Shown: positions 1 to 64,000 of the stretch, piece by piece
How positions within the stretch are numbered: position 1 is the stretch's first letter
How the letters are laid out: each line of letters begins with the position of its first letter
NCBI GenBank assembly: GCA_903938445.1
Contig: CAJADG010000071.1
Span: 1-64,000 of the forward strand
Origin: an uncultured Bacteroidota bacterium
GTDB taxonomy: Bacteria > Bacteroidota > Bacteroidia > Chitinophagales > Chitinophagaceae
Length of the DNA stretch: 64,000 nucleotides
Direction of reading: 5' to 3'
Notes under the pieces: generated by a model
Databases searched by the model: none
Told to the model about the DNA's origin: nothing
The model's input: the letters and a program-made list of their open reading frames with translations, nothing else
Made by a program: the position numbers and the translations under genes

Positions 1-2424
1 GAAATGTTGGGCAACTGGAGTTTTGGAAATTATTTTAAAGCAGAAGCCATTGAATGGTCTTGGGAATTATTAACCAAGGTGTATAAATTAGATCCAGCAA
101 GATTATACGTTTCTGTATTTGAAGGAGACCCTGCTGAAAATTTACCACAGTCAAGTATTGCTTTAGCTGAGTGGAGAAAATGGGTACCAGAAGAAAAAAT
201 TATATACGGAACAAAAAAAGATAATTTCTGGGAAATGGGCGACACCGGACCTTGTGGGCCTTGTAGTGAGATACATGTTGACATGCGTAGTGAAGAAGAA
301 ATTGCAAAAATACCCGGTCGTGATTTAGTCAATAAAGATCATCCACAGGTAATTGAAATTTGGAATAATGTATTTATTCAGTACAATCGTAAAAAAGATG
401 GTAGTCTAGAACCTTTACCTGCAAAGCATGTGGACACGGGAATGGGATTTGAGCGTTTGGTGCGCGTGATTCAAGGCAAAAAGAGTAACTATGATACGGA
501 TGTATTTACTGGAACCATTGATTTAGTTGCACAAATTACTGGTCAAACTTATGACTTTAGTGATAGCAAACAAGCTGTTGCTTTTAGAGTGATTGCAGAT
601 CATATTCGTGCCATTGCATTTACGATTGCTGACGGACAACTTCCAGCCAATACAGGTGCCGGTTATGTGATTAGAAGAATTTTAAGAAGAGCCGTAAGAT
701 ATTACTATTCTTATTTGGATTATAAGCAACCATTGTTGCATCAATTAATGCCATTTCTTGCAAAGCAATTTGAAAATGTTTTCCCAGAATTAAATAGTCA
801 ATTAGAATTTGTAAGCAAAGTAGTGAAGGAAGAAGAGGAAGGATTTTTAAGAACTTTAGAAAAGGGATTAAAAAGAATTGATGACATCACCAATACACAT
901 AGTAAAGGACAAACTATTGAAGGTAAATTGGTATTTGAATTGTTTGACACTTATGGATTCCCAGTAGACTTAACACGTTTAATTGCAAGTGAACATGGAT
1001 TAAATGTAGACGAATCAGGATTTGAAAGTGAAATGCAACAACAAAAAGATCGAAGCCGTGCCGCTACAGCAATTGATACAGGTGATTGGATTCAGGTAAC
1101 CGAAGATGTAGAAACTAAATTCATTGGATACGCAGAAACTGCAGCGAATACAAAAATTGTAAAGTACCGTAATGTAAAAGCGAAGGGGAAAGAAGCCTAC
1201 CAATGGGTATTAGCAACTACTCCATTTTATGCAGAGAGCGGAGGTCAAGTGGGTGATAAAGGCATATTTGAATTTGAGGATGGTACAAAGTTGGAAGTAA
1301 CTGATACCAAAAAAGAAAATAACTTATTTATACATTTTACGGATAGTCTTCCTGCAACCATTGGTACTTTCGTAAAAGCGAATGTAAACTTACACTTAAG
1401 AAAAAATACCACTGCGCATCACTCTGCAACACACTTATTACATGCTGCACTTCGTAATGTATTAGGTAAGCATGTTGCTCAAAAAGGTAGCTTAGTAAAT
1501 AATGAGCAATTGCGTTTTGACTTTTCACATTTTGCAAAAATGACAGACGCTGAAATGGCTGCAGTTGAAAAAATGGTGAATGAGAAAATAAAAGAAAATG
1601 TACCCGTTGTAATTAATGAAATGAGTAAGGATGAAGCGATTGCATTAGGAGCTATGGCTTTATTTGGAGAAAAATATGGCGATAAAGTACGTGTAGTAAT
1701 AATGGATCCAAATTACTCTATTGAATTATGTGGTGGTACACATGTTGGACATACAGGAGAAATTGGCAATTTTGTTTTAAAGTCAGAATCATCGGTAGCA
1801 GCTGGTGTAAGAAGAATTGAGGCGGTAGTTGGGGAAGCAGCGAATTTATTTTTAACTGCAGTAAATGAAAAATTACATAAACAAATTGTTCAGTTGACTG
1901 AAGCATGCGCTACTATTACAGCTAAATTAGCTATCGCATTTACGGCACCTGAGTGGAATGAAAATTCATCGGTAGATGTATTGAATGATACCATTGCAAC
2001 CTTACAAGCAACCCAAAAGGAGTTGCATAAAAAATTAGAAAGCCAGGAAGCGCAATTTGTAAACAGTTTAGTAGAAAACTATGCTAATCAGTTTGTTGAC
2101 AAAAACGGCATTGCATTCTTAGGTGCTAAAGTGAATTTAAACAGCGCTGATAATTTGAAAAAATTAGCTCAATTATTAAATGCTACTCAATCAAAATCAG
2201 TCATAGTGCTAGTGAACGAAATTGAAGGAAAGGCGGCTGTTGTATTATCCATTTCTGAAAACCTAGTGCAAGAAAAAGGTTGGCAAGCTCCACAAATTAT
2301 TAAGGAAAAAATTGCACCATTTATTAAAGGTGGTGGAGGTGGTCAAAAAACCTTGGCAGCCGCTGGAGGTCAGGATGCCACTCAGTTGGACAAGGTAATT
2401 GAAGCGGTGAGTTCATTGCTTTAA
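1..2424 (+). CDS. alaS: Alanyl-tRNA synthetase, 5'-truncated by the window edge
   Basis: This cytoplasmic enzyme charges tRNA(Ala) with alanine and hydrolyses misacylated Ser- or Gly-tRNA(Ala). The frame is open from base 1, so roughly the first 70 residues (start of the class II catalytic core) lie outside the window. Visible parts in order are the catalytic core (EMLGNWSFGNYFK, then GDTGPCGPCSEIH), the tRNA-recognition helices (RRILRRAVRYY), the editing domain with the HHSATHLLHAALR motif near base 1415 and its zinc partner CGGTHVGHTGEIG near base 1729, and a C-terminal DHHA1 domain ending in a glycine-rich GGGGGQKTLAAAGG segment. About 807 residues remain of a usual 870-880. A strong intrinsic terminator follows 32 bases after the stop. 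Assignment is certain; only the start is missing. Confidence 0.98.
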   Translation, partial: EMLGNWSFGNYFKAEAIEWSWELLTKVYKLDPARLYVSVFEGDPAENLPQSSIALAEWRKWVPEEKIIYGTKKDNFWEMGDTGPCGPCSEIHVDMRSEEEIAKIPGRDLVNKDHPQVIEIWNNVFIQYNRKKDGSLEPLPAKHVDTGMGFERLVRVIQGKKSNYDTDVFTGTIDLVAQITGQTYDFSDSKQAVAFRVIADHIRAIAFTIADGQLPANTGAGYVIRRILRRAVRYYYSYLDYKQPLLHQLMPFLAKQFENVFPELNSQLEFVSKVVKEEEEGFLRTLEKGLKRIDDITNTHSKGQTIEGKLVFELFDTYGFPVDLTRLIASEHGLNVDESGFESEMQQQKDRSRAATAIDTGDWIQVTEDVETKFIGYAETAANTKIVKYRNVKAKGKEAYQWVLATTPFYAESGGQVGDKGIFEFEDGTKLEVTDTKKENNLFIHFTDSLPATIGTFVKANVNLHLRKNTTAHHSATHLLHAALRNVLGKHVAQKGSLVNNEQLRFDFSHFAKMTDAEMAAVEKMVNEKIKENVPVVINEMSKDEAIALGAMALFGEKYGDKVRVVIMDPNYSIELCGGTHVGHTGEIGNFVLKSESSVAAGVRRIEAVVGEAANLFLTAVNEKLHKQIVQLTEACATITAKLAIAFTAPEWNENSSVDVLNDTIATLQATQKELHKKLESQEAQFVNSLVENYANQFVDKNGIAFLGAKVNLNSADNLKKLAQLLNATQSKSVIVLVNEIEGKAAVVLSISENLVQEKGWQAPQIIKEKIAPFIKGGGGGQKTLAAAGGQDATQLDKVIEAVSSLL

Positions 2425-2456
2425 CGAGTTTGTTTTCAAATAATTAATTGAAAATC

Positions 2457-2488
2457 AAGGCCTTAGTGTAAACAGCTAAGGCCTTTTT
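2457..2488 (+). terminator. Rho-independent terminator of alaS
   Basis: A perfect 10-bp stem (aaggccttag / ctaaggcctt, arms 2457-2466 and 2476-2485) with a 9-base loop runs into a short T tract. It lies just after the alaS stop and before the promoter of the next gene. Confidence 0.85.
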
Positions 2489-2550
2489 AATGAACTGGTT
2501 TTTTATAAAATTTAACATTTCCGAATTGTTTCGTAGTTGAAATATTTCCT

Positions 2551-2558
2551 TAATTTTG
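2551..2558 (+). promoter_or_regulatory. -7 box TAATTTTG of the PDZ-protein promoter
   Basis: This is an exact match to the Bacteroidota TAnnTTTG -7 element, with a TTG at 2526-2528 as a possible -33 element. The predicted transcript start (about 2565) lies downstream of the first in-frame ATG (2556), so it supports the ATG at 2592 as the real start. Confidence 0.6.
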
Positions 2559-2591
2559 ATCTACAAACTATTTCGTATTAAATCAACGAAC

Positions 2592-3827
2592 ATGAAAAAA
2601 ATAATATTAGGTGTAGGGATGTTGGCACTAATGAGTGCAACCGTAAATGCGCAAAAGGAAGTGATTGTTATTAATAAAACTACTAAGAGCAGTACAGACA
2701 ATCCATTAATTGTTGTAGATGGTAAAATTGAAACTGCTGCAAAAATGGATGACTATGATCCCAACAATATTCAATCAGTGAATGTATTAAAAGGAGAAAG
2801 TGCCACTAAAAAATATGGTAAGAAAGGAGAAAAAGGAGTTGTTGAAATTATGCTTAAAAAATTAGATCAAGTTGTTGTTGATACAAATTTCAAAACAGTC
2901 ATTGACACTAATATCAATTTATCAATTATTGTGGATGGAGATAAAATTACCATCAACGGAAAGCCAGCAGACAAGAATGATCCAAGGTTAAAAATGATGG
3001 GGAAATCTAAAATGATAAAAGTTGAGAAAGGTAAAAAGTCCCCTGATAAAGTAATCATTCAAGAATTTTCAGAGGAAGCAGATCCAAATGAAGCAGATGA
3101 TTTAAGTTCAGATGACATGTTAGATAGGGTATCTCCTACACCTCAAGCTAATAAAGCGTTTTTAGGTGTTATCAGTGAAGAAAATGAGCAAGGTGCTAAA
3201 ATAAATACGGTGAGCGAAGGTAGCCCTGCAGAAAAAGCTGGATTAAAAAAAGAGGACATCATTAGTAAGGTTAATGATAAAAAAATTGATGGGCCAAAAT
3301 CACTTTATGATGTCATTGGCACTTTTAAACCTGAAGAAAAAGTAACCATTACATATATAAGAGATGGTAAGGAACAAAAAATAACTACAACACTTGCAAA
3401 AAATAAAACTTTAAACGCTCCTAAAGTATTTTCTTTTTCATATCCTAATGGACAAATGCCTAATAACTTGGGTCGTGGATTCAGAATAAGCCCTGATCAA
3501 AATTTTAATTTTGAAATGCCAGAATTAGATGCATTAAATGCGCGCATTAATAAAAAACCAAAATTAGGTATCTCTGTTGAAGACATCGAATCAGGCGAAG
3601 GCGTAAAAATTAAAAATGTAACTGCAGGATCACCAGCTGAAAAAGCAGGATTAAAATCAAATGATATCATCACTGAATTTGATGAAAATAAAGTAACGGA
3701 TGTCAATGATTTAAAATGGAATTATTTACAAGAAGGACAAGTATTGAAATTCACAGTATTGAGAAATGGTGAAAAAAAGAAGATCGAAGTTAAAATACCT
3801 AAAAAGCTAAAATCCGCGGATTTATAG
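2592..3827 (+). CDS. Secreted protein with TonB-plug-like segment and two PDZ domains
   Basis: The protein has an N-terminal signal peptide (MKKIILGVGMLALMSATVNA), so it is exported. Next comes a segment resembling the plug signature of TonB-dependent receptors (NPLIVVDGK, then SVNVLKG, KKYGKKGEKGVVEI), and then a second IIVDGDKITINGK stretch. Two PDZ domains follow, at about residues 190-265 and 325-400 of the mature numbering; each has a GSPAEKAGLK..DII core typical of HtrA/CtpA-type PDZ domains. No protease domain or catalytic triad is present, so a scaffold or peptide-binding role in the envelope is inferred. The ATG at 2592 was chosen because it begins the signal peptide and follows the predicted transcript start. 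The precise function is unknown. Confidence 0.85.
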   Translation: MKKIILGVGMLALMSATVNAQKEVIVINKTTKSSTDNPLIVVDGKIETAAKMDDYDPNNIQSVNVLKGESATKKYGKKGEKGVVEIMLKKLDQVVVDTNFKTVIDTNINLSIIVDGDKITINGKPADKNDPRLKMMGKSKMIKVEKGKKSPDKVIIQEFSEEADPNEADDLSSDDMLDRVSPTPQANKAFLGVISEENEQGAKINTVSEGSPAEKAGLKKEDIISKVNDKKIDGPKSLYDVIGTFKPEEKVTITYIRDGKEQKITTTLAKNKTLNAPKVFSFSYPNGQMPNNLGRGFRISPDQNFNFEMPELDALNARINKKPKLGISVEDIESGEGVKIKNVTAGSPAEKAGLKSNDIITEFDENKVTDVNDLKWNYLQEGQVLKFTVLRNGEKKKIEVKIPKKLKSADL

Positions 3828-3839
3828 GTTTTAATATCG

Positions 3840-3869
3840 AATGCCCCCTATTAATATGGGGGCATTTTT
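3840..3869 (+). terminator. Rho-independent terminator after the PDZ-protein gene
   Basis: A 9-bp GC-rich stem (aatgccccc / gggggcatt) with a 9-base AT loop is followed by a T tract. It starts 12 bases after the stop codon at 3827 and separates this gene from gatB. Confidence 0.85.
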
Positions 3870-3907
3870 GTATCCTATGAAAGGGAGTTAAAATGCTCCT
3901 TTTCTTG

Positions 3908-3915
3908 TATTTTTG
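3908..3915 (+). promoter_or_regulatory. -7 box TATTTTTG of the gatB promoter
   Basis: An exact TAnnTTTG match ends four bases before the ATG at 3920. The expected transcript start falls on or next to that ATG, so the mRNA would be leaderless, or translation begins at the next ATG (3929). Confidence 0.55.
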
Positions 3916-3919
3916 TACC

Positions 3920-5365
3920 ATGGCAAATATGGATAAATACGAAGCAGTTATTGGCCTCGAGATACATGCACAATTATCAACCAATAGTAAATTGTTTTGT
4001 GGAGATGCAACTAGTTTTGGCGCTGAGCCCAATACCCATATCAGTCCAATTACAATGGGCCATCCAGGAACCCTTCCAAAAACCAATACCAAAGCGGTTG
4101 AGTATGCGATTAAAATGGGATTAGCCTGCGGTTGTGCAATAGCAGAAGACAATTATTTTGCAAGGAAAAATTACTTTTATCCAGACTTACCAAAAGGTTA
4201 TCAAATTTCACAACACACCACTCCAATTTGTGTTGGAGGAACTGTAAACATACAAGCCAGCGAAGGCGAAAAAACAATACAGTTAAACCGTATTCATTTA
4301 GAAGAAGATGCAGGAAAAAGTATTCACGATATCTCTCCTACGCACACTTTAATTGATTTAAATCGCGCAGGTACACCCTTAATTGAAATGGTTACAGAGC
4401 CATGCATTCATTCAGCGGAAGACGCCTATTTATATGTAACCGAAGTACGAAAGCTGGTAAGATGGTTGGGCGTTTGTGATGGCAATATGGAAGAAGGAAG
4501 TTTAAGATGTGACGCTAATATTTCGGTGAGATTAAAAGCTGAAACAACCTTAGGCACAAAAGTGGAAGTCAAAAATTTGAATTCCATTAGAAATATCAAA
4601 AAAGCAATTGAATACGAAATAGATCGATTGATACAATTAAAAGAAACTGGTGGAACCATTATTCAACAAACCAGAAGTTTTGATGCCAGCAATGATACTA
4701 CTTTTTCAATCAGAGATAAAGAGGATGCCAATGATTACAGGTATTTCCCTGATCCTGATTTAGCACCCTTTCATTTGACTACCGATTACATCAATAGTAT
4801 TAAAGCAGATTTACCTTCTTTACCAAATGAATTAAAAAAGGAATGGAAAGATAAATTTGGACTATCTGAATATGATATAAATCAATTGACAGAAAATAAA
4901 GAAGAAGCTGATTTTTATATTGCATGGACTGCTCAAACCAAACACTATAAAGCAGCTGCTAACTGGATCATTGGCCCCATTAGAGCGTATTTGAATGAAA
5001 AAAACATCAATTATAAATCCATTGAAAATGTTATCCCACACTTAGTTGAATTATTGGATTTAGTAGATCAAGGGCAATTAAATTTTTCAGTTGCATCTGG
5101 AAAAGTTTTCAATGCAATTATTGAAACGCCTCAATCTCCTACTCAATTTGCTAAAGACCAAAATTTATTACAAACTAATTCATCGGATGAAATAAGTGGC
5201 TGGGTAATACAAGTATTAGCTGCTAACCCTGACAAAGTAGCGGAGTATAAAAAAGGCAAAAAGGGGTTAATAGGTTTATTTGTAGGAGAAGTAAAAAAAA
5301 TGAGTAAAGGAAAAGCAGATCCAAAAATTACAACACAATTGCTTGAAGCGCAATTGTCTAAATAA
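3920..5365 (+). CDS. gatB: Asp-tRNA(Asn)/Glu-tRNA(Gln) amidotransferase subunit B
   Basis: GatB is the tRNA-binding kinase/transamidase subunit of GatCAB, which converts mischarged Glu-tRNA(Gln) or Asp-tRNA(Asn) to the correct amidated form. The conserved N-terminal start YEAVIGLEIHAQL, the FARKNYFYPDLPKGYQISQ motif, the GSLRCDANISVR motif and the DYRYFPDPDL motif are all present. A C-terminal YqeY-like helical tail (about residues 330-480) completes a normal length of 481 residues. Two start codons are possible, 3920 (MANMDKYEA) and 3929; the frame upstream of 3920 is discarded because it precedes the promoter box. GatA and GatC are not in the window. The TlpA-like gene follows after 6 bases and may be cotranscribed. 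Confidence 0.97.
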   Translation: MANMDKYEAVIGLEIHAQLSTNSKLFCGDATSFGAEPNTHISPITMGHPGTLPKTNTKAVEYAIKMGLACGCAIAEDNYFARKNYFYPDLPKGYQISQHTTPICVGGTVNIQASEGEKTIQLNRIHLEEDAGKSIHDISPTHTLIDLNRAGTPLIEMVTEPCIHSAEDAYLYVTEVRKLVRWLGVCDGNMEEGSLRCDANISVRLKAETTLGTKVEVKNLNSIRNIKKAIEYEIDRLIQLKETGGTIIQQTRSFDASNDTTFSIRDKEDANDYRYFPDPDLAPFHLTTDYINSIKADLPSLPNELKKEWKDKFGLSEYDINQLTENKEEADFYIAWTAQTKHYKAAANWIIGPIRAYLNEKNINYKSIENVIPHLVELLDLVDQGQLNFSVASGKVFNAIIETPQSPTQFAKDQNLLQTNSSDEISGWVIQVLAANPDKVAEYKKGKKGLIGLFVGEVKKMSKGKADPKITTQLLEAQLSK

Positions 5366-5371
5366 AATAGT

Positions 5372-6508
5372 ATGAAAATAAGAAATTTGATCGTCCTTTT
5401 TGCAGTAGCAATTAGCAGTTTAGTGGGTTGCAATAGTAAAAATGGAGAAGCAAGGTATAATATTGCAGGGACCATTCAAAATGCTGCGAATCAAAAGTTA
5501 TTGCTTCAAGAAATTCCTTTTGGGGAAAAGCCAATTGTTACCTTGGACTCTATTACGCTTGATGAAAAAGGAAAATATAGTTTTGATTTTATTGCCAAAC
5601 AAGAAGGTATTTATAGAATCGCTACCGAAAAAGAAATGGAAATTCTTTTTGTAAATGATGAAAAGAATATTCAAATTAATGCGGATGCAAAAAATTATTT
5701 ATCCTATGCGGTAAAAGGTTCTCCAACTACGGAATCACTTATTTCATTTTTAAAAGAGTACCGTAAAAAAGATTCTTCTATTTTCTCTACACTCTACAGT
5801 TTAGAATTATTGCAAAAGCAACAAGCAAAAGATAGTACCATCTATTTCTTACAAAAACAAAGAGTTGAAAAAATTGAGAGCTTAAATAAACTCGTACAAA
5901 ATACCATTAATAGCAGCACAAGCCCTGCCATGATATATTACCTTTTAGGCTTGAGTTTAAGATCTATGGAAACCGCACAGGTACTAGCTTTAGCAAAAGC
6001 AACTGCAGAAAAAACAAAAGCAGAGCCGCTTATACAATTTGCCAATATGCTTAATACACAAGTGCAAACAAACACAAAAACCACCCCTTTATCGGTTGGA
6101 CAACCAGCACCTGAAATTGCATTGGCAGACCCTAGCGGTAAAATTATCACACTAAGTAGTTTGAAAGGGAAATATGTTTTAGTTGACTTTTGGGCAAGCT
6201 GGTGTGGACCTTGTCGTGCAGAAAACCCAAATGTAGTTGCTGCTTACGAGAAATTTAAAAAGAAAAACTTTACAGTTTTAGGCGTATCACTCGATGACCA
6301 AAAATCAAATTGGTTAGAAGCTATTAAAGCTGATAAACTAAACTGGCAGCATATTAGCGATTTGAAAAAATGGGAAAGCACCGTAGTGACCACCTACCAA
6401 ATTGAAGGCATTCCATTTAATGTTTTATTAGATCCTAATGGAAATATTATTGCCAAAGAATTAAGAGGACAGGCATTACAAGATACACTTACCAATATCT
6501 TACACTAA
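5372..6508 (+). CDS. TlpA-like thioredoxin-domain lipoprotein with N-terminal DUF4369
   Basis: The protein begins with a lipoprotein signal (MKIRNLIVLFAVAISSLVGC, lipobox cysteine at residue 20), so it is membrane-anchored outside the cytoplasm. The region at about residues 28-125 matches the beta-rich DUF4369 found in Bacteroidota thiol-disulfide proteins. A helical linker follows, and from about residue 240 there is an AhpC/TSA-thioredoxin domain with the active site WCGPC near residues 275-279 (FWASWCGPCRAEN) and a cis-proline GIPF loop. The family acts as a thiol-disulfide oxidoreductase; the substrate is not evident. The gene starts 6 bases after gatB and ends convergently 14 bases from the RND gene. 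The length is typical. Confidence 0.9.
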   Translation: MKIRNLIVLFAVAISSLVGCNSKNGEARYNIAGTIQNAANQKLLLQEIPFGEKPIVTLDSITLDEKGKYSFDFIAKQEGIYRIATEKEMEILFVNDEKNIQINADAKNYLSYAVKGSPTTESLISFLKEYRKKDSSIFSTLYSLELLQKQQAKDSTIYFLQKQRVEKIESLNKLVQNTINSSTSPAMIYYLLGLSLRSMETAQVLALAKATAEKTKAEPLIQFANMLNTQVQTNTKTTPLSVGQPAPEIALADPSGKIITLSSLKGKYVLVDFWASWCGPCRAENPNVVAAYEKFKKKNFTVLGVSLDDQKSNWLEAIKADKLNWQHISDLKKWESTVVTTYQIEGIPFNVLLDPNGNIIAKELRGQALQDTLTNILH

Positions 6509-6522
6509 TCAATTAGTGCAGA

Positions 6523-8853
6523 CTATTTTTGTTTGATAAATGTTTTTATCAAGGCAGGTAGTAATATTAAATTAGTAAGGGTACTTACCACAAGGGTTAA
6601 TGATGTTAACCAACCTAAAGCTTTTGTGCCACCAAAATCACTAAAGCAGAATATTACAAACCCAGCTACTAATACTAAAGAAGTATAAATAATACTGATA
6701 CCAGTATGTTTTATAGTTTGTACCAATGTAATAGCCACATTGTTATTTAAACGAGGTAATTCCTGTTTATAATTCACTAAAAAGCGTATAGTAACATCAA
6801 TAGCAATACCCAAGGCCACGCTAAACACCAATACAGTAGAAGGCTTTAAGGAAATACCAACCCATCCCATGATTCCTGCTGTCATTAATAAGGGTACGAT
6901 ATTAGGAATTAAAGAACACATTAAGATTGGGAAGGATCTAAATAAAAAGATCATACAAATAGCGATTAATAAAAATGCCCAGAATATAGATTCACTCAAT
7001 CCCTTAATAATAAAGTTACTTCCTTCTAAAAAAGTAACACTGCTTCCGGTTATTTGAATATCATATTTACTTGAATCAAAAATTGACTTGGTTGCACTAT
7101 CTATTCTATTTAAAAAGGCAGGCAATTTAGCACTACCAATATCTTTCATATTTACACTAATCCTAGAGGAGCGCTTGTCACTATCAATAAACTTACTCAA
7201 CAACTGAGAAGGATTGTTTGTATTTTTTGTAGCAGCAATTTGAGCATTGGCACCCAATTTTAAATAAGGTGCAATAAAGGCCATTTCAGTGCCAGTAGGA
7301 ATGTTATACGACAAGGTATCTCCATCATAAAAAGTTTGTTTTGCAAACTTAATACCTTCTACCAATCCAATAGGTTTGCCAAGTTCAGGTTGCGCACTTA
7401 AATATTGATGCATTTTATCAATGTCTTCCAGTGGATGGATACTTCGAACTAATCCATTTTTCTTTTTAGTATCTACCACAATTTCCATTGGCATTACTCC
7501 TCCACCCTGTTGTTCAAACCATTTAAGATCGGTATATAGCTTATCTTTTTTGGGCAAGTCATCTACAATAAATGCTTCTTTTTTAATTTTCGCTAACCCA
7601 AATCCTGATGCAATCACTAATACAATGGTAATTCCAAATACCCATTTAGTATGTACAAAAGTCCATCTTTCAATTTTAACCAATACCTTTTCTAAAAAGG
7701 CGTTGTCCAAATACCTCATATGGTTAGGCTGTGGTGCTTGTAAATAAGTAAGTACTGGAGGAATAAAAAATAAACTAATAAAAAATAAAGCCATAATATT
7801 GATGCCTGATACCCATCCAAATTCTTTTAACAGTGGGCTTTTTGTAAATGCGAAAACAAAAAAACCAATAGCAGCCGTAATATTACAAAACAGCGTAACA
7901 ATGCCCATGCGTCCTACCATATTGACAATCGCCTTTTCCTTATCATTCGTTTCTTTATAGGAAGTATGATATTTATTTAAAAAATAAATACAATTAGGTA
8001 TACCGATAACCACAATTAATGGCGGGATAAGTGCAGTCAGTAAAGTTATTTTTTGACCCAATAAAACCATAGTTCCAAAACTCCAAATGACCCCCATTGC
8101 CACTACCGCCAAGCTCATTAGCATCGCTGATAAAGAACGGAAAAATAATAATAGGGTAATAGCACATAAAACAAGTGAACCTATTAAAAACCAGAACATC
8201 TCTTTTTTAATTCTATCTGCCAATATGGTTCTAATATAAGGCAGACCACTTTTATGTAACTCAATTTTACGAGCATTACTAAAAGCATCTAACTGCGTAT
8301 TTAATGATGCGATAATATGTGACCTAGCAGCACTATTAATAGAATCTGGCACAAAACTAATTGCCATCATATACGCATGGCTGTCAGGATTGTATAAAAG
8401 ATTTTTATAAAAAGGAATACTTTCAAAAGCCGCCTTATGTTTTATTAATAATGAATCATTTGAATAAGGTGGGGTAAATATTTTAGCTGCTACAAACCTT
8501 GTATTGACACTGTCCTTCTTTAAATCATATGCCGAGGGTACACTTAATACATCCGTTACTCCTGGAATTGATTTTATAGTTTGATGTAATGCAACAAATG
8601 CATTAAAGAAAGAAGGCGTGTACAAACTATCAGATTGAAATCCAACGACCATCGTTGTTCCATCTACACCAAATTTTTTAACGAACTGTTTGTAAATAAC
8701 AAATTTTGGATTGTCTTCGGGAATTGCTTTTGTGAATTCATAACTCAATTTAACCTGAGCTGCAAAATAGCCCATGATAATAGTTGCCATCGTCAATAGG
8801 ACTAAACTAGTTACTTTATACTTAACAATTTTCTGACCTAGACGATACCACAT
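6523..8853 (-). CDS. RND-superfamily (MMPL/Patched-like) transporter
   Basis: This 776-residue inner-membrane protein has the doubled RND layout: a first TM segment at residues 15-32, a large extracytoplasmic loop, a block of five or six TM helices (about residues 215-370), a second TM/loop repeat from about residue 400, and a final TM block (about 625-770). The loop carries the GxxxDxxxMVVGF-like start common in MMPL proteins. Such transporters export lipids or hydrophobic compounds using the proton gradient; the substrate cannot be told from sequence. It is the last gene of a minus-strand run (DegT aminotransferase, rpoN, PAP2-like, RND) with gaps of only 9-15 bases. A hopanoid- or lipid-export role is possible but unproven. 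Confidence 0.88.
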   Translation of the reverse strand: MWYRLGQKIVKYKVTSLVLLTMATIIMGYFAAQVKLSYEFTKAIPEDNPKFVIYKQFVKKFGVDGTTMVVGFQSDSLYTPSFFNAFVALHQTIKSIPGVTDVLSVPSAYDLKKDSVNTRFVAAKIFTPPYSNDSLLIKHKAAFESIPFYKNLLYNPDSHAYMMAISFVPDSINSAARSHIIASLNTQLDAFSNARKIELHKSGLPYIRTILADRIKKEMFWFLIGSLVLCAITLLLFFRSLSAMLMSLAVVAMGVIWSFGTMVLLGQKITLLTALIPPLIVVIGIPNCIYFLNKYHTSYKETNDKEKAIVNMVGRMGIVTLFCNITAAIGFFVFAFTKSPLLKEFGWVSGINIMALFFISLFFIPPVLTYLQAPQPNHMRYLDNAFLEKVLVKIERWTFVHTKWVFGITIVLVIASGFGLAKIKKEAFIVDDLPKKDKLYTDLKWFEQQGGGVMPMEIVVDTKKKNGLVRSIHPLEDIDKMHQYLSAQPELGKPIGLVEGIKFAKQTFYDGDTLSYNIPTGTEMAFIAPYLKLGANAQIAATKNTNNPSQLLSKFIDSDKRSSRISVNMKDIGSAKLPAFLNRIDSATKSIFDSSKYDIQITGSSVTFLEGSNFIIKGLSESIFWAFLLIAICMIFLFRSFPILMCSLIPNIVPLLMTAGIMGWVGISLKPSTVLVFSVALGIAIDVTIRFLVNYKQELPRLNNNVAITLVQTIKHTGISIIYTSLVLVAGFVIFCFSDFGGTKALGWLTSLTLVVSTLTNLILLPALIKTFIKQK

Positions 8854-8865
8854 GTGTTATTCAAT

Positions 8866-9507
8866 TTATGATAATACCCAAAAATAAGCGATTAGTTGCG
8901 TAAGTACACCAATTCCAAATCCAACAATGAGCTCCTGTTGGGTATGGTCACTAACAATCATTCGTGCACTAACTACAACGCCTGCAAGCATTGCAGCAGT
9001 TCCTACCCAAATAAAATTATTAATTGGATACAAAAAGCCAGCTAAAACTACAGCAGTGAATAATCCACTCACTCCTATTGCATGTAAGCTTACTTTTATA
9101 AAATTATTGGTAATTAAGCCTAAACTACTCGCTATAAAAATGCCAAAATAAAAATACTTTAAAGCAAGGGGTTGATCTGTGAAAGTTCTGCTTAAATAAT
9201 ACATCCACCAGTAAAAAAACATCGTAATCACATAGGGTATGACACGTTCTTTTTGGGTTCTTAGAAATATACTTTCACTAAATTTTAAGCGCCATAACAA
9301 AAAAACTGCAAAAGCCGGGAAAAATGCAGTTAACCAAAAAATGCTAAATATTTTTAATTTCAATTGCCATTCCGTAATACCTACAAATTCGTATGGCACT
9401 ACTTTCACCAAGTAAAGAAAAAATAAGGTAGGCACAAATAATGGGTGGAAAACATAGGAGATGAATTGCGCACTATAACGAAGTGGTTTTGTAGTATTAT
9501 TTTCCAT
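8866..9507 (-). CDS. PAP2-like integral membrane protein
   Basis: This 213-residue polytopic protein has about six TM helices. Its C-terminal half resembles the PAP2 phosphatase fold: a KERVIP segment stands where KxxxxxxRP is expected, SLHAIGVSG resembles the PSGH region, and ARMIVSDHTQQELIVGFG fits RxxxxxHxxxD with Glu replacing Asp. The match to all three motifs is imperfect, so catalytic activity on phosphorylated lipids (for example undecaprenyl pyrophosphate) is possible but not assured. The gene lies between rpoN (15 bases upstream) and the RND gene (12 bases downstream), probably in the same transcript. Confidence 0.75.
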   Translation of the reverse strand: MENNTTKPLRYSAQFISYVFHPLFVPTLFFLYLVKVVPYEFVGITEWQLKLKIFSIFWLTAFFPAFAVFLLWRLKFSESIFLRTQKERVIPYVITMFFYWWMYYLSRTFTDQPLALKYFYFGIFIASSLGLITNNFIKVSLHAIGVSGLFTAVVLAGFLYPINNFIWVGTAAMLAGVVVSARMIVSDHTQQELIVGFGIGVLTQLIAYFWVLS

Positions 9508-9522
9508 GATATTATTTAATAA

Positions 9523-11052
9523 CTATAGCTCTTTACGAAGCCTAGCAACAGGTATATTTAATTGTTCTCTATATTTGGCAACTGTTCTTCTTGCAATATT
9601 GTACCCTTTTTGCTGAAGCTGATCTGTTAATTCATCGTCACTTAAAGGTTTGTGTTTATCTTCTTGTTCAATGAGCTCTAGCAATATTGCTTTTACTTCT
9701 TTGGTGCTTACCTCCTCCCCCGAATCAGTGGTTAAAGATTCACTGAAAAAATATTTCAATAAATAAGTTCCAAATTCAGTTTGCACATATTTACTATTTG
9801 CCACCCTACTCACCGTAGAAACATCCAACAAAGTTTTTTCAGCAATATCTTTTAAAATCATTGGTTTTAATTGAGTGGTATCCCCACTCAAGAAAAAAGA
9901 TTCTTGGTGTAATAAAATGGCTTGCATTGTTTTAAGCAATGTTTGCTGTCTTTGCAAAATCATTTCAATAAACCATTTAGCAGCATCAATTTTTTGTCTA
10001 ATGAAAAAAACTGCTTCTTTTTGCGCCTTATCCTGCTTTTGGCCCAACTCATACTCCTTTAGCATCATCTTATAATCATCGCTAATGACCAAAGGTGGAG
10101 CGTTTCGGCTATTTAAAGTAAGTTCTAGTTTACCATTATTAATTAAAACTGTAAAATCGGGAATAATATATTTCTCTGCCTCGTTATTCTGTGCCACTTC
10201 GGCACCAGGCTTTGGATTCAGGGAAATAATTTGATGTAATACTTCTTTAATATGCGCATCCGTTAAATGTAAGCTCTTTTGAATTTTATCATAATGCTTA
10301 CGCGTAAACTCTTCAAAATATTTTTCTAAAATTTGAATAGCTAAAAAAAGTATTTGTTTATTTTCTTTTTTACCATCAAATTCATCCGCAGTTAACTTTC
10401 TATTTAATTGCAATAACAAACACTCTTGTAAGTTTCTTGCTGCTATACCTGCAGGATCAAAATTTTGTATCTTAACTAAAACTGTTTCAATATTATGTTC
10501 CTCAACCCACATGCCTTGCTTAAAGGCTAAATCATCAGCAATAGATTGCAACGCCCTTCTTAAATATCCATCATCATCTAAACTTCCAATAATTTGTTCG
10601 GCAATTTTATATTCATCTTCCACCAAATCAAGCATGCTTAATTGATCCATTAATAACTCGTGCAAACTTATCTCTGCCTTAATGGGAATAATTTTATCAT
10701 CATCTAATTCAGGATAGTAATCGTCTTTTGTTTTATAATCTGCAATGTCTCCGTCATCATCGTAATTATATTCATTCAACTCCTCATTACTCATTTCATA
10801 TTCATCCACAGGAACTGCTTCTTCTTCATCCGGCAAACCCTGTAATAAATCATCTTTCATTTCCTCAGAAGCCGTGGACGCATCCCCATCCAATAAATCC
10901 AAATTCATTTCGAGTGCAGGGTTCTCTTCCAATTCTTCCTTTACTCTTTGTTCAATTTGAGCACTAGGTATCTGCAACAATTTCATTAACTGAATTTGTT
11001 GTGGAGACAGTCTTTGTAACTGCTTTTGTTGTAAGGACTGACCTAATGACAT
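9523..11052 (-). CDS. rpoN: RNA polymerase sigma-54 factor
   Basis: Sigma-54 directs RNA polymerase to -24/-12 promoters and needs an AAA+ activator to open them. The 509-residue protein has the Gln/Leu-rich region I (MSLGQSLQQKQLQRLSPQQI, then LEENPALE), an acidic region II, a core-binding domain, and a C-terminal helix-turn-helix followed by the RpoN box ARRTVAKYRE at about residues 486-495. The length is normal. No enhancer-binding activator is encoded in this window. The gene starts 9 bases after a DegT-type aminotransferase and is followed by PAP2-like and RND genes, so it is probably transcribed from the promoter at 12282-12289. Confidence 0.97.
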   Translation of the reverse strand: MSLGQSLQQKQLQRLSPQQIQLMKLLQIPSAQIEQRVKEELEENPALEMNLDLLDGDASTASEEMKDDLLQGLPDEEEAVPVDEYEMSNEELNEYNYDDDGDIADYKTKDDYYPELDDDKIIPIKAEISLHELLMDQLSMLDLVEDEYKIAEQIIGSLDDDGYLRRALQSIADDLAFKQGMWVEEHNIETVLVKIQNFDPAGIAARNLQECLLLQLNRKLTADEFDGKKENKQILFLAIQILEKYFEEFTRKHYDKIQKSLHLTDAHIKEVLHQIISLNPKPGAEVAQNNEAEKYIIPDFTVLINNGKLELTLNSRNAPPLVISDDYKMMLKEYELGQKQDKAQKEAVFFIRQKIDAAKWFIEMILQRQQTLLKTMQAILLHQESFFLSGDTTQLKPMILKDIAEKTLLDVSTVSRVANSKYVQTEFGTYLLKYFFSESLTTDSGEEVSTKEVKAILLELIEQEDKHKPLSDDELTDQLQQKGYNIARRTVAKYREQLNIPVARLRKEL

Positions 11053-11061
11053 ATTTGAACT

Positions 11062-12261
11062 TTAGGAAAGAGCGGCTTTCAAAACAGACAAAAATTGAGC
11101 TCCTTTTTCATGCACTTGTTCCTCTGTCCATGTTAAGCTTATTGCAGTTGAAATACATCTGCTCATCACCGCATCACTTTTTGCAAATGCATTGTTTTGC
11201 AAACTCGTTAAAGCATTTTGTTGTGCTTCACTTAATGCATACAAACTTTTAGCCGTTTTTAAATGATCCCACTTGCGGATATAATGCCAGTTATTGGCAT
11301 ACCAGTAAAAATTACCTCCTAATATACCAGCAGCTTTTAAAGCCTCAATGGCTTTCTCCGTTTGAGCTTGCGATGGTAAAAACCAGCTCAAGAAACTAAA
11401 GCTATCTCCTGCAGGATCTGGTACCACTCTAAAACTTGCTCCTGGCACTTGTTCGATATAAGATCTTAAAATTTGATTGTTTCTTTTTTGTAATGACAAG
11501 AAAGTATCCAGTTTTTTTATTTGTGCTAATCCCACTGCAGCATGCAATTCACTGATTCTAAAATTATATCCTAAAAATGGATGCAAATCAGCACCACGGT
11601 CAACGCCTAAATGATCATGACCATGATCGGTGAATGCATCAGACTTAATATATACGTCTTTGTTATTGGTCATCACCACTCCCCCTTCACCACAAGTAAT
11701 TGTTTTTACAAAATCAAAGGAGAAAGTACCTGCATCGCCAATCGTACCCAACGCTTTTCCTTTATAAGTACCACCAATACTTTGACAAGCATCTTCTAAT
11801 AATATCAATTTATGTTCTGTACAAATTTCTTTTAGCGCATCTAAATCTGCCATGCTTCCACACATGTGTACAGGCATCACACATTTTGTTTTTGGAGTAA
11901 TAGCAGCTTTAACAGCAGCTGGTGCTAAAGTCAATGACTCATCAATATCTACTAAAACAGGTATTGCACCCATACTTAATACCGCTTCAAAACTTGCCAC
12001 AAATGTAAATGCAGGCATAATTACTTCATCCCCTGCACCAATTCCCAATGCAGCCATTGCAGTTGTTAACGCTGCAGTACCACTTGAAGTTAATTGCGCA
12101 TATTCACTACCAAAACGGCTACAAATAGCTGCTTCCAACTCTTTTGATTTCCAAATTCCTTTACGCGGGCCATCAAAACCGTAGCGCATTAATATACCTG
12201 TCTCAAGGACATCATTTACTTCTTTTCTTTCTTCATCTCCGAAGAATTCAAAACCTGGCAT
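11062..12261 (-). CDS. DegT/DnrJ/EryC1/StrS-family sugar aminotransferase
   Basis: This PLP-dependent type I fold enzyme of 399 residues has the family hallmarks: LTSSGTAALTTAM at the cofactor phosphate, PAFTFVASFEAVLSMGAIPV, a DACQSIGG segment, and the PLP lysine K186 in SFDFVKTITCGEGG. Family members transaminate keto-sugars for surface polysaccharides or LPS. The N-terminus (MPGFEFFGDEERKEVNDVLE) and overall layout recall KdnA, which makes 8-amino-3,8-dideoxy-KDO, but the partner kdnB is not in the window, so this is only a suggestion. The start ATG at 12261 follows an exact -7 box (12282-12289). It is the first gene of the rpoN operon. Confidence 0.88.
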   Translation of the reverse strand: MPGFEFFGDEERKEVNDVLETGILMRYGFDGPRKGIWKSKELEAAICSRFGSEYAQLTSSGTAALTTAMAALGIGAGDEVIMPAFTFVASFEAVLSMGAIPVLVDIDESLTLAPAAVKAAITPKTKCVMPVHMCGSMADLDALKEICTEHKLILLEDACQSIGGTYKGKALGTIGDAGTFSFDFVKTITCGEGGVVMTNNKDVYIKSDAFTDHGHDHLGVDRGADLHPFLGYNFRISELHAAVGLAQIKKLDTFLSLQKRNNQILRSYIEQVPGASFRVVPDPAGDSFSFLSWFLPSQAQTEKAIEALKAAGILGGNFYWYANNWHYIRKWDHLKTAKSLYALSEAQQNALTSLQNNAFAKSDAVMSRCISTAISLTWTEEQVHEKGAQFLSVLKAALS

Positions 12262-12281
12262 AAACTAAATTTTAAGTAAAA

Positions 12282-12289
12282 CAAAGGTA
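12282..12289 (-). promoter_or_regulatory. -7 box TACCTTTG for the DegT-rpoN operon
   Basis: An exact TAnnTTTG match on the minus strand lies 21 bases upstream of the aminotransferase ATG. It is the only such box seen upstream of the four-gene minus-strand run ending at 6523. Confidence 0.55.
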
Positions 12290-12354
12290 GTTTAAAAAAT
12301 GAAAATTGGGTGTTTTTCAGTAATTTGCGCCAGTAAATTAAACACATAGCAGCT

Positions 12355-12759
12355 ATGGAATACAGCAAATTGATCTCGGTTTCTGGAATGTCAGGACTAT
12401 TCGAATTAGTGACAAGTAAAAATGATGGTGCCATCGCCACTTCATTAGAAAATAACAATACCCAATTTATAAGCTCTAGAGCGCACCAGTTTTCTCATTT
12501 AGAGAGTATCGAAGTGTATACAACGCATGAAAACGTGTTTTTAGCAGAGGTATTTATTGCAATGGGTAAATCTAAAGAGGCTTTACCTAACGAAAAAGAC
12601 CCTAAGGCGGTAACTGCTTACTTTAAAAAAGTATTCCCTAAAATGGACTTTGATCGCGTTTACGGAAGTGACATGAAAAAGATGGTAAAATGGTTTGCGC
12701 AGTTGCAAAAGCACAATGTAGAGCCAACTATTCCAAGCGAGGACGAAACAGAAGCTTAG
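12355..12759 (+). CDS. DUF5606-family protein
   Basis: This is a small cytoplasmic protein of 134 residues without signal peptide or TM segment, starting MEYSKLISVSGMSGLFEL. The start and the internal KDPKAVTAYFKKVFPKMDFDRVY segment match what I recall of the DUF5606 family, which is widespread in Bacteroidota and uncharacterised. The C-terminus is acidic (PSEDETEA). It is transcribed divergently from the rpoN operon, on its own, and is followed 41 bases later by a strong terminator. Confidence 0.85.
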   Translation: MEYSKLISVSGMSGLFELVTSKNDGAIATSLENNNTQFISSRAHQFSHLESIEVYTTHENVFLAEVFIAMGKSKEALPNEKDPKAVTAYFKKVFPKMDFDRVYGSDMKKMVKWFAQLQKHNVEPTIPSEDETEA

Positions 12760-12800
12760 GTACTGTTTGATTCATTGAAAACGAACAAATAATTCTATAT

Positions 12801-12835
12801 AAAAAGCTTATCCAATCTAGGGTAAGCTTTTTTTT
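12801..12835 (+). terminator. Rho-independent terminator after the DUF5606 gene
   Basis: The arm aaaaagctta (12801-12810) pairs with taagcttttt (12823-12832), extended by cc/gg across a one-base bulge, and runs into a T tract. Confidence 0.85.
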
Positions 12836-12877
12836 ATGCTTAAATTGCAACAATAGAAATTTTACAAAAAAGCCATT

Positions 12878-15712
12878 ATGAAAAAAGCATTCTTATTACT
12901 TATTGTATGTTCATTAGTTGTCTTTCAAATAAATGCACAAACAAGAGCCGAAAAGAGATGGGTAAGAAAACAATTCAATGCATTAAGCTTAGATGAAAAG
13001 ATTGCTCAACTAATGGTTTTAAGAGCCCATAGCAATTGGGACGATAAAAAAATAGATACACTTAGTCAATTAATTAAACAATATAATATTGGTGGACTTT
13101 GTTTTTTTCAAGGAGGCCCCATACGCGAAGCATTACAAACTAATTATTATCAATCCATTGCTAAAACACCATTATTAATTGCGATGGACGCCGAATGGGG
13201 CGTGGGCATGCGATTAGATAGTGTTGAGATGTTTCCAAGACAATTATCACTTGGCGCGATTGCATCTGACAAGCTTGTGTATGAAATGGGTGCAGCTGTT
13301 GCAGCACAATGTAAAAGATTGGGTATTCATATTAACTATGCCCCAGATGTTGATATCAACAATAATCCCTATAATCCAGTAATTAATGATCGTAGTTTTG
13401 GTCAAAATAAGGAACGTGTCATTCAGCATGGAATCGCTTATATGAAAGGCTTACAGGACAATGGTGTGATGGCAACTGCAAAACATTTTCCTGGTCATGG
13501 GGATGTTAATGTTGACTCACATTTAGATATCCCAATTATTAATAAATCAAGAGCAGCATTAGACAGTTTAGAACTTGCTCCATTTAGAGCACTTATTAAT
13601 GCGGGTATTGGTTCTGTAATGGTAGCACATTTATCAGTTCCAGCAATTGATACAACTCCCAAATATGCAACTTCATTATCACCTAAAGCCATTAATGAAT
13701 TATTAAAGAAGGAATTAGGCTTTAAAGGATTGAGTGTTACCGATGCAATGGATATGCAGGCTATTAGTAATTATTTTCCGCGTGGAGAAGCCAATGTGCG
13801 TGCATTATTAGCGGGAAATGACATGTTGTGTTTACCTGGCGATATTGGTCAATCGATTGAAAAAATTAAAGAAGCGATTCAAGAAGGAAGATTAAGTGAA
13901 GAAGATATTAATGTGCGTGTTAAAAAAGTATTGGCAGCAAAATATAAATATGGATTAAGTGAAAAACAATTTATTGATACTGCCAATATTGTGGCAGATT
14001 TAAATAAATCAGTTGGAATCATTAAATCACAAATGGCTGCACAATCTTTGACTTATGCCAATGCCAGTAGTTTGCCAAACTTGAATAAAGAAATTCCAAC
14101 AGCATACATTGCTTTAAATACAGCTTCGCAAAACTTTTTAACCAAGTCATTGGAAAGTAATTATGGCGTAAAAGTATTTTTAGTGAATCCCAAAGACAGC
14201 ACTGCATTAGATCACATAAAAGATAGTTTGAAAAATTATCAGCAAGTGATTGTAGGATTACATAATTATAGTCGTCGTCCTGCCAATCATTTTCAAATCC
14301 CAAGTTTTATATTAGCCTATTTAAAACAAGATCATCCAACAAATTGGATACACTTAATATTAGGAAATCCATACGCAGTAGGTGATTTTAATAAAATTAA
14401 TAACATTTTATTTGCTTACGAAGACAATGATTATGTTCAAAAAGCAGTGTTCAATTGGTTACAAGGAAACAGCAAAGCAACTGGTCAACTACCAGTAACT
14501 GTTGCTGAAAACTTACCCTTTGGCACCGCCTCTTTAATAGTGCAGGATTTAAATAAAGTGGATTCTTTGGTATATGATGCAATTCAAAAAAAAGCAATAC
14601 CTGGCTGTCAAATATTAGTTGCCAATAACAATAAAATAATATTTAATAAAGCTTATGGAACTACTGCTGGTATTGGATCTAGCCCAGTTACATTAGATAC
14701 TTATTATGACCTTGCATCCGTTACCAAAGTTTCTGCCACTACAGTAAGTATTATGAAATTAGCGGACGAAGGAAAAGTAGATATCAATAAAACAATTGGC
14801 GATTACCTTCCCTGGGTTCGAGGCAGCAATAAAGCAAAGATCACTTTAAAAGATTTACTATTACATCAAGCAGGTCTATACCCCTATTTAAAATTCTATG
14901 AATCATTTTTACAAAAAGACGGTGCTTATTTGCCAAATGTGGTAAGCACTAAAAAAGATGCGACTCATAACTATTTTATTTCGCCTAACAAATGGTTAAT
15001 TGATACCTGGCAGGATACCATTCAAAATCAAATTTTACGAAGCCCAGTAACCGATCCAGGTAAATATGTATACAGTGATAACGATTTTATTTTCTTAGGT
15101 AAAGTGGTGGAGAAAGTAACAGGAGTTAGCCTTAAAGAGTATACCGATAATACATTCTACAAACCAATAGGAATGACATCAACAGGATTTTTACCCTTAG
15201 AGAAAACATCTATTGACAATATTGCTGCAACTGAAGTAGACGATTATTTTAGACATGAATTAATAAGAGGAAGTGTTCATGACGAAGGGGCTTCTACTAT
15301 GGGAGGAATTGCAGGACATGCTGGACTTTTTAGCAATGCTTCTGACTTGGCAAAATTATATTTAATGCTATTGAATAATGGTAGTTGGGAAGGAACATCT
15401 TATATACAACCAAGTACCATTCAAAACTTTACTGCCTATAATAGCCCCAATAGTAGTAGAGGTTTAGGTTTTGACAAACCAGATAAACAAAATGCTACAA
15501 GTAAAAACCCATACCCAAGTGCGAGTGCGTCGCCTGCAACCTTTGGCCACACTGGATTTACGGGCACCTGTGTTTGGGCAGATCCCACAACAGGTATTTT
15601 ATTTATTTACTTGTCCAACAGAGTATTCCCAACAAGAGATAACAAAGTATTTAGTGCATTAAACCTAAGACCTAAAATTCAAGAAGCTATTTACGCGGCT
15701 TTGAAGGATTAA
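12878..15712 (+). CDS. GH3 beta-N-acetylhexosaminidase fused to a beta-lactamase-like serine hydrolase
   Basis: The protein of 944 residues carries an export signal (residues 1-20). Residues about 30-370 are a NagZ-like glycoside hydrolase family 3 domain with KHFPGHGD at 202-209 (the His of the acid/base dyad) and the nucleophile Asp289 in TDAMDM. Residues about 400-550 form a linking domain. Residues about 560-940 are a class C beta-lactamase/DD-peptidase-like domain with SVTK (Ser614, Lys617), YSDND near 732 and HTG near 890. The two activities suggest joint trimming of the glycan and the peptide of peptidoglycan fragments outside the cytoplasm; this is inferred. The fusion is known in Bacteroidota. 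PorZ follows after 9 bases, suggesting cotranscription. Confidence 0.92.
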   Translation: MKKAFLLLIVCSLVVFQINAQTRAEKRWVRKQFNALSLDEKIAQLMVLRAHSNWDDKKIDTLSQLIKQYNIGGLCFFQGGPIREALQTNYYQSIAKTPLLIAMDAEWGVGMRLDSVEMFPRQLSLGAIASDKLVYEMGAAVAAQCKRLGIHINYAPDVDINNNPYNPVINDRSFGQNKERVIQHGIAYMKGLQDNGVMATAKHFPGHGDVNVDSHLDIPIINKSRAALDSLELAPFRALINAGIGSVMVAHLSVPAIDTTPKYATSLSPKAINELLKKELGFKGLSVTDAMDMQAISNYFPRGEANVRALLAGNDMLCLPGDIGQSIEKIKEAIQEGRLSEEDINVRVKKVLAAKYKYGLSEKQFIDTANIVADLNKSVGIIKSQMAAQSLTYANASSLPNLNKEIPTAYIALNTASQNFLTKSLESNYGVKVFLVNPKDSTALDHIKDSLKNYQQVIVGLHNYSRRPANHFQIPSFILAYLKQDHPTNWIHLILGNPYAVGDFNKINNILFAYEDNDYVQKAVFNWLQGNSKATGQLPVTVAENLPFGTASLIVQDLNKVDSLVYDAIQKKAIPGCQILVANNNKIIFNKAYGTTAGIGSSPVTLDTYYDLASVTKVSATTVSIMKLADEGKVDINKTIGDYLPWVRGSNKAKITLKDLLLHQAGLYPYLKFYESFLQKDGAYLPNVVSTKKDATHNYFISPNKWLIDTWQDTIQNQILRSPVTDPGKYVYSDNDFIFLGKVVEKVTGVSLKEYTDNTFYKPIGMTSTGFLPLEKTSIDNIAATEVDDYFRHELIRGSVHDEGASTMGGIAGHAGLFSNASDLAKLYLMLLNNGSWEGTSYIQPSTIQNFTAYNSPNSSRGLGFDKPDKQNATSKNPYPSASASPATFGHTGFTGTCVWADPTTGILFIYLSNRVFPTRDNKVFSALNLRPKIQEAIYAALKD

Positions 15713-15721
15713 CTTTACTAA

Positions 15722-17917
15722 ATGAAACAAAACCTTACTATATTATTCATTTTTATATACAGTTTTTGTATTGCTCAAAATAAATTAGGCGCCATTGGTT
15801 CCTGGAGAGGTCATTTTGATAATCATAGTGTTAGAGCGATTGCAAAGGGCGATTTTATTTATGCAGCTACTCCCTATCAAATTGCAAAAATAGACGCAAA
15901 GGGAGTCCTTAACTGGTTAGATAAAACAACAGGTCTATCAGATATTGACATTACGAATATTTCTTGGGATAATGATCAACATCAACTTATTGTAACTTAT
16001 CGAAATAGCAATATTGACATAATAAAAGGTGATCAGGTTTTTAACATCAATGCAATTCAATTATCTAGTTTATACGCTGATAAAAAAATAAATGCAGTTT
16101 ATGTATTGCAAAAAAATGCTTTTATTGCTACCAATTTTGGAATTGTGACAGTTGATTTAAATAAACATGAAATAAAAAATACCTGGTTCCCCAATAACAA
16201 TCAGCAACCCATTGCAGTTTATGATATCACAATTGCACATGATAGTGTTTACGCCTCAACTGAAAATGGAATATGGGGATCGCCCTATGTTTTAAATGGA
16301 TCTCAGCCTACACAATGGAGTCGCATCTTAACACTTGATCCTTTCAATGTTTTAAAATTTGTACAAAAAAATAATACTGTTTACGGTTATACTACCTCTA
16401 GTATTTATCAATTACCCAATAGCACACCCCTATTACAAATAAGTAATACTACTATTAATCGTATTGATAGTGCAGCAAATATTTTATTACTGAATGTACA
16501 TTATACATCAGGCAAAGGGGCAATTATCCAATTGAATAAAGATAATACCACTACATTACTAATTGACAGTTTACATTTAAACGCCCCCATGCAAGCAATT
16601 CTAGATAATAATAATTATTGGATAGCAGATAGTAGTGCGGGCTTATTATTTAAAAATAATAATACCAACGCTTATCAATGGACCAATTTAGGAGGCACCA
16701 ATGCTGCTCTTTATGGAGGTATGTCAATAGACGAAGAAGCTTTACTTGCTCCATTTAAAAAAAGTCAAGGCTATGCATTATTTAACGAATCAGGCTGGAA
16801 AAACTACACTCAAATTGGTAATTCAAATTTATCATTCTTTAACGCGAGTACTATAAACACAATTGATAAAAGCTATTGGTTATCAACTGATAATAATATC
16901 ATACATATCAGCAATAACAATAGTAAAGCAGAAAGTATTCAACCCAACACAATTATTGGTGCATATAAGGAAATTCATTCCGATCAAAATAATGGTATTT
17001 GGGCAATTCAAGATCAGCAAGGTATTGTTCGTCAATCAAACAGTAATTGGAGTAGCATACCTATTCCTAATAATTTAAGTAAGACCGGACTTGATAAATT
17101 CATAATAAATAATCAGCAACAAGCCTGGATCATTGCTCCTAATAATCAAGGAATCTATATTTACCAATCTAAAGATGTATATCCTACTGAAATATGGAAA
17201 CAATTAACGGTTGGTCAATCTAATGGAAACTTACCTAGTATGCATGTTACTAGTATTGCCAATGATAGGTCAGGAAGTATATGGATTGGTACAGATAATG
17301 GCATTGGCATTTTTAATTGTGAGGATATTTCTAACACACCTTGCAATGCATATCTACCAATTGTTAAAAACAATGGATTTAATGGCTATTTATTCCAAAA
17401 AGAAACCGTGCAATGTATTACAGTAGACGGAGCTAATAGAAAATGGATTGGTACAAACAATGGGGCATGGCTTTTAAGTGAAGATGGTTTAAATATTATT
17501 GAACATTTTTCTAAATCCAATAGTCCTTTAACTTCAGATACCATTTTACAAATTATTATAGCTCCAAAATCAGGTGAAGTGTTTTTTAATACAAACAATG
17601 GAATGGTTAGTTATAGAGGAACTGCTACAGAAGCAGTTAATACCCAAAAAAATATACAAATATTTCCTAATCCAGTACCTCCAAGCTATAATGGTTATGT
17701 TGCTTTTAGAGGATTAGTAGAAAATGCTATTGTGAAAATAACTGATTTAAATGGTAAATTATTATACCAAACCAATGCTTTAGGTGGCCAGGCTATTTGG
17801 AATACTAGAACTACAGAAGGCAAAAAAGTGGCCACAGGAATCTACCTAGTTTTTGTAAGAGATTTAAGTGGAAATGAAAAAGGTGTAGGTAAAATAGTAA
17901 TCGCAGATGGATACTAA
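15722..17917 (+). CDS. porZ: Type IX secretion system PorZ-like beta-propeller protein
   Basis: PorZ is a surface component of the type IX secretion attachment complex that supplies anionic LPS to the sortase in Porphyromonas. This 731-residue protein has a signal peptide (MKQNLTILFIFIYSFCIAQ) and two beta-propeller regions with repeated ligand-like motifs (GSIWIGTDNGIGIFN, KWIGTNNGAWLLS). Its C-terminal sorting domain runs from FPNPVPP through VKITDLNGKLLYQT to ATGIYLVFVRD. That order is the PorZ architecture. A generic two-component-type propeller protein is the alternative. The stop codon overlaps the convergent gene at 17914 by four bases. No other T9SS gene is in the window. Confidence 0.82.
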   Translation: MKQNLTILFIFIYSFCIAQNKLGAIGSWRGHFDNHSVRAIAKGDFIYAATPYQIAKIDAKGVLNWLDKTTGLSDIDITNISWDNDQHQLIVTYRNSNIDIIKGDQVFNINAIQLSSLYADKKINAVYVLQKNAFIATNFGIVTVDLNKHEIKNTWFPNNNQQPIAVYDITIAHDSVYASTENGIWGSPYVLNGSQPTQWSRILTLDPFNVLKFVQKNNTVYGYTTSSIYQLPNSTPLLQISNTTINRIDSAANILLLNVHYTSGKGAIIQLNKDNTTTLLIDSLHLNAPMQAILDNNNYWIADSSAGLLFKNNNTNAYQWTNLGGTNAALYGGMSIDEEALLAPFKKSQGYALFNESGWKNYTQIGNSNLSFFNASTINTIDKSYWLSTDNNIIHISNNNSKAESIQPNTIIGAYKEIHSDQNNGIWAIQDQQGIVRQSNSNWSSIPIPNNLSKTGLDKFIINNQQQAWIIAPNNQGIYIYQSKDVYPTEIWKQLTVGQSNGNLPSMHVTSIANDRSGSIWIGTDNGIGIFNCEDISNTPCNAYLPIVKNNGFNGYLFQKETVQCITVDGANRKWIGTNNGAWLLSEDGLNIIEHFSKSNSPLTSDTILQIIIAPKSGEVFFNTNNGMVSYRGTATEAVNTQKNIQIFPNPVPPSYNGYVAFRGLVENAIVKITDLNGKLLYQTNALGGQAIWNTRTTEGKKVATGIYLVFVRDLSGNEKGVGKIVIADGY

Positions 17918-18486
17918 TCTACATTTAAATCAAAGTTTTTAAACACTTTAAAATTTAACATACCTCTATCTCCAGTTACTACCCTGTACATAATTTGTCT
18001 AGCTTTTTTGGTAGGTTCTTTTATAGCAGTATCTGTATCATAAATAGGGAACTTTCTAAATAAAATTCCTTCTACTAATTTATATTCATCTTTCCCTCGA
18101 TACCCTTTACTCAATTGCATATCATTTGTGATATCTGGAAAAAGTATAGGTTGTATATACTCGTTATCTTTGGAACTGATTACAAATGGAACTACTTTGC
18201 CAGTGGCATCAAGTATATAAATAATCAAATCTGGAAAATTATCTTGATTAAAATCATCAATTTCCGAAGACAACACTCTACCCTTAATTTCGCGCATTAC
18301 CTCCCCAGCCTCATTTTTAAAACCCACTGGTTTAATACTTAAAATATTACTTTCTGGCTTACGATTTAAACAAGTCACTTTATACCCAGCTTTACCAATT
18401 TTTAAAGTACTATCATACTTATTTATTTTTTGAGCAAATGATCCAATGGATACGCATAAAAAAACTGCTGTGATAAATTTGTACAT
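17914..18486 (-). CDS. Exported protein of unknown function with a Ca-binding-like loop
   Basis: I do not recognise this 190-residue protein. It has a signal peptide (MYKFITAVFLCVSIGSFAQ) and one acidic DDFNQDNFPDLIIYI loop of the kind found in calcium-binding FG-GAP/VCBS repeats; the rest is predicted beta-rich. An upstream in-frame start at 18507 is less likely because the exact -7 box at 18505-18512 puts the transcript start below it. The gene ends convergently on porZ with a four-base overlap. A periplasmic lysozyme-inhibitor-like fold was considered, as those families show similar DxNxDxxPDL loops, but I cannot support it. Confidence 0.7.
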   Translation of the reverse strand: MYKFITAVFLCVSIGSFAQKINKYDSTLKIGKAGYKVTCLNRKPESNILSIKPVGFKNEAGEVMREIKGRVLSSEIDDFNQDNFPDLIIYILDATGKVVPFVISSKDNEYIQPILFPDITNDMQLSKGYRGKDEYKLVEGILFRKFPIYDTDTAIKEPTKKARQIMYRVVTGDRGMLNFKVFKNFDLNVD

Positions 18487-18504
18487 TCCTATAATATTTG
18501 ATAT

Positions 18505-18512
18505 CAAAGTTA
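18505..18512 (-). promoter_or_regulatory. -7 box TAACTTTG upstream of the gene at 17914-18486
   Basis: An exact TAnnTTTG match on the minus strand gives a predicted transcript start near 18498, twelve bases before the chosen ATG at 18486. Confidence 0.55.
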
Positions 18513-18549
18513 ATAGATTAGTTTTAAATTACGAATCAAACAATCCATC

Positions 18550-19488
18550 ATGTCTTTCTCAATAACTATACAACTCATTGAGGACTTTAAACTGGTCCAA
18601 ATAAAAAACCATTTAACGCAGGAACAGATTGAAATATCCACAAAAGGAGGGCTTCTTAACAGCTGGAAACTTTCGGCTGAAACAGGATTTTTTGATATCA
18701 TTGATGGAAATAACTTCCAGGAAGGATGGAAGGATTTTGAGTCCAATGGGTTTAAAGGGGGGAAAATGAACCCATTTTCTTGTAGACTAAAAAATGGATC
18801 TTATACACATGAGGGCAAGCAATATGCTATTGATAAATTTTATTTAGGAGACCACGCCTTACATGGCATTTTGTATGATGCAAATTTCGAAATCATCCAT
18901 ACGGAAGCTAATGAAAATGATGCTTCTGTAGCCCTTCACTATGAGTATCAAAAAATAGATAAAGGCTTCCCTTTTAATTATACTGTTTCGTTAAAATGGA
19001 TTTTTGAAATAAATAATAAAGTACGAATTGAGACTACAATAATTAATAAGGATGAGCATAATTTTCCAATGATGGATGGATGGCACCCCTATTTTAAGCT
19101 AGATGAAAATATCAATGATTGTACTTTACAATTTATCGATAAAGGAATATTAGTATACAATACTGATTTGCTTCCTACTGGTGAGGTTATACCTTGTCAT
19201 GATTTTGAAATTCCCAAAAGTCTTGAGGAGATTGAATTAGACAACGGATATTTATTAGATAGCAATCAATCATCAGCAACACTTGAAAATGAAAAACTTA
19301 AATTAGTAGTAACACCAGATTCAAATTATACCTATTTACAATTATACATTCCAAGTAACAGAAAAAGTATTGCAATTGAAAATTTAAGTGCTGCTCCTGA
19401 TTGTTTTAATAATAAAATGGGGCTACATGTAATGCAGCCCCAAGAAGTTTGGACATTAAAAACTCAGTACCAACTATTTTATAAATAA
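18550..19488 (+). CDS. Aldose 1-epimerase (GalM/mutarotase family)
   Basis: Mutarotases interconvert alpha and beta anomers of sugars. The 312-residue cytoplasmic protein (no signal peptide) has the beta-sandwich pattern with the family residues in place: Arg in FSCRLKNGSY, a His in ALHGILYD, the catalytic His region MDGWHPYFKL, and the catalytic Glu in the IAIENLSAAPDCFNN segment near the C-terminus. It is close to the bacterial GalM/YeaD group, and exact substrate preference (free aldose or hexose-6-phosphate) cannot be read. It is divergent from the gene before it and abuts ridA tail to tail with no gap. Confidence 0.87.
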   Translation: MSFSITIQLIEDFKLVQIKNHLTQEQIEISTKGGLLNSWKLSAETGFFDIIDGNNFQEGWKDFESNGFKGGKMNPFSCRLKNGSYTHEGKQYAIDKFYLGDHALHGILYDANFEIIHTEANENDASVALHYEYQKIDKGFPFNYTVSLKWIFEINNKVRIETTIINKDEHNFPMMDGWHPYFKLDENINDCTLQFIDKGILVYNTDLLPTGEVIPCHDFEIPKSLEEIELDNGYLLDSNQSSATLENEKLKLVVTPDSNYTYLQLYIPSNRKSIAIENLSAAPDCFNNKMGLHVMQPQEVWTLKTQYQLFYK

Positions 19489-19875
19489 CTACAATTCGAT
19501 TACTGCAGTAATACTTATTTCCACATTCACATTTCTTGGCAATGTTTTTACTGCCACCGTTTCTCTAGCAGGAAAATTACTTGTAAAATAACTTCCATAT
19601 ACTTCGTTTACCTGTGCAAACAATTGCATATCGCTTAAAAATATGCTTGTCTTTACAATATTTTCAAAACCAATTTTAGCTTCTTCTAAAATGGCTTTGA
19701 TATTTTCCATCACTTGCTTGGTTTCTGATTGAATGCTATCCATCACCAGTTCACCTGTGTTAGGATCAAAAGCAATTTGACCACTTGCAAATAAAAAGCC
19801 ATTGGCAATTACGGCTTGGCTATATGGCCCAATTGGAGCAGGCACTTTATCTGTTTGAATGATTTGTTTTGACAT
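19489..19875 (-). CDS. ridA: RidA-family 2-iminobutanoate/2-iminopropanoate deaminase
   Basis: RidA hydrolyses reactive enamine/imine intermediates made by PLP enzymes such as threonine dehydratase. This 128-residue protein matches the family along its length: APIGPYSQAV, FASGQIAFDPNTGEL, the VKTSIFLSDMQLFAQVNEVY stretch, and the PARETVAVKTLPRNVNVEI region with the substrate-binding Arg. The length is typical. It lies divergently from tsaB and convergently with the mutarotase gene. Confidence 0.93.
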   Translation of the reverse strand: MSKQIIQTDKVPAPIGPYSQAVIANGFLFASGQIAFDPNTGELVMDSIQSETKQVMENIKAILEEAKIGFENIVKTSIFLSDMQLFAQVNEVYGSYFTSNFPARETVAVKTLPRNVNVEISITAVIEL

Positions 19876-19925
19876 AAAAATTTAATTAGAACCACAATTT
19901 CTTAATTTTCTTGCAAATACAGGCT

Positions 19926-19933
19926 TATTTTTG
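19926..19933 (+). promoter_or_regulatory. -7 box TATTTTTG of the tsaB promoter
   Basis: An exact TAnnTTTG match is followed by C and lies 17 bases upstream of the TTG start of tsaB. The predicted transcript start is near 19939, giving a leader of about 12 bases. Confidence 0.55.
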
Positions 19934-19950
19934 CAAAACAATTATAGTCC

Positions 19951-20643
19951 TTGGCCATTATTTTATATATAGACACCGCTGGAGAGAAAGCATTGATTGG
20001 GTTAAGTAAAGACAATCAATTACTTGCATTGGCAGAAAATAGCCAATCTAATACCCATGCAAATTTTGTACAAGTTGCCATTGCTAATGTATTAGCAAAA
20101 TCAGGACTCGATATGAATCAAATTGACGCTGTGACAGTCACTATGGGACCAGGAAGCTATACTGGTTTAAGAGTCGGTTTGTCAAGTGCCAAAGGAATTG
20201 CCTACGCTATTAGTAAACCATTAATTGGAATTTCAACACTTGCATTATTAGCACATCATGCAAGCCAACATCCAGTAGTGATTCAAAACAAAGATGCCAT
20301 ACAAATATTTTGCATGATTGATGCAAGAAGGATGGAGGTTTTTGGAGCTATATTTAAGGCAGATAATACAGTAATTGTACCCGAAAAATCTATTTTGTTG
20401 GATGCTGAATACTTTAATAAGCTGTTATTAAATGGCCCTATTTTATGTGTAGGCAATGGAGCAAAAAAATCAAAAGAAATTGCGAACCACCCCAACTTAT
20501 ATTTTATGGAGGAGTCTTATGAAATAGATTCTTTCATTCAACTTGCTACTATTAAGATGGAAAACCTTGATTTTGAGGATATAGCCTATTGCAAACCAGC
20601 ATATTTAAAGGATTTTTATCAGATTCCGTCTACCAAGGTCTAA
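19951..20643 (+). CDS. tsaB: tRNA threonylcarbamoyladenosine biosynthesis protein TsaB
   Basis: TsaB is the inactive ASKHA-fold partner of TsaD in making the universal t6A37 modification of ANN-decoding tRNAs. The protein starts with ILYIDTAGEKALIGL, has the VTVTMGPGSYTGLRVGLSSAKG signature and is of normal length (230). The start codon is TTG: an in-frame stop (TAG, 19945-19947) lies just upstream, no in-frame ATG occurs before residue 55, and the conserved first strand begins right at the TTG. tsaC, tsaD and tsaE are not in the window. Confidence 0.93.
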   Translation: MAIILYIDTAGEKALIGLSKDNQLLALAENSQSNTHANFVQVAIANVLAKSGLDMNQIDAVTVTMGPGSYTGLRVGLSSAKGIAYAISKPLIGISTLALLAHHASQHPVVIQNKDAIQIFCMIDARRMEVFGAIFKADNTVIVPEKSILLDAEYFNKLLLNGPILCVGNGAKKSKEIANHPNLYFMEESYEIDSFIQLATIKMENLDFEDIAYCKPAYLKDFYQIPSTKV

Positions 20644-20721
20644 GTTCATTTATTTGATGAATGGCAGCACAGATTCCCTATATCGCAAATATTTATATAT
20701 TATATTTTAAATTATATAATG

Positions 20722-20729
20722 TAGCTTTG
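20722..20729 (+). promoter_or_regulatory. -7 box TAGCTTTG of the arsR-like promoter
   Basis: An exact TAnnTTTG match lies 45 bases upstream of the regulator's ATG. The spacer upstream contains a 10-bp AT palindrome (attatataat, 20711-20720), which may be chance in this AT-rich stretch. Confidence 0.6.
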
Positions 20730-20755
20730 TAATTAGATTTTTATTCATAACCCCC

Positions 20756-20772
20756 CAATAATTCAATTATTG
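20756..20772 (+). promoter_or_regulatory. Perfect palindrome at the arsR-like start, candidate autoregulatory operator
   Basis: CAATAATTCAATTATTG is a perfect 8-bp inverted repeat around a single central base. It ends two bases before the regulator's ATG, inside the predicted 5' UTR, where a dimeric winged-helix repressor would block transcription. ArsR-type operators are inverted repeats of this kind. Binding is inferred, not shown. Confidence 0.5.
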
Positions 20773-20774
20773 TC

Positions 20775-21110
20775 ATGAACCAATCATTACCCCAATTACA
20801 ACTAACCAATGGCAAATCGCCAGTGAAAGTGGACTTACTACACAGTAAGAAAGCTGCAATGATCTTGAGAGCATTAAACCACAAATTGCGTCAACAAATT
20901 GTGAAACTTATTGATGAGCAACAAAAAATGACTGTTACCAATATCTATGTTAAATTAAGATTAGAACAATCTGTTGCCTCTCAACATTTAGCTATTTTAA
21001 GAAGAGCAGGAATTGTTATCACTACAAGAGAAGGAAAATACATTTATTACACAGTTGATTATGATCGTTTAGAACAAGTAAATCAATTTGTAGAACAATT
21101 AGTTGGATAA
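20775..21110 (+). CDS. ArsR-like winged-helix regulator without cysteine
   Basis: This 111-residue DNA-binding protein has the ArsR-type winged helix: MILRALNHKLRQQIVKLI, a recognition helix SVASQHLAILRRAGIV, and a wing TTREGKYIYYTVD. Metal-sensing members carry a CxC pair in the segment that here reads MTVTNIYVKL, and the whole protein has no cysteine, so it cannot sense metal, persulfide or thiol oxidation through cysteine. It is followed after 2 bases by a double-rhodanese gene, which is almost certainly cotranscribed. A perfect palindrome next to the start codon is a candidate for autoregulation. The signal is unknown. Confidence 0.88.
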   Translation: MNQSLPQLQLTNGKSPVKVDLLHSKKAAMILRALNHKLRQQIVKLIDEQQKMTVTNIYVKLRLEQSVASQHLAILRRAGIVITTREGKYIYYTVDYDRLEQVNQFVEQLVG

Positions 21111-21112
21111 AA

Positions 21113-21802
21113 ATGTCATTGACTCTTGAACAATTCAAGTCCTTTCTTGAAGATCCCAATACGATATTAATAGATACCAGATCGAAAGATCAATGGCTTA
21201 ATAGTCATATCCCCAACTCATTACATATCACCCTTGCTACCGTGAAATATGCGGTAGCGATGGGGGCGATCGAAAAAAAATCACCCCTTTTATTAGTATT
21301 AGATTCTTCATTAGAAAAAGAAACATTAGCCTATTTTTCTGAAGCTGGATTTGATAATATCTTAGGTCACTTACAAGGTGGATTTGAAACCTGGCAAAAC
21401 AGTGGACTAAGAAAGGATATGCTAATTGATGTAGAAGTTGATGAACTTGCCATGGACATCCCATTTGACGAATTTCTGATGCCTTTAGATATTAGAGAAG
21501 AAGAGGTTTATAATAAATCTCATATCAAGAATTCGGTTTCTTTGCCTTTGGCTGAATTTATGGACCCAGGTAGTATGTCGGAATTGGACGAGCACTTTAA
21601 TATCTACATTATAAGTGAAGATGGTACAACGAATACCCTTGCTGCAAGCATGTTAAAAAAACAAGGTATTCATAATATTAGAATCGTAAACGATGGATGG
21701 GTTGCTGTACAAGCTTTAAAGGAGAAGTTTAATTTTGAAACTATCAAGAAGCCAACGATTACAAAAACAGATAGTACTAAAACTAGTTTTTTAGAAGACT
21801 AA
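21113..21802 (+). CDS. Tandem rhodanese-fold protein lacking both active-site cysteines
   Basis: Two rhodanese-like domains are visible, at about residues 5-100 (ILIDTRSKDQWLNSHIPNS) and 118-212 (MPLDIREEEVYNKSHIKNS). In active sulfurtransferases a Cys heads the loop after the central strand. Here the first domain has LVLDSSLEK (around Asp64) and the second IYIISEDGTTN (Ser168), and the 229-residue protein contains no cysteine. Sulfur transfer by the normal route is therefore excluded; a binding or regulatory role, perhaps with the adjacent ArsR-like protein, is inferred. The tail (PTITKTDSTKTSFLED) is hydrophilic. The gene abuts the convergent acyltransferase. Confidence 0.85.
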   Translation: MSLTLEQFKSFLEDPNTILIDTRSKDQWLNSHIPNSLHITLATVKYAVAMGAIEKKSPLLLVLDSSLEKETLAYFSEAGFDNILGHLQGGFETWQNSGLRKDMLIDVEVDELAMDIPFDEFLMPLDIREEEVYNKSHIKNSVSLPLAEFMDPGSMSELDEHFNIYIISEDGTTNTLAASMLKKQGIHNIRIVNDGWVAVQALKEKFNFETIKKPTITKTDSTKTSFLED

Positions 21803-21803
21803 A

Positions 21804-22691
21804 TTATTTTACGTAAAGTTTTTCATGTAGCGCTGCATCATAATTGTATTTCCATCTACGATGACTCCATAAATAATTAGAAGGATTCATCTTAATTTTT
21901 TCCTCTAATAATTTTACATATTGTAAAGTAAGCTGTCCATCCTCAAATTGATTCGGCACCGTAGTCATGATCTCATATTCAGAATGGTAATACCCTCTTT
22001 TGGTGCGATGAAAATGCACAAACACCTGAGCTGTGTTATTTAATTTAGCCCCTTTTTCTGGTCCTTTTACAAATGGTGTTGGTTTGCCAAAAAAGTCAAC
22101 CCAGTAGGACTGTAATGGATTTCCAGGATTTTGATCTGCCGCTAATGCTAGCCCATATTGACCTTGCGCCACATACTTTGAAAATTGATTTCTAAAACTT
22201 GTCGCAGGAATTAGTACTGAACCATACCTTGCTCTTAAATCATAAATTAGTTTATTAAAAGCCTTATTACTCAAAGGCATATACACCGCTAAAAAAGGAC
22301 ATTTGCCATATTTGGCAACACCCCAATTCGCAAACTCCCAATTAAAAAAATGCCCGGCCATATATTGAATATTTTGTCCAGATTGATACAAATCATTTAA
22401 TACTTCAATATTGGAAGTAAACCTTTTCTCAAATGTTTTATCAGAAATAGACAATATCTTAATAGTCTCAATAAAAGAATCTGTAAACTGTTGATAGAAT
22501 TGTTTTGCGATAATTTTTCTCTCCTTCATTGATTTTTCCGGAAAAGCAATAGACAAATTATAGTCTACTACTGTTACTCTATATTTTATAATTTTCCTTA
22601 AAATAAAAGCAATGCCATCACTAATGAAATATAATACACGCCAAGGCAATAAAGAGATTAAATAAAAAAAGGTATAAAAAACAAAATACAT
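21804..22691 (-). CDS. LpxL/HtrB-type lipid A acyltransferase family protein
   Basis: This membrane-associated acyltransferase has 295 residues. The N-terminal hydrophobic anchor (about residues 1-30) is followed by the family catalytic motif HxxxxE in YMAGHFFNWEFANWG, a later AADQNPGN segment and a C-terminal WSHRRWKYN motif. Family members add a secondary acyl chain to lipid A precursors, or otherwise acylate lipids, at the inner membrane. The start ATG (22691) begins the anchor. The gene sits 9 bases after ispG and is probably cotranscribed. Confidence 0.88.
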   Translation of the reverse strand: MYFVFYTFFYLISLLPWRVLYFISDGIAFILRKIIKYRVTVVDYNLSIAFPEKSMKERKIIAKQFYQQFTDSFIETIKILSISDKTFEKRFTSNIEVLNDLYQSGQNIQYMAGHFFNWEFANWGVAKYGKCPFLAVYMPLSNKAFNKLIYDLRARYGSVLIPATSFRNQFSKYVAQGQYGLALAADQNPGNPLQSYWVDFFGKPTPFVKGPEKGAKLNNTAQVFVHFHRTKRGYYHSEYEIMTTVPNQFEDGQLTLQYVKLLEEKIKMNPSNYLWSHRRWKYNYDAALHEKLYVK

Positions 22692-22700
22692 ATAAAGCTA

Positions 22701-24719
22701 TTAGTGTTGCACTGGATCAATCCATGCATCATTTTCTTTTAATAATTGAATCAACTCATCTACTGCTACATCACTATCTATATTTCGTTTCATAACTTCC
22801 TTTCCCTTATACAAAGTAATTTTACCTACTCCACTTCCAACATAACCAAAATCAGCATCGGCCATTTCGCCAGGACCATTTACAATACAACCCATAATGG
22901 CAATTTTTAAGCCTTTCAAGTGATTGGTCACTTTTCTTATTTTAGCAGTCGTCTCTTGTAATTCAAACAAAGTACGTCCACAGCTAGGACAAGAAATATA
23001 TTCAGTCTTTGAAATTCTAGTTCTCGTTGCTTGTAAAATCCCAAAGCTGGTAGCATTTAAAAACTGCTCAATGGTAGAATTTGTAATGTAGTTTCTTCCA
23101 GATAAGTTTGCCATCTTCCCATTGGATGTCTGATAAACATTTTCACTTACACTTAACCAAATGCCATCACCCATTCCATCTAAGAACAAAGCGCCGGTTT
23201 CGGTAGCAAAATGAATTAAGTGTTCGTCTGTAGTGGTTCCATTGCTATTGGTCATTAATAATACCGGATTTTCGATACCCAATTCCATGAATTTTACAAA
23301 CATGCGTCTTACTGCAGGCATGGCATGTTGCAAACTACTACTTAAACAAAAAACAACATTAGAATGCTTTGCAATTTTTAACAATTGTTCATCACTAGTA
23401 TTATTTGCAGTGCTATAGCAATCAAGCATTACAAATTGAAGATCATTTGATTTTTCGGTAGCAGCCAGAAAAGAATCTATATCAAATAATGGATAATGAT
23501 TTATAGCAATAGATGCATTACTCCAATGTTGCTGAGGTACAATTACACTAAGCATTCCAGGTAAATCAAAATCAATTATATTGTTTCCTACAAATACATA
23601 ATCTGCAGCAGCATCACTAATTGCCCATTTGTCAGTATCACTATTATAGGTATATCCTATCGCAATTAAACTTTCTCTTGAAATGGATTCCAAATGGCTC
23701 ATATCAGCAACCACTACAGGAACATGCGTTCCACCCATATTTTTAATCTCAAAACTCTTTCTTCTTTTGTATTCAAAAGGATTGTAAGTTAATTTATCAA
23801 TTGGCAAAATGGTTGCACTACTTAAAAGAGCTGCTTGACCATTGTATCTTTTTACAATATCCTTACAAACTGGAATTTCTAATTCAGGATCCTCCGTTAA
23901 ACTCACTCTAATGGTATCTCCAATACCGTCTTCCAATAGTGTACCAATTCCAATCGCACTTTTAATTCTTCCATCTTCACCATCACCCGCTTCGGTTACT
24001 CCTAAATGTAAAGGATAACATTCACCAAACTCATTATGCATTTGTTGCAATAATAAACGGTAAGCATGCACCATTACTTGAGGATTGCTTGATTTCATAC
24101 TCAAAATAATCTGATGATAATCCAAGCTACGCGCTATTCTTAAAAACTCCATCGCGCTTTCTACCATTCCATTAGCCGTATCACCATACCTACTCATGAT
24201 ACGATCACTTAATGAGCCATGATTGGTTCCAATACGCATTGCAGTACCATGTTCCTTACAAATTAATACTAATGGAGTGAATCTTTCTCTTATTCTTTCT
24301 ATCTCTTCGATATATTCCGCATCAGTATATTCAATTTGTTCAAATTTTTTCTTATCAACATAATTACCGGGATTCACTCTCACTTTTTCAACGATGGTTG
24401 CTGCAATTTCTGCTGCGTTAGGCGTAAAATGAATGTCAGCTACTAAAGGTGTATCATAACCTTTAGCCCTTAATGCTGCTTTTATATTTGCTAAATTATC
24501 TGCCTCTTTTTTACTAGGTGCTGTAATTCTTACCAACTCGGCACCTGCTTCAATACATTTGATAACCTGTGCTACTGTGGCATCCGTATCCATGGTATCG
24601 GTCGTTGTCATTGTTTGCACACGCACTGGATGGCCACCACCAATCGTCAAATTGCCTATTTTTACAGTTCTAGTAATAAAGCGTTGATAAGAAGTTAAAG
24701 AGTTACAGTAATACTGCAT
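22701..24719 (-). CDS. ispG: 4-hydroxy-3-methylbut-2-enyl diphosphate synthase, long form
   Basis: IspG carries out the next-to-last step of the MEP isoprenoid pathway, reducing methylerythritol cyclodiphosphate with a 4Fe-4S cluster. The 672-residue protein has the TIM-barrel N-terminus (VRVQTMTTTDTMDTDATV, VADIHFTPNAA, VRVNPGNY), the central inserted domain typical of Bacteroidota, Chlamydiae and plants (about residues 290-540), and the C-terminal cluster domain with ISCPSCGRTLFELQ and AIMGCIVNGPGEM supplying three cysteines. The length fits the long form (about 600-700 residues). It is followed by the acyltransferase gene. Confidence 0.97.
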   Translation of the reverse strand: MQYYCNSLTSYQRFITRTVKIGNLTIGGGHPVRVQTMTTTDTMDTDATVAQVIKCIEAGAELVRITAPSKKEADNLANIKAALRAKGYDTPLVADIHFTPNAAEIAATIVEKVRVNPGNYVDKKKFEQIEYTDAEYIEEIERIRERFTPLVLICKEHGTAMRIGTNHGSLSDRIMSRYGDTANGMVESAMEFLRIARSLDYHQIILSMKSSNPQVMVHAYRLLLQQMHNEFGECYPLHLGVTEAGDGEDGRIKSAIGIGTLLEDGIGDTIRVSLTEDPELEIPVCKDIVKRYNGQAALLSSATILPIDKLTYNPFEYKRRKSFEIKNMGGTHVPVVVADMSHLESISRESLIAIGYTYNSDTDKWAISDAAADYVFVGNNIIDFDLPGMLSVIVPQQHWSNASIAINHYPLFDIDSFLAATEKSNDLQFVMLDCYSTANNTSDEQLLKIAKHSNVVFCLSSSLQHAMPAVRRMFVKFMELGIENPVLLMTNSNGTTTDEHLIHFATETGALFLDGMGDGIWLSVSENVYQTSNGKMANLSGRNYITNSTIEQFLNATSFGILQATRTRISKTEYISCPSCGRTLFELQETTAKIRKVTNHLKGLKIAIMGCIVNGPGEMADADFGYVGSGVGKITLYKGKEVMKRNIDSDVAVDELIQLLKENDAWIDPVQH

Positions 24720-24754
24720 AATTGTTACTATGTTTTAGCAAATAAATTATTTAA

Positions 24755-25501
24755 TTATCTAAGTCCTTTTAAAAATCCTTGTTGCATTAAAATTGATTTT
24801 AAAACAGCAACTGTGTTAGCCTCCTTATTTTTGGTTTGTACATTTTGATCAACTACATACATCACGAAAAAATAGGGATGTTTATTTTCTTCCACATAAC
24901 CCAATATCCAATTAGCAGTACTTGCACTAACAGCTGAACCATATACATAGCTTAACTTATAGCTCGTATTGTTTTCTTTCAAAATCATTTGTTTATAAAT
25001 GTCCTGAGAACGTTTTTGAAATGGTAGTTGATTAAAATATAATTTTTTAATCAATCCCAATTGTTCATCAGGTGTAATGCGAAGTGAACTATCCTTCCAA
25101 AAACTATTTAAATCCTTACTGATAATTCCTTTTCCGTAATGAATGGAATCAAGCACTTTCAATAAATCTACTCTTCCTATTTTTTCAATGATAGATTGAT
25201 AATATGCTACAGAATCAGTAGGCACCCAACTGTTAGCTGTGTGGTTGATATAACCTCTATCTAGCGCGATTAAACTAGGGACAGTAAAGAAAGTATTCAA
25301 TGGTGCGAATGCTGAATCCTTGTACATGGATAAGTTCGTAATCGTAAACTCGGCAGACCCATTTTCCATTAATGCAAAAGTGCCTTTTAATTTTGCACTA
25401 TCCAATATTTTCACAATGTTCGCATCTGATTTTACATTATTGGGAGAACATGCAATTGTCAAAATGCTGATAAAAAAGAAAAAACCAATGTACTGTTTCA
25501 T
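24755..25501 (-). CDS. Class D beta-lactamase-like lipoprotein with all catalytic motifs lost
   Basis: The protein of 248 residues has a lipoprotein signal (FFFFISILTIAC, Cys18). The rest follows the class D beta-lactamase pattern closely: KGTFALMENG, FAPLNTFFTVPSLIAL, FWKDSSLRITPDEQ, FNQLPF and WILGYVEEN line up without gaps with family motifs. The active-site residues are absent: the STFK tetrad reads NTFF (Asn69, Phe72), SxV reads DSV (96-98), YGN reads YGK (122-124) and KTG reads SAV (189-191). It cannot act as a serine beta-lactamase; a binding or sensing role is inferred. The ATG at 25501 was chosen because it starts the signal and follows an exact -7 box. Confidence 0.85.
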   Translation of the reverse strand: MKQYIGFFFFISILTIACSPNNVKSDANIVKILDSAKLKGTFALMENGSAEFTITNLSMYKDSAFAPLNTFFTVPSLIALDRGYINHTANSWVPTDSVAYYQSIIEKIGRVDLLKVLDSIHYGKGIISKDLNSFWKDSSLRITPDEQLGLIKKLYFNQLPFQKRSQDIYKQMILKENNTSYKLSYVYGSAVSASTANWILGYVEENKHPYFFVMYVVDQNVQTKNKEANTVAVLKSILMQQGFLKGLR

Positions 25502-25518
25502 ATATTCAATTTCGTCCT

Positions 25519-25526
25519 CAAAATTA
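25519..25526 (-). promoter_or_regulatory. -7 box TAATTTTG for the class D-like lipoprotein
   Basis: An exact TAnnTTTG match on the minus strand lies 18 bases upstream of the ATG at 25501 and downstream of the longer in-frame start at 25540, which it rules against. Confidence 0.55.
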
Positions 25527-25540
25527 CCACTTAATACCAA

Positions 25541-25566
25541 TAAAAAACCCCCAATTATGGGGGTCT
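25541..25566 (-). terminator. Rho-independent terminator after the FKBP gene
   Basis: On the minus strand a five-bp G/C stem (ccccc/ggggg), extended by weak pairs around a 6-base loop, is followed by TTTTTTATT. It lies 20 bases after the FKBP stop codon. Confidence 0.8.
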
Positions 25567-25585
25567 TTCAATTATTTTGAGCTTA

Positions 25586-26332
25586 TTATTCGATGCCTAA
25601 TAATTCAACATCAAAAATCAATGTTGAACCTGGTCCGATTACTGGACCTGCAGAACGCTCACCATATGCTAATTCGCTAGGGATGAACAATCTCCACTTA
25701 GCACCCACAGTCATTAATTGAACAGCATCCTGCCATCCTTTAATTACACCATTTAATGGGAAACTGATTGGCTCACCTCTTTGTACTGAGCTATCAAATA
25801 CAGTACCATCAATTAAAGTACCATGGTAATGACATTTTACTTTACTTTTTAAAGTTGGGTGCTCTGTGCCTGTACCAGCAGTTAATACTAAGTATTGCAT
25901 GCCATTTGTCATTTTAACAACACCTTCTTTTTTTGCATTTGCTTCTAAGAACGCTTTTCCAGCAGCTCTGTTGATTGCGATTTTTTCTTGACTCATTTTA
26001 TCTTGGTAGTTTTTAATACAAACATCTAATAAGCTATCTGGGATTTCTGTTTTAGTAATTGCTCCAGCAGCCATTCCTTTTTTAAACAATTCAAAGTTTA
26101 TGTCTTGTAAACCTTGACCTTTTAAACTTTGTGCAATTCTATAACCCAATGCATAGGATGCACTATCTTTTGTTGTTTTTAAAGTTTGAGCGGTAGTGGA
26201 TCCAGATGCTAGCGCAGGTTTAGTTGTTGGCGCGCCTTTTGCAACCGGTGCTTTTGGTGCAGTCGCAGGTTTTGTTTGCGCTATTGCAAATACGCTTGTA
26301 AACAACCCAATAAATAATAATCCTTTTTTCAT
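25586..26332 (-). CDS. FKBP-type peptidyl-prolyl cis-trans isomerase, exported
   Basis: This is a periplasmic or outer-membrane prolyl isomerase and chaperone of the FkpA/Mip type. Residues 1-19 form a signal peptide, followed by a low-complexity Ala/Pro/Lys/Thr linker, an FKBP-N helical dimerisation domain (about residues 55-140, DSASYALGYRIAQSLKGQG), and a C-terminal FKBP domain with VKCHYHGTLIDGTVFDSS, VIKGWQDAVQLMTVGAKW and PSELAYGE. The frame is open to 26338, but that codon is TTG; the ATG at 26332 starts the signal peptide. A -7 box lies at 26370-26377. It is monocistronic, with its own terminator. Confidence 0.93.
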   Translation of the reverse strand: MKKGLLFIGLFTSVFAIAQTKPATAPKAPVAKGAPTTKPALASGSTTAQTLKTTKDSASYALGYRIAQSLKGQGLQDINFELFKKGMAAGAITKTEIPDSLLDVCIKNYQDKMSQEKIAINRAAGKAFLEANAKKEGVVKMTNGMQYLVLTAGTGTEHPTLKSKVKCHYHGTLIDGTVFDSSVQRGEPISFPLNGVIKGWQDAVQLMTVGAKWRLFIPSELAYGERSAGPVIGPGSTLIFDVELLGIE

Positions 26333-26369
26333 ATTCAATTTTTTAAACTAATTTTTTAATTAGTGTGGC

Positions 26370-26377
26370 CAAAAATA
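26370..26377 (-). promoter_or_regulatory. -7 box TATTTTTG of the FKBP gene promoter
   Basis: An exact TAnnTTTG match lies on the minus strand, 37 bases upstream of the ATG and just after the stop of argH. A 6-bp inverted repeat (ctaatt / aattag, 26348-26363) lies in the predicted leader. Confidence 0.5.
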
Positions 26378-26380
26378 CAA

Positions 26381-27718
26381 TTAGCCATGCAATAATTGGT
26401 CAATTTTTTGCTCAACTTTATCAAATTCTAAACTATTTAACAATTTTTGCATCGCCGCTGCAATTTCTGCAGTACAAAGGTTCCCAATACTGCCTTCATG
26501 ACTATGCTCCACTTTTGTTGAATAGGTATAAGTACCGTCTTCAATAGACAATCCCACTTTTTTATAGGCATCTCTAAAGGGCACACCTGCATTCACTAAT
26601 TTATTTACCTCTTCCACGCTAAACAAATATTGATATTTAGGATCCTCTAATAAATCCTGCTTTACTTCCATATTTTGAATCATCAATGAAGCCATTTCGA
26701 TACAATTTCTCAATTGCTGGAAAGCGGGGAATAAGTGCTCTTTTAACAATTGTAGATCGCGATGATATCCAGATGGCAAATTGGTAGTCATCATTAATAT
26801 TTCATTGGGCAATGCTTTAATACGATTGCAATAAGATCTTATTAATTCAAAAACATCTGGATTTTTTTTGTGTGGCATAATGCTCGACCCAGTAGTTAAT
26901 TCTTCGGGGAATTTTATGAATCCAAAGTTTTGATTCATAAATAAACAAGCATCCATACTTAATTTAGATAAAGTATCTGCAAAATTTGCCAATGCCATTG
27001 CGGTGATTCTTTCCGCTTTACCACGGCCCATTTGCGCATACACTACATTATAATTTAAAGTCTCAAAACCTAATAGCTCCGTTGTTCTTGTTCTATTAAT
27101 GGGGAAAGAAGAACCATAGCCTGCTGCAGAACCTAATGGATTTTTATTAACCACATTGTACGCAGCTTGCAACACCGTCATGTCATCTACTAAGCTTTCA
27201 GCATATGCGCCCAACCACAATCCAAAGGAAGAGGGCATGGCCAATTGTAAATGCGTATAGCCAGGTAATAAGTCATTTTTATGTTGTTCACTTTTAGTTT
27301 GCAATAATGCAAATAAAGATTGAACCGATTTTGCAATAGACATTAACTCGGCACGTAAAAATAATTTTAAGTCCACTAAAACCTGATCATTTCTGCTTCT
27401 TGCGCTATGAATTTTTTTACCAATATTTCCTAATTTTTCAGTCAACAACATTTCTACCTGAGAATGGATATCTTCAACTCCTTCTCCTAATTTAAAATTA
27501 CCTGATTGCACTAATGCATAGATTTCCACCAAGGCTTTTTTTAATTGAACCTGCTCATCCTTAGTTAATAAACCTACTTCTGATAACATGGTGGTATGAG
27601 CAATAGATCCCAATACATCATAAGCAGCCAAGTACAAATCCATTTCCTGATCGTTGCCAATCGTAAACTGTTCTACCGAACTAGCTACTTGATTATTTTT
27701 TTGCCAAAGCTTACTCAT
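26381..27718 (-). CDS. argH: Argininosuccinate lyase
   Basis: ArgH splits argininosuccinate into arginine and fumarate, the last step of arginine synthesis. The 445-residue protein has the fumarase/aspartase superfamily signature GSSIMPHKKNPDVFEL, the VEDIHSQVEMLL segment with its substrate-binding His, and the SARSRNDQVLVDLKLF segment. The length is normal. Its start overlaps the end of the upstream M20 hydrolase gene by four bases, so it is the promoter-distal member of the arginine operon. Just beyond it lies the promoter of the FKBP gene. Confidence 0.97.
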   Translation of the reverse strand: MSKLWQKNNQVASSVEQFTIGNDQEMDLYLAAYDVLGSIAHTTMLSEVGLLTKDEQVQLKKALVEIYALVQSGNFKLGEGVEDIHSQVEMLLTEKLGNIGKKIHSARSRNDQVLVDLKLFLRAELMSIAKSVQSLFALLQTKSEQHKNDLLPGYTHLQLAMPSSFGLWLGAYAESLVDDMTVLQAAYNVVNKNPLGSAAGYGSSFPINRTRTTELLGFETLNYNVVYAQMGRGKAERITAMALANFADTLSKLSMDACLFMNQNFGFIKFPEELTTGSSIMPHKKNPDVFELIRSYCNRIKALPNEILMMTTNLPSGYHRDLQLLKEHLFPAFQQLRNCIEMASLMIQNMEVKQDLLEDPKYQYLFSVEEVNKLVNAGVPFRDAYKKVGLSIEDGTYTYSTKVEHSHEGSIGNLCTAEIAAAMQKLLNSLEFDKVEQKIDQLLHG

Positions 27719-28818
27719 AATAAAATTATTTTATCAATTAGTTGTATGTAGGTATTGATCCCTTCTTCTATTTCTCTTAAAAAAATAAATTCATCTGCAG
27801 TATGACTTCGAGCAGAATCTCCAGGCCCCATTTTTAAAGTTGGAAACGGCATTAATGCTTTATCTGATGTTGTTACGGAACCATAATAACCTTTACCCAA
27901 AGCAGTTCCTGCTTGAATCAATGGATGTTCCAATGCAATTCCAGTAGAACGCATTCTTAAGGATCTTGGGGTTACAGTGGATTGAACATTTTTTCCAATT
28001 ACCTCTAATATTTCTTCAAAACTATACAATTCATTCACGCGAACATCCACTACCATTTTACAAATAGAGGGTACCACATTGTGTTGTTTGTTTTCAGTTT
28101 CAATTACGGTCACACTCATTTTAACCTTTCCCAATAAATTAGAAACTTTTTCAAACTCAAAGCTTTTGAACCATTCAATATCTGATAATATTTTATATAA
28201 GGCACTCTCTCCCTCTTCTCTTGCAGCATGACCTGCTTTCCCAGTAGCCACCACATCTAATACCAACAAGCCTCTTTCAGCAATGGCCATTTCTAATAAG
28301 GTTGGCTCCCCTACAATTCCAAAATCTATTTTTGGTAACAAAGGAAGTGCTAACTCTATGCCATCATGTCCTGATATTTCCTCTTCAGCAGAAGCTACTA
28401 GGATAATATTAAAAGGTAAATTAGATCGATCATAATAATATAAAAAAGTAGCAATCAAACTTACCAAACAGCCACCTGCATCATTACTTCCTAAACCATA
28501 TAACTTACCCTCTTTCTCAATCGGTGTAAAAGGATCCAAGGTAAAACCTTTATTTGGCTTCACGGTATCGTGATGAGAATTCAATAAAAGGGTTGGCTTG
28601 GCAGTATCGTAATGTGCATTTATAGCCCAAATATTATTTTTCTTTCTTTCTGTTTTTACTTTTTTCTGATGTAAATAATCTTGAATTAAATCAGCCGTTT
28701 TATCTTCTTCTTTACTAAAGGAAGGTGTCGCAATTAATTTTTCTAATAATTGTTTTGCTTCCTGTTGTAAGACAGTGATCTGTGCACTATTTTGTTGTAT
28801 GTTATTTGTCTGTGACAT
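27715..28818 (-). CDS. M20-family deacylase, N-acyl-ornithine deacylase candidate
   Basis: This zinc amidohydrolase of 367 residues has the M20 metal and catalytic motifs in order: LLLNSHHDTVKPN, LYGLGSNDAGGCLVSL, and the general-base pair in ASAEEEISG. It also has an inserted dimerisation domain (about residues 175-280, AERGLLVLDVVATGKAGHAA) and the closing SARSHTADEF motif. Position within the arginine operon implies that it removes the N-acyl group (acetyl or succinyl) before argG acts, the ArgE role. The start codon overlaps the end of argB by one base. Annotation as acetylornithine deacetylase or LysK/DapE-like is equally possible from sequence alone. Confidence 0.9.
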   Translation of the reverse strand: MSQTNNIQQNSAQITVLQQEAKQLLEKLIATPSFSKEEDKTADLIQDYLHQKKVKTERKKNNIWAINAHYDTAKPTLLLNSHHDTVKPNKGFTLDPFTPIEKEGKLYGLGSNDAGGCLVSLIATFLYYYDRSNLPFNIILVASAEEEISGHDGIELALPLLPKIDFGIVGEPTLLEMAIAERGLLVLDVVATGKAGHAAREEGESALYKILSDIEWFKSFEFEKVSNLLGKVKMSVTVIETENKQHNVVPSICKMVVDVRVNELYSFEEILEVIGKNVQSTVTPRSLRMRSTGIALEHPLIQAGTALGKGYYGSVTTSDKALMPFPTLKMGPGDSARSHTADEFIFLREIEEGINTYIQLIDKIILL

Positions 28819-29600
28819 TATATTTTGATTGTGGTACCCGCAGTACCGTTAATTAATTGATTCAATTTTTCTGCTTTTCCAATGATGACGGATTGTACAC
28901 CACCTTCTAAAGCCAAATACGCGTTGTCAATTTTAGGAATCATTCCTTCAAAAATGACTTTTTGTTCTTTTAATGTACCGTAAACCGGTCGATCAATAAA
29001 CGCGATCACTGAATCAGGATTATTAACGTCTGATAATACCCCTTCTCTTTCAAACCCATAGATTAAATGCACTTCGTAATGCTTAGACATGCCTGTTGCT
29101 ATACTTTGTGCAATGGTATCAGCATTGGTATTTAATAATTGACCATTACCATCATGGGTAATGGGAGCCACTACTATTTTAATGGAGTTAGATAATAACT
29201 GCTTTACCAAATTAATATTCACTCCATCAACATCACCTACAAAACCATAATCAATGAAGCTGTCCGTTCTTTTATGTGCTTGTATTAAATTTCCATCAGC
29301 TCCTGTTAAACCCATTGCATTCACACCCAATGATTGTAATTGTGCTACTATATTTTTATTAATAGCACCTGCATATACCATGGTTACAATTTTCAAAGTT
29401 GCTTCATCTGTAATTCTTCGTCCCTCTACCATTGTTTGCTCAACACCCATCGATGTGGCTAATTGTGTAGCTAATTTTCCTCCGCCATGCACTAAAATAG
29501 CTTGCCCTTCCAAATTGGAAAATGCAGTAAGGCACGCTGTTAACAATGCTGGATTGTCAACAATATTACCGCCGATTTTAATGATGTATAATTTTTCCAT
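28818..29600 (-). CDS. argB: N-acetylglutamate (or N-succinylglutamate) kinase
   Basis: ArgB phosphorylates the gamma-carboxylate of the N-acylated glutamate. The amino-acid-kinase fold shows IIKIGGNIVDN, AILVHGGGKLATQL, an EGRRITDEATLKIV stretch and NINADTIA-type nucleotide residues (LLNTNADTIAQSIA). The chosen start at 29600 (MEKLYIIKIGG) leaves a typical length of 260; an upstream in-frame ATG at 29618 would place six extra residues before the first strand and is less likely. The gap to the upstream carbamoyltransferase is then 22 bases. No N-terminal arginine-sensing extension (as in feedback-inhibited hexameric kinases) is apparent. Confidence 0.93.
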   Translation of the reverse strand: MEKLYIIKIGGNIVDNPALLTACLTAFSNLEGQAILVHGGGKLATQLATSMGVEQTMVEGRRITDEATLKIVTMVYAGAINKNIVAQLQSLGVNAMGLTGADGNLIQAHKRTDSFIDYGFVGDVDGVNINLVKQLLSNSIKIVVAPITHDGNGQLLNTNADTIAQSIATGMSKHYEVHLIYGFEREGVLSDVNNPDSVIAFIDRPVYGTLKEQKVIFEGMIPKIDNAYLALEGGVQSVIIGKAEKLNQLINGTAGTTIKI

Positions 29601-29622
29601 TGTATAATTAATGTTCATTATT

Positions 29623-30594
29623 TTATGATAATGAACCTAAAATTTTTGCTAATACAGCTTGCGCTGCCCACACCCTATTGGATGCTTCTTTTGTCACTAA
29701 ACTGTTGGGACCATCTAAAATTTCATCACTCAATTCTACATTTCTTCTTACTGGTAAACAATGCATTACTTTTGCATTATTGGTAGTAGCTAATTTTTCA
29801 TTGGTCAACATCCAGTTGGCATCTGTAGAAAGCACTTTCCCATATTCATTATAACTACTCCAATTCTTTACATACACAAAGTCGGCATCTTTAAGCGCTT
29901 CATCTTGATTGTGTGTAATAGTAGCTCCATTAGTATATTGAGTATCTAATTCATACCCTTTAGGATGTGTAATGACAAAATTAGCAGCACCCCAAGCGTT
30001 GATCCATTCACTAAAGCTATTGGATACACATTGTGGAATTGATTTGATATGTGGCGCCCAGGTTAACACTATTTTAGGTTGCTTGTTTTTTAAATTTTCA
30101 TTCAAGGCCATTGACTCCTGAATGGTGATAATATCGGTTAAAGATTGTAGTGGGTGTAAAGTCGCTGACTCTAAACTCACAATCGGAATCCCAGCATACT
30201 TAATAAATTGATGAATTATTTTTTCACTATAATCCTGCTCTTTATTTTGTAAACTAGGGAATGTCCTTATGCATAAAATATCAAAATAGTGACCCAAAAT
30301 GGGGGCAGCGTCTTTAATGTGTTCTACTGTAGTACCATTCATAATAGCCCCTTCGTTAAATTCCAATGACCATCCTTCCTTGTCAACATTATAAACAATA
30401 GGTTCCATACCTAAATGCTGAGCAGCTACCTGAGTACTGAGTCTTGTTCTTAAACTTGGATTTAAAAATAACAAGCCTATTCTTTTATTAGCCCCTAATG
30501 CTTTATCAATAAATGGATTGGCCTTATAAAGTAAAGCTTGTTTTACCAATGCATCAATATCCGTTACATCCTTCACTGAAATAAACTGTTTCAT
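29623..30594 (-). CDS. argF': N-succinylornithine / N-acetylornithine carbamoyltransferase
   Basis: This enzyme carbamoylates an N-acylated ornithine, replacing the usual ornithine carbamoyltransferase. The 323-residue protein has the carbamoyl-phosphate motif NPSLRTRLSTQ, VVTW-type APHIKSIPQ, an HCLPVRRNVELSD segment containing the catalytic Cys, and the SLESATLHPLQSLTDI stretch of the acyl-ornithine subfamily. At the position that is Pro90 in the Bacteroides fragilis succinyl enzyme and Glu92 in the Xanthomonas acetyl enzyme, it has Val90 (NGTTVEHIKDA). A non-acidic residue there favours the succinyl substrate, so an N-succinyl route is inferred. It lies 3 bases after argD. Confidence 0.93.
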   Translation of the reverse strand: MKQFISVKDVTDIDALVKQALLYKANPFIDKALGANKRIGLLFLNPSLRTRLSTQVAAQHLGMEPIVYNVDKEGWSLEFNEGAIMNGTTVEHIKDAAPILGHYFDILCIRTFPSLQNKEQDYSEKIIHQFIKYAGIPIVSLESATLHPLQSLTDIITIQESMALNENLKNKQPKIVLTWAPHIKSIPQCVSNSFSEWINAWGAANFVITHPKGYELDTQYTNGATITHNQDEALKDADFVYVKNWSSYNEYGKVLSTDANWMLTNEKLATTNNAKVMHCLPVRRNVELSDEILDGPNSLVTKEASNRVWAAQAVLAKILGSLS

Positions 30595-30597
30595 AGC

Positions 30598-31749
30598 TTA
30601 GTCTTTCTTTTGCTTCAAAAGTTGAATTGATTTATTCAACCCGGTTAAAAATAAATTGATATCCTCCATGCTAATAGCCAATGATGGCAATAGTCTTACC
30701 ACATTGGGCTTTGCTTCACCAGTGAATATTTTTAAATCATTCAATAATACTTTACGAACATTCTCTAATCCTTCCTCCATTTCAAATCCAATCATCAAGC
30801 CTCTACCTCTCACCGCTTTCACACCCTCTGTATTTTTTAAAGCATTCATTAAATAGGCTCCTTTTTCTTCAGCAGCTTTTATTAAATGATCTTTTTGCAT
30901 GACTTCAATCACTGCTAATGCTGCCGCACAAGCTAATGGATTACCGCCAAATGTAGTACCCAACATTCCAAACTTAGCTTGAATATGTGGTGCAATTAAA
31001 ATGCCTCCGATCGGAAAGCCATTACCCATACCTTTCGCCATAGAATAGATATCAGCATTAACACCAGCATGATCATGCGCAAAAAACTGACCTGATCTTC
31101 CATAACCACATTGAACACTATCTGCAATATAAACTGCCCCATGAGCATCACACACTTTTCTAATCGCTTGCAAAAATGCATCACTCGCTTCATGAATTCC
31201 CGCTACTCCTTGTATCCCTTCTATAATTACAGCAGCAATTTCAGCGCCATGACTAGCAAAGCAAGCTTCTAATGCTGCAATATCATTGAGTGGTAAAAAA
31301 ATTATGTTATCTGTTTCATTTACAGGTGCTACAATGCTTGGATTATCTGTAGCAGCCACTGCTAAAGAAGTACGACCATGAAAGGATTTTTTAAACGCAA
31401 CGATTTTTTTTCTGCCTGTATGAAAGCTCGCCAGCTTTAATGCATTTTCATTGGCCTCGGCTCCACTGTTACAAAGAAATAAATGGAAATCTTTTTTACC
31501 ACTAATTTCATTTAATGCATTTGCCAATTGCTCTTGTATTGGCATGATCACTGAATTGGAATAAAAAGCAATCGCATGCAATTGATCCTCTATTCTTTTA
31601 ACCCAATGTGGATGCGTATGTCCAATACTTATGACTGCATGTCCACCATACATGTCTAAATATTCCTGGCCCTTATCGTCCCAAACACGGCTGCCTGCAG
31701 CTTTGGTGATAGCGATTGGATTTAAGGGATAAACTTTGAATAATGACAT
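30598..31749 (-). CDS. argD: Acylornithine aminotransferase (class III PLP)
   Basis: ArgD makes N-acyl-ornithine from the semialdehyde using glutamate. The class III aminotransferase features are present in the 383-residue protein: LDMYGGHAVISIGHTHP, NSGAEANENALKLA at the cofactor phosphate, the KKSFHGRTSLA segment, DSVQCGYGRSGQFFA and the PLP lysine in SMAKGMGNGFPIGG. The length is typical of ArgD. The gene sits between argC (28 bases upstream) and the carbamoyltransferase (3 bases downstream). A broader specificity, such as ornithine or aspartate aminotransferase, is possible but the operon context argues for ArgD. Confidence 0.93.
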   Translation of the reverse strand: MSLFKVYPLNPIAITKAAGSRVWDDKGQEYLDMYGGHAVISIGHTHPHWVKRIEDQLHAIAFYSNSVIMPIQEQLANALNEISGKKDFHLFLCNSGAEANENALKLASFHTGRKKIVAFKKSFHGRTSLAVAATDNPSIVAPVNETDNIIFLPLNDIAALEACFASHGAEIAAVIIEGIQGVAGIHEASDAFLQAIRKVCDAHGAVYIADSVQCGYGRSGQFFAHDHAGVNADIYSMAKGMGNGFPIGGILIAPHIQAKFGMLGTTFGGNPLACAAALAVIEVMQKDHLIKAAEEKGAYLMNALKNTEGVKAVRGRGLMIGFEMEEGLENVRKVLLNDLKIFTGEAKPNVVRLLPSLAISMEDINLFLTGLNKSIQLLKQKKD

Positions 31750-31777
31750 GATATATAATTTTTAGGCGAATTTTATT

Positions 31778-32758
31778 TTAAAAATAATTTGCTTTTAATT
31801 GCAAACCTGTTCCTTCTTCAAGTCCAAATATTAAATTCATATTTTGAACAGCTTGTCCCACAGCTCCTTTTAATAAATTGTCAATCACAGAATGAATCGC
31901 AATTTTGTTTCCTTGCTTTTCTATATGAATTAAACATTTATTGGTGTTGACCACTTGTTTTAAATCGATATTGTTTTTAGATACATGGGTAAATGGGTGT
32001 GCTTCATAGTAAGCATCATATATTGCGTACACTTCTTCTACACTTAATTCACTAGCTACAACGGATGTCACAAAAATACCTCTAGTAAAATCTCCTCTCC
32101 ATGGCACAAAATTTACTTCGGCATTTTTATTGCCTTGTAAACTTGCTAAACTTTCACCTATTTCATTTAGGTGTTGATGTTGCAAGGTTTTATACGCTTG
32201 AATATTATTCGCTCTCCAACTAAAATGACTGGTTGTGGCCAAACCTTGACCCGCACCGGTTGAACCTGTAATGCCTGTTGTATATACTTCATTTAATAAC
32301 CCTTTTGCAGCCAATGGTAATAATCCTAATTGTATTGCGGTTGCGAAACATCCAGGGTTGGCAATATAATTTGCTTTTTGAATAGCTGCTTTTTGTAACT
32401 CTGGTAAACCATATACAAATTGCTTATCAACGATATTAGAAGTTGCCGCTAATCTAAAGTCTTGTGATAAATCAATTATTTTAATACCGGATTTTATTTC
32501 ATTGGCAGCTAAAAACTTTTTAGCATCTCCATGACCTACACATAAAAATAATACGTCTATATTTTGATCAATATTTGCAGCAAATTTCAATTCAGTGTCA
32601 CCCACTAAATCGGCGTGTACTTTAATTACTGGTTCACCTGCATTACTTGTACTGTGCACAAAAGTAATATATGCATTAGGATGACGCAATAATACACGCA
32701 GTAATTCACCACCTGTATAGCCTGCTCCTCCTATAATTCCTATATTTACTTTTTGCAT
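31778..32758 (-). CDS. argC: N-acetyl-gamma-glutamyl-phosphate reductase
   Basis: ArgC reduces N-acylglutamyl phosphate to the semialdehyde with NADPH. The N-terminal Rossmann motif GIIGGAGYTGGELLRVLLRH and the catalytic cysteine motif ANPGCFATAIQLGL are clear, as is the VSFTPH-type region reading FVPWRGDFTRGIFVT. The length (326) is normal for the shorter ArgC type. It lies 14 bases after argG in the operon. Confidence 0.96.
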   Translation of the reverse strand: MQKVNIGIIGGAGYTGGELLRVLLRHPNAYITFVHSTSNAGEPVIKVHADLVGDTELKFAANIDQNIDVLFLCVGHGDAKKFLAANEIKSGIKIIDLSQDFRLAATSNIVDKQFVYGLPELQKAAIQKANYIANPGCFATAIQLGLLPLAAKGLLNEVYTTGITGSTGAGQGLATTSHFSWRANNIQAYKTLQHQHLNEIGESLASLQGNKNAEVNFVPWRGDFTRGIFVTSVVASELSVEEVYAIYDAYYEAHPFTHVSKNNIDLKQVVNTNKCLIHIEKQGNKIAIHSVIDNLLKGAVGQAVQNMNLIFGLEEGTGLQLKANYF

Positions 32759-32772
32759 CTTACGATAAATTT

Positions 32773-33972
32773 TTATTTTTTGTTTGATTCTTTCACATTG
32801 TGAAAAATGCCAGTTTGATTACCAAATATTTTGGTAAACCCTCTTACATCTGCACCAGTGAAACCTGTATTCATTTCACCATACTTACCAAACTTAGCAC
32901 TCATTAAATCATTTTCAGATTCAATGCCAATAATTTGAAAACGGTATGGATTTAATTGAACAAATACATCACCCGTAACTTGTTCTTGAGAATTAGTTAA
33001 GTAGGCTTCAATATCTCGCATTACTGGATCTAAGATTTGTCCTTCATGCAACCAGTTGCCATAAAATGAAGCTAGCTGGTCCTTCCATGATAATTGCCAT
33101 TTTGTTAAAACATGTTTTTCTAAAGCATGGTGTGCTTTTAAAATAACCATGGGTGCTGCTGCTTCAAAACCTACACGACCTTTGATACCAATAATAGTAT
33201 CTCCCACATGAATATCTCTTCCAATACCATAAGCTCCAGCAATGGATTGAATATATTGAATTGCTTCGGTTGGATGTGCAAATGATTTTCCATTTACATG
33301 CGTAATTTCACCTTTGTCAAAACGAATCACCATTTCTTCTGAAGCACCCTCTTTAGTCATTTGCGTTGGCCATGCACTCTCTGGCAATATGCCTTTTGAA
33401 TTTAATGTTTCTTTACCACCCACGCTGGTGCCCCACAATCCTTTATTAATAGAGTAAGCCGCTTTTTCAAAATTCATTTGAACACCTTTCCCTTTTAAAT
33501 ATTCAATCTCTGCTTCGCGACTCAATTGCAAATCTCTGATAGGTGTTAAAATTTCAATACCAGGAATCATGATTTGAAAAATCATATCAAAACGTACCTG
33601 GTCATTCCCTGCACCTGTACTTCCATGGGCAACCAATTTAGCGCCTACTTTTTTTACATGCTCCGCAATATGCAAAGCCTGGCTTAAACGCTCCGCACTT
33701 ACACTTAATGGATAGGTATTATTTTTTAATACATTACCATACACTAAATATTTAATGATGCTATCATAATATCCTTTCACTGCATTCACAGTGGTATGTG
33801 TCTTCACGCCTAAAGCATAGGCATGTGCTTCTACTTTTTTTAACTCTTCTTCGGTAAAACCACCTGTGTTTACAATAACACTATGCACTTCTAAACCTTT
33901 ATCCTCTGTTAAGTATTTTACACAAAATGTGGTATCTAATCCGCCACTAAATCCTAATACTACTTTTTCCAT
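32773..33972 (-). CDS. argG: Argininosuccinate synthase
   Basis: ArgG joins citrulline and aspartate using ATP. The PP-loop ATP motif GFSGGLDTTFCVKYL at the N-terminus, the VAHGSTGAGNDQVRFD segment and the SINKGLWG motif identify it. The length of 399 residues is typical. It is the second gene of the arginine operon, 5 bases after the GNAT acyltransferase. Confidence 0.97.
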   Translation of the reverse strand: MEKVVLGFSGGLDTTFCVKYLTEDKGLEVHSVIVNTGGFTEEELKKVEAHAYALGVKTHTTVNAVKGYYDSIIKYLVYGNVLKNNTYPLSVSAERLSQALHIAEHVKKVGAKLVAHGSTGAGNDQVRFDMIFQIMIPGIEILTPIRDLQLSREAEIEYLKGKGVQMNFEKAAYSINKGLWGTSVGGKETLNSKGILPESAWPTQMTKEGASEEMVIRFDKGEITHVNGKSFAHPTEAIQYIQSIAGAYGIGRDIHVGDTIIGIKGRVGFEAAAPMVILKAHHALEKHVLTKWQLSWKDQLASFYGNWLHEGQILDPVMRDIEAYLTNSQEQVTGDVFVQLNPYRFQIIGIESENDLMSAKFGKYGEMNTGFTGADVRGFTKIFGNQTGIFHNVKESNKK

Positions 33973-33977
33973 AATCT

Positions 33978-34631
33978 TTATTTTTTTCTAAACCAATTGA
34001 ATAATTTACTTGCAAATCCTTTTGCGTTTTGCGTTGTATTTTCCGCTGATGATGCACTGGAAGATGGGTTTAAAGTCTCTTCAGCTGTTGAAGTTAATTT
34101 TGGCTCATACAACATGGCAGTACACATACAATTTTTGCGATCCTTACTCATTAATATTTCATAGTTCACACAACTTTTACATCCCGCCCAAAACTCTTCA
34201 TCATCGGTTAATTCGCTATAGGTCACAGGCTCGTATCCTAACTCACTATTAATTTTCATCACCGCCAAACCAGTTGTTAAACCAAACAATTTTGCATTTG
34301 GATATTTTTCTCTTGACAATTGAAAAATGGTTTGCTTAATTTTTTTAGCAATTCCACTTTTTCTAAATTCAGGAGAAACAATCAATCCACTATTCGCAAC
34401 AAATTGTCCATGTTGCCAAGCTTCAATATAACAAAAGCCAACCCAGGTTCCATCCTGTGTATGTGCTATCACTGATTTGCCTTCTTCAATTTTTTTAGCA
34501 ACATATTCAGGACTACGTTTAGCAATTCCTGTTCCACGTGCTTTTGCAGAGGAAGCCATCTCATCAGTGATGGTATTAGAATAATGAACATCGCCACTAT
34601 GGGCTACACGTACTATAATTTGCTGTTCCAA
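33978..34631 (-). CDS. GNAT acyltransferase, likely N-acylglutamate synthase (ArgA role)
   Basis: This 217-residue protein contains a GNAT domain at about residues 8-140, with the acetyl-CoA-binding part in VSPEFRKSGIAKKIKQTIF. As first gene of the arginine operon, and with no other acylating enzyme present, it probably acylates glutamate; this is inferred from context. A cysteine cluster follows (GCKSC, then CMC, pattern CxxC-x13-CxC, about residues 151-170), possibly a metal site, and then a Ser/Thr-rich linker and a basic-aromatic tail (SKLFNWFRKK). The start is TTG at 34629-34631, because an in-frame TAA lies 9 bases upstream and no ATG occurs before residue 25. Confidence 0.8.
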   Translation of the reverse strand: MEQQIIVRVAHSGDVHYSNTITDEMASSAKARGTGIAKRSPEYVAKKIEEGKSVIAHTQDGTWVGFCYIEAWQHGQFVANSGLIVSPEFRKSGIAKKIKQTIFQLSREKYPNAKLFGLTTGLAVMKINSELGYEPVTYSELTDDEEFWAGCKSCVNYEILMSKDRKNCMCTAMLYEPKLTSTAEETLNPSSSASSAENTTQNAKGFASKLFNWFRKK

Positions 34632-34644
34632 TGATCTTTAAAAT

Positions 34645-34842
34645 TTAAGGAAATGACACTTCTGGCGTTTCTAGAAAATTTCGGGGTTTTTTCCACTGAT
34701 AGGGGCAATTGCCAACTGCTCGTCCTATCAGAATCCACGTCGGGGAGATAATCTCACCGCAAGCGGCAACCTGATGGGGCTGTTCAATACAAGGACCGGT
34801 GCAAAATTTGCACTCATCGAAATAGTATGTAATTGTCCTTGT
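34645..34842 (-). repeat. Cluster of inverted repeats in the arginine-operon leader
   Basis: Within 200 bases there are two perfect 8-bp inverted repeats: ACAAGGAC/GTCCTTGT (arms 34790-34797 and 34835-34842) and CTGATAGG/CCTATCAG (34695-34702 and 34724-34731). The first encloses a 7-bp repeat GTGCAAAATTTGCAC (34799-34813), and the second encloses ggcaattgcc (34704-34713). Further palindromes are ccgcaagcgg (34756-34765 region) and gagataatctc (34745-34755). As minus-strand RNA this would form consecutive hairpins upstream of the GNAT start. It overlaps the candidate Cys-rich frame. Confidence 0.45.
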
Positions 34843-34847
34843 TTCAT
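34645..34847 (-). CDS. Candidate small Cys-rich protein with apparent one-base frameshift after codon 2
   Basis: The reading frame 34645-34848 is open for 67 codons and ends 13 bases before the first arginine-operon start. It encodes a compact sequence with five cysteines (C-x2-C-x3-C-x9-C-x17-C), running from YYFDECKFCTGPC through HQVAACGEIISPTW and GNCPYQWKKPRNF to SFP. It has no ATG in frame. An ATG (34845-34847) lies one base out of frame; adding a single A to the AAA that follows would give MKTRTITYYFDECKFC. A frameshift in a homopolymer, by mutation, slippage or sequencing error, is thus the simplest reading. GC content is clearly higher than in neighbouring genes. I do not recognise the family. 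The alternative is a non-coding structured leader. Confidence 0.4.
34728..34847 (-). other. Alternative 39-codon leader reading frame ending in Arg codons
   Basis: Read from the ATG at 34847 without frameshift, the sequence encodes 39 residues and stops at TGA (34728-34730). Four of the last 14 residues are Arg (IRLPLAVRLSPRRGF). It precedes the arginine biosynthetic operon and ends at the 5' arm of the second inverted repeat, as an attenuation leader peptide would. It competes with the Cys-rich frame as the meaning of this region, and no canonical T-rich terminator follows. Confidence 0.2.
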
Positions 34848-35002
34848 ATTAGTATCCTTTGATCGGAATTAGGATGTAAAAATATAGAATAATTAAACAA
34901 ATATGTCCCAATGGAGCTTATAATTTAAGTGAGAATGACCTAAAACCCAATAATAGGGCCTAAAATAATAGTTGTTAGTTTTATTTTGCCCGATACCATT
35001 CG

Positions 35003-35010
35003 TATTTTTG
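35003..35010 (+). promoter_or_regulatory. -7 box TATTTTTG of the YHS lipoprotein promoter
   Basis: An exact TAnnTTTG match lies 16 bases upstream of the ATG at 35027. The predicted transcript start is near 35016. Confidence 0.55.
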
Positions 35011-35026
35011 GAACTCAAGAACCAAA

Positions 35027-35350
35027 ATGAACCTTATGAAAAAAATAATGGGATTAAGTTTAGTTGTAGTTGCTTGCATTTTTACAGCATGTGGATCGCA
35101 ACCAACTGAAAAAGCTGAAGCAACAAAAGATACTGCAGTTACAATGTCAACTGACACAGCTTCCGCTAAAACTTATGCGGTTAGTTTAGTGGATAATAAA
35201 AAAGACCCTACCTGCGGCATGCCTGTAACCGCTGGCATTGGAGACACTGCACATTATGACAAACATGTTTTAGGTTTTTGCTCTGCAGAATGCAAAGCAG
35301 AATTCTTGAAAAATCCTAAAGCAGGATTAGCAGCAGCTGAATTAAAATAA
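35027..35350 (+). CDS. YHS-domain lipoprotein
   Basis: This small lipoprotein of 107 residues has a signal (KKIMGLSLVVVACIFTAC, lipobox Cys at about residue 22), a Thr/Ala-rich linker, and a YHS/TRASH-type metal-binding domain from about residue 58: DPTCGMPVTAGIGDTAHYDKHVLGFCSAEC is represented by the motifs DPTCGMPV, HYDKHVLGFCS and AECKAEFLKNP. YHS domains bind copper or other soft metals through the two or three conserved cysteines. A copper-buffering role in the envelope is plausible. Starts at 35027 or 35036 are both possible. It is monocistronic and convergent with the SNF2 gene. Confidence 0.85.
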   Translation: MNLMKKIMGLSLVVVACIFTACGSQPTEKAEATKDTAVTMSTDTASAKTYAVSLVDNKKDPTCGMPVTAGIGDTAHYDKHVLGFCSAECKAEFLKNPKAGLAAAELK

Positions 35351-35372
35351 ACGTTTCTCTACTAGTTAGCCA

Positions 35373-38300
35373 CTAACTAAATAAGTAGGCAATATCATCT
35401 TTGGTCAAGGACTTCACAAATCCTTCTTCATCGGAAATTAATTCCTTGGCCAAAGATCTTTTTCTGTCCTGCAATTTTAATATTTTATCTTCCACCGTAT
35501 CATTACAAATCATACGGTACGCAAATATATTTTTGGTTTGACCAATACGATGCGTTCTATCAATTGCTTGCTGTTCCACCGCTGGATTCCACCAAGGATC
35601 CACGATATAAACATAGTCTGCAGCAGTCAAGTTTAATCCTACTCCTCCTGCTTTTAAGGAAATTAAAAATACCCTGCAATTGGAATCATTTTGAAAACGC
35701 TCAATGGCTTTTTCTCTTTCTTGAATCGTACTTCCTCCATCAAAATATTCATAATCTATTCCCAACTTAGTCAACTCTTCTTTGATTAATCCTAACATAC
35801 CTAGGAACTGAGAAAATACTAAGGCCTTGTGATCCCCAATGTTTTCAGCTATTTCACGAGTAAGCTCCGTTAATTTAACCGACTCGTTTGGATAGTTTTC
35901 ATCTTTAATAATCGCAGGGCTATCACAAATTTGACGAAGCTTCATCAATCCTTGTAAAATGGATAACTGAGATTTTTGAATTCCTTTTTCTTCCACCATC
36001 CCAAGTAATTTATCGCGATAATCATTTCGATATGCGTCATAAATTTTTCTTTGTGCGGTGCCCATTTCACAATACAAAACCATTTCTTGTTTTTCAGGAA
36101 GATCTTTTGCAACCTGCTCCTTGGTACGACGCAAGATGAAAGGAAAAACAAATTTTCTTAAATGTTCTTTTTGTTCTTTCTCATCAAATTTATCAATGGG
36201 CATCGAAAAATTATGCTTAAAATATTCTACAGTTCCAAGCATACCTGGATTTAAGAAATTCATTTGCGCATAAATATCAAATGTATTGTTTTGTAATGGC
36301 GTACCACTTAAACATAATTTATTAGTAGCTTGTAACAAACAAGCGGCCTTTGTTACCTTACTTGTTGGATTTTTAATGGCTTGGCTTTCATCCAAAATCA
36401 CATAATCAAACTTTACTTCAGAGAACATTTTAATATCACTTCTTAAAGTTCCATAGGTAGTAATAATGACTTCCACAGGTTCTTTAAACAATTGATTTTT
36501 TGTTCTAGTTCCTCCATGATGAATTCGGAAACTTAAACTTGGTGTGAATTTTTTTAATTCATTCTGCCAGTTATATAAAAGCGTTGTAGGACATACTACC
36601 AATGCAACTAAAGAACCATTCTTTTCTTTTAAATGTTGTAAAAAAGAAAGGGTTTGAATAGTTTTACCCAATCCCATATCATCCGCCAAGATACCACCCC
36701 ATTGTACATCATGTAAATAATTCAACCATTGAAAACCACTTACTTGATATGGTCTTAGTATGGGTGTCAAATGTTCTGGCGGAGGCACATCTGCGATGGA
36801 ATACTTTTCTCTAATCTTTTCGTATTTGCCTTCTAATTGGAATATTAATTCTTCCTCATCCCTTTGTTCATATAATTCGTCTAATATAGAAAAGTGATAC
36901 TTGCTTAATTTTAAATTCTGTTGACTGCCCTCTCCTACTTTAAATAATAAGGAATATTTATTCAACCACTTTTCTGGCAACACACCCAAACTACCATCTT
37001 TCAATGGCACAAATTGCTGCTTATTGGCAAGCATATTTTTGATATCCTGCACCGAAACCTTTTGTTCTCCAAATGAAATTTCTACTTTAGCATCAAACCA
37101 ATCGGTATTGCTGCTAATATACATTTTGGTAGAAGGCTTAGCTGTATTGAATCTGAATTGTTTTAAATTTTCAGAACCAAATAAAGGAATTTGCTTTTCC
37201 TTTAATAAATCTATAAATAAAAAGAACCAATTATTTTTTAATACCTCCGCTCCTTTCAATGCCAACACATTTCCTTTCTCAAAACGAACAAAGCCAGAGT
37301 GTAACTGTTCAATCACATTCATCAAATTACGCTCTTCTGCTAAATCTCTCTCAAGCGTGACAATTTTATCGCCTTGTTGTTGAATAACAGAAGGCCCATC
37401 ATCCGCAGTTACTACAATGTCTTTATAAGTAAAGATCGGCTCAAATAATAAATAGTCTCTATCTTCTTTAAGAATAATTTGTAACTGTGGTTTTATGCCT
37501 TTTAGCTTTTCTTGCTTTACATTCCCTAATTCAACCTGATACAACTTAGACAATGGCAATAAAACAGATTGCAAATACACTGGCCAATCCTCTAAATCAA
37601 TTTCATTACTTCCCGTTGGCATAAACTGCTCCACCCATTTTAAATCCTCTCTATTTTTCCAGCTATAAAATTGATTTTCTACTTGAAATAGATAATGTGT
37701 TTTAGCATGATTATCTGCAATTGAAATTTTGCCTGTTGGTAAACTTACTTGTGCATGAATAATATATTGATCCGCCTTTTTCTCAACCTTAAAGCTGGGT
37801 TGTATAGGATTAAAAATCAATTCAGCCTTTTGTAAGTTAGCCGTAGTAAAGGTTTTGCTAGCGGGCAAATGAAAATGAAAAGGATGTTCTGAAATATCTC
37901 TCCAAAGTTTCTCTAACTTAGGATGAATATATTCTTGTATCAACTCTCTTGTTTCTCCGGGCAAACCTTCCTCATCCCCACCTAAAATCGTATCCCAAAT
38001 TCCCATGAAAGGCGAATTCTTATCGAGATACTTTATAAGTTCGTTAGATTGTAATTTCCTAACTAATTGTATTAAATTTTTGTCCTCGTCATTAATTTCT
38101 TGAGGAATTAAAAATTTAGGCAGGTCAATTTTTTCAACCTTACTCACAAATGTATTGCCCTCTTCATTCACTTCCCCTTTAATTACATTAAATAATAAAT
38201 AAGGATATTCATTTTCGGATTGCTGTATTACTAAGCCAAATCGCTCTACTGTTTTGGCAACCGTGCTACTTGCACCTCGCTCTTCTTCCATATCCCAATC

Positions 38301-39137
38301 ATTGGATCTTGGGATTTTTCGAATAGTAGCTGCTGGTGTTGCATTTACTTTTTGAATTCTATCATCCAACACTTTTAAATACGGCTTTCCATCCTGATAG
38401 GTAAACTCAAATTTATCTTCGATATAATCGTCTAGTGTATAGCCATATAATGCCAATAATTTATTCTTTTCTCTATCCCAGTTTCTAATAGTTTCAAAGT
38501 AATCAGCACCTTTTAACTGGAATAATTGCAATAATAAAATGGTTTTATGTATACACAATGGATACTCCGTTTCACTCAAACAATCACAGGAAGTATCAAA
38601 AAATCTTTCTTCATTTTTTTGAACAATGATGTGAAATGTTTTTCCATTTTCATCTACTTCGGCAACAACTTTTTCATTTGCACTTTCAATGATATGAGGC
38701 CTATTAGACTTTAAAATAGTTTCGGCACGTTCAAAAGTACTTTTTGAACATAACATTCGAATCATTTTTAAATCTAGATTTTTGGTACGTAGTTGTGTAT
38801 GGGTAGTTTGATAAGAAGTTTGCTTATAATCCAACAAATTCTTATCCAATAAGTCTTGTACAAAAAATAAAGCAGCTGCTTTATGTCTACAAACTTCTGA
38901 TAAATTATAAGGACATCCACATCTTAAAGAAAGTGTAGAAGGACTTTTAAAATTTTCGATTGTTACTTTATAATAAGTGCTATAACCATCATCTTTAACA
39001 CGGCAGTGAATACTACCTAATAAAGGATCAAACTTTACCAATTCGATATTTTTTAGTGCGAAAATCTTTTTTCCACGTCTAATTACCTCTTCGGTTCCGA
39101 AGCTATATATGTGTTTTACTAAGTAGGGTAATGCCAT
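35373..39137 (-). CDS. SNF2-family helicase with two SWIM zinc fingers
   Basis: This is a 1254-residue ATP-dependent DNA translocase. The N-terminus holds two SWIM-type fingers: CGCPYNLSEVCRH near residues 73-85 and CDCLSETEYPLCIH near 182-195, both CxCx(n)CxH. A long middle region of unknown fold follows. The SNF2 ATPase starts near residue 790 with ADDMGLGKTIQTL (Walker A) and DESQAIKNP (DExx box). The helicase C domain has FSQFLGMLGLI, LKAGGVGLNLTAADYV and QAIDRTHRIGQ. Bacterial SWIM-SNF2 proteins are thought to act on transcribing polymerase or nucleic-acid structures; the role here is not known. The start is preceded by an exact -7 box. Confidence 0.93.
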   Translation of the reverse strand: MALPYLVKHIYSFGTEEVIRRGKKIFALKNIELVKFDPLLGSIHCRVKDDGYSTYYKVTIENFKSPSTLSLRCGCPYNLSEVCRHKAAALFFVQDLLDKNLLDYKQTSYQTTHTQLRTKNLDLKMIRMLCSKSTFERAETILKSNRPHIIESANEKVVAEVDENGKTFHIIVQKNEERFFDTSCDCLSETEYPLCIHKTILLLQLFQLKGADYFETIRNWDREKNKLLALYGYTLDDYIEDKFEFTYQDGKPYLKVLDDRIQKVNATPAATIRKIPRSNDWDMEEERGASSTVAKTVERFGLVIQQSENEYPYLLFNVIKGEVNEEGNTFVSKVEKIDLPKFLIPQEINDEDKNLIQLVRKLQSNELIKYLDKNSPFMGIWDTILGGDEEGLPGETRELIQEYIHPKLEKLWRDISEHPFHFHLPASKTFTTANLQKAELIFNPIQPSFKVEKKADQYIIHAQVSLPTGKISIADNHAKTHYLFQVENQFYSWKNREDLKWVEQFMPTGSNEIDLEDWPVYLQSVLLPLSKLYQVELGNVKQEKLKGIKPQLQIILKEDRDYLLFEPIFTYKDIVVTADDGPSVIQQQGDKIVTLERDLAEERNLMNVIEQLHSGFVRFEKGNVLALKGAEVLKNNWFFLFIDLLKEKQIPLFGSENLKQFRFNTAKPSTKMYISSNTDWFDAKVEISFGEQKVSVQDIKNMLANKQQFVPLKDGSLGVLPEKWLNKYSLLFKVGEGSQQNLKLSKYHFSILDELYEQRDEEELIFQLEGKYEKIREKYSIADVPPPEHLTPILRPYQVSGFQWLNYLHDVQWGGILADDMGLGKTIQTLSFLQHLKEKNGSLVALVVCPTTLLYNWQNELKKFTPSLSFRIHHGGTRTKNQLFKEPVEVIITTYGTLRSDIKMFSEVKFDYVILDESQAIKNPTSKVTKAACLLQATNKLCLSGTPLQNNTFDIYAQMNFLNPGMLGTVEYFKHNFSMPIDKFDEKEQKEHLRKFVFPFILRRTKEQVAKDLPEKQEMVLYCEMGTAQRKIYDAYRNDYRDKLLGMVEEKGIQKSQLSILQGLMKLRQICDSPAIIKDENYPNESVKLTELTREIAENIGDHKALVFSQFLGMLGLIKEELTKLGIDYEYFDGGSTIQEREKAIERFQNDSNCRVFLISLKAGGVGLNLTAADYVYIVDPWWNPAVEQQAIDRTHRIGQTKNIFAYRMICNDTVEDKILKLQDRKRSLAKELISDEEGFVKSLTKDDIAYLFS

Positions 39138-39175
39138 AAATTATACAATATCGCCCCTTTGAAAAGGGCAATTTG

Positions 39176-39183
39176 CAAATGTA
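39176..39183 (-). promoter_or_regulatory. -7 box TACATTTG of the SNF2 gene promoter
   Basis: An exact TAnnTTTG match lies on the minus strand, 38 bases upstream of the ATG. A small hairpin (CCCTTT / AAAGGG, near 39155-39168) lies in the predicted leader. Confidence 0.5.
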
Positions 39184-39211
39184 CGAAATTACAGGCTATT
39201 TTTCGATATTC

Positions 39212-39949
39212 TTATAGACCATTTATTAGGGCTCCATCTTTAAAGATGGGTAAACTTGGTGCTACATCCTTAGATACACAATATTGCATATCCGCTTCTA
39301 ATCCATAAGCTGCTAAACGATGCCAATGCGTTAAAGTTTTAATATATTCTGGCAAATTATCTTTTTGTTGATTGTACAACTGGTTAGCCATAAAACTACT
39401 ATCACAATGAATAGTAAAATGTTCTTTTATTTCCTCAATTACAGCACCAGCAAACAAAGTATCCTCAATATTAAAACGATTTTTCCAACCTGAACAACCC
39501 AAAATAACTGGTGCATTTTGTTTTTTCAAATAATCAACCACATTGGATAAATTTGGAAAAGAGCCTGTAATAATTTCTTTGGCTCCTTTGCGCAAAGCCA
39601 TGTGCAATAACTTAGTCCCGTTGGTAGTCGTAATAACAAGGGTTTTATTTTCTATAAAAGAACGAGGATATTCAGAAGGTGAATTTCCATAAGACAAACC
39701 TGGTATAATTTTACCATCACGCTCGCCAGCAGTGATACCACCAGTAGCTTTACCCATTTCAATACATGCTTCGGGGCTATCCACTGGGATAATTTTTAAT
39801 GCCCCATTATAAAGTGCTGTTGCCATTGTTGACGTTGCTCTAAAAACATCAATAATGACAACAATACTATCTTTTATTTCATATAGATCTAATAACTCTG
39901 GGGTTAATACGGTATGTAAGCTCGGCTTCACTATATTTTCATTACTCAT
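39212..39949 (-). CDS. comB: 2-phosphosulfolactate phosphatase family protein (ComB)
   Basis: ComB removes phosphate from 2-phosphosulfolactate, known from methanogen coenzyme M synthesis and from bacterial sulfolactate production. The 245-residue protein has the family pattern: VVIIDVFRATSTMATALYNGA, AGERDGKIIPGLSYGNSP, VITTTNGTKLLHMA and LGCSGWKNRFNIEDTLFAG. Other sulfolactate genes (comA, comC) are not in the window, so the substrate in this organism is uncertain; sulfonate-containing lipids of Bacteroidota are one speculative link. The start lies immediately after its -7 box. Confidence 0.85.
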   Translation of the reverse strand: MSNENIVKPSLHTVLTPELLDLYEIKDSIVVIIDVFRATSTMATALYNGALKIIPVDSPEACIEMGKATGGITAGERDGKIIPGLSYGNSPSEYPRSFIENKTLVITTTNGTKLLHMALRKGAKEIITGSFPNLSNVVDYLKKQNAPVILGCSGWKNRFNIEDTLFAGAVIEEIKEHFTIHCDSSFMANQLYNQQKDNLPEYIKTLTHWHRLAAYGLEADMQYCVSKDVAPSLPIFKDGALINGL

Positions 39950-39953
39950 TCTG

Positions 39954-39961
39954 CAAAGATA
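39954..39961 (-). promoter_or_regulatory. -7 box TATCTTTG of the comB promoter
   Basis: An exact TAnnTTTG match ends four bases upstream of the comB ATG, so the transcript would start on or next to the start codon (leaderless mRNA). Confidence 0.5.
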
Positions 39962-39970
39962 CTAAACCCA

Positions 39971-40327
39971 TTAATTTTTCAAAGGCAATTCCTTTTGTTT
40001 AGATAAAATAAGAATTTCATTTAATACGACCTCGGTACTTGTTCTTTTTACGCCGGCTTTATCTGTAAAAGATTTATTAACCAATCTTCCCTCCACGGCT
40101 ACTTCGGCTCCTTTGGCTAAATGCTTCTCAACATATATAGCTAATTTAGACCAAGCAATTAAATTAAACCATTGGGTTTCGTCCAACCACTCCCCTTTTA
40201 CATTTTTGTAACGATCATTTACTGCTAAACGTAGATTGGCTAATTTCTTGTCTTCTCCATACATTTTAATTTCAGGATCGGCACCCAATCGTCCAACGAG
40301 TTGCACTTTGTTTTTAATTGCTTTCAT
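39971..40327 (-). CDS. ssb: Short single-stranded DNA-binding protein without acidic tail
   Basis: This 118-residue protein consists almost only of the OB fold: KVQLVGRLGADPEIK, KLANLRLAVNDRYKNVKGEW, DETQWFNLIAW, EVAVEGRLVNKSFTDKAG. It ends QKELPLKN, without the glycine/proline-rich linker and the acidic DDDIPF-like tip by which SSB recruits partner proteins. It is therefore probably an accessory SSB, with the main ssb elsewhere. The ATG at 40327 starts the conserved fold; an in-frame codon at 40351 would add eight lysine-rich residues lying inside a hairpin. A 10-bp inverted repeat abuts the start codon. Confidence 0.88.
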   Translation of the reverse strand: MKAIKNKVQLVGRLGADPEIKMYGEDKKLANLRLAVNDRYKNVKGEWLDETQWFNLIAWSKLAIYVEKHLAKGAEVAVEGRLVNKSFTDKAGVKRTSTEVVLNEILILSKQKELPLKN

Positions 40328-40353
40328 TTTGTCTTTTTTTATGAAAGACAAAA
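40327..40353 (-). promoter_or_regulatory. Hairpin abutting the ssb start codon
   Basis: A perfect 10-bp inverted repeat (TTTTGTCTTT, 40327-40336, and AAAGACAAAA, 40344-40353) with a 7-base loop ends on the first base of the ssb ATG. In the mRNA it would hold the ribosome landing site in a stem, so translational control is plausible. The stem is A/T-rich and of moderate stability. Confidence 0.4.
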
Positions 40354-40390
40354 ATGCAAATCATCTTAATGCAAGAATAAAGTATTTATA

Positions 40391-41485
40391 CTACTTAAAT
40401 GGAAACTTTACCACTTTGGCTTTTACTGGAGTATTACGAATATCAATAAAAATCTCAGCACCTATTTTAGCATGCTCCGTAGCTACATAGCCCATTCCTA
40501 TTGCTTTTCCTAAGCTTGGCGCTTGTGTACCTGAGGTTACAGAACCAATTTCATTTCCTTGTGCATCTTTAATAATATAGTAATGGCGCGGAATACCACG
40601 ATCAATCATTTCAAAGCCTACTAATTTTTTAGCTACGCCGTTTTCCTTTTGCGCTTTTAATGCAGCACTATTGGTAAAGTCTTTTGTGAATTTTGTAATC
40701 CATCCTAATCCTGCTTCTAATGGACTAGTGGTATCATCAATGTCATTACCATATAAACAAAATCCCATCTCTAACCTTAACGTATCTCTTGCGCCCAAAC
40801 CAATTGGTTGTAAACCATAAGCAGCCCCTGCTACAAATAAGGCATCCCAAACTTTGGTAGCATTGTCATTTTCATCTTCAAAATATATTTCAACACCACC
40901 CGCTCCTGTATAACCAGTTGCACTAATTACCACATTATCTATATCTAGTAATTTACCTTTAGCAAAACTATAATAGGGCATGTTCAACACATCCATATCC
41001 GTCATTGTTTGAACAATCTTGGTGGCATTAGGTCCTTGTACTGCAAGTAATGCAGTCTTTGGACTGATATTATGCATCTCTACATTTTTAGTATTATGAC
41101 TGCTAATCCAATTCCAATCCTTTTCGATATTAGATGCATTCACTACCAACATGTATACTTTATTTTTCTCAACACAATACACCAATAAATCATCTACAAT
41201 ACCCCCTGTATTATTAGGCAAACAACTATACTGTGCTTTACCATCCTCTAAAACAGAAGCGTCATTACTTGTTACACGTTGAATTAATTCCAAAGCATCC
41301 GGTCCTCTTAAAATAAACTCTCCCATATGACTTACATCAAATACGCCCGCATTATTTCGCACTGCTGCATGTTCATCATTGATGCCAGAATAACTAATTG
41401 GCATATTATAACCCGCAAATGGAGCCATTTTAGCTCCTAATGCAATATGTTTTTCTGTAAATGGGGTATTTAAAACTTCGCTCAT
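40391..41485 (-). CDS. gcvT: Glycine cleavage system aminomethyltransferase (T protein)
   Basis: GcvT transfers the methylene group from lipoyl-bound aminomethyl on GcvH to tetrahydrofolate. The protein has the family start ([28 protein letters not shown], motif AGYNMPISY), the FDVSHMGEF motif, the NASNIEKDW stretch and [20 protein letters not shown]. At 364 residues from the ATG at 41485 the length is normal; the longer in-frame reading from 41617 covers the upstream terminator and was rejected. An alternative ATG lies three codons upstream at 41494. gcvH is at 52511, on the other strand, and gcvP is not in the window. Confidence 0.96.
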
Positions 41486-41524
41486 GGATATCATTATTTG
41501 TACAAATATAATCAAAAAAGGGTG

Positions 41525-41562
41525 CCAAATAAAACACCCCTTCTGTAGCAGAAAGGGTGTTA
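41525..41562 (-). terminator. Rho-independent terminator after the PspC gene
   Basis: On the minus strand AACACCC-TTTCTG pairs with CAGAAG-GGGTGTT (one G-T pair) around a 3-base loop and runs into TTATTT. It lies between the stop of the PspC gene (41590) and gcvT, insulating the two. Confidence 0.88.
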
Positions 41563-41589
41563 TTCCAAAAATCAATCCAAACCTTCTAA

Positions 41590-43803
41590 TTAATAAGAAA
41601 AGCGTTCTAATACCCAATGGATATCGGTCAATTTACCGGCTACATTAGATACATTTTTTAATTCCTTTGACGTTGTTGCATCTACTTTTTTATCTTTTAT
41701 TTCCTCATTCCTTTTTTCTGTCTTCGATTTTTCCAACTGCAGACGCTCTTCCTTTAACTTTTGAATTTTCTCATCAATGTCGGCTGGAGCTTTATCATCA
41801 TTTTCATTAGAGATGGCTTCACTAGTTCTTTTTGTTTTTTCAAGACCCGCGCTGGTCATTCTATATTCCACCCCTTGTTCATAAGCATAAGAATCATTAT
41901 CCCACTTTTCATTCCACTCATCATACCAACCATCGCTAATTCCATTTAATGTTTCAGACTGAATACCATGTCCATTTACACGTACATTAGTTTGAGACCA
42001 TCCTTTATTGGTAATTAATATGCGTTTACCAACAGGTACTGCAATGGTTAAAATAATATGTTGATTTCTGAACTTATCATTTTTATTGATACCAATACCT
42101 CTATCCAAAAGCAATACACTGTCCTGTTGTGTTAAGCTCAAATTTATTTTTTGTGCAAGTGCGTTAGCTTCTTGAATAGATTTACCATTACTTAGTTTTA
42201 CCATTTTCACTTCAAAGCTATCCGATTTAGATTGCACAATTCTTACACGTAAATTTCTTACAAACACAGTATCATCATCGGTCAAATCACTGAATGGAGT
42301 TATTTGGAACCATTTGTCTTCATAATATTTCATTTTAGGAGAAGCTGTTAATTCCAACAAATCCACTTTAGCATTCGTTAATTGTACTTTTTCTTCATTA
42401 GGAATATTATGTTTTGAAAAACTATTTCCTAAACTACTAAAGAAATAAAATACACAAACCCAACCCAACACCCACAAACTTATAAAACCAGTTCTTACCC
42501 ATTTATTCGCTTTTTTAAATCCTGCTATCTTTCTGATAATAGCTGTGACAATAGCAATAATAGGTACCCAAACAAAAAATAAGATAGCCCCAATAAAAGC
42601 TGCTGATTGCAAACCATCTTCCAAAAGGAACCCTTTCAAAGGCAATAAACTTGTTCCTGCAACACCAATTCCAAATAAAGCAGCTAAAAGGCTAATTCCT
42701 ACGATTCCTAAAATAAAATAAACAAACACTTTCACAGCAATGGTAATCACTCGACCTATAAAATAAAACAGACCCTTACTATTTGATGTTGCTACATTGG
42801 GTTGTTCCGCAGTAGCCTCAGCATTTGTTGGAGTTCCTGCATTATTTGTAGTACTTGTGTAGTTTGTTTTGTTCTTTTTATAAAATTCACTTCCCCAACT
42901 TTGAGCTCTCTTACTAAAACCTTCCATATCATTTTGAATGGTATTTTTGATACTATTCAAATCTACTTTCTCCCCCACCATCTCTAATTTATCTGCACTG
43001 GTCTTAGCTTCTGGCAATACCAACCATAAAATAATATAAACAAATACTGCACCTGGGCTAAATGTGATATCTAAAATATTAGGAAAGTCTACACTATCCC
43101 AGAATTGAAATAAATGTAAATGTTTAAAATTAAAAATGAATCTAATAAAAGGAATCAAAAATAATAATCTAACTATGCCTACTCTTAAGCCAAAATATTT
43201 TGAAAGACCTGCACAAACACCACCAATTATTTTATTTTCAATATCTCTAAATAATCTTTTACGTACACCGCCCACTTCTTTCACAGAAGAACTTGGCACG
43301 GCAATCCATAAAATTAAATAAGCCAAAATATTAACGCCTATTAAGAAGATCCATAAAATACGAATCACTAAAGGTTCAACGTTAAAGTAATTGGCAATAC
43401 CACTACAAACACCACCCAATACTTTGTTTTGTTCATCACGATACAAACGCTTGGGTCTAATAGATTCCCAACCAGTTTGATCATTATGGGTGTAATTATT
43501 TTGTGTATTACTGGAGGCACCTGCTTGTTCAAATCCATCCTGTGCTTCAAGATCAGCAGGACGGCCAATGCTTGCAATAATTAATTGAATCGTTGATTCA
43601 TTAATACATACCTCCCCTTTTTTTAATTTATCATCACATAATTCTGCAACGCGACATTCAATGTCATTGATGATTTCATCACGACCTTCTTCATTTGCAA
43701 AATAGATACGCAATGATTCTATATATTCTTTTAGCATTTCATAAGCCTGCTCTTCGATAGGAAGTATGCGACCTTGAAAATTGATATTGATTACTTTGTT
43801 CAT
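41590..43803 (-). CDS. Membrane protein with two PspC domains
   Basis: This inner-membrane protein has 737 residues. A cytoplasmic N-terminal region (about 1-105) precedes two PspC domains, [20 protein letters not shown] (about 114-175) and [20 protein letters not shown] (about 182-260), each followed by TM helices. Further TM segments lie around 350-470, followed by a large extracytoplasmic beta-rich domain and a charged C-terminal coiled stretch rich in Lys and Glu. PspC proteins respond to envelope stress. The gene follows the PadR regulator by 29 bases and probably forms an operon controlled by it. Confidence 0.88.
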
Positions 43804-43832
43804 AAAAAGCTTTTAAAATTTGATGAATGTTA

Positions 43833-44189
43833 CTAAGCAACAATTGCTTGAGTGTTATCATTATTGTTTTGTGTAAGTTGATTAACCGCAGCTGTCATTT
43901 CATTCCAGGTTTTTAATAAAACTTCGTAGGCTTGATTACCCTCCTCGGTTAATACAAAATATTTTCTTGGCGGTCCACTTACACTTTCCACCCATCTATA
44001 ATTTAAGAGGCCCGCATTTTTTAATCTTGTCAATAAAGGATACAAAGTTCCTTCAAGTATATGCAGATTGGCCGCTTTCATTTGTTCGACGATATCACTA
44101 GGATATACTTCGCCTTTTTGAATGATGGACAATATGCAAAACTCCAATACGCCCTTGCGCATTTGACTTTGTGTGTTTTGTATATCCAT
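43833..44189 (-). CDS. PadR-family transcriptional regulator
   Basis: This 118-residue regulator has the PadR winged helix: KGVLEFCILSIIQKGEVYPSDIVEQM, a recognition region LEGTLYPLLTRLKNAGLL and the wing SGPPRKYFVLTEEG, followed by a short dimerisation helix. The start at 44189 was chosen because the in-frame codon at 44210 is TTG and lies inside the -7 box (44208-44215). A 14-bp inverted repeat just upstream overlaps the promoter, so the regulator probably represses its own operon with the PspC gene. The effector is unknown. Confidence 0.92.
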   Translation of the reverse strand: MDIQNTQSQMRKGVLEFCILSIIQKGEVYPSDIVEQMKAANLHILEGTLYPLLTRLKNAGLLNYRWVESVSGPPRKYFVLTEEGNQAYEVLLKTWNEMTAAVNQLTQNNNDNTQAIVA

Positions 44190-44207
44190 GATAATAACTT
44201 TAGAACA

Positions 44208-44215
44208 CAAAGCTA
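44208..44215 (-). promoter_or_regulatory. -7 box TAGCTTTG of the padR-pspC promoter
   Basis: An exact TAnnTTTG match on the minus strand gives a predicted transcript start near 44202, about 13 bases before the ATG. The upstream spacer and -33 region are covered by the inverted repeat at 44222-44254. Confidence 0.6.
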
Positions 44216-44221
44216 GGAGAA

Positions 44222-44254
44222 TATTTAGTACTATGCATCACATAGTACTAAATA
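44222..44254. promoter_or_regulatory. 14-bp inverted repeat, candidate PadR operator
   Basis: TATTTAGTACTATG (44222-44235) and CATAGTACTAAATA (44241-44254) are perfect inverted copies separated by five bases. The repeat starts seven bases upstream of the padR -7 box and covers the spacer and -33 region. No T tract follows on either side in a terminator-like way, so a protein-binding site is favoured. Confidence 0.65.
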
Positions 44255-44378
44255 AAATTAAAAGTATTAACTAATGAATTGATTTACAATTAATTATAAT
44301 TTTACAAAAATTATGAATGGCAAATATTTATGGACGATTGGCGATAAAATAGGGTTTAAAACAGCTTTTTGACCCCCA

Positions 44379-45662
44379 TTAATAAACTACTAATTCGTAA
44401 AAATCAGACTCGTTTAAGTACTTATTAGCTAGCTCCTGTAATTGTTGCGGTTGAATAGCGCGTACTGTTTTAATAGTATTGTAAAAATACTCCTCGGTTA
44501 AGCCATTTAAAATATAGGATTTCCAACGACCAATAATTTGGAAGGGTCCATCCACATCTCCTAATAAAGAGCCCAACATATAGTTTTTGACTAAATTTAA
44601 TTCATCCATTTCCACCAATTCATTTCTTAAAATAGCCATCTCTTTATATACTTCATCAATAGTGGCTCTGCAAACATCCTTACCAGCATCGGTACTAATT
44701 AACCAGGCACTTTGCTGAATATGGTTTTGCAAATAACTATGTATGCCATAAGTATATCCTTTGTCCTCTCTAATATTACTCATTAAACGAGAGCCAAAAA
44801 ATCCACCAAAAATATTATTCAAAACTTGCACAGGTGCAAAGTCAGGATGATGTCTATTAGGAAAATGTCTTGCGATTCTAATGGAACCTTGCACCGAACT
44901 TGGATCATTTACCACACTATATTTTTTTTCATTGGCAGCAACAATCGCATGTTCAGGAGTTTCCATAATATGCTTATTTAAAGGCAATGAACCAATATAT
45001 TTATTCAATGTTGATTCAATATTCGCAGGAAACTTACCAGCCATAAATACGACACACTTTCCTTCCTTATAATATTTATTGTAAAAGGAAACTAAGTCCT
45101 CACGCGTTAATTGATTGTAAGCATTTTCACTTGAATACTTGCCATAAGGATGATCAATTCCAAATAAATATTCATCAATGAACCTATTGGCAATAAAATC
45201 TCCTTTCTTTAAATTTAAAGTGAGTTGCTGAATTTGATTCTTCTTATAAATATCTAATTCATTTTCAGGAAACACAGCGTCAGCAACCAATTCACTTACT
45301 ACAGGAATTACTTCTTGAAAATGCTTTGTTAAACTATGTAAACTAATGGTAGCCGTTTCATTATAGCAGGATCTATTTAAATAAGCACCATAAAATTCAA
45401 ATGCATCATTTACTTCAAATGCAGATTTACTACTCGTACCATTTTTTAATAAATAATTGGTTGCAGGTGCTACCCAATTTTTTGTTTCAAAACTATTGCC
45501 CGCAAAAAATACCAATTCCATTAACATCACTTCTTGTGCGCCACCTTCAAACGCATATACCTCTACACCATTGTCTAGCGTATATTTTTGACAAGGTTTT
45601 AATTGTATATCAAAGTCAACTGCGTCTTTTATAATGGGGGCGATGGTTCTATCTAATGACAT
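44379..45662 (-). CDS. M16-family peptidase subunit lacking the zinc motif
   Basis: This 427-residue protein has the two-lobed M16 fold, but the zinc motif HxxEH is missing: the matching place reads WVAPATNYLLKNGTSS. The C-terminal lobe keeps the arginine-tyrosine motif SRLMSNIREDKGYTYG that completes the active site in M16B partners. It follows the zinc-bearing paralogue by 24 bases. As with mitochondrial processing peptidase and bacterial M16B pairs, the two probably form a heterodimeric metallopeptidase. No signal peptide is visible. Confidence 0.88.
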   Translation of the reverse strand: MSLDRTIAPIIKDAVDFDIQLKPCQKYTLDNGVEVYAFEGGAQEVMLMELVFFAGNSFETKNWVAPATNYLLKNGTSSKSAFEVNDAFEFYGAYLNRSCYNETATISLHSLTKHFQEVIPVVSELVADAVFPENELDIYKKNQIQQLTLNLKKGDFIANRFIDEYLFGIDHPYGKYSSENAYNQLTREDLVSFYNKYYKEGKCVVFMAGKFPANIESTLNKYIGSLPLNKHIMETPEHAIVAANEKKYSVVNDPSSVQGSIRIARHFPNRHHPDFAPVQVLNNIFGGFFGSRLMSNIREDKGYTYGIHSYLQNHIQQSAWLISTDAGKDVCRATIDEVYKEMAILRNELVEMDELNLVKNYMLGSLLGDVDGPFQIIGRWKSYILNGLTEEYFYNTIKTVRAIQPQQLQELANKYLNESDFYELVVY

Positions 45663-45686
45663 GGGTTATTAATTATACGGATGGAA

Positions 45687-46928
45687 TTATGCTGTTTTGC
45701 AATAGTAGTACAATGTATTTCTATTGCTATCTTCAAAAATGGTTTTTGCAGTAGCTTGAATAAGTTCAGGAGTCACTGCTTGATATTTTGCGAGCTCATC
45801 ATTCATTAAAGCGGCATCTCCTAACAATTCATAAAATGCTAAGCTTTGTGCACGATTCATGATACTCATATCTTCAAAGCAAATCATGCTTTCTGTTTTA
45901 TTAATTACTTTTTGTACTTCCTTAGCATCTAAAATTTCTTGCTTCATTTTTTCTACTTCTTCCAACACTGCTTTTTCAGCAACAGACATGCTAATGCCTT
46001 TAACCAATTTGCCCGTGATCACAAATAAACCTGGGTCGATGGTTCCAAAATGATAACAAGAGATTGAAGAAAACAATTGTCTCACTTTAATAAGTTGTTC
46101 ATATAATCGAGAGGAGGCACCGCCTCCTAAAACTTCGGTTAATAAATCGGTTGCATGATAGGATGCGTCAAAACGTCCGCCCATATGCCAGGTCATCATT
46201 AACATATCCATGGGCACATCGGCACGCACATCCAAGCTTCGATGTTTTTCTTGTTTTGGCTCCTGTGGTAAATTTCTTTCATAAGGTTTACCAGCTGGAA
46301 TGGGACCAAACCATTTTTCTGCCAATACTTTTATGTCTTCTGTTTTTACATTTCCAGTAACAACTAAAATGGCATTATTGGGACGATAAAACTGAAAGAA
46401 AAAATCTTTTACCTCTTCCATGGTTGCTTGCTCTACATGTGCAAGGGATGCACCAATAGTCATCCAACGATATGGATGTTTTGTATAAGCAAGGGTGCGC
46501 ATTTTATGCCAAGCATCTCCATAAGGTTTATTAATATAATGTTCTTTGAATTCCTCACACACCACTTTTCTTTGCACTTCTAAACTTTTAGGACTAAAGG
46601 CTAGCGATAACATTCTATCACTCTCCAACCAAAAAGCAGTTTCAATATTTTCAGCAGGAAGCTGACAATAATAATTGGTTAAGTCATTAGTAGTATAGGC
46701 ATTATTTTCCCCACCTGCTCTTTGCAATGGCTCATCATATTCAGGAATATGAATACTCCCACCAAACATTAAATGTTCAAATAAATGAGCGAACCCAGTT
46801 TTTTCAGGGTTTTCATCTTTAGCGCCTACATTGTACAATATATTCACTACGGCCATCGGTGTGGTGGTATCCTGATGGACCAACACTTTTAGGCCATTAT
46901 CTAATTGAAATCGGTCAAATTGTATCAT
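45687..46928 (-). CDS. M16-family zinc peptidase, catalytic subunit
   Basis: The 413-residue protein carries the inverted zinc motif HLFEH in KTGFAHLFEHLMFGG, with the distal Glu expected about 75 residues later in the VVCEEFKEH region. Its second lobe (about residues 215-410) has LGGGASSRLYEQLIKVRQL but lacks the full R...Y motif that its downstream partner supplies. It is the first gene of the pair. Family members degrade peptides or process proteins; no signal peptide is visible, so a cytoplasmic place is inferred. Confidence 0.92.
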   Translation of the reverse strand: MIQFDRFQLDNGLKVLVHQDTTTPMAVVNILYNVGAKDENPEKTGFAHLFEHLMFGGSIHIPEYDEPLQRAGGENNAYTTNDLTNYYCQLPAENIETAFWLESDRMLSLAFSPKSLEVQRKVVCEEFKEHYINKPYGDAWHKMRTLAYTKHPYRWMTIGASLAHVEQATMEEVKDFFFQFYRPNNAILVVTGNVKTEDIKVLAEKWFGPIPAGKPYERNLPQEPKQEKHRSLDVRADVPMDMLMMTWHMGGRFDASYHATDLLTEVLGGGASSRLYEQLIKVRQLFSSISCYHFGTIDPGLFVITGKLVKGISMSVAEKAVLEEVEKMKQEILDAKEVQKVINKTESMICFEDMSIMNRAQSLAFYELLGDAALMNDELAKYQAVTPELIQATAKTIFEDSNRNTLYYYCKTA

Positions 46929-47018
46929 AATAAAGGGTAAAATTACTCCTTTTAAACAAGAGTCAATTTGCGAATATAGATAAAATAAATAGGGCTATGA
47001 ACCGAACCCTTTAAGCCT

Positions 47019-47026
47019 TAACTTTG
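47019..47026 (+). promoter_or_regulatory. -7 box TAACTTTG of the mqnC promoter
   Basis: An exact TAnnTTTG match lies 19 bases upstream of the mqnC ATG. The predicted transcript start is near 47033. Confidence 0.55.
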
Positions 47027-47045
47027 TTACTCTTAAAACGCGAAT

Positions 47046-48170
47046 ATGCAATTAGATGAATTATATAAGAAAGCCCTGAATTTTGAGTACTTAACCAAGG
47101 AAGAAGGAATGTTTTTGTTTGAACATGCGCCTTTAAATGAGCTTAGCTATGTTGCTAATGAATTGAGAAAAAAGCAGGTGCCGCATGGTAAAGTAACTTG
47201 GCAGATTGACAGAAATGTAAATACGACCAATGTTTGTATTGCGAATTGTAAGTTTTGCAATTTTTATAGAATCCCTGGTCATCCTGAGGCCTATATTACT
47301 GATATGGATACTTACAGAGTAAAAATTAAAGAAACATTGGCTTGGGGCGGAGATCAATTATTACTACAAGGTGGACACCATCCAGAATTAGGATTAAAAT
47401 ATTATACCGATACTTTTAGCCAGATAAAGCAAGAATTTCCAACCATCAAATTGCACACTTTGGGACCCCCAGAGATTGCGCATATCGCAAAATTGGAAGG
47501 CATGACGCACACCGAAGTTTTAAAAGCATTACAAGCTGCAGGCATGGATTCATTGCCAGGCGCGGGTGCGGAGATTTTAGTAGATCGTGTAAGAAGATTA
47601 GTGTCCAATGGAAAATGTGGCTCAGATGAGTGGTTAGAAGTAATGGCTGCAGCACACCAATTAAATATTACTTCTAGTGCCACTATGATGTTTGGTCATG
47701 TAGAAACTTTGGAAGAAAGATTTATTCACTTAGTACGCATTCGTGAAACACAGGATAGAAAACCAGCTAATGCAAATGGCTTTTTAGCGTTCATACCTTG
47801 GACTTTCCAAGGGGTTGATACACTTTTGGCGAAATTAAGAGGTCCACAAAAGGAAACTACTACCGAAGAATACATTAGAATGATTGCTATTAGCCGTATC
47901 ATGTTACCTAATATCAAAAATATTCAGGCTAGTTGGTTGACCGTTGGAAAAGCAACTGCACAAGTTTGTTTGGAAGCAGGTGCCAATGACTTTGGAAGTA
48001 TTATGTTAGAAGAAAACGTGGTATCTGCCGCTGGTGCTCCACACCGTTTTACCTATAAAACCATCCAAGAAGCTATTAAAGAAGCTGGTTTTGAACCACA
48101 ATTACGCAACCAACAATACGAGTGGCGTGAGCTTCCAGCTGATATCCAAGAACAAATTGTAAATTATTAG
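47046..48170 (+). CDS. mqnC: Cyclic dehypoxanthinyl futalosine synthase (radical SAM)
   Basis: MqnC cyclises dehypoxanthinyl futalosine in the futalosine route to menaquinone. The 374-residue protein has the radical SAM motif CIANCKFCNF (CxxxCxxC), the QLLLQGGHHPELGL segment, the DSLPGAGAEILVDRVR motif characteristic of MqnC, and the TSSATMMFGHVET stretch. The length is typical. Other mqn genes are not in the window. It distinguishes the organism from relatives that make menaquinone through the Men pathway. MqnE is a close paralogue; the GAGAEIL motif and the length favour MqnC. Confidence 0.92.
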   Translation: MQLDELYKKALNFEYLTKEEGMFLFEHAPLNELSYVANELRKKQVPHGKVTWQIDRNVNTTNVCIANCKFCNFYRIPGHPEAYITDMDTYRVKIKETLAWGGDQLLLQGGHHPELGLKYYTDTFSQIKQEFPTIKLHTLGPPEIAHIAKLEGMTHTEVLKALQAAGMDSLPGAGAEILVDRVRRLVSNGKCGSDEWLEVMAAAHQLNITSSATMMFGHVETLEERFIHLVRIRETQDRKPANANGFLAFIPWTFQGVDTLLAKLRGPQKETTTEEYIRMIAISRIMLPNIKNIQASWLTVGKATAQVCLEAGANDFGSIMLEENVVSAAGAPHRFTYKTIQEAIKEAGFEPQLRNQQYEWRELPADIQEQIVNY

Positions 48171-48239
48171 CAGCCCGCTGTAACTTTTGGGCCTCCCCTT
48201 CGTTATACCTTTACATAAAAGCAAAACGAAGGTAGCAAG

Positions 48240-48731
48240 ATGACTGACAAAGATTTCAATAATTGCGTAGACGCTTACTCCGATGGGGTCTACCGTTTTA
48301 TTGTCAAAAATTTAGGTCATGAAGCAGATGCACAGGATATCGTACAATCTGCATTTGAAAAGTTATGGGTAAATCGCGCAAAAGTTGAAACTGAGAAGGC
48401 AAAATCTTACTTATTTACGATAGCTTATCATCAAATGATTGATCATATTCGAAAGGATAAGCGAAACAATACGACCGATAATTTTGAAGAGGTAAAGTCT
48501 AATGTCAACATCTCTGCGAATGGCGAATTAAAACAAATTTTACTTAAAGCAATTAATGAACTCAACCCAACACAAAAAAGCTTGGTCTTGCTTAAAGATT
48601 ATGAAGGTTATAGCTACCAAGAAATTGGGGAGATTATGGATTTGTCCGAAAGTCAGGTAAAAGTATATTTACACAGAGCTCGTTTGATATTGAAAGAGAA
48701 GTTAGTTCACCTTGAAAAAATGCGTGCGTAA
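48240..48731 (+). CDS. ECF-type RNA polymerase sigma factor
   Basis: This 163-residue sigma factor has region 2 (YRFIVKNLGHEADAQDIVQSAFEKLW, then SYLFTIAYHQMIDHIRK) and region 4 (LKAINELNPTQKSLVLLKDYEGYSYQEIGEIMDLSESQVKVYLHRAR), with no region 3 and no extra C-terminal domain. It redirects RNA polymerase to a set of stress or envelope genes. The stop codon overlaps the ATG of the next gene by one base (TAATG), so it is translationally coupled to its likely anti-sigma factor. A TACCTTTA sequence at 48206-48213 is a possible, inexact -7 element. Confidence 0.93.
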   Translation: MTDKDFNNCVDAYSDGVYRFIVKNLGHEADAQDIVQSAFEKLWVNRAKVETEKAKSYLFTIAYHQMIDHIRKDKRNNTTDNFEEVKSNVNISANGELKQILLKAINELNPTQKSLVLLKDYEGYSYQEIGEIMDLSESQVKVYLHRARLILKEKLVHLEKMRA

Positions 48732-49591
48732 TGAAAATAAATACCACCAATTACGAGGAGTACTTTTTGTTGTATATCGACAATGAACTTTCTACTGAAC
48801 AAAAAACAGCCGTTGAAAATTTTATTGAAGCGAATCCAAGCTATCAAAAAGAATTTGAACTTTTGAAACAAACTTTTCTTACTCCTGAGCATATTGAATT
48901 TGAGGATAAAGTTTTATTGTATCGCTTAGAAGATATGGAAGCAAAATTGCCAAGTACTTTTAAACAAAGCCTATACCGAAATGAAGCAAAAGTGATTGAA
49001 GGATATTTCAACACTACATTAAAACGCAGTATTGCGTCCGTAGCGGCGATAGTAATACTCATTTTTGGTTATAATTTAATGCCTACAACTGGAAAGCAAA
49101 ATATCCAAAACCAACTTGCAAATAATACAGGTTTACCAATCATTAAAAATGAATCTAGTGTAAGTGTTAGCGCTAATTCAACTCAAAATAGGATTGCTCA
49201 AAATGAGGTTCCTAAAATAGCGCAAAATAACACCAAACCATCAAAAACATTACCCTCCATCGCTGCTGAAAAAGCAGACAATACTCCACCAGTTGTCATC
49301 AATGAATCTATAGCTAATTCGGCCGGTCAACATGTAAATAACGAAAATGAAATGCGCGCATCACCTAGTGCAAATAATACTACCGTAATTACTGCTGTGA
49401 ACGAAAAAATAACCAGCAACGAAACAAGTATTGTTGCAGAAGCAAAAGAAGCGTTTGAAAATATAAATACCGATAATCCAGATAGAACTATTTATATAGC
49501 CAATATGGAAATTGACGGAGATAAATTAAGAGGATTTACGAGACGTATTGGTGCATTTATCAAAAGAAATAAAACAGAAAAAGAAAAATAA
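48731..49591 (+). CDS. Membrane-bound anti-sigma factor candidate
   Basis: This 286-residue protein has an N-terminal cytoplasmic segment of the anti-sigma type seen in Bacteroidota (YEEYFLLYIDNELSTEQKTAVENFIEANPS), one TM helix at about residues 96-113 (SIASVAAIVILIFGYNL), and a low-complexity Asn/Ser/Thr/Ala-rich extracytoplasmic region (about 120-250). It ends in a basic stretch. No zinc-binding HxxxCxxC motif is present. Its overlap with the sigma gene and the downstream outer-membrane-protein gene indicates that it holds the sigma factor at the membrane until an envelope signal arrives. Confidence 0.82.
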   Translation: MKINTTNYEEYFLLYIDNELSTEQKTAVENFIEANPSYQKEFELLKQTFLTPEHIEFEDKVLLYRLEDMEAKLPSTFKQSLYRNEAKVIEGYFNTTLKRSIASVAAIVILIFGYNLMPTTGKQNIQNQLANNTGLPIIKNESSVSVSANSTQNRIAQNEVPKIAQNNTKPSKTLPSIAAEKADNTPPVVINESIANSAGQHVNNENEMRASPSANNTTVITAVNEKITSNETSIVAEAKEAFENINTDNPDRTIYIANMEIDGDKLRGFTRRIGAFIKRNKTEKEK

Positions 49592-49596
49592 AGAAT

Positions 49597-50658
49597 ATGA
49601 AAAAGATAATTGTAGTCTTAGGGATTTTAATTGCGAGCAATGCGATTGCTCAGCAAGATACTGCTGTTGCCAAAAAAGCGGATACCATTAAAATAGGAAA
49701 TATGGTGATAGTGAATGACAAAATGGATAAGTCAGATAAATACGATAAACCAAACCATGTTGTAAATATTACCATCGATAGCAAAAAGAAAAATAAGTAT
49801 AAAAATGATGACTTACATATTAATATAGGTAATGACACATTAGTTTCAGTGATTGATGATACCGTGAAAGTGGGTAGAATTCGCATTATCAATAAAGAGG
49901 AAGGCACTTCAGGCTATGGACAAAAGGACATCGCTTCCTTACTTCAGGGTGATTTTAAAAAGACAAAAATCACGATTGAAAAAGCACCCAAAAAATTACA
50001 AAACATTAGTACCAATTGGTGGATTTTTGATTTGGGCTTTGCTAATTTAGTTGACAATACAGCTCCTTTAATGTATGCTCCTACTTATTTACCGTATCAA
50101 TCCATGTTACCTGCTACACCTAGTTCGGCAAACTTAAAATTGAATAATGCCAAATCAAGCAATGTAAATATTTGGATTGTACAACAAAAAGTAAATTTAC
50201 CACAACACCAATGGAATTTAAAATATGGAATTGGTATTGAGATGTATAATTTTAGATTTGAACAACCTATTAGCTTTAGCAACACCCCAGGTAATTATGT
50301 ATACTTTGATAACGTAAAATTTAGCAAGAATAAATTATTTGTTGAATATTTAACAGTACCTGTTCAATTGAATTTTCAATCAAATCCTGAAAACAAAAAA
50401 AGTTTCTACGCGAGTCTAGGACTTAGTGCGGGCTATTTAGTTCAATCACATACTAAGCAAATAAGTGAAGAGCGTGGTAAGCGAAAAGTGAATGGTAATT
50501 TTGATTTAAACAATACCAAATTGGCAACTATTGGCGAACTTGGTGTTGGTGGAATTCGATTGTATGGTTCTTATAGTTTAACTAATTTATTTGATAAAAA
50601 ATTGACCAGTTTTGATATGGCGCCATTTGCCATTGGTATAAGATTTAGTAAATTCTAA
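49597..50658 (+). CDS. Outer-membrane beta-barrel protein of the sigma/anti-sigma operon
   Basis: This 353-residue exported protein has a signal peptide (MKKIIVVLGILIASNAIAQ), a Lys/Asp-rich linker of about 120 residues, and a C-terminal half of alternating hydrophobic beta strands ending in a phenylalanine (IGIRFSKF), as expected for an outer-membrane barrel. It begins 5 bases after the anti-sigma gene and is probably either a target or a signal input of the ECF system. No closer family was recognised. Confidence 0.75.
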   Translation: MKKIIVVLGILIASNAIAQQDTAVAKKADTIKIGNMVIVNDKMDKSDKYDKPNHVVNITIDSKKKNKYKNDDLHINIGNDTLVSVIDDTVKVGRIRIINKEEGTSGYGQKDIASLLQGDFKKTKITIEKAPKKLQNISTNWWIFDLGFANLVDNTAPLMYAPTYLPYQSMLPATPSSANLKLNNAKSSNVNIWIVQQKVNLPQHQWNLKYGIGIEMYNFRFEQPISFSNTPGNYVYFDNVKFSKNKLFVEYLTVPVQLNFQSNPENKKSFYASLGLSAGYLVQSHTKQISEERGKRKVNGNFDLNNTKLATIGELGVGGIRLYGSYSLTNLFDKKLTSFDMAPFAIGIRFSKF

Positions 50659-50702
50659 GTACAGTTTTTAAATACTTGTTCATTGCTTGATACATGCGAC
50701 AC

Positions 50703-50732
50703 AAAAAAGCCCTTCAATTGAAGGGCTTTTTT
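50703..50732. terminator. Bidirectional terminator between the beta-barrel gene and serS
   Basis: A perfect 30-base palindrome with a GCCCTTCAATTGAAGGGC core is flanked by six A on one side and six T on the other. It lies between two convergent genes and can stop transcription from both. Confidence 0.93.
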
Positions 50733-50751
50733 AATACTATACAAATATTAT

Positions 50752-52023
50752 TTAAATTAAATTTTCGCTTCCAAAATAAGGTTGCAATACTTTAGGTAAA
50801 GCAATGCCAGCTTCAGTTTGATAGTTCTCAACGATGGCCGCAAAAATTCTTGGCAATGCCAATGAACTTCCATTTAAAGAATGTGCGAATTGAATTTTTC
50901 CATCCACATCTTTAAAACGACATTTCATTCTGTAAGTTTGATATGCTTGGAAATTACTTACACTACTAACTTCTAACCATCTTTCTTGCGCCGCACTATA
51001 TACTTCAAAATCATAAGTAATCGCAGATGCAAATCCCATATCTCCACCACATAATCTTAGGATACGATATTGCAAACCTAGACTGATTAATAATTTTTCA
51101 ACGTGTGCAACCATTTCGTCTAAAACAAGATCGCTTTTTTCAGGATGTACAATTTGAATGATCTCTACTTTTTCAAATTGATGCACTCTATTTAATCCAC
51201 GAACGTCTTTTCCAAAACTTCCGGCCTCTCTTCTAAAACATGGAGAGTATGCAGTCATTTGAATCGGCAAATCTGCTTCTTTTAAAACGGTATCGCGAAA
51301 CACATTAGTCACCGGCACTTCGGCAGTAGGAATTAAATAAAAATCATCTTCAGTAGCATGATACATTTGACCTTCTTTGTCTGGTAATTGACCAGTAGCA
51401 AATGCCGATGCTGCATTCACCATAAAAGGAGGTAGATATTCAGTATATCCTGCTGCAGTATTAAAATCTAAAAAATATTGTGTCAATGCTCTTTGGAACT
51501 TAGCGCCTTTCCCAATATATAAAGGAAAGCCACTTCCAGTTATTTTAGCCCCCGTTTCAAAATCTACTAAATTGTATTTTTTAATTAAATCCCAATGCGC
51601 TTCAGCTTCTTTAGGAAGTGTTGGCGTACTTCCACCTTGTCTTACCACTTCATTTTCTTCTGGTGTTTTACCCAATGGCACTAAATCATGAGGGAGGTTA
51701 GGAAACTGCACAATTAATAATTGAAGATTCGCTTCCACTTCGGCCATCTTTTCTTTTAAAGGTTCTAATTGTTTTTTCCAATCAGCTACCTCATTTTTCA
51801 AAGCTTCGGCCTTTTCCTTTTCACCCTTTGCCATGAACCCACCAATTTCCTTGGAAGCTGCATTTACCTTGGATTGAAGTTCATCAAAAGCAGCTTGTAA
51901 TTGCTTTCTTTGATCGTCCACTGCAATCACTTCGTCCACTAAATCGACATTAGCAAAGTGCTTGATTGCCAATTTCTTTTTTGCCAAATCGGTATTTTGA
52001 CGCAAGAAGTTTACCTGTAACAT
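50752..52023 (-). CDS. serS: Seryl-tRNA synthetase
   Basis: SerRS charges tRNA(Ser) with serine. It has the N-terminal coiled-coil tRNA-binding arm (about residues 30-100, rich in Lys and Glu) and the class II core with motif 2 FRREAGSFGKDVRGLNRVHQFEK and motif 3 near LNGSSLALPRIFAAIVENYQ. From the ATG at 52023 (MLQVNFLRQN) the length is 423, which is normal; the six-codon extension upstream to 52041 precedes or overlaps the -7 box and was rejected. It is convergent with the barrel gene and shares its terminator. Confidence 0.97.
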   Translation of the reverse strand: MLQVNFLRQNTDLAKKKLAIKHFANVDLVDEVIAVDDQRKQLQAAFDELQSKVNAASKEIGGFMAKGEKEKAEALKNEVADWKKQLEPLKEKMAEVEANLQLLIVQFPNLPHDLVPLGKTPEENEVVRQGGSTPTLPKEAEAHWDLIKKYNLVDFETGAKITGSGFPLYIGKGAKFQRALTQYFLDFNTAAGYTEYLPPFMVNAASAFATGQLPDKEGQMYHATEDDFYLIPTAEVPVTNVFRDTVLKEADLPIQMTAYSPCFRREAGSFGKDVRGLNRVHQFEKVEIIQIVHPEKSDLVLDEMVAHVEKLLISLGLQYRILRLCGGDMGFASAITYDFEVYSAAQERWLEVSSVSNFQAYQTYRMKCRFKDVDGKIQFAHSLNGSSLALPRIFAAIVENYQTEAGIALPKVLQPYFGSENLI

Positions 52024-52038
52024 AAATGCAAATTTTGG

Positions 52039-52046
52039 CAAAGATA
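52039..52046 (-). promoter_or_regulatory. -7 box TATCTTTG of the serS promoter
   Basis: An exact TAnnTTTG match on the minus strand gives a predicted transcript start near 52033, about 10 bases upstream of the ATG at 52023. Confidence 0.55.
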
Positions 52047-52078
52047 ATCAAACCATCCTACTGCGCCTATATATCCCC

Positions 52079-52086
52079 TACCTTTG
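52079..52086 (+). promoter_or_regulatory. -7 box TACCTTTG of the gene at 52108
   Basis: An exact TAnnTTTG match followed by C lies 21 bases upstream of the ATG at 52108. It faces the serS promoter across 32 bases. Confidence 0.55.
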
Positions 52087-52107
52087 CTTAAAATTTGACA
52101 TAATATA

Positions 52108-52455
52108 ATGGCCAATATACAAGATGATTTACAGACAAGATGGTGGAATTTGGAGAAGAAATTAATGGATCAATTTGGGAAAAAGCCCGATACCGAAGCC
52201 GTTTTATTCCTAATTGGTTTACAAGAGACTGGATTTATAAGAGAAAAAATAACCAAAGAGCAAAAGCAGGACCTAATGCATATAGCTATTTGTAACATAC
52301 TCTCTCCTAGCGGTTATTATTTACTAGAAGGAAAGGATGATGAGGGTTGGCCTCATTTTAAACAACTCAAACAACTTCCCGTGATGAATCTGATGGAGCA
52401 GGAAGTTTTTCTAAAAGAACATATTTTGCTTTATTTTGACAATATTAGGTATTAG
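52108..52455 (+). CDS. Conserved protein of unknown function
   Basis: This is a cytoplasmic protein of 115 residues without signal peptide or TM segment. It has an aromatic N-terminus (TRWWNLEKKLMDQFG) and a central helical stretch (VLFLIGLQETGFIREKITKEQKQDLMHIAICNIL), then GYYLLEGKDDEGWPHF. Proteins of this size and pattern recur in Bacteroidota next to housekeeping genes, but I know no function. It is divergent from serS and followed 55 bases later by gcvH. Confidence 0.75.
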   Translation: MANIQDDLQTRWWNLEKKLMDQFGKKPDTEAVLFLIGLQETGFIREKITKEQKQDLMHIAICNILSPSGYYLLEGKDDEGWPHFKQLKQLPVMNLMEQEVFLKEHILLYFDNIRY

Positions 52456-52510
52456 CAGATTGGTTTTTTAGGGTTTTTAATGGATATTTGCAATAATAAA
52501 AACAGAACCT

Positions 52511-52888
52511 ATGCAATTCCCTGCCGAATTACGTTACACAAAAGATCATGAGTGGATTAAATTAGATGGTACAACTGCTACCATTGGTATTACTGATTTT
52601 GCACAAAGCGAGTTAGGAGATATCGTTTATTTAGACATCAACACTGTTGGAAAAAGTTTAGCAGCAGAAGCTGTATTTGGAACTGTAGAAGCGGTGAAAA
52701 CCGTGAGTGATTTATTCTTGCCAATCGCAGGGACCATCACTGAAGTAAATCCTGCACTTACTTCAAATCCTGAATTAGTGAACACGGACCCTTATGGAGC
52801 TGGATGGATGGTTAAAGTTACCGTTAACAATGCAGCAGACTTTGAGGGTTTAATGAATAGCGAAGCATACGCAAGCTTAGTACACTAA
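52511..52888 (+). CDS. gcvH: Glycine cleavage system H protein
   Basis: GcvH is the lipoylated shuttle protein of glycine cleavage. The 125-residue protein has the lipoylation motif with its lysine in [16 protein letters not shown], the start [13 protein letters not shown], and the closing GAGWMVKV strand. The length is typical. It heads a plus-strand run with a VanZ-like gene (5 bases downstream), marR and a GHL10 gene, which looks like a housekeeping operon by spacing only. Confidence 0.97.
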
Positions 52889-52893
52889 TATAA

Positions 52894-53289
52894 ATGTCTA
52901 TAAAAACATTTATTTGGGTTGTAGCAGAAATTGTAATTGTATTCATCTTATTGAGTTTACCTGGAAGCAGTTTTCATACACAATCCAAATGGTTTGGAGA
53001 TTTTCCTATTGACAAATTAGTACATGTTTGCTTGTTTGGGTCCTTGTCGTTTTCATTTTTCATTCATTTTGAAAATACGAAATACAGACAACTAAAAACA
53101 GTTAGGGCAAAAGCAATTGTGTTAATTTTTTGTATTGTTTATGGAATTGGAATGGAATTTTATCAAAAATATTTTGTTCCAACCAGGGGCTTTGAAGTAA
53201 ATGATATGTTAGCAGACGCAGTGGGAGCAATACTAGCACTACCTTTGTTCAATTGGATGAATAACAAATTCCTAAAGAAGCATTCATAA
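52894..53289 (+). CDS. VanZ-like membrane protein
   Basis: This small integral membrane protein of 131 residues has four predicted TM helices. The VanZ-type features are an N-terminal TM ending in LSLPGSSF, the DKLVHVCLFGSLSF motif in the second helix, and the EFYQKYFVPTRGFEVNDMLADAVGA stretch (GFEVNDMLAD motif) before the last helix. VanZ itself gives slight teicoplanin resistance by an unknown route; for most relatives no function is known. It lies between gcvH and marR with gaps of 5 and 3 bases. Confidence 0.88.
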   Translation: MSIKTFIWVVAEIVIVFILLSLPGSSFHTQSKWFGDFPIDKLVHVCLFGSLSFSFFIHFENTKYRQLKTVRAKAIVLIFCIVYGIGMEFYQKYFVPTRGFEVNDMLADAVGAILALPLFNWMNNKFLKKHS

Positions 53290-53292
53290 TAA

Positions 53293-53754
53293 ATGGGAAT
53301 AGAAAAAGATATACAACAAACTAATTTTAGAAATGAATACCAAAAACTGGGTATCAATTTGTTGTATACTGCCAATTGGTTAAATGAGAATGTTGGCAAA
53401 TTTTTAGAGCAGGAAGAAATCACTCAACAACAATATAATATTTTAAGAATTTTACGTGGAAGTGAAGTGCCTTTGAGCACTTTGCAAATAAGAGAGCGCA
53501 TGTTGGATAAGATGAGTGATACGAGTAGAATTGTAGATCGTTTAATTGTAAAAGAATTAGTAGCAAAATCTATCTGCCCCACCGATAAAAGACTAGTTGA
53601 TATTACGCTTACAGACAAAGGCTATGCGTTGGTTGAAAAACTGGATCAACTAAATGATCAGATTGACGGACTATTAAAAGGAGTCACTGAAAACGAAGCA
53701 AAAACGATCAATGAAATTTTGGATAAGCTTCGCTCTAGTGCCGAAATAAAATAA
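53293..53754 (+). CDS. MarR-family transcriptional regulator
   Basis: This 153-residue dimeric winged-helix regulator shows the MarR pattern: QQYNILRILRGSEVPLSTLQIRERML, recognition helix SRIVDRLIVKELV, wing DKRLVDITLTDKGYALVEKL and a C-terminal dimerisation helix. The start ATG lies 3 bases after the VanZ-like gene. No inverted repeat was noticed near it; it may control the operon or a distant gene. The ligand is unknown. Confidence 0.93.
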   Translation: MGIEKDIQQTNFRNEYQKLGINLLYTANWLNENVGKFLEQEEITQQQYNILRILRGSEVPLSTLQIRERMLDKMSDTSRIVDRLIVKELVAKSICPTDKRLVDITLTDKGYALVEKLDQLNDQIDGLLKGVTENEAKTINEILDKLRSSAEIK

Positions 53755-53772
53755 ATAAATTATTAAAGTATA

Positions 53773-55236
53773 ATGCGTTTTATCTTAAGCTTGCTTGGAA
53801 TTATATGTTATTTAAATTTAACAGCCCAGCCCTCGTTAACGAATAAAAATGTTTTTGAATTTAGAGGGGTGTGGGTGGCTACCGTTGTGAATATCGATTG
53901 GCCTAGTAAAGCAGGGCTTAGTAATGATTTACAAAAAAAAGAGTTTATTGATTTACTTGAAATGCACCAGAATAATGGCATGAATGCCATTATTCTGCAA
54001 GTAAGACCTGCAGGTGATGCAATATACCCATCAACCTTAGAACCTTGGAGTGAATATTTAAATGGCAAACAAGGACTACCTCCTTCTCCATTTTATGATC
54101 CGCTTCAATTTATGATTGCTGAAACACATAAACGAGGAATGGAATTTCATGCATGGATTAATCCTTATCGAGCGGTTTTTAATACCAAAAAATCAAGTGT
54201 TGCTCCCAATCATCTTACCAAAACACATCCAAGCTGGTTTGTTGAATACGATAACAAACAAATATTCAACCCAGGACTTCCAGAGGTATGGCAACATACG
54301 AACCGAGTAGTAAGAGACCTTGTTTCAAGATACGATATTGATGCCATTCATTTAGACGATTATTTTTATCCATACAAAGTACCTGGCAAAGAATTTAATG
54401 ACGAAGCCACTTACAAAAAATATAGTCGTGGATTAAATAAAGAAGATTGGAGAAGGAGTAATTGCGACACTATTATAAAACAATTGTCTGCAACCATTCA
54501 CAATACTAAGCCAGGAGTTCAATTTGGGATTAGTCCTTTTGGAGTTTGGAGAAATAAATCAAAAGACCCAAGTGGAAGTAATACAAAAGCAGGTGTCACG
54601 AATTATGATGATTTGTACGCTGATATTATGTTGTGGTTACAAAAAGGATGGATTGATTATGTGATACCACAATTGTATTGGGAACATGGTCACCCACTTG
54701 CAGATTATGATGAATTGGTAAATTGGTGGAATCAACATAATTACAATCGTAACTTATATATTGGTCATGGCGTTTACCGAGCAGGAAGTAGCCCAGCATG
54801 GAGAAATGGATCTGAGATTCCATATCAAATAAAGCAATTAAGAATTTTAAAAAATACTAGAGGTAGCGCTTATTTTAGTAGCGTTAACTTTAAAAATAAT
54901 CCAAACCATTGGAGTGATAGTTTGCAAAATCATTATTACAAAAAACCATCTTTGCAACCCACTATGCCTTGGCTAGTGCAATATGATGTAGCTACCCCTA
55001 TTGCAAATAAAAAATCTGAAAAGAATTATCAGATTGAAAATGTTGATAATAAAAAAGTGAAACAATTAGCCATTTTAAGTCTTAGTAATAAAGAGTATGA
55101 AGTTGAAGCTATCTTGCCAGGTGATACAAAGTTTATTAACTTGAATGCATTGGGAATAGAAAAGCAAGCAAATACACTATATTGGCTAGTTGCTGTGGGC
55201 ATGCAGAATCAATTGAGCAAACTTGTAGCTTTGTAA
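53773..55236 (+). CDS. Exported glycoside-hydrolase-like protein (GHL10 / DUF187)
   Basis: This 487-residue exported protein has a signal peptide (residues 1-18) and a GHL10 TIM barrel: FRGVWVATVVNIDWPSK at the start, QVRPAGDAIYPS, GMEFHAWINPYR, DAIHLDDYFYPY with an acidic pair, and PQLYWEHGHP. A C-terminal beta domain of about 90 residues follows. Relatives are predicted or shown to act on peptidoglycan or amylose-like glycans; the substrate here is not known. The gene ends 21 bases from the convergent kup gene. Confidence 0.87.
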   Translation: MRFILSLLGIICYLNLTAQPSLTNKNVFEFRGVWVATVVNIDWPSKAGLSNDLQKKEFIDLLEMHQNNGMNAIILQVRPAGDAIYPSTLEPWSEYLNGKQGLPPSPFYDPLQFMIAETHKRGMEFHAWINPYRAVFNTKKSSVAPNHLTKTHPSWFVEYDNKQIFNPGLPEVWQHTNRVVRDLVSRYDIDAIHLDDYFYPYKVPGKEFNDEATYKKYSRGLNKEDWRRSNCDTIIKQLSATIHNTKPGVQFGISPFGVWRNKSKDPSGSNTKAGVTNYDDLYADIMLWLQKGWIDYVIPQLYWEHGHPLADYDELVNWWNQHNYNRNLYIGHGVYRAGSSPAWRNGSEIPYQIKQLRILKNTRGSAYFSSVNFKNNPNHWSDSLQNHYYKKPSLQPTMPWLVQYDVATPIANKKSEKNYQIENVDNKKVKQLAILSLSNKEYEVEAILPGDTKFINLNALGIEKQANTLYWLVAVGMQNQLSKLVAL

Positions 55237-55257
55237 GCTTTAAAATATCATAAAAAA

Positions 55258-57234
55258 TTACTGATTTTCAAACACCCTTCTCAAAGGCAAATTCTCATTG
55301 GCTTTGATAATTAAAGGTACGTGCTCAATAATAGTCATATCATTATCCAACCCAAATGCTTTTTGATCACTCTGTGATAATTGTTTGATATTAAAATAGG
55401 TATCCATAATAAAGTCTTCTCTAATAGAAAGTTCATTTTCAATACTAAAGAAACTTTCAATAATAACATATGTAATATCCGCATGAAAATCTTTGCTTTT
55501 TAAAGACTCATACTTACTATAAATTCCTAATTCATGGGTCTCATTTAACTCCTGCATTACTTTCTTAAATAATACATTCACTCTTGGTTGAATTCTGAAT
55601 CCTAATTTAAAATCAACACGCATCACTTTATCATCCACCAATTCTCTAACCGAATATTCCATTCCATATGGAGAGTCGGTTCGATCAATATGTATAAACC
55701 AATAAATATCTGCGCGCTTTGGTTTACGATTTAAAATAGAATCAATAATTCTATGTTCAATTTCACGATGGTTATTGGCTTTAGTTAAATACACTAAATG
55801 CGTTGCGTATTTGGGAATATCCTTATCACCACTCAATTCCACCAAGGGTTCTAAATAATCTTTAATCTTAACGAAATCCAAGTAACGATTGGCAATTTTT
55901 CGTGCGCGATGCCAAATCATCATCACAAAAATCATACTTAAAGAAAAAACAAAAGTGATATAGCTTTCTTTTACTTTGATAATATTGGCAATAAAAAAGG
56001 AAATCTCAACTACGCTAAATATTAAAATAATAATGGCGACAATCGATTGACTCCATCTTTTCACATTCAACATATAAAAATTCATCAAAATGGTTGTCAT
56101 GATCATCGTAATAATAATAGAGAAACCATAAGCTGCTTCCATATGTTCACTCTTTCTAAAAAAGAATAACATGGTAATACAACCCGCCCATAATAATAAA
56201 TTCAAACTTGGAATATAAATTTGACCTTTTTGATCTGTAGGAAATTTAATAGTTACACGTGGCCAAAAATTTAAACTGATGGCTTCTGAGATTAAAGTAA
56301 ATGAGCCGCTAATTAATGCTTGGCTTGCGATAATCGCAGCAACGGTTGCAATACAAATACCTGCTAATAAAAACCAATGCGGCATTAATTCATAAAAAGG
56401 ATTCAATCCCTCCATAGGTTGGCCCATATGTGCAATTAACCAAGCACCTTGACCCATATAATTAATCACAAGGGCTGTTTTTACAAACATCCAACTTACT
56501 TGAATATTTTGACGACCACAATGACCTAAATCGCTATAAAGCGCTTCTGCTCCTGTGGTACACAAGAAAACGGCTCCTAATAACCAAAAGCCATTGGGGT
56601 AATGCACTAACAGATCATAAGCATAATAAGGATTCAATGATTTTAAAATTTCAGCGTGATGAATTACCTGTAAAAACCCTAAAATTAAAATCATCGAAAA
56701 CCAAATCAACATAATAGGACCAAATGCAAATCCTACAATTTTAGTTCCAAAACGTTGAAAGAAAAACAATAATGAAATAATAGCCATTACAATACCTACT
56801 GTTAAATTATTTCCAGGTACAATAATATTTTCCAATCCTCTAACACCACCTAAACCTTCCACTGCTGATGCTACAGAAATGGGAGGGGTAATCATACCAT
56901 CGGCCAAGAGCATTGCTGCACCTATAATTGCAGGCACATAAACCCATTTTACATATCTTCTTATTAAAGCAAAAAGAGAGAATATTCCTCCCTCTCCTCT
57001 ATTGTCTGCTCTTAATGTTAAGAAAACATATTTAAAAGTAGTTTGTAAAGTTAAAGTCCAAAACACACAAGAAATAGCACCATACACCAACTGCTCAGTA
57101 ATTACTTTGTGGTTGATAATTGATTTGAAAACATATAAAGGAGAAGTTCCGATATCTCCATAAATAATTCCTAAAGTAACGATTAATCCTGCTACAGAAA
57201 GTTTGTGGGCATGCCCACTAGTTGTATGTGCCAT
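55258..57234 (-). CDS. kup: KUP-family potassium uptake protein
   Basis: Kup takes up potassium with protons across the inner membrane. The 658-residue protein has the family start GLIVTLGIIYGDIGTSPLYVFKSI, the DNRGEGGIFSLFALI motif, some twelve TM helices through about residue 450, and a C-terminal cytoplasmic domain of about 190 residues. The GDIGTSPLY and ADGMITPPIS motifs are typical. It is followed by the convergent GHL10 gene. A 15-bp inverted repeat lies 60-95 bases upstream of the start, just before a -33/-7-like pair (TTTG ... TAAACTTTG, inexact). Confidence 0.95.
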   Translation of the reverse strand: MAHTTSGHAHKLSVAGLIVTLGIIYGDIGTSPLYVFKSIINHKVITEQLVYGAISCVFWTLTLQTTFKYVFLTLRADNRGEGGIFSLFALIRRYVKWVYVPAIIGAAMLLADGMITPPISVASAVEGLGGVRGLENIIVPGNNLTVGIVMAIISLLFFFQRFGTKIVGFAFGPIMLIWFSMILILGFLQVIHHAEILKSLNPYYAYDLLVHYPNGFWLLGAVFLCTTGAEALYSDLGHCGRQNIQVSWMFVKTALVINYMGQGAWLIAHMGQPMEGLNPFYELMPHWFLLAGICIATVAAIIASQALISGSFTLISEAISLNFWPRVTIKFPTDQKGQIYIPSLNLLLWAGCITMLFFFRKSEHMEAAYGFSIIITMIMTTILMNFYMLNVKRWSQSIVAIIILIFSVVEISFFIANIIKVKESYITFVFSLSMIFVMMIWHRARKIANRYLDFVKIKDYLEPLVELSGDKDIPKYATHLVYLTKANNHREIEHRIIDSILNRKPKRADIYWFIHIDRTDSPYGMEYSVRELVDDKVMRVDFKLGFRIQPRVNVLFKKVMQELNETHELGIYSKYESLKSKDFHADITYVIIESFFSIENELSIREDFIMDTYFNIKQLSQSDQKAFGLDNDMTIIEHVPLIIKANENLPLRRVFENQ

Positions 57235-57293
57235 GAAGGTTTTTGATTGGAAGACAAAGTTTATAAAAATAATATAAACAAAGTGTTTACTTG

Positions 57294-57328
57294 GTAAATA
57301 TTTTATAAGTTTTTTATAAAATATTTAC
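57294..57328. repeat. 15-bp perfect inverted repeat upstream of kup
   Basis: GTAAATATTTTATAA (57294-57308) and TTATAAAATATTTAC (57314-57328) are perfect inverted copies around a five-base loop. The site lies between the SRPBCC gene stop (57349) and the kup promoter region. No T tract follows on the minus strand, so it is more likely an operator or a mRNA end structure than a classical terminator. Confidence 0.55.
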
Positions 57329-57348
57329 ACCAGTCCTCTTTCCAAAAA

Positions 57349-57822
57349 CTAAGGCTTGTAAGTACCAAACATCTTTTCTACAGCTTGGAATCGGTAATCA
57401 AAAATTCCTTGAAGTTGTTTTTTAACTAAAATGACCTGCGCTATATCTCCTAAAAATCCTAATGGAATTTTATAATGAACAATATCTTCCATACAAACTC
57501 CACTAGGAATGGTCTTAAAGTGGTGTTGGTGATGCCAAAGGCTATAAGGTCCAAATCTTTGTTCATCCACAAAATACTTACCGTCTTGCACATGTGTAAT
57601 TTCTGTCATCCAATACATCGGAATACCTAATAACGGACTCACTGTATATTCAATGATCTGTCCTGCATACATTTTTTCACCATGATGCTTACTAATAATA
57701 TTAAACCCCATGTGCTGAGGGGTGATTTTTGCAAGGTTGGCTGGGCTACTAAAAAAATCCCAGGCTTGATCCAAGCTGATAGGTAAATTCTGAACGGTGT
57801 GGAGGCTATATACTTTTGACAT
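57349..57822 (-). CDS. SRPBCC-family protein
   Basis: This 157-residue protein has the START/Bet v1-like hydrophobic-cavity fold: VQNLPISLDQAWDFFSSPANLAKITP at the N-terminus, the EYTVSPLLGIPMYWMTEITHVQDG region, the DEQRFGPYSLWHHQHHF strand with its aromatic residues, and a long C-terminal helix. Many such proteins are annotated as ligand-binding or cell-division inhibitor-like without direct evidence; no function is claimed. It is upstream of kup on the same strand, 114 bases apart. Confidence 0.87.
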   Translation of the reverse strand: MSKVYSLHTVQNLPISLDQAWDFFSSPANLAKITPQHMGFNIISKHHGEKMYAGQIIEYTVSPLLGIPMYWMTEITHVQDGKYFVDEQRFGPYSLWHHQHHFKTIPSGVCMEDIVHYKIPLGFLGDIAQVILVKKQLQGIFDYRFQAVEKMFGTYKP

Positions 57823-57888
57823 ATTACTATAACAAGGAATGATCGCTTTTGTTGTGCTTATTCGCTAGAAAGCCTTTAATTTTATAAA

Positions 57889-60800
57889 ATGATGAACAAG
57901 TTGGAACAAGCAAAGGCTTTTGAGGCAGTTTATGAAGGATTAAACGAACAACAAAAAATTGCCGTAAACACCATTGAAGGTCCCGTGATGGTAATCGCTG
58001 GACCGGGAACGGGTAAAACACAAATTCTAGGCGCTAGAATTGGTAAAATATTATTGGAAACCGATACTGCTCCCGAAAATATACTTTGTCTTACTTATAC
58101 CGACGCAGGCGCAATTGCCATGCGTAAACGACTGGTTAGTTTCATTGGAACAAGCGCTTACAAAGTCAACATTTCCACTTTTCACTCCTTTTGTAATGAT
58201 ATTATTCAGGATAATTTATCACTGTTTGATAAAACCAGTCTAGACCCCATTTCAGAACTGGAGAAAATTGAATTGCTAAAAAAATTAATAGACTCTTTTG
58301 ATAAAAACAATCCCTTAAAAAGATACAGAGGGGATATATATTTTGAAATGAGCAATTTGGCCAAATTATTTAGTGCCATGAAAAAAGAAGGCTGGAAACC
58401 ATCCTTCCTTATCGAAAAAATAGAGGAGTATATTAAAGAGATCCCTTTTCGAGATGAATTTATTTATAAAAGAAAATACAAACAATTTGAAGCAGGGGCT
58501 TTAAAACAAGGATTGGTAGACAATGAGCTTGAAAAAATGGCCAAGCTAAAAGCAGCAGTTCAAAGCTTTGACGTATACCAACAGCTAATGAAAGAGCGCA
58601 ATAGATATGACTTTGAAGACATGATCAATTGGGTAATCAAAGCATTCAAAGAAAATAAAAATTTATTGGCTCAATACCAGGAACGCTTTTTATATATATT
58701 GGTAGATGAATTTCAAGATACAAGTGGAACTCAAAATGAATTGGTTCAACTACTTGTAAATTACTGGGACCAACCAAACTTGTTTGTTGTAGGTGATGAT
58801 GACCAAAGTATTTTTAGATTCCAAGGTGCCAACGTTGAAAACATGTTACACTTTCAAAATCAATATGCACAGGATATTTTGACGATAGTGTTGGAGAATA
58901 ATTATCGATCGACACAGCCTATTCTAGACGCTTCTACCATTGTAATTAATAATAATCAGGAAAGATTGGTCAATAAAATACAAGGTTTAGAGAAAAAATT
59001 AATTGCAGCACATCCCGACAATCACACAAATTCTATTGCACCAAAAGTGGTTGCTTATCAATTACCAGAGGAGGAAATGATAGATATTACGGAACAAATT
59101 GTACAACTTACTCAAAAAGGAATTGCTCCAAATCAAATAGCGGTTTTATACAAAGAGCATCAATATGGGGAAGAGATTGCACACTTTCTTCAACAAAAAA
59201 ATATACCTGTTTATACTAGACGTACCGCCAATTTACTGGATCAAATTTTAGTAAAACAAATCATAACTATTTTGGATTACTTGGTTTGTGAACTAGACCA
59301 ACCCTATGAAGGTGCAAACTTATTATTTGAAATTCTTCACTTTAAATGGTGGAATATATCTCCTATAACAATTGCCAAGCTTACATTTGAAGCGAATCAA
59401 TTAAAAAATGGCAATCCAGAAAATTCTTTTAGAAAAGTTTTGGTAGATAAAACTCAGCAAGTACAAGGCAGTTTATTTCAAGAAGGTGGAGTACCTGAAT
59501 TGGCAAAGGCAGTGCAAGTTTTAGAATCCTTAATAAATGAGGTACCAAATGTAACCCTCTTAAACTTGATTGAACAGGTATTGCAAAAAACAGGTATTAT
59601 TCAATCCATATTACAATCTAGTAACAAAGGTTTTGAATTGGAAGTAATTACTAAGTTTTTTGACTTCATCAAAGAGGAAACGCATCGTCGTCCAAGTTTA
59701 AATTTAAAAGACTTGGCAACCATGCTTGAACTAATGCAAAAGGAAGGTATTCGATTACCACTACCCATTACAACAGGCGGTGTAAGTGGTGTGAATTTAC
59801 TTACCAACCACGGAAGTAAGGGATTGGAATTTGAATACGTATTTGTAGCTGGCACCAATGCGCATTTTTGGGAAAAGAAAAGAGCAGCTAATAACATTGG
59901 ATATAGTTTACCAGACACCGTATTAAGTACATTAGAAAACGCAGACGACAAAGAAGAGCTAAGAAGATTATTTTATGTTGCTATTACACGTGCTAAAAAA
60001 GAAATACAAATTTCTTATGCATTAAATCGTGCCGATGGAAAAGTAGCAGAACCTAGTCAATTTGTTATAGAACTTATGGATGGAGATGAAAAAAATATAG
60101 TTAAAAAGCAGCTTGAAGAAAATATTAAAATACAATACAAATTACTCCATATACAAAGTACGGTAACACCAGAAATTAAACAACTTGAAGATAATTTTAT
60201 TGGACCTAAGGTAGAACAGTTCACCATGAATGTGACGGCATTGAATAACTATTTAAAATGTCCATTACATTTTTACTATAATAGTTTGATACGTGTTCCT
60301 TCAGGAAAATCTGAGGCCACTACTTTTGGCTCTGCTGTGCATGACGCATTGAATAAGTTATTTAAGAAAATGCAGGAGCGAGAAAATGTATTTCCTGATA
60401 AACAGGAATTAGTACAAGACTTTAACTATTATATGGCAAGGCATCGTGAAGCATTTACTCAAGTAGAATATAATAGAAGAAGAGAGCAGGGAGAAATCGT
60501 GCTTACTCAATATTATGACCAGTATGTTCAAAATTGGCATAAGGTTGTTACTACCGAATATAGAATTAATAATGTGATCCTAGATGGCATCCCATTAAAA
60601 GGTGCAATTGATAAAATTGAGTTTAATGGAAAACAAGTAGTGGTAGTGGACTACAAAACAGGAAGTGTTGAAAATGCAAAAGAAAAACTATTTCCACCCA
60701 ATGAAAAGTATCCCAACGGTGGAGATTATTGGAGACAAGCGGTATTTTATAAAATACTATTAAATCATCATCCTAAACAATGGGAAGTAACCACTGCCGA

Positions 60801-61041
60801 GTTTGATTTTGTAGAGCCCAATAAAAAGAAGGAATTTGAAAAAGCGACAGTTGCTATTAATGAAGCAGATATTACAACGGTTACGCAACAAATTCATACA
60901 GTTTGGCAAAAAATACAAAACAAGGACTTTTACACGGGTTGTGGCAAACCAGATTGCCATTGGTGCAATTTTGTAAAAAACAATGAATTGACGGTGGCCT
61001 TGCATCAAATCCCAGATGGGGATTTGGAAGAATCTGACTAA
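57889..61041 (+). CDS. UvrD/Rep-type helicase fused to a PD-(D/E)XK nuclease with Fe-S cysteines
   Basis: This is a 1050-residue superfamily 1A helicase-nuclease. The helicase part has the Walker A AGPGTGKT (about residue 37), TYTDAGAIAMRKRL, VDEFQDTSG, GDDDQSIFRFQGAN, NYRSTQPIL, NHGSKGLEFEYVFV and the VAITRAKKEI motif. The C-terminal nuclease (about 770-1035) has GAIDKIEF and VVDYKTG near residue 920. Four cysteines, one in NYLKCPLHFY (about 790) and three in CGKPDCHWC (about 1017-1025), match the iron-sulfur arrangement of AddB-type nucleases. It probably processes DNA ends for recombination repair. The ATG at 57892 is an alternative start. Confidence 0.92.
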   Translation: MMNKLEQAKAFEAVYEGLNEQQKIAVNTIEGPVMVIAGPGTGKTQILGARIGKILLETDTAPENILCLTYTDAGAIAMRKRLVSFIGTSAYKVNISTFHSFCNDIIQDNLSLFDKTSLDPISELEKIELLKKLIDSFDKNNPLKRYRGDIYFEMSNLAKLFSAMKKEGWKPSFLIEKIEEYIKEIPFRDEFIYKRKYKQFEAGALKQGLVDNELEKMAKLKAAVQSFDVYQQLMKERNRYDFEDMINWVIKAFKENKNLLAQYQERFLYILVDEFQDTSGTQNELVQLLVNYWDQPNLFVVGDDDQSIFRFQGANVENMLHFQNQYAQDILTIVLENNYRSTQPILDASTIVINNNQERLVNKIQGLEKKLIAAHPDNHTNSIAPKVVAYQLPEEEMIDITEQIVQLTQKGIAPNQIAVLYKEHQYGEEIAHFLQQKNIPVYTRRTANLLDQILVKQIITILDYLVCELDQPYEGANLLFEILHFKWWNISPITIAKLTFEANQLKNGNPENSFRKVLVDKTQQVQGSLFQEGGVPELAKAVQVLESLINEVPNVTLLNLIEQVLQKTGIIQSILQSSNKGFELEVITKFFDFIKEETHRRPSLNLKDLATMLELMQKEGIRLPLPITTGGVSGVNLLTNHGSKGLEFEYVFVAGTNAHFWEKKRAANNIGYSLPDTVLSTLENADDKEELRRLFYVAITRAKKEIQISYALNRADGKVAEPSQFVIELMDGDEKNIVKKQLEENIKIQYKLLHIQSTVTPEIKQLEDNFIGPKVEQFTMNVTALNNYLKCPLHFYYNSLIRVPSGKSEATTFGSAVHDALNKLFKKMQERENVFPDKQELVQDFNYYMARHREAFTQVEYNRRREQGEIVLTQYYDQYVQNWHKVVTTEYRINNVILDGIPLKGAIDKIEFNGKQVVVVDYKTGSVENAKEKLFPPNEKYPNGGDYWRQAVFYKILLNHHPKQWEVTTAEFDFVEPNKKKEFEKATVAINEADITTVTQQIHTVWQKIQNKDFYTGCGKPDCHWCNFVKNNELTVALHQIPDGDLEESD

Positions 61042-61051
61042 GTTTGCAAAT

Positions 61052-62470
61052 ATGATCAGCAGCATGTTAAGACTTCCCAATTTGTGCAAAGTATTTTTTG
61101 CCCTTTATTTATTTCAAGGGTTGGTGTCATGTGCTAATATTGTTCCTCCAAGTGGCGGTCCTAGGGATAGTATACCACCATACCGAATTTTTGCAAGACC
61201 AAAAGATTCTGCGACCAATATTCAACCCAAAGAAATCATTATTGCATTTAATGAATATATAGCTACTACCAATATTCAAGAGAATTTAGTGGTGAATCCT
61301 TCCATAAAAAATACACCCTTAATAGAATCTAAATTAAATACAGTTCGTATTCGTTTAAATGATTCTTTAAGTGCTAATACTACCTATCGTATTCAATTTG
61401 GAACTGCTATAAGAGATGTAAATGAAGGAAATATCGCACAAGATTTTTCCTATGTTTTTAGTACAGGAAATCAAATTGATTCTGGCAAATTACAAGGCAC
61501 GGTTAAATTAGCTGAAACTGGAAGAGTGGATAGTACTTTGATCGTTGTATTGCAACCCAAAGAAAATGACTCAGCCATTTTTAAAAACAAACCATTGTAC
61601 TATGCTAAATTAAATAGTAAAGGAAAGTTTTCATTTGATTTTTTACCCTTTAAGCAATTTAATATTTTTGTAATTCCCAATGACTACAATAAAAAATACG
61701 ATGACAGTACTAAGTACTTTGCATTTTCCAATGAGCCAGTTACAGTAGCAAGAAATCAAGATTCTATTAGGTTGTATGCATTTCAAGCTTATCCAAAAAC
61801 AGAAAAGAAAAGAACAACAAACAATAAGCAATTAAAAAGAAATGCGCCAACTTTAAAATTCTTAAGAAATTTAGATGGCAAGGAACAAGATTTATTACAC
61901 TCTTTACAATTTGTTTTTGATGTACCTGTATACTTGAATGACAGCTTTCCGATAGTACTTGCAGATACCTTTAATAAACCAGTTAACAACTATATTGTAA
62001 AAATTGATTCTGCCAATGCAAATACAGTCTCTATTGAATATCCTTGGATAGCAAACACTCCTTTTCATTTAATTGTGCCACAAAATTCAATTAAAGACAG
62101 TTTAAATAATACACTTTCTAAAGCAGATACTTTATCCTTTATTACAAAACCGAATACTGCTTATGGATCTTGTTTAATAAGAGTTACTGGTTATGAAAAT
62201 TTTAAGAACCCCATTCTTCTATTAACACAGGAAGACAAAGTAAAATTTAAGTTTAACATACATCAAAACTTGTTGAATATACCACAATTACCTCCTGGTG
62301 AATTTCAATTAAAAATTTTGGAGGATGAAAATAATAACGGAAAATGGGATACCGGAAAATATGGTTTTGGAAATACACCTAAGCAACCTGAAAAAGTTTG
62401 GATACTCCCTTATAAATTGAATATTAGAGCAGATTGGGAAAATGAATTGAATATTACTATTAATAAGTAA
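61052..62470 (+). CDS. Lipoprotein with N-terminal Ig-like (Big_5) domain
   Basis: This 472-residue lipoprotein has a signal with lipobox cysteine in LYLFQGLVSCANIVPPSGG, followed by the PPSGGPRDSIPP stretch that starts many Bacteroidota Ig-like domain lipoproteins. The domain at about residues 35-130 matches the bacterial Ig-like Big_5 pattern (FNEYIATTNIQENLVVNPS, LSANTTYRIQFG). The rest contains beta-rich repeats and ends with ENNNGKWDTGKYGF, a calcium-loop-like stretch. The frame is open from 61016, overlapping the helicase; the ATG at 61052 begins the signal peptide. Function is unknown; an outer-membrane location is inferred. Confidence 0.82.
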   Translation: MISSMLRLPNLCKVFFALYLFQGLVSCANIVPPSGGPRDSIPPYRIFARPKDSATNIQPKEIIIAFNEYIATTNIQENLVVNPSIKNTPLIESKLNTVRIRLNDSLSANTTYRIQFGTAIRDVNEGNIAQDFSYVFSTGNQIDSGKLQGTVKLAETGRVDSTLIVVLQPKENDSAIFKNKPLYYAKLNSKGKFSFDFLPFKQFNIFVIPNDYNKKYDDSTKYFAFSNEPVTVARNQDSIRLYAFQAYPKTEKKRTTNNKQLKRNAPTLKFLRNLDGKEQDLLHSLQFVFDVPVYLNDSFPIVLADTFNKPVNNYIVKIDSANANTVSIEYPWIANTPFHLIVPQNSIKDSLNNTLSKADTLSFITKPNTAYGSCLIRVTGYENFKNPILLLTQEDKVKFKFNIHQNLLNIPQLPPGEFQLKILEDENNNGKWDTGKYGFGNTPKQPEKVWILPYKLNIRADWENELNITINK

Positions 62471-62487
62471 TTTTACACTTTCAAATC

Positions 62488-63105
62488 ATGATGCAATTAC
62501 CTTCCTCCCTTTTAGAAAATGCTGTAGCAGAATTTGCCAAACTACCAGGTATTGGAAAAAAGACTGCTTTACGTTTGGTATTGCATTTATTAAAACAAGA
62601 TAAAGGGGTAACTACCCTATTTGGCGATACCCTTCAAAAAATGCGGAACGAAATTCAGTTCTGTCAAAAATGCTACAATATTAGTGATGGCTCCATTTGC
62701 TCCATTTGCTCAAATTCAGGAAGGCAAAAAGACACGATTTGTGTAGTTGAAAATATTAGAGATGTAATTGCTATTGAAAACACCCAACAATATCATGGAA
62801 CTTATCATGTATTAGGAGGTATTATTTCCCCTTTAGATGGTATTGGGCCAGAGCAGTTGACCATTGAATCCCTTGTTGAAAGAGTGCAAAAAGACCATGT
62901 AACTGAACTTGTTTTTGCATTAAACCCTACTATTCAAGGAGATACAACCATCTATTATATTCAAAAGAAGCTAGCATCTGTCCATTGTAGCATTACCACT
63001 ATTGCTCGTGGGATTGCTTTTGGAGGTGAACTAGAATATGCCGACGAAATGACGCTTGGAAAGAGTATTTCTAATCGCCAACCCATTGGCCAATATATAA
63101 AATAG
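62488..63105 (+). CDS. recR: Recombination mediator RecR
   Basis: RecR works with RecO and RecF to load RecA on gapped DNA. The 205-residue protein has the N-terminal helix-hairpin-helix (FAKLPGIGKKTALRLVLHLL), the zinc finger CQKCYNISDGSICSIC, the TOPRIM domain (ICVVENIRDVIAIEN, YHVLGGIISPLDGIGPEQL) and a Walker B-like closing region with GIAFGGELEYADEMTLGKS. Two successive ATGs (62488, 62491) are possible starts. It lies 17 bases after the lipoprotein gene. Confidence 0.97.
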   Translation: MMQLPSSLLENAVAEFAKLPGIGKKTALRLVLHLLKQDKGVTTLFGDTLQKMRNEIQFCQKCYNISDGSICSICSNSGRQKDTICVVENIRDVIAIENTQQYHGTYHVLGGIISPLDGIGPEQLTIESLVERVQKDHVTELVFALNPTIQGDTTIYYIQKKLASVHCSITTIARGIAFGGELEYADEMTLGKSISNRQPIGQYIK

Positions 63106-63167
63106 GTTATTTCAATAATTATGTATAATTTCGATGTTCAAACATTGAATTATTAAACTTTTACCTT

Positions 63168-63713
63168 ATGAAAAAGATTTTTGGGTTCATCCTCCTTGCG
63201 ATGGTAAGTAGCACAGTTGCAATTGCACAAGTTCCAGCACAAAAAATTTGGGAAACCAAAACGGCACAGGTTCGTTTTATTGCAGTAGACGATAAAGATA
63301 TTGATGCGCTCAATAAAGAAGCCGTAAGTCGCTTAGAACCTAATGGTAAGTTGAGTTTCACTATGTTAATGAAAGGTTTTCATTTTGACATGGGTAAAAT
63401 GGAAGAGCATTTTAATGAAGAATATGTAGAGAGTAATAAATTTCCACGTGCCTTTTTTAACGGTCAAATTACCAATATCAAAGCTGTAGATTTTAAAAAG
63501 GATGGCAAATATCCAGTAGCCATTATGGGTACTATGCAGGTACACGGTGTTAATAAAGCCATTCAAGCAAATGGAACTGTGGAAGTAAAAAATGGAATTA
63601 TCTCCGCTAATTCAAAGTTTACCGTTACTTTAAAAGACTTTGGCATTGGCGGAATTTTAATTAAAATGGTTGCAGATAAAATAAATGTGGAAGTAAACGC
63701 TAGCTATCAATAA
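63168..63713 (+). CDS. YceI-family exported protein
   Basis: This 181-residue protein has a signal peptide (MKKIFGFILLAMVSSTVAIAQ) and a lipocalin-like YceI beta barrel: WETKTAQVRFIA, LSFTMLMKGFHFDMGKMEEHF, SNKFPRAFFNGQITN, IMGTMQVHGVNKAI and KFTVTLKDFGIG. YceI proteins bind polyisoprenoid or similar lipids in the periplasm. The length is typical. It is probably transcribed on its own, between recR and metH. Confidence 0.92.
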   Translation: MKKIFGFILLAMVSSTVAIAQVPAQKIWETKTAQVRFIAVDDKDIDALNKEAVSRLEPNGKLSFTMLMKGFHFDMGKMEEHFNEEYVESNKFPRAFFNGQITNIKAVDFKKDGKYPVAIMGTMQVHGVNKAIQANGTVEVKNGIISANSKFTVTLKDFGIGGILIKMVADKINVEVNASYQ

Positions 63714-63760
63714 ACAAACTATTGATTCCCTTTTAATTTGGCTACAAGCTAATAGTATCC

Positions 63761-63768
63761 TAATTTTG
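63761..63768 (+). promoter_or_regulatory. -7 box TAATTTTG of the metH promoter
   Basis: An exact TAnnTTTG match followed by C puts the transcript start near 63774, right at the 5' end of the structured leader. Confidence 0.6.
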
Positions 63769-63774
63769 CCACGC

Positions 63775-63908
63775 ATTGCAGGTGGATTTGTTTATTGTTC
63801 AACCTGCCCATCCGTGAGGAAAAATGGAACTAATAAACGATTCCTATATCGATCCCCAAATTATTAGTTGTTTTTAGCTCCTGTTGGATGTTGCATAAAA
63901 AAAAATTT
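63775..63908 (+). promoter_or_regulatory. Structured metH leader with predicted H-type pseudoknot, riboswitch candidate
   Basis: Stem P1 is GCAGGT (63778-63783) with ACCTGC (63802-63807). Its 18-base loop contains GTTTATTGTTC (63790-63800), which is complementary to GAAC-T-AATAAAC (63827-63838), 11 pairs with one bulged base, forming an H-type pseudoknot. Between them lies a hairpin CCATCC-GTGA-GGA..TGG with a GNRA loop (63808-63827). CTAATAA (63830-63836) can instead pair with TTATTAG (63861-63867) around an inner CGAT/ATCG hairpin, followed by TTGTTTTTAG, a terminator-like alternative. Position before metH suggests control by SAM, SAH, B12 or folate. The motif is not one of the riboswitch consensus patterns I know (SAM-I, SAM-II, SAH, cobalamin, THF). 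Confidence 0.5.
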
Positions 63909-64000
63909 ATGTCAATACAAGAGACGCTTAAAAAAAGAATTTTAGTGATTGATGGTGCCATGGGTACCATGATTCAGCGCCATAAACTTACCGAGGAAGA
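63909..64000 (+). CDS. metH: Methionine synthase, 3'-truncated by the window edge
   Basis: Only the first 30 codons are in the window: MSIQETLKKRILVIDGAMGT and then MIQRHKLTEE. The ILVIDGAMGTMIQ motif is the start of the homocysteine-binding barrel of cobalamin-dependent MetH, which methylates homocysteine from methyltetrahydrofolate. In Bacteroidota the gene may encode a full-length MetH or a shorter homocysteine methyltransferase module; this cannot be told here. The start follows an unusually structured leader. Confidence 0.85.
   Translation, partial: MSIQETLKKRILVIDGAMGTMIQRHKLTEE

Follow-up and report, generated by a model that had tools for sequence, protein, structure and literature searches.

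A pseudoknot in the metH leader of Chitinophagaceae, probably a lineage-specific variant of the SAM-II riboswitch group

The metH gene at the 3′ end of the window (the whole 64,000-nucleotide (nt) stretch analyzed here, from an uncultured Bacteroidota bacterium of the family Chitinophagaceae) is preceded by a leader that appears to be structured, which raises the question of whether this leader is a riboswitch, what it senses and in which direction it acts on metH. A sequence-only reading had described two mutually exclusive structures in the layout of a riboswitch, possibly of a lineage-specific class, could not match it to SAM-II among other consensus patterns, left the direction of control unclear, and proposed a search of Rfam and a test of covariation in related metH leaders. 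Judged by the comparison of sequences described here, the element is most likely a lineage-specific variant of the SAM-II group that senses S-adenosylmethionine (SAM) and lowers MetH, a reading to which we assign a probability of about 0.6.

The start of metH is likely the ATG at 63909, a second in-frame ATG being located at 63888, and the open reading frame after this first half contains Pterin_bind, two B12-binding domains and Met_synt_B12 (Pfam). MetH of the window's genome is split into two adjoining genes of 344 and 907 amino acids (G000:C71:63888-67719; L002:389-4220), and in two loci of another family of the order, f12 (L129 and L131), the element is located 5′ of the gene for the second MetH half. 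Upstream, the −7 box TAATTTTG, whose position had been read correctly, is separated from the first stem (P1) by a gap of 9 nt, and the metH transcript would start at approximately 63773-63776. Of 169 distinct regions upstream of the element, 144 contained an exact TAnnTTTG box, compared with 4.35 expected from mono-shuffles, and in 138 of these it ended 2-10 nt 5′ of the start of the covariance model, which is 2 nt 5′ of P1. This near-constant spacing bears out the earlier view that the structured leader begins at the likely transcript start.

Table 1. Positions of the promoter, the leader element and metH within the window.
Feature	Position	Strand	Basis
Promoter, which we take to be of the Bacteroidota type: TTTG 63737-63740 and −7 box TAATTTTG 63761-63768	63737..63768	+	sequence
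P1 stem, 63778-63783/63802-63807, 6 bp	63778..63807	+	92.8% of cells paired; double changes in 6/6 pairs
L1, GGAUUU, predicted to lie as a third strand in the major groove of P2	63784..63789	+	GAUUU in 96/96 distinct rows of alignment A3
P2 pseudoknot helix, 63790-63800 with 63827-63830 and 63832-63838, 11 bp, bulged U63831	63790..63838	+	99.4% of cells paired
L3 with optional hairpin P3, 63811-63813/63818-63820	63808..63826	+	shuffle folding
Anti-P2 strand, alternative partner of 63828-63836, 9 bp, replaces P2	63861..63869	+	duplex energies
metH, first gene of split methionine synthase, homocysteine S-methyltransferase half	63909..64000, continues past the window to G000:C71:64922	+	Pfam S-methyl_trans 3.3e-100

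Just 3′ of the TAnnTTTG box, the leader contains an H-type pseudoknot (63778-63838), in which GTTTATTGTTC (63790-63800) pairs with GAAC-U-AATAAAC (63827-63838); the 11 bp with one bulge of the sequence-only reading are correct. The triple-helix role suggested for L1 is modeled on SAM-V, as described in PMC6061858. L3 was at least 14 nt long in 100 of 168 sequences and shorter in 68, and in 58 of the 100 longer ones at most 5 of 100 shuffles folded equally well; P3 is optional across the element copies. The mean z for P3, inflated by shuffles lacking variance, was disregarded. Because folding of the window sequence alone was just mildly unusual (z = −2.13), the support for the structure is comparative. 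In the 96 distinct rows of A3, standard pairs accounted for 97.1% of cells (91.8% when shuffled), 79 cells showed double changes (18.3 when shuffled) and 8 pairs were changed on both sides (3.8 in shuffles). None of 500 shuffles reached the pairing or double-change values of A3, and slid versions were at most 46.6% paired.

The covariation sought in related metH leaders was thus found throughout P1 (Table 1), and P2 was almost always paired, two of its 11 pairs showing double changes; the other nine say little, because they hardly vary. The pair 63791:63837 was U-A in 154 and C-G in 5 of the 159 counted cores, with A-U in one locus outside that count (L220), and 63800:63827 was C-G in 145, U-A in 8 and unpaired in 6. 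These counts cover the 159 of 163 distinct cores that fit the counting pattern, L220 being among the four rows left out, and since the bulged T was a requirement of that pattern, which also restricted two positions, the invariance of letters there is taken from two separate tallies, including that of the 163 cores, which revealed wrong anchoring of L131 and L132 in the other. The C-G loci at 63791:63837 read by eye (L126, L129, L131, L132 and L134) all belong to f12, and the P2 double changes, confined to few lineages, represent few events. On this comparative evidence, the metH-leader pseudoknot is real, far beyond chance. An alternative that takes the same letters as DNA is an operator, in which the inverted repeat GTTTATTGTTC / GAACTAATAAAC is bound by a regulator just 3′ of the promoter. 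Arms of P2 that are long and nearly invariant agree with this, but their spacing is highly variable (matches of 45 to 108 nt), P1 covaries, the bulged T, an asymmetric feature, is conserved together with GATTT and an alternative partner of P2 recurs downstream (see below), making the operator very improbable.

A BLAST search of 60 genomes, including the window's own, yielded at least 30 loci, the 30 listed all being from the window's genus and each having the element 5′ of metH. When covariance model R1, built from these 30 loci, was used to search 298 genomes, the element was found at E ≤ 0.002 in 75 of 85 Chitinophagaceae genomes and, beyond the family, in 4 genomes of f16 and 5 of f12, two further families of the order, in accordance with the lineage specificity suggested earlier; the copy in the f12 genome G090 (E = 0.016) is, judged by its sequence, also real. 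The genera with the element include Sediminibacterium, Ferruginibacter, Terrimonas, Flavihumibacter, Niabella and Puia, from which the family is taken to be Chitinophagaceae, and the window's genome has one copy (R1, E up to 1). The best R1 matches were taken as 90 loci, with metH downstream in 81 by script and also in L050, L129, L131 and L134 by eye; the gene downstream of the element in L132 was unclear. Four matches (L135-L138) were left out of the counts as chance, being without the core and not 5′ of metH. A pattern scan of the named genomes gave 80 loci among the matches listed, 76 of them with a match to covariance model R2, and of these 76 (again among the matches listed) 70 were 5′ of metH, 5 were ended by the locus edge and 1 was elsewhere (L187); the remaining four (L185, L194, L207 and L243), without an R2 match, were set aside as chance. 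Among 325 genomes of the class, some of the same order, R2 matched 7 Chitinophagaceae genomes, and three weak matches outside the order, none 5′ of metH, were rejected. Pooling of the overlapping locus sets gave 192 element sequences, among which 163 cores were distinct.

The element is therefore linked to metH at every readable locus except L187, L132 aside. The copy in L187, the sole readable one not at metH, is located 5′ of a Na+/H+ antiporter gene (L187:5656-7001, minus strand; Pfam Na_H_antiport_1). A further observation on these leaders is the short repeat GTTGYGTCRCWCWCTT, present in 14 of the 90 (e.g., L057, L112 and L121), which looks like a dispersed repeat family, with 56 copies in G221, 43 in G235, 42 in G283, 6 in G299 and none in the window's genome.

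To which known class this element is related was approached by model searches and by matching of positions. The proposed Rfam search returned no relevant match among 4227 models, at gathering thresholds or at E up to 10, in the window and 12 related loci, and neither RF00521 (SAM-II, SAM_alpha) nor RF01726 (SAM-II long loops) matched there. There was also no RF01726 match in the window's genome or, over the cut-off, among the Chitinophagaceae (f1) genomes searched, and no RF00521 match in the order among 247 phylum genomes; the lack of RF01826 (SAM-V) matches in 247 genomes says little, as the control gave none either. Conversely, R2 applied to 39 SAM-II loci gave four matches (E 0.5-4.7), none of which lay on a riboswitch in the sense orientation. 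A loose pattern for the SAM-II core recovered 7 of 16 RF00521, 29 of 30 RF01726 and 76 of 90 element loci, and occurred at 7 places in the window, compared with a mean of 4.1 and a maximum of 9 in 40 shuffled windows, so that it proves nothing alone. Since R2 misses SAM-II loci and the pattern is unspecific, the relation to SAM-II rests on matched positions and not on a score. In the literature searched, which included few subscription papers and comprised, among others, passages of PMC2258182, PMC2704228, PMC2864571, PMC11508383 and PMC4239095, no description of the element was found.

In SAM-V, according to PMC6061858, it is the bulged U47 with which the adenine of the ligand pairs; the sulfonium is opposite the U20:A48.U9 triple, and the aminoacyl end is contacted by A50, whose replacement by inosine severely reduced binding. 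SAM-II binds its ligand very similarly, with A47 as the aminoacyl contact. In the element, U63831 corresponds to U47, U63796:A63832 to U20:A48, U63795:A63833 to U19:A49 and U63787-U63789 to U8-U10, and the likeness to SAM-V extends to the four P2 pairs below the bulged U, the positions of the U:A.U triple and the P3 hairpin between P1 and P2. CUAAU, including the bulged U, was present in 163 of 163 distinct cores and the U-A pairs 23:106 and 24:105 in 96 of 96 A3 rows, so the letters of the predicted triple are in place. In contrast, the aminoacyl-contact A was U in all 163 cores, A50:A18 of SAM-V being replaced by U:A in a longer P2: U63834, at the place of A50, can pair with A63794, leaving P2 uninterrupted there. 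All ligand-contact nucleotides but one are thus at matching places, and the earlier view that the leader cannot be matched to SAM-II is not supported.

RF00521 SAM-II shares with the element GAUUUG (in most loci), UUG and the C-U-AA core; unlike the element, its P2 is split into parts and CUAA is followed by A in 12 of 12 script-readable loci (of 16), where the element has U. The likeness to the SAM-II long loops (Weinberg et al. 2010, PMC2864571) comprises the occurrence in Bacteroidota, the 5′ position by a TTTG box, an H-type pseudoknot with optional loop hairpins, a RAUUUG third strand, AUUG, C-U-AA and the bulged U, and in our own test an anti-P2 strand was found downstream in 14 of 27 RF01726 loci, as in the element. 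However, the RF01726 loci read by eye precede metK whereas the element precedes metH, and their P2 is mostly AUUGC/GCUAA with a separate CUG/CAG helix, compared with the single 11-bp helix GUUUAUUGUUC/GAAC-U-AAUAAAC of the element. RF01726 is common elsewhere in the class, exceeding its cut-off in 40 of the 296 genomes searched from the phylum, none of them Chitinophagaceae. Because it fails the Rfam cut-offs and differs in one contact nucleotide, we consider the element a variant of the SAM-II/SAM-V architecture and not a member. The aminoacyl-contact base, read by eye in the six metK-linked loci of f23 to which this tally is limited (L142 was misplaced and L340 was a chance locus), was A in 2, U in 3 and C in 1, and two of the three loci over the RF01726 cut-off had U. 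This variation at metK indicates that the base at the A47 place can change within SAM metabolism. Four f23 loci (L334, L337, L338 and L339), with U or C for the SAM-contacting A and an apparent extra hairpin inside L1, are possibly specificity variants in their own right.

Genomes without the element bear on the ligand as well. The ten such Chitinophagaceae genomes (of 85) all keep metH, and in all three genomes searched of genus g25 (G070, G251 and G277; L331, L332 and L333) a SAM-I riboswitch (RF00162), whose fold is unrelated to the element, is located directly 5′ of metH. This shows that metH can come under SAM control in the family and favors SAM as the ligand. In the other seven, neither an Rfam match nor, by eye, an element was seen 5′ of metH. 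SAM-I was present in 48 of 60 Chitinophagaceae genomes, mostly 5′ of genes other than metH, and was not found in the window's genome; 20 of its places, read by eye, preceded genes of the metB, metY, metX, cysH and homoserine dehydrogenase types and metH once, with no recognized methionine gene at two (L310 and L313).

With SAM-I in so many genomes of the family, a further sensor of SAM at metH would call for an explanation, and this coexistence, together with the changed contact base, leaves room for another ligand. The same fold could bind S-adenosylhomocysteine (SAH), methylthioadenosine or another adenosyl compound in a pocket altered at its amino-acid end, as the invariant U at the aminoacyl contact, the presence of SAM-I mostly at other genes, from which metH may differ in the signal it follows, and the control of metH by SAH riboswitches in some Proteobacteria (PMC4239095) would suggest. 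Nevertheless, SAM-I takes the same metH position in three genomes, the metK-linked f23 SAM-II long-loop elements vary at the same base, and the letters of the U:A.U triple, which favor charged SAM over SAH, are retained, so that a non-SAM ligand seems unlikely. A related proposal, tentative and rather unlikely, is a distinct metH-specific class of Chitinophagales, in which the amino-acid end of a SAM-II scaffold has been rebuilt (A to U, continuous P2) for a non-SAM metabolite and which coexists with SAM-I in many genomes. A leader that binds a protein, for instance in autoregulation by MetH with P2 and its downstream competitor as alternatives, would agree with the single-gene link in all but one readable locus and with the nearly invariant letters of loop and helix; it is improbable, given that the core matches a metabolite pocket, that a metabolite riboswitch is in the element's place in one genus and that MetH is retained in genomes lacking the element.

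The SAM-II-group reading is favored by the covariation of P1, the nearly constant pairing of P2, the position at the likely transcript start and the link to metH, by core letters that coincide with the SAM-binding letters of SAM-V and SAM-II, and by RF01726 loci sharing position, core and often anti-P2, with SAM-I in its stead in g25. It is weakened by the replacement of the aminoacyl-contact A by U with P2 closed there, by the failure of R2 to link it with SAM-II, and by the 7 of 10 element-less genomes that have neither switch. From this balance we infer SAM as the most likely ligand.

The second of the two exclusive structures is also conserved. The perfect pairing of CTAATAA (63830-63836) with TTATTAG (63861-63867) in the sequence-only reading is correct and extends to 9 bp, and the minimum free energy structure of the isolated 3′ part of the leader includes the pairing of 63828-63836 with 63861-63869. 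In 152 distinct leaders with at least 45 nt, the best duplex between the P2 3′ strand and the downstream sequence averaged −8.0 kcal/mol, compared with −4.5 kcal/mol when shuffled, and was matched by at most 5 of 100 shuffles in 87. In 105 of the 152, the partner strand began between +16 and +43 downstream of P2 and its duplex was at least as stable as −6.5 kcal/mol, which supports the proposed riboswitch layout, and in L100 a changed letter in the P2 3′ strand is matched by a compensating change in anti-P2.

How this alternative would act on metH is less clear. The terminator-like hairpin proposed earlier is weak: no terminator-like site, by the criterion of a GC stem followed by a U tract, was found in 63650-64000, a loosely terminator-like site was present anywhere in the leader in 11 of 68 long leaders, and of the 105 leaders whose anti-P2 strand lies at +16 to +43, 29 have at least 5 T in the 8 nt that follow, indicating that the P2/anti-P2 alternative hairpin is no typical terminator. 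SAM-V acts as a translational OFF switch through P2-linked pairing at the ribosome-binding region. Among 82 loci of the element with a located start, 68 have leaders of at least 45 nt, and in the other 14 the P2 3′ strand ends at the metH start codon (five loci) or no more than 13 nt before it, leaving no space for anti-P2. In these short leaders P2 should hide the initiation region, and we infer from this that its folding lowers translation (ligand-OFF). Regarding the direction of control, left unclear earlier, the short leaders thus argue for repression, and modeled access to the start codon showed no clear difference. In two-state folding it was 0.465 with the aptamer folded and 0.509 with it free in the 14 short leaders, and 0.455 and 0.472, respectively, in the 68 long ones, among which access on folding decreased by more than 0.1 in 10 and increased in 3. 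Support was weak for a downstream partner that the anti-P2 strand could take up once freed (at most 5 of 100 shuffles equal in 13 of 50). For the long leaders, no output mechanism emerged from the terminator, start-access and downstream-partner tests. Since C is frequent (29.7%) and G scarce (12.6%) in the 30 nt 3′ of P2, Rho-dependent termination was considered as a candidate output.

Under the SAM-II-group reading, P1 would form first and its loop would then pair with the downstream strand to give P2. AUUU of L1 in the P2 major groove, together with U63831 and U63795/U63796:A63833/A63832, may form an adenosyl-sulfonium pocket, most likely for SAM, the downstream product of the pathway, and P2 would be stabilized by binding. 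In leaders whose start codon comes immediately after this helix, its ligand-bound form should block metH translation; in long leaders, including that of the window, the ligand would keep the P2 3′ strand from anti-P2 and maintain a low-expression state.

With this element the cell can probably adjust how much methionine it makes, and the element would account for metH control across much of Chitinophagaceae. It may also serve as a natural test of a SAM-II pocket without its amino-acid contact, in which either SAM binding persists by other means or the specificity has shifted, and, together with g25, it would provide a case of unrelated SAM riboswitches occupying the same regulatory slot in close relatives.
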